A stretch of 43,592 bases of DNA, taken from positions 1,891,857-1,935,448 of the forward strand of contig CP070783.1 in the NCBI GenBank assembly GCA_020346465.1, given 5' to 3'. Position 1 is the first letter of the stretch. Each line of letters opens with the position of its first letter. Origin of the DNA: Deltaproteobacteria bacterium (GTDB taxonomy: Bacteria; Desulfobacterota; Deferrimicrobia; Deferrimicrobiales; Deferrimicrobiaceae). Under the pieces are notes generated by a model. It worked only from the letters and a program-made list of their open reading frames with translations, was not told the origin of the DNA and searched no databases. Positions 1-43,592 of this stretch are shown here, in pieces. The translations under genes and the position numbers were made by a program.

Positions 1-1
1 A

Positions 2-2101
2 GAGGAGAGGGTGCGCCTGAAGGCGATCCTCGACGGGGCCGTGGACGCCATCATCACGGTAAACTCGGATGGAATGATCGAGTCGGCCAATCCCTCCGTG
101 GAGAAGATCTTCGGGTACACCCCGGAGGAACTCCTCGGCCGGAACGTGAACCTCCTGATGCCCGAGCCGCACCGGCACCTTCATGACGGCTATATTCGCC
201 GATATCTCGAGACGGGACAGGCGGCGGTGATCGGGATCGGGAGGGAGGCCGAGGGGATCCGCAAGGACGGATCGCTCGTCCCGATCGAACTGACGATCGC
301 GGAGGTCGCGCTTCCCGACCGGACGCTTTTCACCGGAATCCTCCGGGACATCTCCAAGCGCCGGGCCGCCGAACGGGCCCTTAAGGAGAGCGAAGAGCGC
401 CTGGTTCTGGCCCTCCGAGGGGCGGATCTCGGCACCTGGGACTGGGACGTCCCAACGGGACGGCTCATCTCCAGCTTGCGGATGACGGCGATGCTCGGGT
501 ACGAACCCGACGAGATCGACCCGACGATCGGCGGCTGGGAGGCGCTGGTTCATCCCGACGATCTCCCCGGGGTTCGGGACAAGATCCAGAAGCACTTCCG
601 GGGGAACCTCCCGCTCTGCGAGGCGGAGATTCGCCTTCGAGACAAGTCCGGGAAATGGAGATGGGTCCACCTCCTCGGACAAGTTTTCTCCCGGAGGACG
701 GACGGGAAACCGATTCGGGCCGTCGGGGTCCAGCGCGACATCAACCTGCGGAAGGAGGCGGAGGCAAAACTCCTGGACGCTCTGGAAAGGATCCGAAAGG
801 GCCATGAAGACCTTCTGGCCCTCCTCAATTTGCTCCGGATCGGAACGGTCGCTTTGCAAGAAAACGGAGCCGTTTCCTTCATGAGCGAGTTCTGCGAGCG
901 GATCGAGGGATTGGATCGGGCCGGCGCCATCGGAAAGACCTGGGAGGAGGTCCTTCCCTTCGATCCGCTTTCCCAGGAGAAGATCCGCGAGTCGATGAAG
1001 CAGAAAGAGTCGGATCGACACCGCCTCAGTCTCCACCTTGAGACTCCTTCCGGGCAAAGCTACGCACTCGAGTGCGACGTCCGGGATGATCCGCGGCACC
1101 CGGATCGCCGCATCCTGTTCCTGTACGACGTGACCGAGACCGAAACCTTGAGGGCCCGCCTCGAGCAGGCGCAGGCCTACCGCCTGGTGGGGAGCAGCCC
1201 CCCCATGCTTCGCCTCTACGAGATGATCGAGAGGGTCTCCGGGGGAGACTGGACGGTCATGATCGAGGGGGAAACCGGAGCGGGCAAGGAGCTGGTCGCC
1301 CGCGCCATCCATGCGTCGAGTCCGCGGCGCAGGGGGCCATTCCTCGCCGTCAACTGCGCCGGACTGACCGAGTCGATCCTTGCCAGCCAGCTCTTCGGAC
1401 ACCGGCGGGGAGCCTTCACCGGGGCGTCATCCGACCAGGAGGGGTATTTCGAGGCGGCCGCCGGAGGGACGATCTTTCTCGACGAGATCGGGGATATCCC
1501 CCCGGGGGTGCAGACCAGCCTCCTGCGGGTCCTCCAGGAACGGGAGATCACCCGTCTCGGGGAGGCGAGGCCCCGCAAGGTTAACGTCCGGGTCATCGCC
1601 GCCACCCATCGCGACCTGGTCCGGGAGGTTGCCAGCGGGCGATTCCGGGAGGATCTTCTCTACCGGATCCGTGTCACCCGCCTGGAGATCCCCCCGCTTC
1701 GCGAAAGGAAGGAGGACATCCCCCTCCTGGTCTCCGCATTCCTGGGGGAGGCGCGGATCTCCTCGGGGAAACCCACACTTCAGCTCAGCACGGAGGCGAT
1801 GCGGAACCTGACCTTGTATTCCTGGCCGGGGAACGTGCGGGAACTGCGGAACGCGATCGATCACGCGGCGATCCATGCCCGAGCGGGGGTGATCCAGCCT
1901 TCCGATCTGCCTCATGAGATCCTGGGAATGACACGGACAAAGGCGCGATCCGGCCCCGAGGAAATCGGGGAAGTTGACGAGAGGGACCGTCTGCTGGCCG
2001 CCCTGAAGAAGGCGAAAGGGAACCGAAGCCTCGCCGCGAAGCAGCTCGGGATCAGCCGGGCAACCCTCTATCGCCGGTTCCGGGAGCTGGGAATCGGATA
2101 A
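2..2101 (+). CDS. PAS-domain sigma54-dependent response activator (NtrC/Fis family), 5' end outside window
   Basis: Enhancer-binding activator of sigma54 promoters. The reading frame stays open to the left edge, and the first PAS starts only a few codons after the GTG at 11, so the gene is probably truncated by the window. Numbering from that GTG: PAS 1 at about 4-118, PAS 2 at 130-245 (WDWD and WRWVH features of the PAS_3 type), a weaker PAS-like segment at 265-380, the AAA+ domain at 395-620 with Walker A GETGAGKE (about 420-427), the sigma54-contact loop GAFTGA (467-472) and Walker B IFLDEIGD, then a Fis-type helix-turn-helix at about 660-695. PAS 1 has H58 (HDGY) and R78 (IGIGR) exactly 20 residues apart, as for the heme ligand His200 and Arg220 of Bradyrhizobium FixL. 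Heme and oxygen sensing are therefore a reasonable inference, though many PAS domains share this motif without proof. No receiver domain or kinase is visible, and the target promoter is unknown. Confidence 0.93.
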   Translation, partial: EERVRLKAILDGAVDAIITVNSDGMIESANPSVEKIFGYTPEELLGRNVNLLMPEPHRHLHDGYIRRYLETGQAAVIGIGREAEGIRKDGSLVPIELTIAEVALPDRTLFTGILRDISKRRAAERALKESEERLVLALRGADLGTWDWDVPTGRLISSLRMTAMLGYEPDEIDPTIGGWEALVHPDDLPGVRDKIQKHFRGNLPLCEAEIRLRDKSGKWRWVHLLGQVFSRRTDGKPIRAVGVQRDINLRKEAEAKLLDALERIRKGHEDLLALLNLLRIGTVALQENGAVSFMSEFCERIEGLDRAGAIGKTWEEVLPFDPLSQEKIRESMKQKESDRHRLSLHLETPSGQSYALECDVRDDPRHPDRRILFLYDVTETETLRARLEQAQAYRLVGSSPPMLRLYEMIERVSGGDWTVMIEGETGAGKELVARAIHASSPRRRGPFLAVNCAGLTESILASQLFGHRRGAFTGASSDQEGYFEAAAGGTIFLDEIGDIPPGVQTSLLRVLQEREITRLGEARPRKVNVRVIAATHRDLVREVASGRFREDLLYRIRVTRLEIPPLRERKEDIPLLVSAFLGEARISSGKPTLQLSTEAMRNLTLYSWPGNVRELRNAIDHAAIHARAGVIQPSDLPHEILGMTRTKARSGPEEIGEVDERDRLLAALKKAKGNRSLAAKQLGISRATLYRRFRELGIG

Positions 2102-2299
2102 AGGGCTCCCGATAGGAAATTTCTTTTTTCGCTACCTATCCAGGAGGGCACATCCACCCGGCTTGCCGTCTTGATCCTGTGGCCGGGCCGGTCTGTCCGA
2201 CAGGAAATACCCCGTCGCGCCGCCCGCCGCCGCATCCGGCAGCCTTTCGCCGTCCGTATACGCGAAATGGGATGGTGTTCAACCCGAACCCTCCGCGCA

Positions 2300-2314
2300 C
2301 CTCGAACGTCGAGG
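2300..2314. repeat. Perfect 6-bp inverted repeat beyond the transposase remnant
   Basis: CCTCGA and TCGAGG flank a 3-nt loop (ACG), about 40 bp past the restored stop codon of the IS91-type remnant. IS91-family elements carry short palindromes near their termination ends, so this may be part of the element's end. That is inference, and no defined element boundary is seen. The rest of 2102-2353 holds no credible gene. Confidence 0.3.
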
Positions 2315-2353
2315 CGGAAGGGGAGGAGGGGAGAGGTTCGGTCCCCGGTCGCC

Positions 2354-2900
2354 TTACTGTGGTCCGTAGTCCGGAAACGGGCCGGGGAAGAAGTCGTCGA
2401 AAAGCGGCGGCGACCGTCCGGGGAGTTTCAGGGGGTCGAAGCGCCGCCCGATGTGGGCTTTCGATCTTGCGAATGACCGGGGCCTGGGCGATGAAGCCCG
2501 CGACGCGCATTCTCTGGCCGCAAGGGCACAGCAGCGGGTCGACCTCGTACACGCGGCGAATCAGCCGCGCCCACGATTTCCGGCGGGCTCGCTTGACGGA
2601 ACAGGAAGGGCAAAATCCTCGTTGCTTGAAGGAAAAGGCGACGAGATATTCATTTTCGCAGGCATCGCACCGGACGCGCGCGAATCCGACCTCGGGAAGG
2701 CCGCAATCCAAGAATCGCTCGACGGTCTTCGGAATGATCCCGCGCAGAGGACCGAAGGTCCGCTCGAACCGGTGTTCGTATTCCCGGGTGAAGCTGTCGA
2801 AATAATGGTGAAGGACAGCGTAGAAGGGGGACCGCTCGGGCCGCCTGGGGCGGTAGAGTTTCGGTTCATCGGTTCGTAAAAAGGTCGCCGCCGATTCCAT
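2354..2900 (-). pseudogene. IS91-family (Y1/HUH) transposase remnant: internal deletion plus frameshift
   Basis: The N-terminus has the typical IS91-type opening (FYAVLHHYFDSF) and a zinc-binding segment (CDAC...FCPSC). It then jumps directly after about 90 residues into what reads as the family's C-terminal end (SWARLIRRVYEVDP, LCPCG, VIRKI). The HUH/tyrosine catalytic core, normally some 250 residues, is missing. A single-base frameshift near 2458-2464 throws the last part out of frame. Restoring it gives a coherent tail (AHIGRRFDPLKLPG ... PFPDYGPQ) with a stop at 2354-2356. The frame as it stands runs on to 2136 through sequence with no family resemblance. The element cannot transpose itself. 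The family call is secure from the two ends, but the exact element is not identified. Confidence 0.8.
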
Positions 2901-2994
2901 TCATGGCGGCAAGGCAAGGAGCAGGCCAAATTACTGCCGCTTTGCTGGGCCGGGGAACATATGTGCCGAACCATATGCCATGGCGGGAGATCCG

Positions 2995-3202
2995 CTAACT
3001 GCCCATGTGAAGGGTTCTCCCCCAGCGAGTTGCCTTTTTCGCCATCCACAAGTTGACCCCAAGGCGGTCGGCAATGGCGTCATATGGCATGCCCAACCTG
3101 CTGAGATGTAATACCTTTTCTGATATTTTCCTTTAGAATGGGACGGCGTCTTCGTCTGTGAGGTTGCCCTCTATAGGAATCTCGGATGCGGTTCGAATTC
3201 TT
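2995..3202 (-). pseudogene. Serine-recombinase C-terminal tail remnant
   Basis: Reading the minus strand, an arginine-rich stretch (RRRRRPILKE) is followed after a one-base frameshift (within about 3114-3133) by a helix-turn-helix-like segment, SEKVLHLSRLGMPYDAIADR followed by LGVNLWMAKKATRWG, ending at a TAG at 2995-2997. This layout (basic linker, 'RLGMSYRAIAERLGVS' helix pair, short tail) is typical of the far C-terminus of resolvase/invertase-type recombinases. The catalytic N-terminal domain is absent and a stop precedes the fragment at 3203-3205. It is short, so the call rests on motif recognition only. It lies next to the IS91 remnant and is locally less GC-rich than the surrounding genes. 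Confidence 0.5.
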
Positions 3203-3225
3203 TCAGATGGGGCGCGCCATCCTTC

Positions 3226-4239
3226 CTACGCTCCCGGCCGTTTCGGCCCCGATCCGGCGCCCGTGCGATCGATCGCCTTCGCGATCTCGTCCAGGTCCTC
3301 CTTGGTCAGCGTAATGTTCACCGCGCCGATCCAGCCGTCGACCTGCTGCGGGGAGCGGGCACCCACGATCGCGCCCGTGACCCCCGGCCAGGCGAGGGTC
3401 CACGCCACCGCGATCGTCTCGACCGTCGCACCGTGCCTTTTGGCGACCGGCCGGAGCGCGTCCCGCAGCGCGAGGTTCTTCACCACGTCCGGGCGCCGGA
3501 ACGCCGGCATCCGGCGTCTCCAGTCGTCCGGGGCCAAAGAATCCGCTCGTTCGGCGGTCCACTTCTCCGTCAGCAGCCCCGACGCCATCGGGCTGTACAC
3601 GATCACGCCGGTGCCCTGTGCGCTGCACCAGGGGATCTCCGCAGCCGCCGCGCCGCGCTGGATCAGCGAGAAGGGCGGCTGGTGCGAGTCCACGTGACGG
3701 ATCCCGGCGCACCGGGACAGGAGGTCGACGTCGAAGTTCGAGACGCCCGCCCACCGGACCTTGCCTTCCTCCACGAGTCTTTCCATCTCGGCCCAGGAGT
3801 CCTCCACGGGTGTCCCCGTCTGGTCCGGCCAATGGAACTGGAAGAGGTCGATCCGTTCGACCCCCAGCCGGCGAAGCGATTCCTCGCACCCGCGGCGGAC
3901 CTCCGCGGGACCCAGGTCCCGCCGGATCTCCCCCATCGGGTCCTTCGCGTCCCATTTCAGGCCGCATTTCGTGAAGACGAGCGGCTGCTCCCCCGGCGGC
4001 ATCGCCCGGAGCAGTTTTCCGACGAGTTCCTCGGAGTGCCCGTGCCCGTAGACCGCGGCCGTGTCGATCCAGTTGATTCCCCGTTCCACGGCATGCCGCA
4101 TCGCCGCGAGCGACGCCTTGTCGTCCTGCGGGCCCCAGCCGAAGGACCAGCCTCCGCCCCCGATCGCCCACGCGCCGAACCCGACCCGGGTGATCTCCGG
4201 GCCGTCCTTGCCGAGTTTCCGAACAGGAAGGGATGCCAC
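3226..4239 (-). CDS. Aldo/keto reductase
   Basis: NAD(P)H-dependent reductase of the AKR superfamily, 337 residues with a TIM-barrel layout. The GTG at 4239 is chosen because AAAGGAGG lies about 10 nt upstream and the family's usual beginning (VRKLGKDGPEITRVGFG) follows at once; the frame is open further upstream but without homology. The catalytic tetrad is visible as D59, Y64 (DTAAVYG), K91 (FTKCGLK) and H136 (FQFHWP). 'YSPMASGLLTEKW' and the C-terminal 'AIVGARSPQQVDGWIGA' are typical of the YajO/IolS-like AKR groups. It is divergent from the neighbouring metallo-hydrolase, with about 145 bp between the start codons. The substrate cannot be read from sequence; a small aldehyde or ketone is likely. 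Confidence 0.92.
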   Translation of the reverse strand: MASLPVRKLGKDGPEITRVGFGAWAIGGGGWSFGWGPQDDKASLAAMRHAVERGINWIDTAAVYGHGHSEELVGKLLRAMPPGEQPLVFTKCGLKWDAKDPMGEIRRDLGPAEVRRGCEESLRRLGVERIDLFQFHWPDQTGTPVEDSWAEMERLVEEGKVRWAGVSNFDVDLLSRCAGIRHVDSHQPPFSLIQRGAAAAEIPWCSAQGTGVIVYSPMASGLLTEKWTAERADSLAPDDWRRRMPAFRRPDVVKNLALRDALRPVAKRHGATVETIAVAWTLAWPGVTGAIVGARSPQQVDGWIGAVNITLTKEDLDEIAKAIDRTGAGSGPKRPGA

Positions 4240-4385
4240 GCTCGAAGACCTCCTTTGTGCCCGATGGGGATCCACGGGTAAGACGATCGCAGATGAAAGG
4301 AGTTTCGTCCATTGCGTGAACCTCTTCGCGGGTTCGGGAGATCTTACATAGGGAACCGGTTTCGATGACTCTGCTCGGAGGATCG

Positions 4386-5450
4386 ATGCGGTTGTGGTGT
4401 GGCGCACTCCTGGTCCTTTTCGCCGCCCAGACGGCGTGCGCGGGCAACCCGCGCCCTGACCCCGGGAAGCCCCACCACAGCCGGAACAGTTTCCGGAACG
4501 TGCACCCGACCGGGCCCCGGGGAAGCTTCTGGAAGTGGCAGTGGGAGCGGTGGCGGAAAGGGCTTCCGAAGACCCCGCCCGGCGGCTACCGGTTCGAGGT
4601 TCTCGAGCCGGATGTGCCGTTCCTTAGAGAGAATGGCCGGGAGACGACCGTCACGTGGATCGGTCACGCGACCCTTTTGATCCAGGCGGGGGGCGTCAAC
4701 GTCCTCACCGATCCCCACCTGGACGAGCGGGCCTCGCCGGTTTCCTTCGCGGGCCCGAAGCGGGTCGTCCCCCCCGCTTTGTCCTTTGACGAACTCCCCC
4801 GGATCGACCTCGTGCTCATCTCCCACAACCATTACGACCATCTGGACGAAGGGACGGTCAAGCGGCTCGCCACTTCCCGAAACGGATCCCCGTTGTTCCT
4901 CGTCCCGCTGGGACTCAAGGACTGGTTCCACGCAAAGGGAATTCGCAACGTCCGGGAGATGGACTGGTGGGAAACGGATGAGGTTCTCGGGCTTTCGCTC
5001 CATTTCGTGCCGACGCAGCACTGGAGCGCCCGTTCCCCCTTCGACCGGAACGAGACCCTGTGGGGGGCATGGGTGGTGGAGAGCCCGGATTTTCGGTTCT
5101 TCTTCTGCGGCGATGCGGGGTACTCGGACCACTTCCGGGAGATCTCCGGGAAGTTCGGCTCCTTCGACCTCGCCGCCCTGCCGATCGGGGCCTACGAACC
5201 CCGGTGGTTCATGAAGGCCGCCCACATCAATCCGGCCGAGGCGGTCCGGGTCCACCGGGAACTCAACTCCCGCTTTTCCATCGCGATCCAGTGGGGGACG
5301 TTCGTGTTAAGCGACGAGCCGCTCGACGAGCCGCCGGTCCGGCTGGCCGAGGCGCTGGCCGAGGCCGGGGTGGATCCGGGCCGTTTCGTGGCATTGCGCC
5401 ACGGAGAAACGATTCGACGGGACGAAGGGAGCGGCTGGATCCGCCGTTGA
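4386..5450 (+). CDS. MBL-fold metallo-hydrolase, RomA/NAPE-PLD-like, exported
   Basis: Zinc hydrolase of the metallo-beta-lactamase fold, 354 residues from the ATG at 4386. That start is preferred over the ATG at 4365 because GGAGG sits just upstream and a signal peptide begins there (about residues 1-19, ending QTACAG). A lipobox is not convincing, so cleavage by signal peptidase I is more likely. The metal motif is HNHYDHLD (H147, H149, D151, H152), with further ligand candidates in TQHWSAR, CGDAGYSDH and the late AHINPAEA. The N-terminal FRNVHPTGP...FWKWQWERW and WIGHATLLIQ segments match the RomA/NAPE-PLD-like subgroup rather than the lactonase (UlaG) subgroup. The location is probably periplasmic or membrane-associated. 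The substrate is unknown, possibly a phosphodiester lipid. Confidence 0.85.
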   Translation: MRLWCGALLVLFAAQTACAGNPRPDPGKPHHSRNSFRNVHPTGPRGSFWKWQWERWRKGLPKTPPGGYRFEVLEPDVPFLRENGRETTVTWIGHATLLIQAGGVNVLTDPHLDERASPVSFAGPKRVVPPALSFDELPRIDLVLISHNHYDHLDEGTVKRLATSRNGSPLFLVPLGLKDWFHAKGIRNVREMDWWETDEVLGLSLHFVPTQHWSARSPFDRNETLWGAWVVESPDFRFFFCGDAGYSDHFREISGKFGSFDLAALPIGAYEPRWFMKAAHINPAEAVRVHRELNSRFSIAIQWGTFVLSDEPLDEPPVRLAEALAEAGVDPGRFVALRHGETIRRDEGSGWIRR

Positions 5451-5632
5451 GCCTGTCCCGCGGCATGATTTGCGCAGCCCATCCGCCCGTTCACGGGACC
5501 AGAGGGTCGAATCCTCCGGGGCGCGCCGCTTTTTCCCGGTTGCCATATTCGTTGTTTCGTGGCATTAGAAGGACTCGATCATCTTGTTCCTTGGTTTCCG
5601 ATCCAGGGAAGAACATTGCGGAGGAGGAAGAA

Positions 5633-6592
5633 ATGAAGCCCGTTATCCTGGTTACCCGAAGGCTGCCGGATGCCGTCGAGGAGCGTCTTCGGCGGGACTA
5701 CGACGCCCGCCTGAACCCCGAAGACGTCCTCTATTCCCCTGACGAACTGATCGAACGGGCGAAGGACGTCGACGCGATTCTTCCCTGCCACACGGAAAAA
5801 TTCAGCGCGGAAGTGATCGCCCGTCTGCCCGCGCGCGTGCGCGCCATTGCGAATTTTTCCGTCGGGTACGACCACGTGGACATCCAGGCCGCAAAGGCCA
5901 GGGGGCTCATCGTCACGAACACCCCCGAGGTGCTGTCCGACGCCACGGCGGAGCTGACCATCATGCTCATGCTGGGCGCGGCGAGGCGGGCAAGCGAGGG
6001 CGAACGGCTGGTCCGCACCCGTGCGTGGAAGGACTGGAACCCCCGTTTCATGCTGGGCACCCAGGTGACGGGAAAGCGGCTCGGGATTCTCGGATTCGGG
6101 CGGATCGGACAGGTCGTCGCCAGGCGGGCCCGTGGATTCGACATGGAAATTCACTATCACGATGTGCGGAAAATGGCGCCGGAACAGGAAGGGGGCGCGA
6201 TCTTCCATCCGACTCCCGAGGAGCTGATGCCGCATTGCGATTTTCTGACGCTCCACTGCGTGTCCAGCCCGGAAACCCTCCGGCTGCTCAACGCCGAGCG
6301 CATCGCCCTGCTGCCGGACGGGGCGATCGTCATCAACGCGAGCCGCGGGGCGGTGGTCGACGATGAAGCGCTGATCGCGGCGCTGAAGTCCGGGAAGCTG
6401 ACAGCAGCCGGTCTGGACGTCTACACGAACGAACCGGACATCCATCCGGAGTACCGGGAGTTGCCCAACGTGTTCCTGATGCCGCACATCGCCAGTGCCA
6501 CGAAGGAAACGAGGGACGCGATGGGGTTCCGGGCGCTCGACAATCTGGATGCCATCTTCGCCGGGCGGGAACCCCGCGACCGCGTGGCCTGA
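5633..6592 (+). CDS. D-2-hydroxyacid dehydrogenase, glyoxylate/hydroxypyruvate (D-glycerate) type
   Basis: NAD(P)-dependent reduction of glyoxylate or hydroxypyruvate to glycolate or D-glycerate is the likely reaction. The protein has 319 residues, and the start at 5633 follows GGAGGAGG. The Rossmann motif GFGRIGQ lies at about 154-160, and the catalytic residues R238 (NASRG), E267 (TNEPD) and H285 (MPHIASAT) are all present. The substrate-loop segment NFSVGYDHVD is of the GRHPR/GyaR kind, not the PGDH kind, and there is no ACT domain. The frame is open upstream to 5060, but that part overlaps the metallo-hydrolase and has no homology. It could reduce the hydroxypyruvate produced by the serine-glyoxylate aminotransferase at 32051-33238 and so feed glycerate to the kinase at 30649-31992. 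Family assignment is firm; substrate preference is inferred. Confidence 0.92.
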   Translation: MKPVILVTRRLPDAVEERLRRDYDARLNPEDVLYSPDELIERAKDVDAILPCHTEKFSAEVIARLPARVRAIANFSVGYDHVDIQAAKARGLIVTNTPEVLSDATAELTIMLMLGAARRASEGERLVRTRAWKDWNPRFMLGTQVTGKRLGILGFGRIGQVVARRARGFDMEIHYHDVRKMAPEQEGGAIFHPTPEELMPHCDFLTLHCVSSPETLRLLNAERIALLPDGAIVINASRGAVVDDEALIAALKSGKLTAAGLDVYTNEPDIHPEYRELPNVFLMPHIASATKETRDAMGFRALDNLDAIFAGREPRDRVA

Positions 6593-6670
6593 GAGCGTCC
6601 TCTATCGGAAAAATCCCATGGGTCGCGGGACGACCCCCGACGGGATGGTTGTGCGAAAGGTCCGGGGTGC

Positions 6671-6692
6671 GATCCCCCCGCTCGGGGGGGTC
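6671..6692. terminator. GC-rich stem-loop between convergent genes
   Basis: GATCCCCCC, loop, GGGGGGGTC forms an 8-bp stem (one bulged T) between the end of the hydroxyacid dehydrogenase and the end of the small membrane protein, whose stop codon falls at the stem's edge. There is no immediate T-run on either strand, so intrinsic termination is plausible but not proved. Confidence 0.4.
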
Positions 6693-6870
6693 AATTGCCG
6701 GGCGGTAATTTTTTGCTTTCCCTTACCTCTTCGACAAAGTCGTACACCATCATGATGACGCCTGCCACGATGATGATCCAGAGCGTAATGGATTTTATGC
6801 GGATGGCGTAATACAGAAAGAAGACGAGCCCCATCGCCATCGCGATCACTCCCGTGATGATGTTAGACAT
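6691..6870 (-). CDS. Small two-helix membrane protein, function unknown
   Basis: A 59-residue protein read from the ATG at 6870, with AAAGGAGG about 11 nt upstream; an upstream in-frame extension to 6903 lacks a ribosome site. Two hydrophobic helices (about residues 4-21 and 26-43) are followed by a charged tail (FVEEVRESKK). It is the last gene of the TRAP/amidase run, 42 bp after the amidase, so it is probably co-transcribed. Nothing in it points to a known family. It might be an accessory of the transporter or an unrelated inner-membrane peptide. Confidence 0.6.
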   Translation of the reverse strand: MSNIITGVIAMAMGLVFFLYYAIRIKSITLWIIIVAGVIMMVYDFVEEVRESKKLPPGN

Positions 6871-6912
6871 GGTGCCGCTGCCTCCTTTCCTGCCCTCGAT
6901 CATTTCTGTTTT

Positions 6913-8307
6913 TCAATGCCTGTCCCTCTTCGGCTTCCGCGTCTTCTTCCGCGCGGGACGCGGATCGCCGGCGAAGTTCGCGAGCCAGCGGGCCGTTCGC
7001 AAAAGCCGTGCGTCGTCGCCTTTGGCCCCTACCAGCTGAACCCCCATCGGCATGCCGTGGGAACCCTGCAACAGGGGAAGGGTGATCGCGGGCATCCCGC
7101 AAAGGGTCCACAGGGTGCAGAATACCGGGCTTCCCGTTGATTCGAGCCCGACGGGGGCCTCGCCGGTGGTGGCGGGAGTGATGATGGCGTCGTGCCACTC
7201 GAAGGCCTTGTCGAGCTCGCGGAGGAAGGCCGGGACCTGGCCCAGCGCGCGGCTGTACTCCACGGCCAGCACCTTCTGCCCCCGCTCGATCATCTCCCGC
7301 AGGACCGGGCTCAAGCGTTCCTTGCCTCGCGCATATTCCTGCTCGAAGCTTCTGGCGAGATCCGCCTCCATGATCGTGCGGTGCAAAGAGACCGTCTCCC
7401 GGAACATGTCCGGAAGTTCGAACCCGCCGGCGTTATCCCCCAGGTGCGCGACCAGTTCCGCAAACGCCTCTTTCGTGTCTTCGTCGGCCTGGTCCCATAC
7501 GGCCGTCTTGACGAAGGCAAGACGTGGAGCGACCGGAGGGTCTTCGTCGGCCGTCTTGCGCAGAGCGGGGCGCGCCCGCGGCCGCGTGTCGGGATCGTGG
7601 TCGTCGAAGGCCATCATCTGCTCCGCGACCAGCGCGGCATCCTCGATGGTCCGCGCAAACACCCCGACCTGGTCCAGGGGCCGCGACTGCTGGAGCACGA
7701 GGTGCCGGGAAATCAGGCCGTGGCTCGGTTTGTACCCGTAGACCCCGCAGTAGGAAGCCGGGCGGATGGTCGATCCGTTGGACTGGGTGCCGATGGCAAG
7801 GGGTGCCATGAGCGCCGCCACGGCCGCGGCGGAGCCGCTCGAGGACCCGCCGGGGGTGCGCTCGGGGTCGTGGGGATTGCGGGTCTTGCCCGGCGAGTAG
7901 ACCGCAAGCTCGGTGGTGACGGTCTTTCCCAGGATGATCGCGCCCGCCTCGCGGAGCCGGGCGACCGCGGTGGCATCTTCCTCCGGCCGGCGTCCGGCGT
8001 GCAGGACCGTCCCGTCCTCGGTCGGCATGTCCTTCGTGTCGAAGATATCCTTGACCCCCACCGGAACGCCGTGGAGCGGACCGAGCGCCCTGCCTTCCCG
8101 CCGGGCCAGGTCCGCCTCGCGCGCCTGGGTAAGGGCCAGGTCGGGGTCGAGGTGCGCCCATGCGCCGACCCGTTCCTCGACCGCCGCGATGCGATCGAGG
8201 CAGGCGCTCACCAGCTCTTCGGAGGTGATCCGGCCGGCGCGAATCGCCTCCGCCGCCTCGACGGCGCCCAGGAGAGTCGGATCCATCTCGGTTTTCGGGC
8301 GGGACAC
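6913..8307 (-). CDS. Amidase-signature hydrolase, malonamidase E2-like
   Basis: Amidase of the Ser-cisSer-Lys family, 464 residues. The triad is K86 (VGVKDIFD), cis-Ser S155 (PGGSSSGSAAAV) and nucleophile S179 (IGTQSNGSTIRPASYCG). The spacings (69 from Lys to cis-Ser, 24 to the nucleophile) match those I recall for malonamidase E2 (K62, S131, S155), as does the surrounding sequence. A role as GatA is unlikely: gatB/gatC are absent and the gene sits 15 bp after the TRAP large permease. The GTG at 8307 is used as start; an ATG at 8286 is an alternative and neither has a strong ribosome site. The C-terminus is rich in Arg/Lys (RPARKKTRKPKRD). The context suggests it hydrolyses an amide of the imported organic acid in the cytoplasm, which is inference. 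Confidence 0.88.
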   Translation of the reverse strand: MSRPKTEMDPTLLGAVEAAEAIRAGRITSEELVSACLDRIAAVEERVGAWAHLDPDLALTQAREADLARREGRALGPLHGVPVGVKDIFDTKDMPTEDGTVLHAGRRPEEDATAVARLREAGAIILGKTVTTELAVYSPGKTRNPHDPERTPGGSSSGSAAAVAALMAPLAIGTQSNGSTIRPASYCGVYGYKPSHGLISRHLVLQQSRPLDQVGVFARTIEDAALVAEQMMAFDDHDPDTRPRARPALRKTADEDPPVAPRLAFVKTAVWDQADEDTKEAFAELVAHLGDNAGGFELPDMFRETVSLHRTIMEADLARSFEQEYARGKERLSPVLREMIERGQKVLAVEYSRALGQVPAFLRELDKAFEWHDAIITPATTGEAPVGLESTGSPVFCTLWTLCGMPAITLPLLQGSHGMPMGVQLVGAKGDDARLLRTARWLANFAGDPRPARKKTRKPKRDRH

Positions 8308-8322
8308 GGGAGTTGCCCGTCC

Positions 8323-9681
8323 CTACTTGACGACGCCGTACACGATGTCCGGCAGGTACGTTACGATGATCGGGAAAACGTAGATGCAGACCATGCAGAG
8401 CAGGACCATCGCCAGGAACGGCAACGCCCCCTTGAAGATCGTCGTCAGCTGGACGTGCGGCGGCGCGATCCCCTTGAGGTAATAGCACGACATCGCCATC
8501 GGCGGCGTCAGGAACGAGGTCTGCAGGTTGAGCGCCACGAGGATCCCGAAGAAGAGCGGGTCGACCCCGAAGTGGTCCAGCAGCGGCAGAAAGATCGGCA
8601 CGAAGATGATGATGATCTCGCTCCATTCCAGCGGCCAGCCCAGGAGGAAGATGATGAACTGCGTCAGGATCAGGAACTGGATGGGCGAAATCTGCAGGGT
8701 CTGCACGAACTCCCGGATCATCTCGTGGCCGCCGAGGTAGGAAAAGACCGAGGAGAAGGTCCAGGAGCCGACGAACAGCCAGCACACCATGGCCGAGGTG
8801 CGCGCCGTCAGGAAGACCGATTGCTTCAGGCGTTCCCACGTGAGTTCGCGATAGGCCGCGGCAAGGCCGATGCTGCCGACCGCTCCCACCGCCGCAGCTT
8901 CCGACGGTGTCGCCAGCCCGAAGACGATGGACCCGAGCACCGCCAGGATCAGGACGGTCAGCGGAAAGACGCCGGTCACCAGCCGGAAGTACAGCTCCCT
9001 TCGCGGGATATCCCACTCCTCCCTCGGCGGCTTCGGGGCCAGTTTGGGGTTGATGACCGCGCGCACGATCACGTAGACGATATAGAAGCTGGCCAGCAGG
9101 AATCCGGGGAGGAATGCCGCGGAGTACAGCCGTACCACGGAAACGCCGGAGATCGCCCCGTACACGATCAGCAGGATGCTCGGCGGGATCATGATGCCGA
9201 GGCAGCCGCCGGCACAGATGACGCCGGCGGACAGCGTCTCGTCGTAGCCGGCTTTCAGCAGGGCCGGGAAAGCCAGGAGTCCCATCAGCGTCACCACGGC
9301 GCCGACGATGCCGACGGCGGTGGCGAAGATCGCGCAGGTGATCAGCGCCGCCACGGCCATGGCGCCGGGCACCCTGCGGGCTGCGAGATTTAAGGTGAAG
9401 AACAGCCGCTCCACGACGTTCGAGCGCTCGATGATATAGCCCATGAACAGAAACAGCGGCACCGCGGTCAGCACGTCGTTCGTCATGACGGAATACGTCT
9501 GGTTCACCAGGAGGTCGAAGATATTGTTCTGGAGGAGGTGGCTCATCTGGTCGGGTGTGGCGTAGGCGTAATAGCCGAAACCCACGCCCATCGCGACCAG
9601 CGTGAAGCAGATGGGAAAGCCCAGGAGGATCGTAATGATGAACCCCCCCATCATCAGCATGGCGACTTGAGGATCGGTCAT
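8323..9681 (-). CDS. dctM: TRAP transporter large permease (DctM family)
   Basis: Inner-membrane Na+-coupled permease subunit, 452 residues with about 12 hydrophobic segments. Family hallmarks include FLFMGYIIERS, GGCLGIMIPPSILLIVYG, ATPSEAAAVGA and TPPMAMSCYYLKG. It starts 4 bp before the stop of the small permease (ATGA overlap), indicating translational coupling. It forms the transport unit with dctQ (9678-10355) and the binding protein (10469-11629). The downstream amidase begins 15 bp after its stop. Substrate class is inferred from the binding protein, a 2-oxo or hydroxy acid. Confidence 0.95.
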   Translation of the reverse strand: MTDPQVAMLMMGGFIITILLGFPICFTLVAMGVGFGYYAYATPDQMSHLLQNNIFDLLVNQTYSVMTNDVLTAVPLFLFMGYIIERSNVVERLFFTLNLAARRVPGAMAVAALITCAIFATAVGIVGAVVTLMGLLAFPALLKAGYDETLSAGVICAGGCLGIMIPPSILLIVYGAISGVSVVRLYSAAFLPGFLLASFYIVYVIVRAVINPKLAPKPPREEWDIPRRELYFRLVTGVFPLTVLILAVLGSIVFGLATPSEAAAVGAVGSIGLAAAYRELTWERLKQSVFLTARTSAMVCWLFVGSWTFSSVFSYLGGHEMIREFVQTLQISPIQFLILTQFIIFLLGWPLEWSEIIIIFVPIFLPLLDHFGVDPLFFGILVALNLQTSFLTPPMAMSCYYLKGIAPPHVQLTTIFKGALPFLAMVLLCMVCIYVFPIIVTYLPDIVYGVVK

Positions 9682-10355
9682 TTCGGGCCCTCATTTCCCT
9701 CGTCGCCTTGCCGGGCGGCTTTTTGCGCTTCCAACTCTTCTTCTTTCCGCATCTGGGCTTCCATTTCCTCCTTGTGCTTCCGGATGAGCTCTACTTCCAG
9801 TTCCTCCACATCCTTCAGGCGCTGCGGCCACTGCCCGGTCCGCAGGCACTGGACGCAGCGGATGGATTCCGCGATCCCCTGCAGCACAAGCAAAAACGCG
9901 GACAGGGGAAGAATGGTTTTCAGGGGAGAGACCGGCACCCCCGCGGGACTGTTGATGCTTACCTCCCCCGGCGGTCCGGTGAAGCCGTAAGGCATGTAGC
10001 CCCAGGACTCTTTCGCATAGACGATTCCGGCGTAGACCAGGGCCAGCATCCCGGGGAAGAAAAAGAGAACGTACAGCACCAGCTCGATCGCCGCCTGTAC
10101 GCGCGGGGGCCAGAGCCGATAGACGAAGTCCCCGCGCACATGGGCCTGTTGGGAGAGGGCATAGGCCCCCGCCATCATGAACATGGTTCCGTACATGATA
10201 TAGCTCAGGTCGAAGGCCCACGCGGTGGGATTGCGCAGCGCGTAGCGGACGAACACCTCGTAACTGGTGGCAAAGGCCAGAATCAGGATGCACCAGGAGA
10301 AGGCCTTTCCCGTCCACAGGCTCAGGCGGTCGATGAAGAGAAGCACTCGTTCCAT
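9678..10355 (-). CDS. dctQ: TRAP transporter small permease (DctQ family) with charged C-terminal extension
   Basis: Four-helix small subunit of the TRAP permease, 225 residues. The N-terminal LFIDRLSLWTGKAFSW and the RGDFVYRLWPPRVQA loop after helix 2 are typical. The long periplasmic loop between helices 3 and 4 (SWGYMPYGFTGPPGE) fits the larger DctQ variants found with TakP-type binding proteins. After helix 4 there is an unusual highly charged tail of about 60 residues rich in Glu, Lys and Gln, likely a cytoplasmic coiled coil. Its last codons overlap the start of dctM. A long hairpin separates it from the binding-protein gene upstream. Confidence 0.9.
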   Translation of the reverse strand: MERVLLFIDRLSLWTGKAFSWCILILAFATSYEVFVRYALRNPTAWAFDLSYIMYGTMFMMAGAYALSQQAHVRGDFVYRLWPPRVQAAIELVLYVLFFFPGMLALVYAGIVYAKESWGYMPYGFTGPPGEVSINSPAGVPVSPLKTILPLSAFLLVLQGIAESIRCVQCLRTGQWPQRLKDVEELEVELIRKHKEEMEAQMRKEEELEAQKAARQGDEGNEGPK

Positions 10356-10391
10356 GGGTTCATCCTTCGATCACGATTTCGGTTGCTGACA

Positions 10392-10437
10392 GACAAGGGC
10401 GGCGCAGCGCCGGATGGCGCCGCGCCGACCCTTTGTC
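10392..10437 (-). other. Long intercistronic stem-loop between TRAP binding protein and permease genes
   Basis: On either strand the two arms (GACAA-GGG-CGGCGCAGCGCC against GACAAAGGGTCGGCGCGGCGCC read as its complement) pair over about 20 bp with two single-base bulges, one mismatch and a 4-nt loop. It occupies most of the 113-bp gap between dctP and dctQ. Such structures commonly stabilise the upstream message or attenuate read-through so that the binding protein is made in excess. There is no U-run, so a processing/stability element is more likely than a full terminator. Confidence 0.65.
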
Positions 10438-10468
10438 CAGCTATTTCGACCAGTTACGAACGGACGCG

Positions 10469-11629
10469 TTAGAACCCTGCTTTCTTCATCTCGCCGGGGA
10501 AGTAATGGTCGAAGGCCATCTTGTAGTCGCACGCGTTGAGGAGTTCGTAGTACGCAACGCGGTGCGCGAATTCCTTCTGCGAGGCAACGACCTTCTTGAA
10601 GAACGGGTCCTTCTCCAGGTCGGGGAGGATCTTGTCCCAGGCTTTGAGCTGCGCCGCCATGACGGAGTTCGGCGTCCGGTAGATTTTGACACCCGCCTTG
10701 TCCCTTAGCCACAGAAGATCCGCGGAGTATCGATCCTGCCCCCTCCAGAAGCTGAACGAGGACGACGCCTCGGCCGCGTATTTCAGGATCGCCTTGTGTT
10801 CCTCCGGCAGGGAGTCGAACTTGGTCTTGTTGAAGATGATCTCGAAGTACTCCGCCGCCTGGTGGTAGCTGCCCAGCATGTACACCTTGCTCACGTCCTG
10901 GGCGCCAAACGATCTGTCGGAGGTCGGGTTGTTGAACTCGAACGCCTCGATCACGCCGCGCTCCAGGGCCGGGACGATCTCGCCGCCGGGAAGCTGGGTA
11001 ACCTTTACGCCCATCGCCTGGAACAGGTCGGCCGCCAGCCCTACGGTGCGGTACTTGAGGCCAACAAGCTGCTTGGCGTCCTTAATCGGGTTTTTGAACC
11101 ACCCGAGAGGCTGCGTAGGCATCGGGAAGGAGAAAAACCCGACGATGTTCAGGTTCAACGCCTTCATAAGTTCGTCGTAGAGCTGCTGGCCGCCGCCGAA
11201 ATAGATCCAGGCAAGGCCCTGGTGGGCGTTCTGGCCGAAGACGGGCCCCGTGCCGAACAGGGAGGCCACCTTGCTTTTGCCGTACCAGTAGACGGACACC
11301 TGGTGCCCGGCGTCGAGCACCCCCTTGTTGACGGCGTCCTGCAGCTGGAACGCCTTGACCACCGCTCCCGAGACCAGATAGTCGATCTTCAGTCGTCCGC
11401 CGGCCATTTCATTGACGCGCTTGACGTAGTCCTCCGCGTACTCATTGAAGATGTCCTTCGCACCCCAGGCGCCCTGCATCTTCAGGGTTACCGTCTGGGC
11501 CCTGGAGACCATCGGGAAGCCCAACGCTGCCGCGCCGGCGGCTCCTGCCGCAGCCGTCTTCAGGAACGTACGACGGCCGGTCTTTACTTCCCCCTTGTTG
11601 CCCACTTTTTTGGCTTTTTCCTTCTGCAT
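10469..11629 (-). CDS. dctP: TRAP transporter substrate-binding protein, TakP-like (DctP family), Tat signal
   Basis: Periplasmic binding protein of 386 residues. The ATG at 11629 is chosen because AGGGGAGG lies 7 nt upstream; an ATG at 11635 would be too close to it. A twin-arginine signal (GRRTFLKTAAAGAAGAAALG) ends near VSRA-Q. The mature part contains SGAVVKAFQLQDAVNKGVLD, WFKNPIKDAKQLVGLKYRTVG, GGEIVPALERGVIEAFEFNN and SYHQAAEYFEIIFNK. These resemble the TakP group, which binds 2-oxo acids such as pyruvate through a conserved Arg (here in KYRTVG) plus a cation. It delivers ligand to the DctQM permease. The signature is strong for the family, and the exact ligand is open: pyruvate, lactate, glyoxylate and malonate-type acids are all plausible given the neighbours. 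Confidence 0.93.
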   Translation of the reverse strand: MQKEKAKKVGNKGEVKTGRRTFLKTAAAGAAGAAALGFPMVSRAQTVTLKMQGAWGAKDIFNEYAEDYVKRVNEMAGGRLKIDYLVSGAVVKAFQLQDAVNKGVLDAGHQVSVYWYGKSKVASLFGTGPVFGQNAHQGLAWIYFGGGQQLYDELMKALNLNIVGFFSFPMPTQPLGWFKNPIKDAKQLVGLKYRTVGLAADLFQAMGVKVTQLPGGEIVPALERGVIEAFEFNNPTSDRSFGAQDVSKVYMLGSYHQAAEYFEIIFNKTKFDSLPEEHKAILKYAAEASSSFSFWRGQDRYSADLLWLRDKAGVKIYRTPNSVMAAQLKAWDKILPDLEKDPFFKKVVASQKEFAHRVAYYELLNACDYKMAFDHYFPGEMKKAGF

Positions 11630-11794
11630 GCACATACCTCCCCTCTTAAGAATTCGTTGGTGGTGCACCTGACGGTTGCCCTAGGCAATGGCAGACAACC
11701 CCTTATTCGACGTCCGATCCCTTTCTGCAAGGTGCAGTTGATCTGGACAGGGAAACGCTGTTCCAAAAAGGGGACTGTTTTTCGCTTAAAGGAA

Positions 11795-11823
11795 TGAATA
11801 GTGGGTATGACACATCGTGTCAA
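11795..11823 (-). promoter_or_regulatory. Candidate sigma70 promoter for the TRAP operon
   Basis: On the minus strand a perfect -35 (TTGACA, 11818-11823) is followed after 17 nt by a weak -10 (TATTCA, 11795-11800), about 165 nt upstream of the binding-protein start. The weak -10 with a perfect -35 suggests regulated expression. The long leader (11630-11790) contains no convincing ORF. Confidence 0.45.
11808..11822. promoter_or_regulatory. Inverted-repeat operator candidate overlapping the TRAP -35 box
   Basis: TGACAC-ATC-GTGTCA is a perfect 6+6 bp inverted repeat with a 3-nt centre. It lies across the -35 and upstream spacer of the candidate TRAP promoter, in the 470-bp divergent region between dctP and the aldehyde dehydrogenase. 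The position would suit a repressor of the TRAP genes. No regulator gene lies next to it, so the binding protein is unknown. Apart from this site and the two candidate promoters I see nothing in 11630-12099. Confidence 0.45.
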
Positions 11824-12028
11824 GTCCTTTTTTCCCGGGATTGCCGCTGTTTCCGCGCTTTCCGCAAGATGGTGCCCTGCACGCAAGCCCCCTAGAACCT
11901 TGGGTAAAATCGTGTCTGCCGCAGAAAAGGATCCGCTGGAATTCCGCCGGGAGGATATCTTCCCGGCGATCGAAAAATATCCGTGCGACTTGGGGGGCCG
12001 GGGGTACGGGTGAAATCGGGATCGATTG

Positions 12029-12057
12029 TTGATTTCAAGGGATATAGCGGGTACAGT
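12029..12057 (+). promoter_or_regulatory. Candidate sigma70 promoter for the aldehyde dehydrogenase
   Basis: TTGATT (12029-12034), a 17-nt spacer and TACAGT (12052-12057) stand about 45 nt upstream of the TTG start at 12100. Each box matches 4 of 6 consensus bases, so support is moderate. Confidence 0.35.
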
Positions 12058-12099
12058 ATCTTCGTGTTTTTCCCGATTTCACGGCAAGGAGGGTCTCCG

Positions 12100-13611
12100 T
12101 TGGAAACCAAAGTCACGAAAACCATCGGTCATTTCGTCAATGGGAGGATTCTTTCGGGCTCCGGACAGCGGTACGGAAACGTCTACAACCCGGCCAGCGG
12201 AGAAGTAAGCGGTCGCGTCTCGTTTGCCGGGAAAACCGAGGTGGAGGAAGCCGTTTCCGCCGCCGCCGCCGCGTTTCCTGCCTGGGCGGCCACCCCCCCG
12301 CTGAGACGGGCAAAGGTTCTGTTCCGGTTCAAGGAACTGCTGGACCGGCACGCGGAGGAACTGTCGGCCCTGATCACGGCCGAGCACGGCAAGGTGCTGA
12401 GCGACGCACGCGGTTCCCTGACCCGGGGGATCGAGGTGGTGGAATTCGTCTGCGGGATTCCCCACCTGCTGAAGGGGAGCTTTTCGGAAAACGTGGGTAC
12501 CGCCGTCGACAGCTATTCCATCCGGCAACCGCTCGGCGTGTGCGTGGGGGTCTCCCCGTTCAACTTCCCCGCGATGGTGCCGATGTGGATGTTTCCCGTC
12601 GCCATCGCTTGCGGCAACACCTTCGTCATGAAGCCCTCCGAGAAGGACCCCTCCTGCCCGATGCGGCTCGCCGAGCTGTTTTCCGAGGCGGGGCTGCCGC
12701 CGGGAGTCCTGAACGTGGTGAACGGGGACAAGGAGGCGGTCGACCTGTTGATTTCGCACCCCAAGGTTTCCGCGGTCAGCTTCGTGGGGTCCAGTGCCGT
12801 CGGCGAATATGTGCACCGGACGGCAACGTCGCATGGCAAGCGGGTGCAGGCCCTGGGCAGCGCAAAAAACCATGCCGTCGTGATGCCCGACGCGGATCTC
12901 GATCAGGCGGTGGATGCCTTGATGGGAGCCGCGTACGGATCCGCGGGGGAGCGGTGCATGGCCATTTCCGTGGTCGTCGCGGTGGGGGACCGGGTCGCCG
13001 ACGACCTGGTGAAACGGTTTGTGGAACGGATCCGGACGCTCAAGGTCCGCCCCGGCCAGGACCCGGAGGCCGAGATGGGCCCCCTCGTAACGGGCGAACA
13101 CCGGGAGCGGGTGAAGGGATACGTCGACCTGGGCGTTCGCGAAGGGGCGAAACTGGTGGCGGACGGGCGGGGGTTCCAGGTGGCGGGCCACGAAAACGGC
13201 TTTTACCTCGGCGCATGCCTGTTCGACCGGGTGACTCCCGACATGAGGATCTACCGGGAGGAGATCTTCGGCCCCGTGCTCTCCCTGGTGCGGGTCCCGG
13301 ACTTCCAGGCTGCTCTTGCGCTGGTGAACAGCCACGAATATGCCAACGGGACCGCCGTCTTCACGCGGGACGGCGATACTGCGCGCGAATTTGCGGCCAG
13401 GGTGGAGGTGGGGATGATCGGAATCAACGTTCCGATTCCCGTGCCGGTTGCGTTTTACAGCTTCGGGGGCTGGAAGCGTTCCATTTTGGGGGACTATTTC
13501 GTCCACGGGACCGAGGGCGTAAACTTCTATACCCAGATGAAAACGATCACGTCCCGCTGGCCGACCGGGATTCGCGCAGGCGCCGATTTCGTCATGCCGA
13601 CCATGAAGTAG
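12100..13611 (+). CDS. mmsA: CoA-acylating methylmalonate-semialdehyde dehydrogenase
   Basis: Converts methylmalonate or malonate semialdehyde plus CoA and NAD+ to propionyl- or acetyl-CoA, with loss of CO2. The protein has 503 residues from a TTG at 12100, where AAGGAGG lies about 9 nt upstream and the family N-terminus (KTIGHFVNG) follows; the open frame extends to 11983 without a ribosome site. Visible hallmarks are the Rossmann/substrate segments VSPFNFPAMVPMWMFP and VSFVGSSAVGEYV, the RVQALGSAKNHAVVMPDADL stretch particular to MMSDHs, the active-site Cys C286 in AGERCMA, and the C-terminal FYSFGGWKRSILGD...GVNFYTQMKT. It is convergent with the ketopantoate-reductase-like gene. It could handle C3 semialdehydes, including malonate semialdehyde, linking it to the malonamidase-like enzyme nearby (inference). 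Confidence 0.93.
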   Translation: METKVTKTIGHFVNGRILSGSGQRYGNVYNPASGEVSGRVSFAGKTEVEEAVSAAAAAFPAWAATPPLRRAKVLFRFKELLDRHAEELSALITAEHGKVLSDARGSLTRGIEVVEFVCGIPHLLKGSFSENVGTAVDSYSIRQPLGVCVGVSPFNFPAMVPMWMFPVAIACGNTFVMKPSEKDPSCPMRLAELFSEAGLPPGVLNVVNGDKEAVDLLISHPKVSAVSFVGSSAVGEYVHRTATSHGKRVQALGSAKNHAVVMPDADLDQAVDALMGAAYGSAGERCMAISVVVAVGDRVADDLVKRFVERIRTLKVRPGQDPEAEMGPLVTGEHRERVKGYVDLGVREGAKLVADGRGFQVAGHENGFYLGACLFDRVTPDMRIYREEIFGPVLSLVRVPDFQAALALVNSHEYANGTAVFTRDGDTAREFAARVEVGMIGINVPIPVPVAFYSFGGWKRSILGDYFVHGTEGVNFYTQMKTITSRWPTGIRAGADFVMPTMK

Positions 13612-13639
13612 GATCGCATCCCTTTCCGGGAGGGAACGG

Positions 13640-14587
13640 CTACCCGGGATCGGATGTTCGTTGTCTCCTCGCCTGCATCTCCTGGGGGAGGAGACTCGAA
13701 TAGATCATGCCGTTGACCGGTGTTGCGACAGCCGCTTCTTTGCCGAGCCGGACGACAGCGCCGTTTTGGGCGTCAAGCTCCGAAGGGCGCCCCCCAAGGA
13801 TGTCCCGCTGCATGGATGCCGTCGCCTCCTCGGGCAGCGCATCGAGGAACGCCATCGCCCGGTTGATCGATTCCCGCTCCGTGGAAACCTTTCGCGCCCG
13901 TGCGAGCAGATAGATCTCTTCCATGGCTTGTTCGAGCAGGGTTCGCGTCTCCGGCAGGCTGCGGATCACCCCGATGGGTGCCCGGGTCAATGCGCCGAAA
14001 CCGCCCCAGGGAGCGATCAGCAGGAACTTGTCCCACATCGCGACGTGGATGTCTCCCGGGATCGTTACCTGCACACCTTCCGCACGCGAGAACGCATTTC
14101 GCAGGCGTTCCACCCGCTCGCTGCGGCGATGATTCCGCTCTCCGAACGTAATCATGGGGTGCGCGCCGACATGGGAAATGTGCCCGGGGCCCGCGACCAT
14201 GCTGATCATGCTGCATAAACCACCGAGGACGCGTTCTGCTCCGAACACCCCGGATAGTTGGTCGGGCGCTTCGACGCCGTTGAGCAACGGCACGATCGTC
14301 GTCTTTTCCCCCACCATGGGGCGCATCGTCTCGATGGCGTCCGGCAGCTGCCACGACTTGACGACAACCAGGATGTAGTCGACCTCGCCCACCGTGGAGG
14401 GATCATCCGTCGCCGAGACCGGATCGACGCGAAAATCACCGTTGATGCTGTCGACCCGGAGCCCATTTCTTTGCATCGCCCGCAGATGCTCCCCGCGTGC
14501 GATGAAGACAACGTCCTCCCCCGCCTGCGCGAGCCGTCCGCCGAAATAGCCGCCCACTCCGCCCGCTCCGACAATCGCCACGTTCAT
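13640..14587 (-). CDS. Ketopantoate reductase (ApbA/PanE) family protein
   Basis: NADPH-dependent 2-oxoacid reductase family, 315 residues. The N-terminal dinucleotide motif is GAGGVGGYFGG (residues 7-17), followed by VDYILVVVKSWQ and PLLNGVEAPDQL, typical of PanE. The catalytic lysine is in MWDKFLLIAPWGG. The C-terminal substrate domain includes SMQRDILGGRPSELDAQNG with the conserved Ser/Glu, and the ATPVNGMIYSSL ending is standard. Start: ATG at 14587 with GGAGG 6 nt upstream. It lies 43 bp behind the MFS transporter on the same strand, so it is probably co-transcribed. Several genomes carry multiple PanE-like reductases outside pantothenate synthesis, and its place among 2-hydroxy-acid genes suggests it may reduce another branched 2-oxo acid. 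Confidence 0.88.
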   Translation of the reverse strand: MNVAIVGAGGVGGYFGGRLAQAGEDVVFIARGEHLRAMQRNGLRVDSINGDFRVDPVSATDDPSTVGEVDYILVVVKSWQLPDAIETMRPMVGEKTTIVPLLNGVEAPDQLSGVFGAERVLGGLCSMISMVAGPGHISHVGAHPMITFGERNHRRSERVERLRNAFSRAEGVQVTIPGDIHVAMWDKFLLIAPWGGFGALTRAPIGVIRSLPETRTLLEQAMEEIYLLARARKVSTERESINRAMAFLDALPEEATASMQRDILGGRPSELDAQNGAVVRLGKEAAVATPVNGMIYSSLLPQEMQARRQRTSDPG

Positions 14588-14630
14588 GGTTGCCTCCGCT
14601 CCTTCATGGAATCCTCCTCGACCGGCATGG

Positions 14631-15929
14631 TCATGCTTCGTCGAACTCCCGGATGCGGCAGTAGGTTTCCCGGGTGAAGTACACCGCCGCCACCGACAGG
14701 CAGGAACTCACGAACAACCACAGAAATGCGGCCGAATAGGCGCTCGCATTGTAAATCCTTACTCCGTTGACCAGCAGTCCGCCCCAGTGACGGTCGAGAA
14801 CGGCCCCAAGCAACGGTTGCAGGATCGCCGCAAACCCCAGGGGGCCCATGTTGACCACTCCGGCCACGGCGCCGGCGGCCCCCGGGTGGTTGGCCTCCCG
14901 GGAATGGGCAAAACCGATGATCAGGGCCCCGGAGGCAAACCCGATGGCGGCGAACAGAGGATACAACAGGATCCGGGGGATGCCTCCCCAGAAAAGAAAG
15001 ACCGCCCAGAGGGTTGCAACCACCACATTCGCCGCCAGATAGGGGACCTTGCGTCGCCCGAGGCGGTCGGACATCCCTCCCAGGGTCGGACCTCCGATGG
15101 CCCAGGCGATCAACATGGTCGAAGTCAGCGCGGCCGCATGGCTGCGGCCGATTCCGTACACCTGGGTGAGGAAGGGAACGCCCCATAATCCGGCGAACAC
15201 CAGAACCGGAGCGGCGGACAGACCGCCGGCCGCAAGCAGCAGCCAGGTCTCCCGCTGGGCCGCGACAAGGCGCAAAGCGCGCAAGGGGGGCAGGCTGCCA
15301 TGCTCGACAACCGATGCATGGACGAAGCTTTCGAATCCGCGCTCTCTCGGGTCATCCCGCACAACGACCCCGATCACCGCGGCCATGGCGAACGTGAACG
15401 CTGCACTCGCAACCATGGATGCCCGCCAACCGAAGGCGCTGATCGCCTCCGAGAGCGGCACGCCGGCGAGCACGCCGCCGAAATTGCCAAGCAACAGGGC
15501 CACTCCCGTCACCGTGGCGAAGCGGTTGGGCGGGAACCAGTGCCCGGCGAGCTTCATGCAGGTGACAAAAGCGACACCGACGGAGGCTCCGACCAGAAGA
15601 CGGCCTGCGTAGGCCATCCACAGGTTCCCCGCAAGGCCGAACATCAGCGTGCCGGCCGCGGCCAGGAAGGCCGCCGTCGCGCTCAGGCGCCTCGGACCGA
15701 TCCCGTCCGCCAGGAGGCCGCTGGGGATCTGCATCACGGTGTAAGAGTAGAAATAGGTGGCGGACAGGTTCCCGAGAATGGCGCCGCCGATGTGGAATTC
15801 CCGCATCAACTCGTCGACCATCACGGCGGGGGCGACACGCTGAAAGAACCCGAACAGGTAGAAACCGGCCACCAACCCCCACATCAGCCAGGACATCCAG
15901 GCAGGCGCGTTACGGGACATGGGGTGCAT
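14631..15929 (-). CDS. MFS transporter
   Basis: Inner-membrane carrier of the major facilitator superfamily, 432 residues with about 12 hydrophobic helices. The cytoplasmic loop motifs are LLADGIGPRRL between helices 2 and 3 and GGMSDRLGRRK between helices 8 and 9. The start at 15929 (MHPMSRN) has a weak ribosome site; the second ATG at 15920 is an alternative. It is divergent from the D-lactate-type dehydrogenase with 119 bp between them, and precedes the PanE-like gene. The arrangement suggests organic-acid uptake (a 2-hydroxy or 2-oxo acid), but the sequence alone gives no substrate. Confidence 0.9.
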   Translation of the reverse strand: MHPMSRNAPAWMSWLMWGLVAGFYLFGFFQRVAPAVMVDELMREFHIGGAILGNLSATYFYSYTVMQIPSGLLADGIGPRRLSATAAFLAAAGTLMFGLAGNLWMAYAGRLLVGASVGVAFVTCMKLAGHWFPPNRFATVTGVALLLGNFGGVLAGVPLSEAISAFGWRASMVASAAFTFAMAAVIGVVVRDDPRERGFESFVHASVVEHGSLPPLRALRLVAAQRETWLLLAAGGLSAAPVLVFAGLWGVPFLTQVYGIGRSHAAALTSTMLIAWAIGGPTLGGMSDRLGRRKVPYLAANVVVATLWAVFLFWGGIPRILLYPLFAAIGFASGALIIGFAHSREANHPGAAGAVAGVVNMGPLGFAAILQPLLGAVLDRHWGGLLVNGVRIYNASAYSAAFLWLFVSSCLSVAAVYFTRETYCRIREFDEA

Positions 15930-15988
15930 ACTCTATCCGATCCTCAAGGGTCACGGCAAGGGGTTCCTTTTCCCGGTTCCTTTTTCCG

Positions 15989-16016
15989 TTTACGTTTCCC
16001 GGCATAGGTATACAAT
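15989..16016 (+). promoter_or_regulatory. Candidate sigma70 promoter for the FAD/Fe-S dehydrogenase
   Basis: TTTACG (15989-15994), a 16-nt spacer and TACAAT (16011-16016, 5 of 6 consensus) lie 33 nt upstream of the ATG at 16049. The -10 sits within GGTATACAATAACC, a partially symmetric stretch that might also be an operator. Confidence 0.45.
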
Positions 16017-16048
16017 AACCGAATCGTGTTTCGGGGAGGACCGCCGCA

Positions 16049-18922
16049 ATGACCTTACGATCGAGGAAAGAGGACCTCCTTGCGCTCCCGGAAGCGTACA
16101 AGGCGTTCCATGAAGGGATCTCCCCCCCCATCCCCGCATCCCGAATTTTCTGCGATCCGTTCCGGCGGCTCGCCTTCGGCACGGACGCCAGTTTCTACCG
16201 TCTCGTCCCGAAGATCGTCGTAAAGGTGCAGACCCCCGAGGAAGTCGCGCACCTCCTGCGGACCGCGGCCCCCTTGCAGATCCCCGTCACGTTTCGCGCT
16301 GCCGGCACGAGCCTGTCCGGCCAGGCGTTGACGGATTCCGTCCTGGTGGTGCTGGCCGGAGGATGGCGGAAATGCGTTATCCATGGCAACGGGGAGAAAA
16401 TCTCGCTGGGGCCGGGGGTCATCGGAGCCGAGGCCAATGCCCGCCTGGCGCCGCACCGGCGGAAGATCGGCCCGGACCCCGCGTCGATCAATCACTGCAT
16501 GATCGGGGGGATCGCCGCCAACAACGCGAGCGGCATGTGCTGCGGAACGGCGCAGAACAGCTACCGGACCGTCGAGAGCATGAAGGTCATTCTCCACGAT
16601 GGAACCGCGCTGGACACCGGCGACCCGGACTCGCGCCGCTCCTTCCTGGCGTCCCACGCGGGGATGATCCGGGCGATCGAGGAAATCCGGGACGAGATCG
16701 CCGAAGACCCCGTTCTCCGCGAGCGGATCCGGGACAAGTTCCGCATCAAGAACACCACGGGATACAGCATCAACGCCTTCGTGGATTTCTCCGACCCCGT
16801 CGACATCCTTCTTCACTTGATGGTCGGGTCCGAGGGAACCCTGGGGTTCATTGCGGAAGTCACGTACCGGACCGTGGAGGAGCACGCGCACAATGCCTCG
16901 GCCCTGATCCTGTTCCCGGACATCGGGGACGCGTGCCGGGCGACGATCAAGCTCAAGACCGGCCCGGTATCCGCTGTCGAACTGATGGACCGCGCCTCCC
17001 TCCGGTCCGTCGAGGAGAAGGAAGGGATGCCGGCCTACCTGAAAACCCTCGGGGATTCCGCGACGGGGCTTCTCGTGGAGACCCGGGCCGGCGACGCGGA
17101 TTCCCTCGCGCGGCAGGTGGAGGAGGTCCTTGGGCTCCTTTCCGATATCCCTACCGTATTCCCTGCCGCCTTCACGGACCAGAAGGCGGAGTGCGAGAAG
17201 CTCTGGAACGTCCGGAAAGGGCTGTTCCCCGCCGTCGGGGCGGCGCGGCAGATCGGAACCACGGTGGTCATCGAGGATGTGGTGTTCCCCATCGAGACGC
17301 TCGCGGACGCGACCCTGGAGCTCGAGGGTCTGATGAAGAGGCACGGATACGACGAGGGGATCATTTTCGGCCACGCCCTGGAGGGGAACCTTCATTTCGT
17401 CTTCACGCAGGATTTCAGCGGCCCCGCGGAGGTGGCGCGCTACCAGCGGCTGATGGAAGACGTGTGCGACATGGTGGTCAGAAAGTATGACGGGTCGCTC
17501 AAGGGGGAACACGGCACGGGCCGGAACATGGCCCCCTTCGTGGAGATGGAGTGGGGGGAAAAGGCGTATGCGTTGATGAAGCGGATCCGGCGTATCTTCG
17601 ACCCGAAACACCTCCTCAACCCCGGCGTGATCCTCAACGACAACCCCCAGGTATACCTGGAAGACCTGAAGCCCCTGCCCAAGGTGCACGAGATCATCGA
17701 CAGGTGCACCGAGTGCGGGTTCTGCGAAGTCATGTGTCCCTCCAAGGACCTCACGACGACCCCGCGGCAGCGCATCGTCATCCAGCGGGAGATCTCCCGG
17801 TTGCGGGCCGGAGGCGGCGACGGGCAGGCTCGTGCCCGGTTCGAGGACGATTACGGGTACCTGGGCGAGCAGACGTGCGCGACGGACGGGTTGTGCGCCA
17901 CGACCTGCCCCGTGTCGATCAACACGGGGGAACACACGAAGGAGCTTCGTTCCCTGCAGAAAGGCCGCATCGGCCGGGACGCGGCCCGGTGGGCCGCAGG
18001 CAACTATGCAACGGTCACCGCCGGGGTCCGGGGCGGCCTTGCCGCGTTGGGAGCGGCCCGTGCGGTGCTCGGAGAGCGCGCCCTGGGTTCCGCGGCCCGG
18101 GGGCTCAGGGCCCTTTCGGGCGACCGGCTACCCCTTTGGAATTCCCGCATGCCGGGCGCGGCCCCGGCACGAACGTTCCGGAACACGTCCAACGGCTCCG
18201 ACCGCAAGGTGGTCTATTTCCCCAGCTGCATCGTGCGGGCCATGGGGCCTTCCCCGGGGGACCCGGACCAACGCGCCCTCTTCGAGGCGATTCGCTCGCT
18301 CCTCGAAAAGGGTGGGTACGAAATCCTGTACCCCCCCGGCATGGCCGGCCTGTGCTGCGGCATGCCCTTCGGAAGCAAGGGGTTCTTCGAGGAGGCCGGG
18401 CGGAAGCGCAGGGAACTCCAAGCGGCTCTTCTGGCATGCAGCCGGGATGGAGAGTACCCGGTGCTCTTCGACACGAGCCCGTGCCTCCACACGGTGAAGC
18501 AGGACCCGGACCCGCGCCTCCGGATCTACGAGCCGGTGGAGTTCATCCACTCGTTCCTCCTGGATGCCCTCGAGTTTACGAAAATCCCGGAGACGATCGC
18601 CGTGCACGTCCCGTGCAGCTCGATCAAGCTGGGGCTCCGGGAGAAGTTCCTCGCGGTGGCGGGCGCGTGTGCGGAAACGGTGGTGGTCCCCGATCATGTG
18701 GGATGCTGCGGGGTCGCCGGCGATCGCGTCTTCTTCTTCCCGGAACTCAACGAATCGGCGCTTTCCGCGCTCCGGGACGGCCTGCCGGCCGGATGCCGAT
18801 CCGGATATTCCAGCAGCCGCACCTGCGAGATCGGGCTTTCCCTGCAGAGCGGTCTGCCGTACCAGTCGATCGCCTACCTGGTCGACCGGTGCACGGCGAG
18901 GAAAAGCCGGGCTCCCGGATGA
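16049..18922 (+). CDS. dld-II: FAD- and Fe-S-containing D-2-hydroxyacid dehydrogenase (respiratory D-lactate dehydrogenase, Dld-II type)
   Basis: Membrane-associated oxidase passing electrons from a D-2-hydroxy acid, most likely D-lactate, to the respiratory chain. It has 957 residues, and the ATG at 16049 is preceded by GGGGAGG. Domain order: FAD-binding PCMH fold (about 40-270; TFRAAGTSLSGQAL, GGIAANNASGMCCG), FAD-oxidase C-terminal domain (about 270-530; HALEGNLHFVF, EHGTGRNMAPF), ferredoxin-type domain with C553-x2-C-x2-C-x3-C and C610-x5-C-x3-C-P, and two cysteine-rich CCG units (C769-C770 in GLCCGMPFG, C886-C887 in GCCGVAGD). This single-chain layout matches the Dld-II group first seen in Shewanella and is a fusion of GlcD-like and GlcF-like parts. 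Glycolate or D-2-hydroxyglutarate are alternative substrates. It is paired divergently with the MFS carrier. Confidence 0.9.
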   Translation: MTLRSRKEDLLALPEAYKAFHEGISPPIPASRIFCDPFRRLAFGTDASFYRLVPKIVVKVQTPEEVAHLLRTAAPLQIPVTFRAAGTSLSGQALTDSVLVVLAGGWRKCVIHGNGEKISLGPGVIGAEANARLAPHRRKIGPDPASINHCMIGGIAANNASGMCCGTAQNSYRTVESMKVILHDGTALDTGDPDSRRSFLASHAGMIRAIEEIRDEIAEDPVLRERIRDKFRIKNTTGYSINAFVDFSDPVDILLHLMVGSEGTLGFIAEVTYRTVEEHAHNASALILFPDIGDACRATIKLKTGPVSAVELMDRASLRSVEEKEGMPAYLKTLGDSATGLLVETRAGDADSLARQVEEVLGLLSDIPTVFPAAFTDQKAECEKLWNVRKGLFPAVGAARQIGTTVVIEDVVFPIETLADATLELEGLMKRHGYDEGIIFGHALEGNLHFVFTQDFSGPAEVARYQRLMEDVCDMVVRKYDGSLKGEHGTGRNMAPFVEMEWGEKAYALMKRIRRIFDPKHLLNPGVILNDNPQVYLEDLKPLPKVHEIIDRCTECGFCEVMCPSKDLTTTPRQRIVIQREISRLRAGGGDGQARARFEDDYGYLGEQTCATDGLCATTCPVSINTGEHTKELRSLQKGRIGRDAARWAAGNYATVTAGVRGGLAALGAARAVLGERALGSAARGLRALSGDRLPLWNSRMPGAAPARTFRNTSNGSDRKVVYFPSCIVRAMGPSPGDPDQRALFEAIRSLLEKGGYEILYPPGMAGLCCGMPFGSKGFFEEAGRKRRELQAALLACSRDGEYPVLFDTSPCLHTVKQDPDPRLRIYEPVEFIHSFLLDALEFTKIPETIAVHVPCSSIKLGLREKFLAVAGACAETVVVPDHVGCCGVAGDRVFFFPELNESALSALRDGLPAGCRSGYSSSRTCEIGLSLQSGLPYQSIAYLVDRCTARKSRAPG

Positions 18923-18996
18923 GGATTTCCGATATCCCGCAATCCCATGGGAGGGGCGCCGTCTTCCTCTGCCCGTGGACCCGTTGGTTTTCGAAC

Positions 18997-19025
18997 TTGA
19001 CATCCCCGGGAAGGACAAATAGTAA
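18997..19025 (+). promoter_or_regulatory. Candidate sigma70 promoter for the universal stress protein
   Basis: A perfect -35 (TTGACA, 18997-19002) and, 17 nt on, a poor -10 (TAGTAA, 19020-19025) precede an AT-rich patch (TTATACGTACGATAGG) about 80 nt before the usp start. The true -10 could be in that patch if spacing is unusual. Confidence 0.3.
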
Positions 19026-19108
19026 ATTATACGTACGATAGGAATTCCATAAGCCACCATTGATGTATTTCCCGGATATCCGGACGGACGGAAACAGAAG
19101 GAGCCAAC

Positions 19109-19600
19109 ATGTATAAAAACATCCTTTTGCCAACGGACGGGTTGGGGAAATGCAAGTCCGGCACCTGTCACGGGATCCTGCTGGCCAGAGACCTCGGTGC
19201 CAAAATAACGGCGATTTACGTAACGAGGCACCTTACCGCCGCGGAGATCCTGAAGGTGTATCGCGAGGAAACGCCATGGGGGGCCTCGGACAGCAAGAAG
19301 GTCCAGGAGGCCATTGCGGAAGCGGAGAGATCGCACAAGGAAGAGGCGGAAAAAGCCCTGGAAGTGGCGGAAAAGATGTGCATCGAAATCGGAGTCCCGT
19401 GCGAGACGGTATACCTTGAGGAGGAATCCCCTGTTGATGGCATCCTCTGCGCGGCACGCGATAAGGGTTGTGACCTCATCTTCCTGTCGACACACGGCAA
19501 CCCGGGGATCATGGGCATGCTGTTCGGGACCCTGGCGACAAAGATCATGTCGTATTCGAAGTACCCTATCCTCATCCACTACTGCGAGGGGCCAGGCTGA
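19109..19600 (+). CDS. Universal stress protein (UspA family)
   Basis: Cytoplasmic nucleotide-binding stress protein, 163 residues, starting at the ATG at 19109 after AAGGAG. The beta-1 segment YKNILLPTDG, the LIFLSTHGNPGIMGMLFGT turn and the final YPILIHY strand are standard. The ATP-binding motif G-x2-G-x9-G-(S/T) is present as G-NP-G-IMGMLFGTL-A-T, so the third glycine is alanine. After the first strand there is GKCKSGTCHG, placing two cysteines where the family normally has Ser/Ala-rich helix start. A long charged helix (about 55-85; KKVQEAIAEAERSHKEEAEK) lies in the middle. It is transcribed alone or ahead of malate synthase, 229 bp away. Its specific role is unknown. Confidence 0.93.
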   Translation: MYKNILLPTDGLGKCKSGTCHGILLARDLGAKITAIYVTRHLTAAEILKVYREETPWGASDSKKVQEAIAEAERSHKEEAEKALEVAEKMCIEIGVPCETVYLEEESPVDGILCAARDKGCDLIFLSTHGNPGIMGMLFGTLATKIMSYSKYPILIHYCEGPG

Positions 19601-19686
19601 CAGGTCCGTGGAGATCGCGCCCGGTTGACGCTTGCGATCGGGATCCACGGCCAGGAGAAACGGGACATTATCGTATTCTGAGCAGG

Positions 19687-19706
19687 CCCCCCGGACACAA
19701 GGGGGG
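19687..19706. terminator. Short C6/G6 hairpin downstream of usp
   Basis: CCCCCC-GGACACAA-GGGGGG could form a 6-bp GC stem 87 bp after the usp stop. It has no T-run, so it is at best a weak terminator. Nothing else is evident in 19601-19829 apart from the malate synthase ribosome site. Confidence 0.25.
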
Positions 19707-19829
19707 AACTGCCCTTGGGATTGTCCCCAGCGTATAACGGGAAACTATCAGCCCTGCGTGACATCTAAGACGAAATTCTAATATCCGTGGCGGAGCCGTT
19801 TCCCCGAGGGCCCGGCCAAGGAGGTATCC

Positions 19830-21890
19830 ATGAAAGAAGTGACATTCATCCGCCCGAGCCTGGCCCAGGAATTCACGAAAGACATCCTCACACCCGATGC
19901 GCTGAGCCGGTTTGCCGCGCTCGTCCGCACGAAGGTCGCAGACGGCCGGACCCTGGAAGAGGTCCGCCGGGACCGCGTGGAGGCCCGGCCGGCGAAGCAG
20001 GCCCGGCTGGATGCCGGCGAACCGCTCGACTTCCTTCCGGAGAACGAGGCGTTCACCTTCCTCGACGGGACCACGATGACGGTCAAGGAGATCCGCGAGG
20101 CCGACTGGAAAGTCGACGGGCAGCCGCGGCAGTTCGACGGGCGGCGCGTCCAGCTCACCGGCCCGTGCTCGGAACCCGCCATGGCGATCGGCGCGATGAA
20201 CACCGGGCAGCAGTGGATGGCGGACAGCGAGGACGCCGCCGCGCAGTCCACCGACGCCCCGTTGCGGACGCAGCGCTCCCTCAAGCTTCTCTGCACCTGG
20301 ACGCCCGAGGGCAAGCGCGCCCTCGATGGAGCAGGCGGAAAGCGCCTGAAGCCCGAAAACGAGGTGGCGATCATGATCTACCGGCCCCGGGGGCTGCACC
20401 TCGACGACCGGCACCTCCTGGTGGATGGACAGGCCGTTTCCGGCGGCTTCGTGGACGCCTGGCTGTTCCTCCGGCATAACGCGAAGGCGCTTTTGGACCG
20501 CGGCCTGCCGGTCGCCTTTTATCTTCCCAAGCTGGAGTGCGTGGAGGACGCCGACCTCTGGCACACCTTCCTGTACGAGGCGGAGAAGGCGCTGGATCTT
20601 CCCCCGGGGACGGTCAAGGTCTACGTCCTGGTGGAGATCATCAACGCCACGTATCAGCTCGAGGAGATGATGTACGCCTTCACCCGGCCGATCCGTGACG
20701 GTCGGACCGGGAAGGCCGTCCCCGCCTCCCGCTTCATCGGACCGAATGTCGGCCGCTGGGATTACATGGCAAGCATGTACCGGGCCACCCGGGCCGACCT
20801 CGCGGGCATTCCGCCCGACACGAACCTCGTGACGATGGACGGGGCCAGGTTCCTTGCGGTCTACGAACAGTACGTCTCGGACATGGCACGCAGGCGCGGC
20901 GCCGTCCCCTGGGGGGGCATGTCGGCCAACATCCTGCTCCGGGCCACCCTGCGGCCGGGGGACTTCGAAAAAATCGCGGGAAAGGAAGGTGCGCCGGCCC
21001 TGCTCGGCGCCCTTCAGGCCGCGGGGTATGTCGATCCCAAGGGGAGCGTGACCGGGAAGTTTACGCCGGGGACGGACACCCTGCCCGGCCTGCCGGCCCC
21101 CTACGAGCCGCAACGAAAGCAGATCATCGGGATCCTGGAGGCCTACGTCGCGAGGGCCTACAACAACAAGGTCGCCCTCGAGAAGGCGAGCGACGACAAA
21201 ACCCGGGAATCGGGGTTGCGGCTGGCAAAAGACGGCGGGCGCCGTTGCTACTACGGCGCCTGGGTGGCGACGCCGGACATGGTCGCCGTCATCCAGCCGG
21301 TCTTTGAGAAGGCCGCCAGGGAGGGCCTCCTGGCCGCGCTGGACACCGCTCCGACGCGGACCGACTGGTACAGCAAGGAGCTGGCCGCAGGGCTCCGGGC
21401 GTTCCCGGAAGGGCTGGTGACCGAGGACGGCATGCGGGAGGACATCACGATCACACTCCAGTACATGGCCTCCTACCTCCGGGGAAGCGCCGCCGCGGCC
21501 GTGACCAGTCCACAGCTCAAGCTGCAGCTGATGGAGGATCTGGCCACGGCGGAGATCCGCCGGGCCGCCCTGTGGAAGCGTCTGCACGCCGGGGCCGTCC
21601 TCCAGGGAGAGGGACCGTTGGCCGGAAAGCGACTGACCGAGGAGGTGTTCCTGCGGCTCCTGGACGAGGAGGCGGGAAAGCTCAAGGGCAAGTCGGTCGA
21701 TACGGCCCAGGAGATCTTGCGGTGGACGACCACCGCCAAGAAGCTCATCCCCTGGATCTCCGATCCGCTGAACGTCGTGCTGGATGAGGAAAGTCCGGAG
21801 GTGATTACCGCCGCTCTCAAGGCGTACTTCGACACGTTTGTCACGACCGGCAAGCGGCTTACCCGGGTGGCGGGAGCGGACATTCGTTAG
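19830..21890 (+). CDS. aceB: Malate synthase, long MSA-like variant
   Basis: Condenses glyoxylate with acetyl-CoA to malate in the glyoxylate shunt. The catalytic region is recognisable: RPRGLHLDDRHLLVDGQAVSG with the active-site Arg (R185/R187), FYLPKLE (E236), VLVEI (E269), NVGRWDYMASM (308-315) and RRRGAVPWGGMSA. The start at 19830 follows AAGGAGG. At 686 residues it is clearly longer than the roughly 530 of malate synthase A and does not look like the G form. The extra length lies in an insertion before GRWDY (TRPIRDGRTGKAVPASRFIGP), an N-terminal region with a TGPCSEPAMAIGAMN segment, and a long helical C-terminus (about 520-686). Isocitrate lyase lies 1.9 kb downstream on the same strand, consistent with the role. 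The fold class is certain enough; kinetics of this long form are unknown. Confidence 0.82.
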   Translation: MKEVTFIRPSLAQEFTKDILTPDALSRFAALVRTKVADGRTLEEVRRDRVEARPAKQARLDAGEPLDFLPENEAFTFLDGTTMTVKEIREADWKVDGQPRQFDGRRVQLTGPCSEPAMAIGAMNTGQQWMADSEDAAAQSTDAPLRTQRSLKLLCTWTPEGKRALDGAGGKRLKPENEVAIMIYRPRGLHLDDRHLLVDGQAVSGGFVDAWLFLRHNAKALLDRGLPVAFYLPKLECVEDADLWHTFLYEAEKALDLPPGTVKVYVLVEIINATYQLEEMMYAFTRPIRDGRTGKAVPASRFIGPNVGRWDYMASMYRATRADLAGIPPDTNLVTMDGARFLAVYEQYVSDMARRRGAVPWGGMSANILLRATLRPGDFEKIAGKEGAPALLGALQAAGYVDPKGSVTGKFTPGTDTLPGLPAPYEPQRKQIIGILEAYVARAYNNKVALEKASDDKTRESGLRLAKDGGRRCYYGAWVATPDMVAVIQPVFEKAAREGLLAALDTAPTRTDWYSKELAAGLRAFPEGLVTEDGMREDITITLQYMASYLRGSAAAAVTSPQLKLQLMEDLATAEIRRAALWKRLHAGAVLQGEGPLAGKRLTEEVFLRLLDEEAGKLKGKSVDTAQEILRWTTTAKKLIPWISDPLNVVLDEESPEVITAALKAYFDTFVTTGKRLTRVAGADIR

Positions 21891-21991
21891 GTCCCATACA
21901 TCCCGGCAGGTCCGTTCGACACGGAAAGGGAAGTCTGCGGGAGAACGGGAAGCACGGGGGCGACCTGCTTCCGTCGATGTGCTGCGCTTCC

Positions 21992-22639
21992 TTACCGAAC
22001 GATGACGATTCCCGCGAGAACCCCGCACGGTACGTCATCGGGTTTGGCATCGCTGCCGATGGGATAGATGTCCCACCCGGCCGAGGCGACCATCCGGTAG
22101 ACGTCTATCCCGACGGCTTCCATCGATGGCCGGGAGCGGAGGGAAAACCGGCACTTCGTCCCCTTCAGGACCGCGCAATCTTCCTGCTGGCCGCAAAAGG
22201 TGTGCCGGCAGGAGCCCGCGCCGAATCCGAACGCCAGGTAGTGCCCGTCGTAGAAGGCTGCCGATTCGATCCCGTTCACGATCTTGTAGACGTCCTGATA
22301 CGCGGCGACTCTCTCCTTGATCGTGGCCTTGTCCCGGACGACGACGGCGGAAGGAATCTCCTGGACAAAGAAAACGGCCCATTGGTACTTCTCGAGGAGG
22401 GCTCTCAGCTCCGCGGGTTTTACCGTATGGGGTGGGCAGTTTGCGCCGACCCCGTACCCGAAACAGATCGGGATCTGGCACTTCATCGTCACCCGATCGT
22501 CCACGGGGATTTCGTCGGTTCGGACGATTTTGGCCCGGGTTGCCCCCATTTCGATGGCCTTTTCCTGATACTTTTGCAGATCGGTTGCCAGACGGTCTTC
22601 CCCCACGTCGAGACCGATCTTTTGTATTTTCTGTCCCAT
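21992..22639 (-). CDS. DUF2284 cysteine-rich predicted metal-binding protein
   Basis: A 215-residue protein with two cysteine groups: MKCQIPICFGYGVGANCPPH (C54, C59, C68 region) and a later CRHTFCGQQEDCAVLKGTKC. The first is the hallmark of the DUF2284 family, found mainly in anaerobes and predicted to bind metal or an Fe-S cluster. The ATG at 22639 is chosen because GGAGG lies 5 nt upstream; a GTG six bases earlier is also in frame. It sits on the opposite strand between malate synthase and the SDR gene, about 117 bp downstream of the latter and possibly in one transcript with it. The function is unknown; the domain name is all the sequence supports. Confidence 0.85.
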   Translation of the reverse strand: MGQKIQKIGLDVGEDRLATDLQKYQEKAIEMGATRAKIVRTDEIPVDDRVTMKCQIPICFGYGVGANCPPHTVKPAELRALLEKYQWAVFFVQEIPSAVVVRDKATIKERVAAYQDVYKIVNGIESAAFYDGHYLAFGFGAGSCRHTFCGQQEDCAVLKGTKCRFSLRSRPSMEAVGIDVYRMVASAGWDIYPIGSDAKPDDVPCGVLAGIVIVR

Positions 22640-22756
22640 GACCACCTCCGCGCTGTCCTGCCGGACTTGTGAACCACACGAAAAAACGGTTCTCTTGGAA
22701 TGATACAGGGAAATCCCTGGACCCGAAGAAAAAATTCCGTTTTCCCCCGGGCGGGA

Positions 22757-23515
22757 TCACCCCCGCCCGACAAAGGGCATCTTGGTGGCCATGACGGTCA
22801 GGAATTGCACGTTCGCATCCAGGGGAAGGCCGGCCATGTACACCACCGCTTCCGCCACGTGCTCGACCTTCATGGTCGGCTCCGCGGCGATCGTCCCGTC
22901 GGCTTGCGGCACGCCGTCTTTCATTCGTTTCGTCAAGTCGGTCTCCGCGTTGCCGATGTCGATCTGCCCACAGGCGATATCGTACTTGCGGCCATCGAGC
23001 GAGGTGGATTTCGTGAGGCCGGTTATGGCGTGCTTGGTTGCCGTATAGGGGGCGGAGTTCGGCCGGGGAGCGTGGGCCGAGATGGAACCGTTGTTGATGA
23101 TCCGGCCGCCCCTCGGGTTCTGGCTCTTCATGATCCGGAATGCTTCCTGCGTGCACAAAAACGCGCCGGTGAGATTGGCATCCACCACGGTTTTCCACTG
23201 TTCGTACGACAGATCTTCCAGGAGGATCGGCGGCGAGCCCGTCCCCGCATTGTTGAACAGCAGGTCGAGCCGGCCGAATGCTACCCTTGTTTTGGCGAAC
23301 AAAGCGCGGACGGAGGCGGGATCCGCCACGTCGGTGGGCACTGCCAGTGCCCTTGCGCCGGCTGGCCCTGCCCGGTCTACCGTCTCCTGCAATTTCTCCA
23401 CCCGCCGCCCGGCCAGAGAAACGGCGTAGCCTTCGCGCAGAAGGGCAAGCGAAACCTGCCTCCCGATTCCCGATCCTGCGCCGGTGACAATGGCCACCTT
23501 TCCCATGTCGTTCAC
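22757..23515 (-). CDS. Short-chain dehydrogenase/reductase
   Basis: Classical SDR of 252 residues, reading from a GTG at 23515 with AAGGAG 8 nt upstream; a longer open frame to 23743 has no homology or ribosome site. The cofactor motif TGAGSGIG is at 11-18, NNAG at 88-91, the catalytic S144 (NNGSIS), and Y157-x3-K161 (PYTATK). The acidic cofactor determinant is missing after beta 2 (SLAGRR), favouring NADP(H). The C-terminus lacks membrane or targeting signals. It is divergent from isocitrate lyase with a promoter-like site just upstream, and DUF2284 follows it. Many such genes are annotated as oxidoreductases acting on sugars or hydroxyacids; the substrate is not known. Confidence 0.92.
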
Positions 23516-23540
23516 GAGGCAACTCCTTTTTTTTGAGGAT

Positions 23541-23569
23541 AGTATAGTGCCATTCCGACCGGATGTTCC
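23541..23569 (-). promoter_or_regulatory. Candidate promoter for the SDR gene
   Basis: On the minus strand TATACT (23541-23546, 5 of 6 to the -10 consensus) is 17 nt from GGAACA (23564-23569, a poor -35). Transcription would begin about 20 nt before the GTG start, leaving room for the AAGGAG ribosome site. Confidence 0.35.
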
Positions 23570-23618
23570 TGTTTTCCGGGGATGGCCGGGATGTCCCGGA
23601 AACCCTTCCGGCCGTGGT

Positions 23619-23631
23619 GGTTCGCCGAACC
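23619..23631. promoter_or_regulatory. 13-bp palindrome upstream of isocitrate lyase
   Basis: GGTTCG-C-CGAACC is a perfect 6+6 inverted repeat with a single central base, 111 bp upstream of the aceA start in the divergent SDR/aceA region. An operator is plausible; no matching regulator is in the window. Confidence 0.35.
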
Positions 23632-23741
23632 GAATTCCCCCTGGCCGGCATCGAATAGCCACGGGTTTCCGATCCATGCGGATCAGGCCGAATGGCGGTC
23701 CTTGTCCGAAGGAATCCGGACCCGATATCCAGGAGGAAGCC

Positions 23742-25067
23742 ATGCGGGAATTCGAGAGGCGGAAACAGGAGCAAATCTCTTCACTGCTGGCATCGTGGAA
23801 GGAAGATCCGCGGTGGAAGAACGTCCGGCGACCCTACCTTGCCGAAGAAGTGGTCCGGCTCCGTGGCTCCCTCCGGGTTCATCACACGCTTGCCGAAATA
23901 GGCGCCCGGCGCTTCTGGGATCTGCTGCATTCGGAGCCCTACGTTCCCGCTCTCGGCGCCCTGACGGGCAATCAGGCGGTCCAGCAGGTGCAGGCCGGCC
24001 TCAAGGCGATCTACGTGAGCGGGTGGCAGGTGGCGGGCGACGCAAACTCGGCGGGGCACATGTACCCGGACCAGAGCCTCTATCCCGTGGACAGCGCCCC
24101 CAAGCTGATTGCCCGCATCAACAATGCGCTGACCCGCGCCGATCAGATCCAGCACATGAATGGCGGCGACCGGACCCACTGGTTCGCCCCGATTGTCGCC
24201 GATGCGGAAGCCGGATTCGGCGGCCCCTTGAATACGTTCGAGCTGATCAAGGCGATGATCGAAGCAGGAGCCGCCGCCGTCCACCTCGAGGACCAGCTTT
24301 CTTCGCTGAAGAAATGCGGCCATATGGGCGGCAAGGTCCTCGTGCCTTACCGCGGCTTCATCGAGAAACTCGTGTCGGCGAGGCTTGCCGCCGATGTGCT
24401 CGATGTGCCGACGGTGATCATTGCCCGGACCGACGCCCAGGGAGCCAATCTGATCCGGAGCGACTACGATGAGATCGACAAGCCGTTTCTCACCGGCGAG
24501 AGAACCGTCGAAGGGTATTTCCGCGTGCGGGGAGGACTCGGGTTCGCCATTGCCCGGGCGTTGGCGTATGCTCCGTATGCGGACATGATCTGGTGCGAGA
24601 CCTCCACGCCCGACCTGGGAGAAGCGAGGACGTTTGCCCAGGCGATTCACGAAAAGCACCCGGGCAAGCTGCTCGCGTACAATTGCTCCCCGTCGTTCAA
24701 CTGGAAGCGGAATCTCGACGACGCCACGATCGCCGAGTTCCAGAGCAAGCTGGGCGAGATGGGCTACAAGTTCCAGTTCGTGACGCTGGCGGGGTTCCAC
24801 TCGCTGAACGCGGGCATGTTCGAGCTCGCTCGAGGCTACAAGGAAGAGGGGATGGCCGCCTACTGCCGGCTCCAGGAACGCGAGTTCAAGCTCGAGAGAG
24901 AGCACGAGTACGCGGCGATCAAGCACCAGAGCTTTGTCGGCGCGGGATACTTCGACGCCCTGCAAATGACGATCACCGGTGGGCAGGCGTCCACCGTCGC
25001 GCTCAGGGGTTCGACGGAAGAGGAGCAGTTCGGCGGAACGGCGGGAGTCCGGAGCGTCGAACGGTAA
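23742..25067 (+). CDS. aceA: Isocitrate lyase
   Basis: Cleaves isocitrate to glyoxylate and succinate. The protein has 441 residues, close to the E. coli enzyme (434), starting at the ATG at 23742 after AGGAGG; the frame is open upstream to 23484 but this is not homologous. The catalytic loop [11 protein letters not shown] has C192 at the usual position. Other conserved segments are [44 protein letters not shown] and the [13 protein letters not shown] stretch. The C-terminal GTEEQF-like segment is present. With malate synthase (19830-21890) it completes the glyoxylate bypass for growth on C2 units. It is convergent with the LarA-like gene. Confidence 0.97.
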
Positions 25068-25078
25068 GACGGCTTCGG

Positions 25079-25097
25079 TGCCCCGAACTCAGGGGCA
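25079..25097. terminator. Hairpin between convergent aceA and the LarA-like gene
   Basis: TGCCCC-GAACTCA-GGGGCA is a perfect 6-bp stem with a 7-nt loop. The stop codon of the LarA-like gene lies in the loop. There is no T-run on either side, so a weak bidirectional terminator is the best reading. Confidence 0.4.
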
Positions 25098-26366
25098 ACG
25101 AGGGATGACGTAGGGTCCTTCGGGCACCACGGCGACGTCCGGGTCCCCGTGGGCCTTGACGCTGGCCATGACCGCCTCTTCGATCGAAGGGACGGGATCC
25201 ACGAACACGTCCTTCAGTTCCTCGTTGCCGAGTCCCGTGGTATGAAGCCGGATCGTTCCGACCCGCAAGGCCTTGATGAGCATCTCGGTCTGCCATTCGT
25301 CGATGTGCGCCTTGTCGCGGCCCGTGAGGATGGACATGAACCGGTCCGGACCCACCTCGCACAGCAGGCGCTGGGCCGCAACGAATTCCCGGCTGCCCAT
25401 ACCTTCCGAACACTCGCTGGCGATGATGATGGTGCCTCCGGGTTCCAGGATGTCGATCACGCCCACCATGCCCTTGACGGTCTGATAGTACGTCCGGTCC
25501 AGGGGATAGCCGGCGCCCGTGGTGACGATCGTCTTGAAACGACGGGGCAGAGTCACCTCCCCATGCTTTCTCATGAATGCCACCGCTTCCCGGTGACTTG
25601 CCTCGACTTCGCCGAAGTTGACGAATCCGATGCGCCGTTTCTCGTCGATGACCACATTCAAGCCCACGATGCCGCCGATCTTCCTTACGATTTCGATCTG
25701 CTCTTCGTGAAGGGGGTTGCCCTCGATGATGCAATTGGCGGACTTTTCATGTTCCAGGATATGCGCGGTGTGGAAATTCAGGATGGTGTCCTGGTAGGCC
25801 ACGCCCGGTGCGACCAGCTTGCGGCCTCCGGAATAGCCGGCCATGAAGTGGGGCTCCACCAGGCCGGTGACGATCTTCAGGTCCGCCTCCACAAACCGCC
25901 GGTCGATCAGGATCGGGATGCCCCGGGAGGTTTTCCCGAGGTCCACATGGGCTTCCCGGTCCCGGGCGAAATGGTTCTCGGCGCGGATGGTGCGGAACAG
26001 GTCGTCGGAGCCGACGATCTCGCGCAGCTCCTCCCCCTCGTTGGGGCGATGCAACCCTGTGGCGACCAGGATCAGGATGTCCTCCCGGGAAATCCCCGCG
26101 GCCGTGATCGTCTCGATGAGGGGGGGGAGCAGCGTGCCGTTGGGTACGGGCCGCGTGATATCGCAGATCAGGATGCAGGCGGTTTTCCTGCCTCGGGCCA
26201 TTTCCGCGAGGGGAGGAGATCCCACCGGTTTTTCCAAGGCACGGTTCACCGCCTGGACCGGGTTCCGGATGGGGATCATCGGGTGTTTTCGAACCACCGT
26301 GACCCGGATATCCTCCGGCAGGCGCAGGGGAATGCTGTTCCGTCCGTACAGGAGGTCGACGCTCAT
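25089..26366 (-). CDS. larA: LarA-family nickel-pincer 2-hydroxyacid racemase/epimerase
   Basis: Racemises a 2-hydroxy acid (L/D-lactate in the founding enzyme) using a nickel-pincer nucleotide bound to lysine. It has 425 residues. The key residues are all present: D69-x-T-R72 (CDITRPVPN), H106 (TGLHRP), H173 and K183 in EPHFMAGYSGGRK, and H199 (LNFHTAH). In Lactiplantibacillus LarA these are H108, H174, K184 and H200, and the internal spacings of 10 and 16 are kept. No larB, larC or larE for cofactor synthesis is in the window, so the cofactor must be made elsewhere. The gene ends a minus-strand run that also encodes Gcl-like, Fe-ADH, cupin and glycerate-kinase proteins, and lies 31 bp after a cupin. 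LarA relatives act on several 2-hydroxy acids; glycerate or lactate are the most likely here. Confidence 0.87.
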   Translation of the reverse strand: MSVDLLYGRNSIPLRLPEDIRVTVVRKHPMIPIRNPVQAVNRALEKPVGSPPLAEMARGRKTACILICDITRPVPNGTLLPPLIETITAAGISREDILILVATGLHRPNEGEELREIVGSDDLFRTIRAENHFARDREAHVDLGKTSRGIPILIDRRFVEADLKIVTGLVEPHFMAGYSGGRKLVAPGVAYQDTILNFHTAHILEHEKSANCIIEGNPLHEEQIEIVRKIGGIVGLNVVIDEKRRIGFVNFGEVEASHREAVAFMRKHGEVTLPRRFKTIVTTGAGYPLDRTYYQTVKGMVGVIDILEPGGTIIIASECSEGMGSREFVAAQRLLCEVGPDRFMSILTGRDKAHIDEWQTEMLIKALRVGTIRLHTTGLGNEELKDVFVDPVPSIEEAVMASVKAHGDPDVAVVPEGPYVIPRCP

Positions 26367-26397
26367 GTTCCGATAGTCCCCAATCCCCCTCCGGATG

Positions 26398-26757
26398 CTA
26401 ATCCTCCAACCGGGTCAGTACGCTTCCCAATCGGGAGACGTAGATGTGGGAGAACTCCGAGTCCGGGGTCGCGCCGTGCCAATGCTTCTCTCCCGGAGGA
26501 ATGAGGATGATATCCCCTTTGGTTACCACCTTCTCCTCCTTCTCGGTGGCCACGATTCCCTCTCCGGCGGTGACGATCAGGATCTGTTCGCTGTCGTGGG
26601 CATGAAACTTGTTCCGCACGCCCTTCCCGAAGTTTATCATGTTCACGCTGAACTCTTTGCTGTCGGGCACCAGGAGCTGTCTCGTCACATCCGGTCCCGT
26701 GAAGATCGGATTGGGAAAAGGCTCCCTGGATACGTCGTTCATGGAAACGATTTTCAT
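26398..26757 (-). CDS. Cupin-domain protein 1
   Basis: Single small beta-barrel (cupin_2 type), 119 residues from the ATG at 26757, with GGGAGG 5-6 nt upstream; the open frame reaches 26799. Motif 1 is NKFHAHDSEQILIVTAGEG (H-x-H-x2-E) and motif 2 is GDIILIPPGEKHWHG, together giving a probable metal site of two or three histidines and a glutamate. Unannotated cupins next to sugar- or C3-acid enzymes often act as isomerases or stabilise labile aldehydes, but no activity can be read here. It is 30 bp upstream of the LarA-like gene and 70 bp downstream of a second cupin. It may be functionally linked to the hydroxypyruvate/tartronate-semialdehyde step. Confidence 0.85.
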   Translation of the reverse strand: MKIVSMNDVSREPFPNPIFTGPDVTRQLLVPDSKEFSVNMINFGKGVRNKFHAHDSEQILIVTAGEGIVATEKEEKVVTKGDIILIPPGEKHWHGATPDSEFSHIYVSRLGSVLTRLED

Positions 26758-26827
26758 CTCTTCCTCCCGTGGTCGGCCATCGTGAAACGATTCGTCCACT
26801 CCCTCCCGATGCAGGAACCACGGTTCT

Positions 26828-27172
26828 CTACAATATGGGAGGGCTGTGGTGCACGAAGATCCTCAAGGACACGTCGCCGGTATTTCTGATGCCGTGTTCC
26901 TCCCCCTGCGGCACGAAAATATAATCGCCGGCCTCGACGGGTTCCCATCTTCCGTTGACATAGGTTTCCCCCTTCCCCGAGACCACGAGAATGGAGTCCA
27001 CTTGCACGTCATGGCGATGGATGGGGGGGGCTTCATTCGGGGCGATATCGATCATGCAGACACTGACGGTCTCCGTGTCCTTTCCCGTAATGCAAATGGC
27101 CATTTGCACATTGGCCAACCGGGGATGCGGAGCAAATGTCATCTCCTTGCCGCGGAACAATCTGGATTTCAC
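26828..27172 (-). CDS. Cupin-domain protein 2
   Basis: Second cupin, 114 residues, read from a GTG at 27172 with AGGAGGGG about 7 nt upstream; an internal ATG (MTFAPHP) at 27142 is a weaker alternative. Motif 1 is APPIHRHDVQVDSILVVSGKG, where the usual Glu is replaced by Asp/Gln, and motif 2 is GDYIFVPQGEEHGIRN. The two histidines HRH and the later EEH could still bind a metal. It is only distantly like the neighbouring cupin, so they are probably not a recent duplication. It follows the iron-type alcohol dehydrogenase by 83 bp. No function is assigned. Confidence 0.82.
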   Translation of the reverse strand: MKSRLFRGKEMTFAPHPRLANVQMAICITGKDTETVSVCMIDIAPNEAPPIHRHDVQVDSILVVSGKGETYVNGRWEPVEAGDYIFVPQGEEHGIRNTGDVSLRIFVHHSPPIL

Positions 27173-27255
27173 GAGAAACCCCTCCTGCCCATGAGGCGAT
27201 GTTTTTTCACCGCGCCCGGGGGACGTGACGCTGCCACGGAAGATTCCCGAACCGG

Positions 27256-28539
27256 CTACATGTTCTTGATTGTACCGAACTCGCCGGTCCAGGCGGCCTC
27301 CAGGATGGGCCTCATGTACTCTTCCACCAGATCCGCGTTGAGCGGAACCGGCATGTTCCGAAGCTTCATGTCCAGCTGCGGATTCTTGGCGGCGGTGAGA
27401 CAACGGTCGATATGTTCCCTTCCGACTCCCTTCACGTCGCTCAGGCGGGTGGGGAAATCCAGGAATTTGCTGAAATTGACCATCGCCTTGGCGACGGCCA
27501 GCCCCAGTTCCCTTCCGGACAGCGAGTCCACATCCTCCTTCGTATAGCCGTACTTCCTGTAGATGCGGCCGACCACCCGCAGTTGCTCCGGAACGGCCGG
27601 CGCAAAGAAAACGGTGTAGTAAGGATTCATCAGGGCGCAGGCCCGACCGTGGCTCAGGACGTCCACCAGGGAAAAACTGGACAGATGGGCTCCCGACGTG
27701 CCGCCGATCATGATGGCGTAGCCGCCGAGATCGGTGCCCAGCCCCAGCAGGGTCCTGGCCTCCCTGCTTTTCGCGTCCTTCTTCACTTCGATCAGGCCCT
27801 TGATGATGAGCTCGATGCCGAGCTCGGCGACCCGCTGGGCTTTTTCCCGGGCAGCCGACGGAGCCCCGAAGTAGACCTCCAGACAGTGGGCGATGCCGTC
27901 GAGCCCTCCATCCAGGGTCAGGCTCATCGGCTGGGTGGTGGTGACGTCGTAGTCGAAGACCGCGCGGGGGGGGACGATGGCCTCGTCCACGATGAGCTTC
28001 TTCTGCCCCATGACGGGATCGGTGATATTGGAATATTTGGTCAGGTGCGCGCCGGAGCTGGAAGCCATCATGACGGCCACCACCGGCATGACGGCGCGCC
28101 CCGATTTCCCGCACGCATCGGTTACCTGTCCCACCCCGAAGAACGGGTCGATTTCGGAATGGATATCCCCCAGCGTGGCCAGGACGGCGGCTGCTTTTAC
28201 GGCGTCGATCCCGGAGCCGCCATCCGCCACGACCAGAACGTCGGGTTTCTTGTGCATGATGTGACTGTGGATGCGATAGACGTCCACGAACGGGGCGTTC
28301 GGACCGGCGGACCGTACCTCCTCCACCGCATCCACCCCGGCCCTTTTCAGGGATGCAAGAATCCGTTCCCGGACGGGGCGAAACCACTCGAATTCGAGAG
28401 GCCCGACGAACAGGGCCTTCCTGCCGAATTCGGCGGCGAATTGCCCCGGCGGCAGATCCAGTACACCGCTGCCGAACGCGTACGTTTCCCCCTTGAATTC
28501 CTTCAGAATGGCGGAAGCCCGATCCTTCAATTCCGACAT
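27256..28539 (-). CDS. Iron-containing alcohol dehydrogenase family protein
   Basis: NAD(P)-dependent, metal-dependent dehydrogenase of the Fe-ADH (group III) family, 427 residues. The cofactor motif is VADGGSGIDAVK (105-115). Metal ligands are visible at D214 and H218 (GGLDGIAHCLEVYFG) and at H285 and H297 (GAHLSSFSLVDVLSHGRAC). The usual His four residues before H285 appears to be Thr281 (GGTSGAH), which differs from FucO-type enzymes and may alter metal binding. It sits 30 bp after the carboligase gene, where genomes with the standard pathway carry tartronate-semialdehyde reductase, so reduction of tartronate semialdehyde to glycerate is an attractive but unproved role. Its ribosome site is weak (GGGGAA), suggesting coupling to the upstream gene. 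Confidence 0.9.
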   Translation of the reverse strand: MSELKDRASAILKEFKGETYAFGSGVLDLPPGQFAAEFGRKALFVGPLEFEWFRPVRERILASLKRAGVDAVEEVRSAGPNAPFVDVYRIHSHIMHKKPDVLVVADGGSGIDAVKAAAVLATLGDIHSEIDPFFGVGQVTDACGKSGRAVMPVVAVMMASSSGAHLTKYSNITDPVMGQKKLIVDEAIVPPRAVFDYDVTTTQPMSLTLDGGLDGIAHCLEVYFGAPSAAREKAQRVAELGIELIIKGLIEVKKDAKSREARTLLGLGTDLGGYAIMIGGTSGAHLSSFSLVDVLSHGRACALMNPYYTVFFAPAVPEQLRVVGRIYRKYGYTKEDVDSLSGRELGLAVAKAMVNFSKFLDFPTRLSDVKGVGREHIDRCLTAAKNPQLDMKLRNMPVPLNADLVEEYMRPILEAAWTGEFGTIKNM

Positions 28540-28569
28540 GGCATTGGTTCCCCGTGTGTTTGTTATTTC

Positions 28570-30354
28570 TTATTCGAATTCCTTGATCGCGTCGATGGAG
28601 AGTCCCATGGAGGCGTCCGTCTCCCGCTCGATGATGATGTCGATGACGTACGGCACGCCCGAGTCCACGGCCCTGCGGAGGGCTGCCCTGATCTCCTTCG
28701 GGTCGGTGACCCGCTCGCCGGTGGCCCCGCAGGCCTCGGCGAACTTCACGAAGTCGAAACCGCGCCCCTGGTTCTCCGGCTCGATGCGGCCCCTGGCCGA
28801 ATCCACCATGCCCACACCGGTCGTACGGTCGGCCACCGCCAATCGGGGAAATTCCACGCTTTCCCCCTCGACCATGCTGTCGTACCAGAGCTGGACTTCG
28901 TAATCCATCTGGAAATTATATTTCGATGCCTGACGGATAAGCCCGAGATACCCGTTGTTCAGGACGACGCACACGAAAGGCACCTTGTACATGACGGCGA
29001 CGGGCAGCTCTTCCATGCAGAACTGAAACCCGTAATCCCCCACCACCTGGACCACGGTCTTGTCGGGGCGGGCGATCTTGGCCCCGATCGCCGCCGGAAG
29101 GTCCCACCCCAACGGGCCCGCTCCCCCGCAATCCAGGTAATGCCTGGGTTTGGAAATCTTCTGCAGCTGGCCGGACCAGATCTGGTTCAACCCGATGCAG
29201 GTCACGAACACGGTCTCTTCGTCGAAAAACTCGTTGATCTCCTTGAACACCCGCTGGGGCTTGATCGGAATATCGTCGTAGTCGGTCTTGCGTTCCATCC
29301 TGGCGCGGAGCTCTGCAATTTCCCGGTTCGCGGGTGCCGCCTTGACGCTGCGCCGTTTGATCTCCTCCAAAAGGGCGGACAAGGTCAGTTTGGCATCCGC
29401 ACAGATCCCCAGGTCCGGCATGATGTTTTTCCCCAGTTGGCCGGGGTCCACATCCACGTGGATGAACTTCCGGTCTCCCTTGTAGACGCCGATGGCGCCC
29501 GTGTGGCGGTCGTTGAACCGGGCGCCCACCGCCAGCACCAGGGAGGACTTAAGAAACGTCCGGTTCCCCGACTGGGTATTGCACTGGATCCCCACCTGGC
29601 CGGCCATGAGAGGGTGGTCCCACGGGATTCCGCCTTTTCCCATGAACGAAGAGACAACCGGGATCTGCAGGATCTCGGCGATTTTGACGAATTCCTCGCA
29701 GGCGTCGGCCATAATCACGCCTCCCCCCAGCAGCATGAGAGGCCTTTCCGCCGCAAGCAGCATATCCACCGCCTTGGAAACCTGCTTCGGGTCGGGAGGG
29801 GTGCGGAAGATGGGCAGCCGCGGATCCGTCTCGGGATCGTATTCGATTTCCCCCCGCTGGACGTCCAGGGGCAAGTCGACAAGAACCGGGCCGGGTCGTC
29901 CCTCCTTCATGATCCGGAACGCCTCCCGGAATACCCACGGCACCATGGCCGGCTCCTGCACGCAGTACGACTTCTTGGTGACCGGCTTCACGATGGCGGC
30001 GATGTCCACCGCCTGGAAGGCTTCCCGGCCCAGCTGCGCTTTTACGTTCTGGCCGGTAATCGCCAGAACCGGGATCGAATCCACCTGGGCGGTATAGAGC
30101 CCCGTCACGAAGTTGCTCGCCCCGGGGCCCGAGGTGGCCACGCATACCCCCACCGTGCCGATGGCGCGCGCGTACCCGTCGGCCATGTGGATCGCACCCT
30201 CCTCGTGGCGGCAAAGATAGTGACGGATCGTCCCCAGGTCCTTCAGGGAACGGTAAAACGGGAGGATCCCGGCTCCCGGGATGCCGAAAATGTGTTTGAC
30301 CCCTTCGCTTTCCAGGATCTTGACGGCGGCGTTCATGGCGGTCATCTTGGGCAT
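28570..30354 (-). CDS. gcl: Glyoxylate carboligase (tartronate-semialdehyde synthase) family ThDP enzyme, Glu51 variant
   Basis: Predicted to join two glyoxylates into tartronate semialdehyde plus CO2. It has 594 residues from the ATG at 30354 (AAGGAG 8 nt upstream), against 593 for E. coli Gcl, and the sequences run in register. Shared features include KMTAMNAAVKILESEGV, the ADSIP-like QVDSIPVLAITGQ, REAFQAVDIAAIVKPV, GRPGPVLVDLP, IPIKPQRVFKEIN, GGAGPLGWDLPAAIG, VLNNGYLGLIRQ, DYEVQLWY and the C-terminal MGLSIDAIKEFE. The ThDP loop is GDYGFQF...NN. The odd point is residue 51: E. coli Gcl has Val (ARHVEGA), unusual among ThDP enzymes, while this protein has Glu (CRHEEGA) like acetolactate synthases. 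The remainder favours Gcl over acetolactate synthase. Confidence 0.85.
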   Translation of the reverse strand: MPKMTAMNAAVKILESEGVKHIFGIPGAGILPFYRSLKDLGTIRHYLCRHEEGAIHMADGYARAIGTVGVCVATSGPGASNFVTGLYTAQVDSIPVLAITGQNVKAQLGREAFQAVDIAAIVKPVTKKSYCVQEPAMVPWVFREAFRIMKEGRPGPVLVDLPLDVQRGEIEYDPETDPRLPIFRTPPDPKQVSKAVDMLLAAERPLMLLGGGVIMADACEEFVKIAEILQIPVVSSFMGKGGIPWDHPLMAGQVGIQCNTQSGNRTFLKSSLVLAVGARFNDRHTGAIGVYKGDRKFIHVDVDPGQLGKNIMPDLGICADAKLTLSALLEEIKRRSVKAAPANREIAELRARMERKTDYDDIPIKPQRVFKEINEFFDEETVFVTCIGLNQIWSGQLQKISKPRHYLDCGGAGPLGWDLPAAIGAKIARPDKTVVQVVGDYGFQFCMEELPVAVMYKVPFVCVVLNNGYLGLIRQASKYNFQMDYEVQLWYDSMVEGESVEFPRLAVADRTTGVGMVDSARGRIEPENQGRGFDFVKFAEACGATGERVTDPKEIRAALRRAVDSGVPYVIDIIIERETDASMGLSIDAIKEFE

Positions 30355-30424
30355 GGGCCTGCTCCTTCCTCCGGAATTTCGCCGAGGCACAATAAAGATC
30401 GTTCATCCTTGTTGAATCGATTCC

Positions 30425-30453
30425 ATCCTAAGGCATTCGAGGGGTCGCGCCAA
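30425..30453 (-). promoter_or_regulatory. Candidate sigma70 promoter for gcl
   Basis: On the minus strand TTGGCG (30448-30453) and TAGGAT (30425-30430) are separated by 17 nt, about 70 nt upstream of the gcl start and inside the 294-bp gap behind the glycerate kinase. Each matches 4 of 6 bases. It implies that gcl and the genes downstream can be transcribed separately from the aminotransferase-kinase pair. Confidence 0.35.
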
Positions 30454-30648
30454 ACAGAGAATTGGCCCGTCCCGGTTCCCGTGGGATGGGACGAAGTGCT
30501 GCGTTCCGTAAATACGGTCCCGTACCGGGGCAATGTCCGGGGGCGTTTTCCCTTCCGATGCCAGGGCTCGCGGGGGGCTTCCTATTCGCTGCGCCCCTTG
30601 CACCGGGAGGCACGCACAAAGATGTTGCCGTATTTTGGAAATGGACCG

Positions 30649-31992
30649 CTAAGTACGAACGACGATTCCGATGGCGATGTCGGTGACGTTGGTGCCGGTC
30701 GGCCCGGTGACAATATGATCCGACAGCGCCTGGAAGAAGGGGTAGGCGTCGTTCCGGTCCAGGTGATTCGCGGGGGAGAGTGCATGCGCGGCGGCGCGGG
30801 AGCAGGTCGTGCCGTCGGCGAAAGCGCCCGCGCAGTCCGTGGGACCGTCGATGCCGTCCGTCCCGCACGACAGGACCGCCATCCCCGGCAGCCCGTCCAT
30901 CTCGACGGCCGCGGAGAGGACGAATTCCTGGTTCCTGCCTCCTTTCCCCTTCCCGCGCACCGTGACCGTCGTCTCCCCCCCGGCGATCAGGGCGACGGTT
31001 TTGCCCGGCGAAGCGGACTCTTGCGCCGTGCGCAGCACCTTGATGAACGCACACGCGCATTCGCGGGCCTCCCCCCGGAGAAATCCCGGAAGGATGCGGA
31101 CGGTGTCCACTCCCCCCTTCCTCGCGGCGTCGGCCGCCGCGTCGATCGCGACCCGGTTCGATCCGATGACGGCGAGGGAAACACGCTCGAGGACGGGATC
31201 CCCCGGCTTCGGGGTTTCCGGGATCCTCCCCGAGGCCCCGGCCTCGATGTGCGCCCTTACGGCATCCGGGATCGCATCGTACAGGGTTCGTTCGACGAGG
31301 ACCTTCCTCGCGTCGCCGTAGGTCGCCGGATCGGGGGAGAACGGGCCGGAGGCGATGACGGAGGGGTCGTCGCCGGGAACGTCGGACAGCATGAGCGCCC
31401 ACACCCTGGCGGGATGCGCGGCCTGCGCCAACCGGCCTCCCTTGACGCGGGAGAGGTGTTTTCGGACCGTGTTGAACTCGGTGATGTCCGCTCCCGACCG
31501 CAGCAACAGCCGGAACACCTCCTCCTTGTCCGAGGAAGAGACTCCCTCGGGAGGAGCGGAAATCATCGCGGAGCCGCCGCCGGAGATCAGGGCGATCACC
31601 AGGTCCTTCTCTCCTGCCCGGGAAACCAGGTCCAGCATTGCCCGCGCGGCCTCCCGGCTTCCCTCGTCGGGGAGAGGGTGCCCCGATTCGATGAGCCGAA
31701 CGGCGTCCAGGGACCCTCCCTCCCCCTTCGGGACCGCGATCGCCCCCGCGGCGACCTTCCCCGCGAGCGCCGCGGCCGCGGCCTGCGCCATGGGGCGGCC
31801 GGCTTTCCCGCCGCCCACGAGAAAAATCCGCTCGACGGAGGACCACGGGAGGATCGAGCTCGCGCCGCCGCCGGATAGGGCGATCCCTTCCAAGTCCCGC
31901 CGGAGGGCCACCCGGACCAGGCGCGCGGGGTCCACGGAGGCAACCGCCTCCAGAAAGAGGTTCGTAAGGAGCGATCTGGCCGGAACCATCAT
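30649..31992 (-). CDS. gckA: Glycerate 2-kinase (GckA/MOFRL family)
   Basis: Phosphorylates D-glycerate to 2-phosphoglycerate. It has 447 residues from the ATG at 31992 (AAGGGAG upstream); the longer open frame to 32199 overlaps the aminotransferase and is spurious. The DUF4147 part (about 1-240) contains FLVGGGKAGRPMAQA, LISGGGSAMISAPP, HLSRVKGGRLAQAA and LSDVPGDDPSVIASGPFSPD. The C-terminal MOFRL domain contains AGGETTVTVRGKGKGGRNQEF and CGTDGIDGPTDCAGAF. It follows the serine-glyoxylate aminotransferase by 58 bp on the same strand, the classical serine-cycle pairing. It would receive glycerate from both the carboligase branch and the hydroxypyruvate reductase. Confidence 0.95.
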   Translation of the reverse strand: MMVPARSLLTNLFLEAVASVDPARLVRVALRRDLEGIALSGGGASSILPWSSVERIFLVGGGKAGRPMAQAAAAALAGKVAAGAIAVPKGEGGSLDAVRLIESGHPLPDEGSREAARAMLDLVSRAGEKDLVIALISGGGSAMISAPPEGVSSSDKEEVFRLLLRSGADITEFNTVRKHLSRVKGGRLAQAAHPARVWALMLSDVPGDDPSVIASGPFSPDPATYGDARKVLVERTLYDAIPDAVRAHIEAGASGRIPETPKPGDPVLERVSLAVIGSNRVAIDAAADAARKGGVDTVRILPGFLRGEARECACAFIKVLRTAQESASPGKTVALIAGGETTVTVRGKGKGGRNQEFVLSAAVEMDGLPGMAVLSCGTDGIDGPTDCAGAFADGTTCSRAAAHALSPANHLDRNDAYPFFQALSDHIVTGPTGTNVTDIAIGIVVRT

Positions 31993-32050
31993 GCCGCACT
32001 CCCTTCCGATCGGGGCTCCCTGCGGGCCACCGGCGTTCTCGATGCCGCCG

Positions 32051-33238
32051 CTAGCGGCCGACGTTCCCTTTCCGGGCGCATTGCAGATACTCGAGGGCTT
32101 CCGCCACGCCTCCTTTCGAACAGGGGACGCCGGCGAGGGCGAGACCCATTTCCACGCCGGAAAGGGTTCCGGCGAGCATGAGATCGTTGAAATCGCCAAG
32201 GTGGCCGATGCGGAACACCTTCCCTTTGACCTTTCCCAATCCGGTGCCCAGGGACAGGTTGAAGTTCTCCAGGATCACCCCACGCAGATCGTCTGCATCA
32301 TGTCCCTCCGGCATCAGGACCGCAGTAAGGGAGCTGCTGTATTCTTCGGGGTCGGCACAAAGGATTTCGAGTCCCCATGCCCGCACGGCCCGCCGCGTCG
32401 CCTCGGCGTGGCGATCGTGGCGGGCGAAGACGTTGTCGAGCCCTTCCTCCTCCAACAGATGAATGGCTTCGCGTAAACCGTAGAGCAGATTGGTGGGGGG
32501 CGTGTAGGGAAAAAAGCCGGATTTGCCGGCCGAGAGGATCGGCTCCCAGGCCCAATACGATTTCTTCATCCTTGCCGACTTCGATGCCCGGCGCGCCTTT
32601 TCGCTGACGGCGTTCAGGCCGAGGCCGGGCGGCATCATCAGCCCTTTCTGGGAGCACCCTACGGTCACGTCGATTCCCCACTCGTCATGACGATAGTCGG
32701 TGGATGCGAGGGAGGAAATCGTGTCGACCAGGAGCAAAGACGGATGCCCTGCGCGATCGATGGCTTTCCGGATTTCGGATACCCGGGTGGTGACCCCGGT
32801 GGAGGTTTCGTTGTGGACGACCGCAACGGCCTTGATCGCGTGCGCCCGGTCTTCCCCGAGCGTTTTCTCGACGGTCTTCGCATCGACGCCGTGCCGCCAA
32901 TCCCCGGGGAGGAAATCGACCACCAGGCCGAGTTCCGCCGCCAGATTTCGCCAGAGTGTCGCAAAATGCCCGGTTTCGACCATCAGGATCCTGTCCCCGG
33001 GCGAGAGGGTGTTGACGAGTGCCGCCTCCCAGGCGCCGGTGCCGGAAGAGGGGAAGATGAGGACGGGGCCGGAAGTGTGAACGATCCTCTGGAGACCTTC
33101 CAGGATCTCCAACGAGAGCCGGGCGAATTCGGGACCGCGATGATCGATGGTCGGCCGGCTCAGGGCGCGCAGAACCCGGTCCGGAATATTCGTGGGACCG
33201 GGAATTTGAAGGAAATGACGTCCGCCTTGAAAAGCCAT
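32051..33238 (-). CDS. sgaA: Serine-glyoxylate aminotransferase (class V)
   Basis: PLP-dependent transfer of the amino group from serine (or alanine) to glyoxylate, giving glycine and hydroxypyruvate (or pyruvate). It has 395 residues; the ATG at 33238 follows GGGAGG. The N-terminal GRHFLQIPGPTNIPDRVL and RPTIDHRGPEFA segments are typical of the SgaA/AGT group. The PLP lysine is K198 in VGCSQKGLMMPPGL, with D172 (LLVDTISSL) as the cofactor aspartate. C-terminal FRIGHLGDFND carries the substrate-binding Arg. It is the first gene of a minus-strand run that continues with glycerate 2-kinase. A 12-bp palindrome lies about 30 nt upstream. Confidence 0.94.
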   Translation of the reverse strand: MAFQGGRHFLQIPGPTNIPDRVLRALSRPTIDHRGPEFARLSLEILEGLQRIVHTSGPVLIFPSSGTGAWEAALVNTLSPGDRILMVETGHFATLWRNLAAELGLVVDFLPGDWRHGVDAKTVEKTLGEDRAHAIKAVAVVHNETSTGVTTRVSEIRKAIDRAGHPSLLLVDTISSLASTDYRHDEWGIDVTVGCSQKGLMMPPGLGLNAVSEKARRASKSARMKKSYWAWEPILSAGKSGFFPYTPPTNLLYGLREAIHLLEEEGLDNVFARHDRHAEATRRAVRAWGLEILCADPEEYSSSLTAVLMPEGHDADDLRGVILENFNLSLGTGLGKVKGKVFRIGHLGDFNDLMLAGTLSGVEMGLALAGVPCSKGGVAEALEYLQCARKGNVGR

Positions 33239-33266
33239 GGCAACCCTCCCGGGCAGGATTCGTGCG

Positions 33267-33278
33267 TCGTGATCACGA
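33267..33278. promoter_or_regulatory. 12-bp palindrome upstream of the aminotransferase
   Basis: TCGTGATCACGA is a perfect palindrome, nested in a larger ATTCGTG-N9-CACGAAT repeat (about 33259-33281). It lies roughly 30-40 nt upstream of the sgaA start in the 234-bp divergent region with the AsmA-like gene, a position suited to an operator. No other clear signal was found in that gap. Confidence 0.35.
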
Positions 33279-33472
33279 ATGGCAATCTTCGGGGTCTGGG
33301 TGAAGGTACGGTTTTGCCCCGTCCGGCCCCTGCGGCCTGGTGTCGACCTCCCTGCGCCGGAGCATCCCGAGGGTTAGGATATCTTCCCCGGAAAACCGTG
33401 ACAACAGGTTCCGACCGGGGCATATTGAAACTATCCCCGTGCGGTGCCCCTCTCATTCTAGGGAGTCGATCC

Positions 33473-36400
33473 ATGGAGATCCTGCGAACCGTCCGTACCC
33501 TTCCCCGGGGGCAGAAAGTGCTCCTCTGGGCCGGGCTTGCCTTCCTTTTCTATACCCTGTTCGGGTTCCTCGCGGCGCCGCCCATCCTGAAATATTTCCT
33601 GAAGAAAAACCTTTCGCAAGCGCTCCACCGGGAAGTCGGGATCGAAAAGGTCCGGGTGAATCCCTACGTTCTTTCGGTGCGCGTGAGCGGCTTCACGATC
33701 GGGGAACGGGATCGGCCGGAACCGTTCGTGTCGTTCGACTCGTTGTACGGGAACCTCGAGGTCGTTTCCCTCTTCCGGTTGGGGGTGGTCCTTAAGGAGA
33801 TCCGGCTGGAAGCCCCGTATGTGCATGTCGCCCGGAACCGGGACGGGAGATATAACGTTTCCGACCTGATCGAGGAGTTCGCGGCAAAGAAGGCCCCTCC
33901 CCCCGGAACGGTGCAGCCGCCCGAGAAGAAGCCGCTTCGTTTCTCCCTGAACAACATCCAGATCCGCAACGGGAGCGTCGATTTCGACGATGCCCCGAAA
34001 GAGACCCGGCACACGGTCCGGGAGCTCCGGATCGACATCCCGCTGCTTTCCAACTTTCCCTATCACTTGGATACGTTCGTCCAGCCGGTTCTCGAGGCGA
34101 TCGTCAACGGCACCGCCGTCTCCCTCGGAGGGAAGACGAGGCCTTACAAGGAATCCCTCGAAACCTACTTCGATATCGACATCCGGAAGTTCGACATCCC
34201 GTATTATCTCGCATACGTTCCGTTCCCGCTGAGCGTCGATGTCCGGTCCGCAACCCTGGATACGAAAGGGACCGTTTTCTTTGTGCAATACAAAGACCGC
34301 GGCCCCACCCTGGGGTTCGCCGGAAGGATCGCGTTCGATAATGTCGACGTTCAGGGCCCCGCGGGGAAGCCGCTCCTTCGCCTCCCGTTGCTGGAGCTTT
34401 CGATCGCCTCTTCCGAGCTGATCTCCCGGAAGGTCCGTTTCTCCTCGATCCTGGTCCGGTCGCCCGAGCTCCATCTGGAGCGGGACAGGAACGGGACGAT
34501 CAACCTCGCCTCCCTCCTGCCGCAGCAGGAAGCGGGGAAGACCGGGGGGAAGCAGAAGGAGGCGCAGGGGGAGGAGAAGGAGACCAGGGTCTCGATCGAA
34601 GCGGACACGATCCGGGTGGCCGGCGGGACCGTCGAGTTCGCGGACGCTTCGGGAGCGAGCCCGTTCCGGACGACCGTTTCGCCGGTCGATCTCGAGGTCG
34701 AACATTTCAGCAATGCGGAACAGGAGAAGTCCGCCTTCAAGGGTTCGATCGGGACGGAATCGAAAGAGACCTTGAAGATCCAAGGGGAGTTCACCGTGAC
34801 CCCGCCGTCCTCCGAAGGGGAACTGGAACTGGGGAAGGTCCGCCCCGCGAAATACTCTCCGTACTTCGCCGAGCGGGTCCTGTTCGACATCAAGGACGGT
34901 GTGTTCGATCTCTCGACGCGATACAGCGTCTCCGGGACCGGCCCGGACCAGGCCGTCCGGCTTTCGGGGCTGACGCTGGCGCTGCGGTCGCTCCGGCTGA
35001 AAAAGAGGGGGGAGCAGTCGGATTTTCTGGCGGTTCCCGCCCTCGATGTGCGGGCCACGTCCCTGGATCTTTCCGGGAAGCGCCTCGTCATCGGCGAGGC
35101 GTCGTCCCGGAAGGGCGTCCTCCAGGTGAAGCGGCCGAAGGGGGAGCCGTGGAACCTGTCCACGCTGGTTCCCCCCGGTCCGGCAGACGGGGAAGAGGCC
35201 CGACCGAAAGAGGAGACCGGAACCGGAAACGGAAAACCGTGGGTCGTTGCTCTGGAGAAAATCCGGCTGAACGACTACACGGTCAACGTGGAGGATGCGA
35301 GCACTCCCGAGACGGTCCGCCTGACCGCGGACCGGATCGCGTTCCGGGGGAGCAACCTCTCCACGGAGCAGGGGAAGAAGGGGCGGGTGTCGCTCTCCTT
35401 GTCGGTGAACGAAAAAGGGTCGTTTACTGCGGAGGGCGACGTGGGGCTCAATCCGGTCTTCGCACGTCTGCACACCGTGGGGAAAGGGCTCGATATCGTC
35501 CCGCTGCAGCCGTATTTCACCGAGAGCGTGAACATCATCGTGCGAAGCGGAGCCGTTTTCGCGGAGGGTGCGCTTTCCATCGCGATCCCGAAGGACGGCG
35601 GGCCGGAAGCGGCCTACACGGGAGAGGCGTCCCTCCGGAATTTCGCGTCCGCCGACAAGGAGAAGGCGGAGGATTTCCTGAATATCTCCTCCCTGGACCT
35701 GGCCGGTCTGGACGTCGGGGTTGCCCCGTCGGGTACCCGTGTGGACATCGCCCGCGTCGGGCTGACCGATTTCTACTCGCGCATCATCATCTACAACGAT
35801 GCCGGCATAAACGTCCGAAGGATCCTCAAGCGGCAGGGCGGCGAAGGGGTTCAGGGCGGTGCGGGGGAGGAGCCGGAGAAGCCTCCGGCGGCGCCCCCCG
35901 AGGTGAAGGTCGAACAGGTCATCCTCCAGGGGGGGACGATCAACTTTTCGGACTTTTTCGTCCAGCCGAATTTCTCCGCGAACATGCTCGGCGTCGGCGG
36001 GGAGATCTCCGGGCTCTCCTCGGGGGAGGGGAAGCAGGCGGAGGTGAACCTGAAGGGGAGCCTGGAGAACAAGGCGCCCCTGGTCATCTCCGGCAAGCTC
36101 AATCCGTTTCCGGGAAAGGTGCTCGTCGATCTCACGGCGGCGTTCAAGGACGTAGACCTCGTTGCCTTCAATCCCTATTCCGGGACGTACGCCGGGTACA
36201 AGATCCAGAAGGGGAAGCTTTCCGCGGAACTCCAATACCTCGTCGTGAAGCAGAAGCTGGATGCCAAGCACCACGTCGTCATCGACCAGCTGACCCTGGG
36301 GGACAATGTGGACAGCCCCAAGGCGACGACGCTTCCGGTCAAACTGGCGATCTCCCTCCTGAAGGACCGCAAGGGGGTAATCGAGCTCAACCTGCCGGTG

Positions 36401-37090
36401 TCCGGGGACCTGAGCGACCCGAAGTTCCGGATCGGCGCCGTGATCCTCCAGATCCTGAAAAACCTTCTCGTGAAGGCCGCGACCTCCCCGTTCGCCCTCC
36501 TGGGAGCCATCGCCGGGGGCGGGGAGGAGCTGAGCTACCTGGAATTCGAATACGGCAGCGCCGCGATCCCGCCGCCCGGGGAGGAGAAGCTTTCCGGCCT
36601 CGCGAAGGTGCTCTTCGAACGGCCGGCCCTGAAGATGGAGATCGAGGGACACGTGGACCCCGAAAAGGACAGGGAGGAACTGCGAAAGATCCTTTTCCAG
36701 CGAAAGGTGAAGGCACAGAAACTGAAGGATACGGTGGGAAGGGGGAAGGCCGAGATTGCGGTGGACAAGGTCGTCGTCACCCCCGAGGAGTACCCGAAGT
36801 ACCTCAAGAAGGCCTACAAGGCGGAAAAGTTCCCCAAGCCCAGGAACTTCCTCGGGATCGCCAGGGACATTCCCGTTCCCGAAATGGAAAAGCTGATGCA
36901 CGACAACATCGAGGTGACGAAGGACGACCTGCGTCTCCTGGCGCTGGAACGCGCGGAAAACGTGGGCAACCACCTGCAAAAGGAAGGGAAGGTGGAGGCA
37001 GGCCGCCTCTTCCTCGTCGAGCCCTCAACGCTTGCCCCGGAAAAGATGGAAAAGATCAAGGACAGCCGCGTGAATTTCCGGATCAAATAA
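33473..37090 (+). CDS. AsmA-like/DUF748 envelope protein
   Basis: Large inner-membrane-anchored protein facing the periplasm, 1205 residues from the ATG at 33473 (AGGGAG upstream); the open frame upstream to 32687 is antisense to the aminotransferase. A transmembrane helix lies at about 17-38 (VLLWAGLAFLFYTLFGFLAA). Repeated DUF748-type units follow (for example YLVARV-like 'VGIEKVRVNPYVLSVRVSGF', 'GRYNVSDLIEEF', 'LRIDIPLLSNFPY', 'NRNGTINLASLLPQ', then 'LGRVKPAKYSPYF'-like 'GKVRPAKYSPYFAERV' and 'NPYSGTYAGYKIQKGKLSAELQYLV'). The region 'LGDNVDSPKATTLPVKLAISLLKDRKGVIELNLPVSGDLSDPKF' is the most conserved part of the family. AsmA-like proteins are thought to move phospholipid or shape the outer membrane. 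It heads a plus-strand run with an outer-membrane barrel and a TAXI protein. Confidence 0.88.
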   Translation: MEILRTVRTLPRGQKVLLWAGLAFLFYTLFGFLAAPPILKYFLKKNLSQALHREVGIEKVRVNPYVLSVRVSGFTIGERDRPEPFVSFDSLYGNLEVVSLFRLGVVLKEIRLEAPYVHVARNRDGRYNVSDLIEEFAAKKAPPPGTVQPPEKKPLRFSLNNIQIRNGSVDFDDAPKETRHTVRELRIDIPLLSNFPYHLDTFVQPVLEAIVNGTAVSLGGKTRPYKESLETYFDIDIRKFDIPYYLAYVPFPLSVDVRSATLDTKGTVFFVQYKDRGPTLGFAGRIAFDNVDVQGPAGKPLLRLPLLELSIASSELISRKVRFSSILVRSPELHLERDRNGTINLASLLPQQEAGKTGGKQKEAQGEEKETRVSIEADTIRVAGGTVEFADASGASPFRTTVSPVDLEVEHFSNAEQEKSAFKGSIGTESKETLKIQGEFTVTPPSSEGELELGKVRPAKYSPYFAERVLFDIKDGVFDLSTRYSVSGTGPDQAVRLSGLTLALRSLRLKKRGEQSDFLAVPALDVRATSLDLSGKRLVIGEASSRKGVLQVKRPKGEPWNLSTLVPPGPADGEEARPKEETGTGNGKPWVVALEKIRLNDYTVNVEDASTPETVRLTADRIAFRGSNLSTEQGKKGRVSLSLSVNEKGSFTAEGDVGLNPVFARLHTVGKGLDIVPLQPYFTESVNIIVRSGAVFAEGALSIAIPKDGGPEAAYTGEASLRNFASADKEKAEDFLNISSLDLAGLDVGVAPSGTRVDIARVGLTDFYSRIIIYNDAGINVRRILKRQGGEGVQGGAGEEPEKPPAAPPEVKVEQVILQGGTINFSDFFVQPNFSANMLGVGGEISGLSSGEGKQAEVNLKGSLENKAPLVISGKLNPFPGKVLVDLTAAFKDVDLVAFNPYSGTYAGYKIQKGKLSAELQYLVVKQKLDAKHHVVIDQLTLGDNVDSPKATTLPVKLAISLLKDRKGVIELNLPVSGDLSDPKFRIGAVILQILKNLLVKAATSPFALLGAIAGGGEELSYLEFEYGSAAIPPPGEEKLSGLAKVLFERPALKMEIEGHVDPEKDREELRKILFQRKVKAQKLKDTVGRGKAEIAVDKVVVTPEEYPKYLKKAYKAEKFPKPRNFLGIARDIPVPEMEKLMHDNIEVTKDDLRLLALERAENVGNHLQKEGKVEAGRLFLVEPSTLAPEKMEKIKDSRVNFRIK

Positions 37091-37115
37091 TGCTGTCTCC
37101 GAAACGGGTGGAACC

Positions 37116-38051
37116 ATGCCCCTCCGTCGGTGTCTCGTCGTCTTTTTGCTCCTGATCGTTGGCATGCCGGTTGCCGAGGCTGCCCGGGAGACTTCGGGCG
37201 AAAGAGCTTCGTTCCGTCCGGAGGAGGGATGGTCCCTCTCCCTGCGGGGCGCGGTCGCGCACCAGTTCGGAACGGGGCTGGATGACGGGGGAGAGTTCCG
37301 CGTGAACAGGCTGTTTCTCCAGGGAGGGGCAAGGTATGCGCCGGACCACCGGCGCAGCGTCTCCCTGTCCCTGGGGTACGGGTTCGACGGGTACGATTTT
37401 TCGGGAGACCGCGGGCTTGCCGCCCTGTCCCCGTGGAAGACTGTGCACACCGTTGGCGTCAGCGCGCCGGTGCGGTGGCGAGTCGGCCGGGAATGGACGG
37501 TATTCGTGATCCCCACGGTCCGGAGCGCGGCGGAAAGCGGTGCCTCCCTGGGCGATTCGGTCTCCGGTGGAGGCTTCGCCGGGTTTTCCTACCGCTTCGG
37601 GGACCGGCTGACCATCGGACCGGGCGTCGGGGTGATGACCGAGATCGAGGAATCCCCCGACATCTTCCCCGTCCTCCTCATCGACTGGAAAATCACCGAT
37701 CGTCTCCGCCTGGAGACCGGACGCGGCCTGGGCGCCTCCCGGGGGCCGGGTCTGTTCCTTCGCTTTGAGGCCTCCGAAAGATGGGAGGTTTCGTTCGGGG
37801 GCCGTTACGAAAAACTCCGGTTCCGCTTGGACCGGGAGGGAGTCACTCCCGACGGGGTGGGAAGCGACCGGTCCTTTCCCCTGTTTTGCGGGGCGACCTA
37901 CCGGTTTACTCCCCGGGCCGAGGCCAGTCTCGTCGGAGGGGTGGCGCTGGGCGGAAAGCTGCGCCTGGAGGATGAAAACGGCAACCGGATCGCCGAAGAG
38001 GACTACGGCGAGGCGGCCTTCCTGGGGGTTGCGTTCGGCCTCCGGTTCTGA
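37116..38051 (+). CDS. Predicted outer-membrane beta-barrel protein (DUF6268-like)
   Basis: 311 residues. A signal peptide covers about 1-22 (CLVVFLLLIVGMPVAEA-A). The rest alternates short amphipathic strands with Gly/Asp/Arg turns (for example WSLSLRGAVAHQFG, RRSVSLSLGYGFDG, WTVFVIPTVRSAAE, WEVSFGGRYEKLRFRL) and ends in an aromatic residue (AFGLRF), the usual outer-membrane insertion signal. The pattern is like DUF6268 barrels, but the family assignment is from general look only. It starts 25 bp after the AsmA-like gene with a poor ribosome site (GGTGGAA), so coupling is likely. Substrate or role is unknown. Confidence 0.78.
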   Translation: MPLRRCLVVFLLLIVGMPVAEAARETSGERASFRPEEGWSLSLRGAVAHQFGTGLDDGGEFRVNRLFLQGGARYAPDHRRSVSLSLGYGFDGYDFSGDRGLAALSPWKTVHTVGVSAPVRWRVGREWTVFVIPTVRSAAESGASLGDSVSGGGFAGFSYRFGDRLTIGPGVGVMTEIEESPDIFPVLLIDWKITDRLRLETGRGLGASRGPGLFLRFEASERWEVSFGGRYEKLRFRLDREGVTPDGVGSDRSFPLFCGATYRFTPRAEASLVGGVALGGKLRLEDENGNRIAEEDYGEAAFLGVAFGLRF

Positions 38052-38072
38052 GAAAACAATCGCGAGGAAGCC

Positions 38073-39431
38073 ATGAAAAGCCCTTGGCGCCAGAAGCCGA
38101 AATTCTCCCGGGAGTACCTCCTGTTCGTCCTGGTGCCTGCGATCCTCGTGCTCGCCGCCACCCTGCTGTTCTTCTATTTCCTGATCCGTCCCGGGCCTCC
38201 ACGCACCCTTGTCATGACCGCCGGCAGCGAGGGCGGCGCGTACCTTGCCTACGCGCAACGGTACCGGGAAATGCTGGCACGGGAGGGGATTACCTTAAAA
38301 ATCCTTCTCTCCGAAGGGTCCCTGGAGAACCTGGAAAGGCTTGCGGATCCGGGTTTTCGGGTGGATATCGGGTTCGTCCAGGGCGGCTCGGCAAAGGGGT
38401 CCGACCTCTCCGGCCTGGTATCCCTGGGGGCCCTGTACTACGAGCCCCTCTGGATCTTTCATCGCGGCGAGGTCCCGGGCGACAGGCGGAAGCTGCTCCG
38501 AGGCAGACGGCTCGCCGTCGGCGCCCCGGGAAGCGGGACGCGGAAAGTCGTCCTCGAGCTTCTGGCCGCCAACGGCGTGGACGGTTCCACGGCGTCACTG
38601 CTCGACCTGGGAGGGATGTCGGCGGCTGCGGCCATCAAGGAAGGGAGGGCAGACGTTGCGTTCTTCTTCGCTTCCCCGAACGCCCCCGTCATCCGGGATC
38701 TGTTGCGGACGAAAGGAATCGATCTCATCCCCATGGTACGGGCCGAAGCGTACCCGATCCACTTTCCGCTGCTGTCGGTGGTCAGGCTGCCCGCGGGCGG
38801 CATCGACCTGGGGGAAAACATCCCCCCGCGTGACGTGAACCTTCTTGCGGACGTGGCGCAGCTGGTGGCGCGCGAAAGCCTGCACCCGGCCGTCATCGGT
38901 CCCCTGCTGGAGGTCGCCAGGAAAGTCCATGGCGGTCACGGAGTCTTCGAGCGCGCCGGGGAATTCCCGGCCCCGCGTGCAGGCGACATCCCGATGAGCG
39001 AGGATGCGGTCCGGTACTACAAGTCGGGTCCTCCGTTCCTCTACCGCCATCTTCCCTTCTGGGCGGCAAGCATCGCCACCCGCGCGGCCCTGCTGCTGAT
39101 TCCCATTGTCGGCATGCTCTTTCCCCTGACGAAGATCGTCCCGCCGGTCTACCGGTGGCGGATGCGCTCCCGCATCTACCGCTGGTACGGGGACCTCATG
39201 GCCCTCGAATCCGACCTGCGCAGCGATCCCGACCCGGCCCGCCGGTCCGAATATCTGGACCGCCTCTCCTGGATCGACGGGCAGATCGACAACACCCGGC
39301 CTCCCCTTTCCTTCGCGCAGGAGCGCTACCACCTGCGCATGCACATCGACGCCGTGCGGGCCAGGATCCGGGAAATTCCGGAAAAGGGAAGCGCAGAGGC
39401 AGATCAGAACCGGAAGACGACCCCGAGGTAG
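38073..39431 (+). CDS. Orphan TAXI-family solute-binding protein, membrane-anchored at both ends
   Basis: TAXI (TRAP-associated extracytoplasmic) binding domain of 452 residues, starting at 38073 after GAGGAAG. Unlike secreted TAXI proteins it has an N-terminal uncleaved helix at about 15-38 (YLLFVLVPAILVLAATLLFFY) and a second helix at about 329-352 (IATRAALLLIPIVGMLFP). The binding domain in between shows TLVMTAGSEGGAYLAYAQRY, DIGFVQGG, RLAVGAPGSGTRKVVLELL and RADVAFFFASPNAP. The final 95 residues, after the second helix, are charged and helical and should be cytoplasmic. No TRAP permease lies nearby, so it may be a sensor or envelope factor rather than part of a transporter. It overlaps the next gene, on the other strand, by 28 bp. 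Confidence 0.85.
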   Translation: MKSPWRQKPKFSREYLLFVLVPAILVLAATLLFFYFLIRPGPPRTLVMTAGSEGGAYLAYAQRYREMLAREGITLKILLSEGSLENLERLADPGFRVDIGFVQGGSAKGSDLSGLVSLGALYYEPLWIFHRGEVPGDRRKLLRGRRLAVGAPGSGTRKVVLELLAANGVDGSTASLLDLGGMSAAAAIKEGRADVAFFFASPNAPVIRDLLRTKGIDLIPMVRAEAYPIHFPLLSVVRLPAGGIDLGENIPPRDVNLLADVAQLVARESLHPAVIGPLLEVARKVHGGHGVFERAGEFPAPRAGDIPMSEDAVRYYKSGPPFLYRHLPFWAASIATRAALLLIPIVGMLFPLTKIVPPVYRWRMRSRIYRWYGDLMALESDLRSDPDPARRSEYLDRLSWIDGQIDNTRPPLSFAQERYHLRMHIDAVRARIREIPEKGSAEADQNRKTTPR

Positions 39432-40162
39432 GGCCCGCTTAAGGCAGCATCCAGTACCATGCCGGATTTTTCGTATTTCACCTCGAGGTGACGCCAGCCG
39501 CCGGCGACCGACCACCAGGAGAACCGGTAGGAGAGAGACCCGATCCCCTGCCACGTGTAGTCGGACCCGCCCGTCCCGACGTCCCCCTGAAGCCCGAGGA
39601 TCCAATTGCCTCCGAGGGCCGACTCCCAGCGGGCTCCCACGATCCCGTCCGCCCATCGATCGTCCGCGGGCAGCGACCTGGCCGAGAGCAGACCGGCCTG
39701 AAGATCGAGCACGATGCTCAGGTCGTAGTAGCGCACGCCACCGAACAGATCCGCGCGCGACGTTCCTCCGCTGTAGATCCGGTACCCGACGGCTCCCTGG
39801 ACGATATGACCCTTTAGTTCCCCCTCCACGCCGGAAAACAGGATCGGGACGGGAGAGGGGGCCTGCGAGGTGACACGCGCATAGGTCCAGTCCCCGAAGG
39901 CCGACCATCGGTCCCCCCGCCACTCCGCGTAGATCATCCCGCCGCCCGCGATTTCCAGGTTGCCGACGAGGTCCCCGAAGGTCGATTCGATGATGTCCCC
40001 CGGCAGGCCGGGACCTCCTCCGGGAGTGCCCAAAGTACCGGAAAATCCGGCGCTCCAGAGGTACGGCTCGATGCGGATTCCGGAGTCCGCCGCGGATGTG
40101 CCGCAGGGAAATGAGATCGCCGCCGCAATGGCAAGAAGGGCAGTAAGAATCGATCGTTTCAT
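39404..40162 (-). CDS. Predicted outer-membrane beta-barrel protein
   Basis: 252 residues from the ATG at 40162. The longer open frame to 40420 is rejected because the signal peptide begins here (KRSILTALLAIAAAISFPCGTSA) and a good promoter lies 35-63 bp upstream. There is no clear Shine-Dalgarno site. The mature part is built of barrel-like strands (IRIEPYLWSAGFSGTLG, WSAFGDWTYARVTSQ, GHIVQGAVGYRIYSGG, DLFGGVRYYDLSIVLDL, WSVAGGWRHLEVKY) and ends in Phe (LGVVFRF). The layout resembles small barrel proteins whose annotation reads only 'hypothetical outer membrane'. Its 3' end overlaps the convergent TAXI gene. Confidence 0.75.
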   Translation of the reverse strand: MKRSILTALLAIAAAISFPCGTSAADSGIRIEPYLWSAGFSGTLGTPGGGPGLPGDIIESTFGDLVGNLEIAGGGMIYAEWRGDRWSAFGDWTYARVTSQAPSPVPILFSGVEGELKGHIVQGAVGYRIYSGGTSRADLFGGVRYYDLSIVLDLQAGLLSARSLPADDRWADGIVGARWESALGGNWILGLQGDVGTGGSDYTWQGIGSLSYRFSWWSVAGGWRHLEVKYEKSGMVLDAALSGPYLGVVFRF

Positions 40163-40196
40163 CCAGTTCGCAGCCCGGAATTTGTCGTAAATGTTT

Positions 40197-40225
40197 TTTA
40201 TATATTCATGATACGGTATCACCAA
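40197..40225 (-). promoter_or_regulatory. Candidate promoter with operator-like spacer for the barrel gene
   Basis: On the minus strand TTGGTG (40220-40225) and TATAAA (40197-40202, 5 of 6) are 17 nt apart, about 35 nt upstream of the ATG at 40162. The spacer contains the 13-bp inverted repeat TGATAC-G-GTATCA (40209-40221), an ideal place for a repressor. The patch is strikingly AT-rich for this window. Confidence 0.5.
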
Positions 40226-40360
40226 AAAACGAGAAATCGCCCTTTCCGTTCCCTTCATGGGTAGAAAAGGCCGGCATGTTCGTAAGGGATCGGGTCTTGT
40301 GTGCCGCAACCAATTACGGCTTAAGAGGGATTTCATATTCCGGATAAGGAGGGAACAACA

Positions 40361-41194
40361 GTGAAGAAAGCGGTTCCGGTTCTGTTGCTGTTCCTTTTCC
40401 TCGCGGCGTTTCCCCGGCATGGTTTCTCAGCGGATCCCGCGGACCCGAACTGGCCCTGGGAGCGGTACAGCCTTAACTTCGGAGGATTCGTCGCGGACAT
40501 CACCAGCGATGTCCGTCTCGGCAGCGCCAATTTGGGAGCCGGGATAGACGTCAACCTCGAGGATGCCCTGGGTCTCGATACCACCTCCAAAGTGTTCCGG
40601 GTCGGGGCCGCGGTCCGTTTCGGGAAGAGCCGCCGCCACCAGGCGGAGTTTACCTGGTTCCAGCTGAACCGGGACGCGTCCAAGACGCTGGGGCGGGACG
40701 TCGTCGTCGACAACGTGGTCTACCCCATCGGGAGCAAGGTGGAGAGCTTCCTGGACGTCCGGATCTGGAAGGCGGCGTACAACTACTCTTTTTTCCTGGA
40801 CGACCGGATCAACCTGGCCGCGGGGATCGGGTTGTTCGTGATGCCGATCAAGTACGGGGTGTCCGCTTCCGGGATCGGGGAGACGGGGGAGGACATCACC
40901 GCCCCGCTTCCGGTGGTCGGTTTCCGGGCCGATTTCGCGCTGACGCGGAAGTGGTTCCTCAAGCAGACCATCGACCTGTTCTACCTGAAGCTCGGGGATT
41001 TCAAGGGGGTGGTCGTGGACTCCATCACCGCGGTGGAGTACAAGCCCTGGAAGAACCTCGGGTTCGGGCTCGCCGCCAACAACTTCCGAGTGGAGATCGA
41101 GGCGGATGGGAAAGACTACCCGAACATCGATTTCGTGGGGAACATCAAGTTCGAATACGTGGGCCTGCTGCTGTACGGGAAGCTGTATTATTAG
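40361..41194 (+). CDS. Predicted outer-membrane protein
   Basis: 277 residues from a GTG at 40361 with AAGGAGG 8 nt upstream. Signal peptide at about 1-24 (VPVLLLFLFLAAFPRHGFSA-D). The rest is barrel-like: RYSLNFGGFVADITSDVRLGS, AVRFGKSRRHQAEFTWFQLN, VRIWKAAYNYSFFLDDRINLAAGIGLFVMP, FRADFALTRKWFLKQTIDLFYLKLGDF, and a tyrosine ending (LYGKLYY). It is divergent from the previous barrel gene across a 198-bp gap. The function is unknown. The pattern 'NFGGF..D..S.VRLG' is seen in many uncharacterised barrels of environmental Proteobacteria, so it might be a porin-like or lipid-related protein. Confidence 0.75.
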   Translation: MKKAVPVLLLFLFLAAFPRHGFSADPADPNWPWERYSLNFGGFVADITSDVRLGSANLGAGIDVNLEDALGLDTTSKVFRVGAAVRFGKSRRHQAEFTWFQLNRDASKTLGRDVVVDNVVYPIGSKVESFLDVRIWKAAYNYSFFLDDRINLAAGIGLFVMPIKYGVSASGIGETGEDITAPLPVVGFRADFALTRKWFLKQTIDLFYLKLGDFKGVVVDSITAVEYKPWKNLGFGLAANNFRVEIEADGKDYPNIDFVGNIKFEYVGLLLYGKLYY

Positions 41195-41215
41195 TCGGAA
41201 TATTCGAAGGAACCG

Positions 41216-41245
41216 GGAAAGGGGGACCGGAAGCACCCCCTTTCC
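41216..41245. terminator. Perfect 10-bp stem-loop between convergent genes
   Basis: GGAAAGGGGG and CCCCCTTTCC pair without mismatch around a 10-nt loop, 22 bp after the barrel-protein stop and 49 bp before the end of the MscS gene. No T-run follows on either strand, but the stem is strong and its location fits a bidirectional terminator. Confidence 0.6.
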
Positions 41246-41293
41246 TCAAGGCGGCTCATGCCGCTTCGGAAGTCTTTCCGTTCCACGAATCCT

Positions 41294-42940
41294 TCAGGCG
41301 GGCGTGTCGTCCGAGGGTCCCGTCGCCGGGGAAGCGTACCACTGCTCCCGGGGGACGATCTTCGCCTGCTCCGGGTCCCCCTCGTAGGCGGGCGTCATGA
41401 TCTGGATGCCGTATTCGTTGAAGACGTCCAGGATGTTCAGGTGCAGCGCCGAATAGAGGCGGGGCATGGCGGCCGGATCGTCGCAGTGGACGTTGAGTTC
41501 GTAGCTCACCGCAAAATCTCCGAGGGACTTTGCGAGGACGAACGGTGGCGGTTCCCGCAGCAGGCCCGGGGTCCGCTCGGCCGACATGAGCAGCATCGCC
41601 TCGACCTGCCGCCACGGCGTCTCGTATCCGATCCCCACGGTGGTGTGCAGGATCAGCCCCTGCTTCTTCGCGAGGGCGCTGTAGTTGACCACGTGACTGT
41701 TCAGGATGACGGAGTTCGGAAGAACGACTTCTTCGTTCTTGGGCGTGCGGAGATGGGTGACCAGGTTCCGGATCTCCACCACGTCGCCCGTATAGTCGTC
41801 GACTTTGATGCGGTCCCCGAGCCGGAACGCACGCCGGTAGGTCATGGTGTACCCGGCGATGATGTTGGCGATGAACGAGGAAGAGCCGAGCGACAGGATG
41901 ACCCCGAGAAAGAGCGACACTCCCTTGAACGCCCCGGAACTCGAGCCGGGAATGTAGGGATAGGCCATCACCACCGCGAACGCGAGGATGGTCAGCCGGA
42001 CGATCTTGTAGGTCGGCAGGGCCCACTCCGGTTCGAACCCCGACAGTTTGACCGTTCCCTGCGCGACGGTCACGAAGAACAGCCGGATCGACCGGAGGAG
42101 GAACCGGGTCACGACGGCCAGGACCGCGAGGAAGGCGAGGTCCGGCACGGATGCAAGAATCCCCTTTCCGATGGCGGAGAGGGGATCCAGGAGAAGGGAA
42201 AGCATCCCTTCCGCAAACGGTCTCGTCCAGGGATAGAGGCTGAGGACGAAATTCAGGTACAGGTAGGCGCCGACCAGGATCAGGGCAATACGCGAGGTGC
42301 GAAGGCTATGACGGAGCACCTCCCAAAGCTGCTTGGCCTGTAAAAAGCGATGGGACAAGGCCTCCAGGTCCTGCAGTTTCGCCTTGATGCGCCGTTCGAT
42401 CATGGCGTCGAACCGCCGGAAGATCCACCGCAGGACAAACAGGAAGACCGCGAACAGAGCGGTGGCCACAAGGGCGTACAGGGTGTTATTCAGGAGAACG
42501 CCTGGGTCGCGGTCCCTCCGGTACGCCTTCACCGCATCGGCGACTCTTTCCAGATAGAGTTTGGCCAGTAACGGACGTTCGACCCTTTCGACGCGGGCGT
42601 CCGCGTCGACGAGGGCAAAGACGAACCGGTCTCCGGCATATATATCGGACCGGTCGGCGGACTCGACCACGCGCAACGCCTGTGGGGAGAAACGTTCGTC
42701 CCGGGCGAGCGCCCGGATGCGCCGGCTGATCTCCTTCGCCCGGGTTTCGGCGGGGTACGCCGTCACGCCGCGAACGCTGAAGAGTACCTTGCCGTCGAGT
42801 TTGACCGGGGCGGTTTCAAGGACTGGCCCTGCCCCGGTCCCCGGGATTCTTTCCTCCAGGGACTGCGCCCCGGAGAGGACCGGGAACAACAGGACCGCAG
42901 CGACCAACAGGAAGACCGGCACCGGCGTCCGCCGCAACAT
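41294..42940 (-). CDS. MscS-family mechanosensitive channel
   Basis: Inner-membrane channel that opens under tension, 548 residues from the ATG at 42940 (AAGGA 5 nt upstream; an ATG at 42946 is too close to it; the frame is open to 43033). A signal peptide or first helix covers about 1-23 (VFLLVAAVLLFPVLSGAQS). A periplasmic domain of about 130 residues precedes five or so helices. The pore helix and beta domain have the MscS signature: GVILSLGSSSFIANIIAGYT, FRLGDRIKVDDYTGDVVEI and HLRTPKNEEVVLPNSVIL, then TTVGIGYETPWRQVEAMLL. The extra N-terminal part makes it longer than E. coli MscS (286), like YnaI/YbdG-type members. It is 138 bp downstream of the lipoprotein gene on the same strand. Confidence 0.92.
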   Translation of the reverse strand: MLRRTPVPVFLLVAAVLLFPVLSGAQSLEERIPGTGAGPVLETAPVKLDGKVLFSVRGVTAYPAETRAKEISRRIRALARDERFSPQALRVVESADRSDIYAGDRFVFALVDADARVERVERPLLAKLYLERVADAVKAYRRDRDPGVLLNNTLYALVATALFAVFLFVLRWIFRRFDAMIERRIKAKLQDLEALSHRFLQAKQLWEVLRHSLRTSRIALILVGAYLYLNFVLSLYPWTRPFAEGMLSLLLDPLSAIGKGILASVPDLAFLAVLAVVTRFLLRSIRLFFVTVAQGTVKLSGFEPEWALPTYKIVRLTILAFAVVMAYPYIPGSSSGAFKGVSLFLGVILSLGSSSFIANIIAGYTMTYRRAFRLGDRIKVDDYTGDVVEIRNLVTHLRTPKNEEVVLPNSVILNSHVVNYSALAKKQGLILHTTVGIGYETPWRQVEAMLLMSAERTPGLLREPPPFVLAKSLGDFAVSYELNVHCDDPAAMPRLYSALHLNILDVFNEYGIQIMTPAYEGDPEQAKIVPREQWYASPATGPSDDTPA

Positions 42941-43078
42941 GGACATCCTTTCCGTTCCCCGGTTGTGCGGGAATTCACCGAACCCTTTGCGACCGGCCAC
43001 AATGACCCCCTTCGGCTGGAGCGATTTTACCATGGGGCGGAGGAAAGGGGATGCGCTCCCGCCGTCCGGATCTTCTTT

Positions 43079-43552
43079 TCAAGGAAGGAACTCCCGGGCG
43101 TCGAACGCGAGGGGGTTGTCCGCGGGTTTCTTCCCCTTGAAGGCCTGGAACAGGGCCGTCCCGTTGTAGCGCTGGCTGACCCGCAACGATCCCTCCTGCC
43201 CTCCCGGGGCGGAACTTTCCGGGGCGTAGGTAGCCAGGGGCGCCGGCTGGGGATCGTTCTCGCCGTACACTTCCCCCCCCGTCACGATGAAGTAGTCGTA
43301 CCCGGCCCGGGACGTCACCTCGGCGCAGCGACGGAGCAGCGTCGAAAGGACCTTCTGCCGGCTGTTCGTGACGTACCCGGACAGGTCGATCCGCCAGGCG
43401 GCCTCTCCCATCCGCGTGACGGTTTCGCTCGACGGGGTCCCCTTTTCCTTCTGGTATGCGGTGGTGAGGGAGCACCCTGCCGCCGCAAGAGCGCCCGCAG
43501 TCAGCAGGATCACCCATCCGCAGGCCGTTCTCCACCAAAGGGTCGTTCGCAT
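43079..43552 (-). CDS. Small lipoprotein, CC0125/CC1285-like
   Basis: 157 residues from the ATG at 43552, with AAGGAGG 5-6 nt upstream. Signal peptide with a lipobox-like ALAAAG-C at C27, so it should be lipid-modified; the -3 residue is Ala rather than the preferred Leu. The conserved core is WRIDLSGYVTNSRQKVLSTL followed by LRRCAEVTSRAGYDYFIVTGG, close to the pattern in CC0125/CC1285 family lipoproteins (sequence 'SG..TS......LLRAAE.T...GYD.F'). Those have no known role. It is transcribed towards the MscS gene, 138 bp away. The window's last 40 bp hold only its upstream region. Confidence 0.8.
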   Translation of the reverse strand: MRTTLWWRTACGWVILLTAGALAAAGCSLTTAYQKEKGTPSSETVTRMGEAAWRIDLSGYVTNSRQKVLSTLLRRCAEVTSRAGYDYFIVTGGEVYGENDPQPAPLATYAPESSAPGGQEGSLRVSQRYNGTALFQAFKGKKPADNPLAFDAREFLP

Positions 43553-43592
43553 GCGATCCTCCTTCCGGTCGGCTCGTTCCCTTAGAATGTCC

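Follow-up and report, generated by a model that had tools for sequence, protein, structure and literature searches.

A glyoxylate carboligase-type enzyme with the ordinary ThDP glutamate belongs to a broad Glu51 lineage in which Val51 probably arose once

Introduction

Enzymes using thiamine diphosphate (ThDP) need a glutamate that interacts with N1' of the cofactor, and glyoxylate carboligase (Gcl) is the standard exception to this rule. A glutamate at position 51 (E. coli Gcl numbering) is in itself ordinary for a ThDP enzyme. In Gcl the position is occupied by Val51, a residue said to typify the whole Gcl family (PMC3534367). The window, i.e. the whole stretch of 43,592 nucleotides of a deltaproteobacterial genome analysed here, contains a gene whose product resembles Gcl and carries Glu51. 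A preliminary description of this DNA proposed either an ancestral-like Gcl whose cofactor is activated by glutamate in the ordinary way or an enzyme derived from Gcl that has other partners. Here we ask which of these readings fits the protein, its relatives and its genomic surroundings.

Results

The window gene encodes a Gcl-type protein with Glu51

The open reading frame encodes 594 amino acids without internal stop codons and contains the motif RHEEGA at residues 49-54 (Table 1). The ATG at position 30354 is a plausible start because it is preceded by a strong ribosome-binding sequence, GGAGGAAGGAG, and around position 51 every residue of the protein has the same number as its counterpart in E. 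coli Gcl. Translation and alignment thus confirm both the glutamate (HEEGA, codon GAG) and its position as counted from this ATG in the preliminary description. The same description had the protein aligning end to end with E. coli Gcl and sharing its C-terminal EFE ending. The two proteins are indeed co-linear over the full length with 47% identity, and MGLSIDAIKEFE of the window protein aligns to MGSELDNVMEFE of E. coli Gcl, but the alignment is interrupted by a single gap around residue 65, and the window protein has ~30 additional residues at ~494-527 that happen to make up the total length again. This insertion is confined to the branch of the window protein, where 12 of the aligned sequences have it. 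Its sequence varies, and it sits in a loop of low confidence that follows the cofactor-binding region.

We excluded a sequencing error or a wrong start as the origin of Glu51, as relatives from the same genus and the same family (80-88% identity) share the residue and both the codon and the ribosome-binding sequence were checked. A long open reading frame on the plus strand (27412..31878) overlaps the gene and resembles the antisense frames of high-GC genes.

Pfam identified three ThDP-enzyme domains in the window protein. Among the NCBIfam models the two Gcl equivalogs score highest, but each stays under its cut-off (753.8 of 791 and 637.1 of 711.2 bits). The nearest solved structures in a sequence search were those of E. 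coli and Deinococcus Gcl (556-558 bits), with the best acetolactate synthase structure reaching 337 bits; oxalyl-CoA decarboxylase was rejected as identity of the protein, its match to solved structures giving at most 185 bits. A fold model with a mean pLDDT of 81 had E. coli Gcl as best structural match (TM 0.88), and the Gcl structures from E. coli and Deinococcus ranked above all acetolactate synthases. With Glu in place of Val51 and scores below the curated cut-offs, the window protein is a member of a wider Gcl-type clade, not a canonical Gcl.

Table 1. Features of the window that bear on the Gcl-type gene
Feature	Position	Strand	Basis
GlcD-type FAD oxidase fused to Fe-S/CCG part, 957 residues, possible 2-hydroxyacid (glycolate) dehydrogenase	16049..18922	+	profile scans
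Malate synthase, divergent, glyoxylate sink	19830..21890	+	TIGR01344 (malate synthase A), 283 of 594.5 bits
Isocitrate lyase, glyoxylate source	23724..25067	+	above two isocitrate lyase cut-offs
LarA-type nickel-pincer 2-hydroxyacid racemase	25089..26366	-	profile scans; closest to broad-spectrum LarA
Small cupin protein	26398..26757	-	Cupin_2
Small cupin-like protein	26828..27142	-	direct reading of sequence
Iron-containing alcohol dehydrogenase, candidate tartronate-semialdehyde reductase	27256..28539	-	domain/profile scans
Gcl-type ThDP enzyme, 594 aa, Glu51	28570..30354	-	translation, profile scans, alignment
Subclade-specific insertion, residues ~494-527	28774..28875	-	alignment, low-confidence region of fold model
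Codon 51, GAG (Glu), position of Val51 in E. coli Gcl	30202..30204	-	translation, alignment
Glycerate 2-kinase, DUF4147/MOFRL type, start approximate	30649..31992	-	best solved match glycerate kinase 2b8n, 7e-84
Class V aminotransferase, serine-/alanine-/aspartate-glyoxylate type	32051..33238	-	BhcA model, 438.8 of 650 bits

Glu51 is universal outside a narrow Val51 family

Relatives were collected from named genome contigs, plasmid records and whole-genome samples of three phyla, namely the phylum of the window (297), that of a chloroflexus (350) and that of an actinobacterium (396). The joint alignment comprised 105 different sequences, 98 of them Gcl-type and the remainder acetolactate synthase-like outgroups. 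All 27 sequences with at least 69% identity to E. coli Gcl carry Val51, all 71 Gcl-type sequences with 43-56% identity carry Glu51, and none of the 105 sequences has a residue other than Glu or Val there. Carriers of Glu51 come from Deltaproteobacteria, Actinobacteria, Chloroflexi, Planctomycetota, Methylomirabilota, Poribacteria and archaea (Bathyarchaeota, Borrarchaeum). The preliminary description had counted a Glu51 that is common in the family against its own proposal; the residue turned out to be a constant feature of the wider Gcl-type clade that the narrow Val51 clade lacks, which renders the window protein less unusual as a sequence and the evolutionary point stronger.

Of the 15 genomes that were searched whole, 13 yielded the Glu51 protein but no Val51-type Gcl, an absence that is provisional as some assemblies are drafts, and the other two genomes have both types. 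In Actinobacteria and Chloroflexi the Glu51 protein is frequently the sole Gcl detected per genome. Nonomuraea cypriaca and Sphaerisporangium perillae each encode a Val51 Gcl and a Glu51 homologue (L077 with L093 and L078 with L092, respectively), and these organisms offer a natural within-cell comparison of the two forms. An actinobacterial metagenome-assembled genome carries two Glu51 Gcl-type genes in tandem (L030, 557-5465).

Two Glu51 relatives (L050 and L134) score above both NCBIfam Gcl cut-offs and a third (L033) above one. The cut-off of TIGR01504, 711.2 bits, falls inside the score range of the Glu51 proteins (~565-830) and splits the group, so that Glu51 genes are likely to be named inconsistently. 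Among open-access papers we found none that describes Glu51 forms of Gcl, and they may have been noticed earlier elsewhere. On this evidence, the statement that Val51 marks the entire family (PMC3534367) holds for the narrow family only and needs a qualifier.

Val51 enzymes form one clade inside a Glu51 grade

A tree was calculated with IQ-TREE from an alignment in which X stood in for residue 51, the acetolactate synthases serving as outgroup; quick and careful runs agreed. The Gcl-type clade, window protein included, is separated from the acetolactate synthases at 100/100, i.e. the placement among the latter that the preliminary description had named as counter-evidence was not observed. The Val51 enzymes form a single clade (100/100) that is nested inside a grade of Glu51 proteins. 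Its sister, joined at 100/100, is a Glu51 protein (L121, the same gene as in L134), and both together lie inside the actinobacterial/chloroflexi Glu51 lineages (100/98), which in turn join a Methylomirabilota Glu51 lineage (100/100). The tree needs one change of state at residue 51, and since Val51 is one clade nested in a Glu51 grade, the simplest reading is that Glu51 is the ancestral state and disappeared a single time. This topology favours the ancestral-like Gcl of the preliminary description.

A single clade of all Glu51 sequences was recovered in no bootstrap tree and was disfavoured by the AU test with p = 0.039, a value that is only just significant, so the test is supportive of the grade but not overwhelming. 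The branches leading to the outgroup are long, which is a known weakness.

The Gcl pocket is shared by Glu51 and Val51 proteins

Residues R284, H285, T286, G287, I393, L395, L421, L478 and I479 (E. coli numbering) are common to Glu51 and Val51 proteins (94-100%), whereas the outgroups in the joint alignment differ at H285, I393, L395, L421 and L478. The window protein has the Gcl pocket residues R284, I393, L421, L478 and I479. I393 is backed as active-site position by the structure of an I393A mutant among the fold matches, and R284, L421, L478 and I479 are residues that we take to line the pocket as well. The positions that change along with residue 51 include three of note: position 82 is Asn in all Glu51 proteins and Asp in the Val51 enzymes, position 283 is Asp or Glu in the Glu51 proteins, Ser in the intermediate between the groups and Asn in the Val51 enzymes, and position 448 is Gly or Ser in the Glu51 proteins and Asp in the Val51 enzymes. 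These changes may compensate for the lost glutamate.

Glu51 genes of other branches often lie in gcl-type settings

For neighbourhood counts loci were grouped by the tree, not by their neighbours, and genes within 6 kb were counted as neighbours. In the actinobacterial/chloroflexi lineages 34 of 41 Glu51 genes have glxR or hyi within this distance, and several of these loci also contain genes for a glycerate kinase, an IclR regulator and an allantoate amidohydrolase. In the lineage that is sister to the Val51 clade glxR neighbours the Glu51 gene in both loci (2/2). Single cases are an allantoinase gene in L140 and genes for xanthine dehydrogenase and urate oxidase in L136.

The window gene has a different neighbourhood

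The genes for the aminotransferase, glycerate 2-kinase, Gcl-type protein, iron-containing alcohol dehydrogenase (Fe-ADH), two cupins and LarA follow each other on the minus strand of the window, the Fe-ADH gene beginning 30 bp downstream of the Gcl-type gene. The best solved match of the aminotransferase is serine-glyoxylate aminotransferase (6pk1, 9e-110). GlxR is encoded elsewhere in the genome (C1:840347-841219, 437 bits at a cut-off of 340.75), so that, together with the kinase beside the Gcl-type gene, a route from glyoxylate via glycerate to 2-phosphoglycerate is complete on paper. The gene for LarC, a maturation protein for the nickel-pincer cofactor, lies ~17 kb outside the window, and the LarA neighbour could interconvert L- and D-glycerate. 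From the position of the Fe-ADH gene we guess that its product is a second, unrelated tartronate-semialdehyde reductase. Genes for an Fe-ADH that is 59-89% identical to that of the window also lie near the Glu51 gene in loci L005-L010, L012, L013, L015, L046 and L047.

Among 20 loci of the window's branch an Fe-ADH gene is nearby in 13, an IclR gene in 11, a LarA gene in 8 and glxR in only one, which means that the strong operon argument for Gcl function is borrowed from another branch. The counts for Fe-ADH, LarA and glxR, together with the branch-specific insertion after the cofactor-binding loop, speak for a form of the second option of the preliminary description in which the deltaproteobacterial branch would be a Gcl-derived carboligase with another donor/acceptor pair, its product being reduced by the Fe-ADH and racemised by the LarA-type enzyme, and glyoxylate carboligation would be confined to the actinobacterial/chloroflexi branch. 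The pocket residues of the window's branch are, however, those of Gcl, and the window gene is surrounded by genes for glycerate 2-kinase, a glyoxylate aminotransferase, malate synthase and isocitrate lyase. Moreover, genes for a GlcD-type glycolate oxidase adjoin the Glu51 gene in two relatives (L046 and L153), and the genome of the window has its own GlxR. We thus consider different partners unlikely, if the most serious of the alternatives; what stands of this option is that in the window's branch an Fe-type alcohol dehydrogenase takes the place of the expected glxR.

An acetolactate synthase, or some other ThDP enzyme that uses pyruvate and only looks like Gcl, is a very improbable identity for the window protein. 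Glu51 is the residue found in acetolactate synthases, and the protein reaches 517.5 of 538.35 bits with the acetolactate synthase model TIGR00118. Yet its best sequence and fold matches are Gcl enzymes, the tree groups it with Gcl at 100/100, the alignment places Ala at the position of the herbicide-site Trp, and the genome encodes a separate, bona fide biosynthetic acetolactate synthase (853 bits with TIGR00118) that is 39% identical to the window protein. A reversion from Val51 to Glu51 in a few lineages, for which point changes would suffice, has the least to recommend it, given that none of the 71 Glu51 sequences falls within the Val51 clade and that Glu is the residue of the outgroup as well.

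Discussion

With the residue, its distribution, the tree, the neighbourhoods, the shared pocket and the predicted Gcl fold in hand, we regard the window gene as that of an ancestral-type glyoxylate carboligase (tartronate-semialdehyde synthase) with ordinary glutamate activation of ThDP, from whose Glu51 lineage the Val51 enzymes would have arisen once; judged from sequence, we put the probability of this reading at roughly 0.7. Somewhat less secure, although still probable, is the wider generalisation that a broad and so far unremarked Glu51 lineage represents the ancestral form of Gcl, and that the glutamate was lost a single time, inside a pathway already using tartronate semialdehyde, together with the charge changes Asn82 to Asp, Asp/Ser283 to Asn and Gly/Ser448 to Asp (E. 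coli numbering).

In the following scheme we infer what the window enzyme acts on and makes, which reductase follows it and how it activates ThDP. Glu51 of one subunit would hydrogen-bond N1' of the aminopyrimidine, promoting the 1',4'-imino tautomer and thereby the C2 ylide. The ylide would attack glyoxylate, CO2 would leave, and the resulting enamine would react with another glyoxylate molecule, yielding tartronate semialdehyde. The latter could be reduced to glycerate by the GlxR encoded elsewhere in the genome, by the adjacent Fe-ADH or by both, and glycerate would be phosphorylated by the adjacent glycerate 2-kinase. Val51 enzymes such as E. coli Gcl would have arisen once, at a time when the Glu51 lineage already served in a pathway of the gcl-glxR type. 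The V51E variant of E. coli Gcl is reportedly less active in the overall reaction, and for this reason an enzyme with Glu51 may be adapted to a different task. Most likely the window protein acts as Gcl does, but with the usual activation by glutamate.

If this is true, a natural Glu51 lineage combining the Gcl pocket with, in Actinobacteria, the Gcl operon would mean that Gcl chemistry does not require loss of the glutamate, and nature would provide enzyme pairs in which the cost and the benefit of that loss can be measured. The sister of all Val51 enzymes (L133/L134) is a living near-intermediate, with Glu51, Ser283 and a position directly upstream of glxR, which opens the transition to experiment. 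To specialists, a single loss with a natural intermediate should be useful. The Glu51 branch is widespread and probably the older part of the Gcl family.

Compared with canonical Gcl (E. coli, 2pan and 8i01; Deinococcus metallilatus, 7ct6), the window protein is alike in fold, length, pocket and C-terminal EFE, and the hyi-glxR-gcl setting is common to sister lineages of its branch. It departs from canonical Gcl at positions 51 (Glu for Val), 82 (Asn for Asp), 283 (Asp for Asn) and 448 (Gly for Asp), in the insertion at ~494-527 and in the Fe-ADH gene next door in place of glxR. IlvB, the large subunit of acetohydroxyacid synthase, shares the three-domain ThDP fold and Glu51 with the window protein, but has other pocket residues and forms a separate clade. 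Oxalyl-CoA decarboxylase and 2-hydroxyacyl-CoA lyase, which also have Glu51, belong to the same superfamily, but are far weaker matches. The purine and allantoin genes of L140 and L136 resemble the allantoin setting of E. coli gcl. In the gcl-hyi-glxR cluster known from E. coli and Pseudomonas, the place of gcl is taken by Glu51 proteins in Actinobacteria and Chloroflexi, so the difference there is residue 51, whereas the typical order in Deltaproteobacteria is IclR - gcl - Fe-ADH - LarA.
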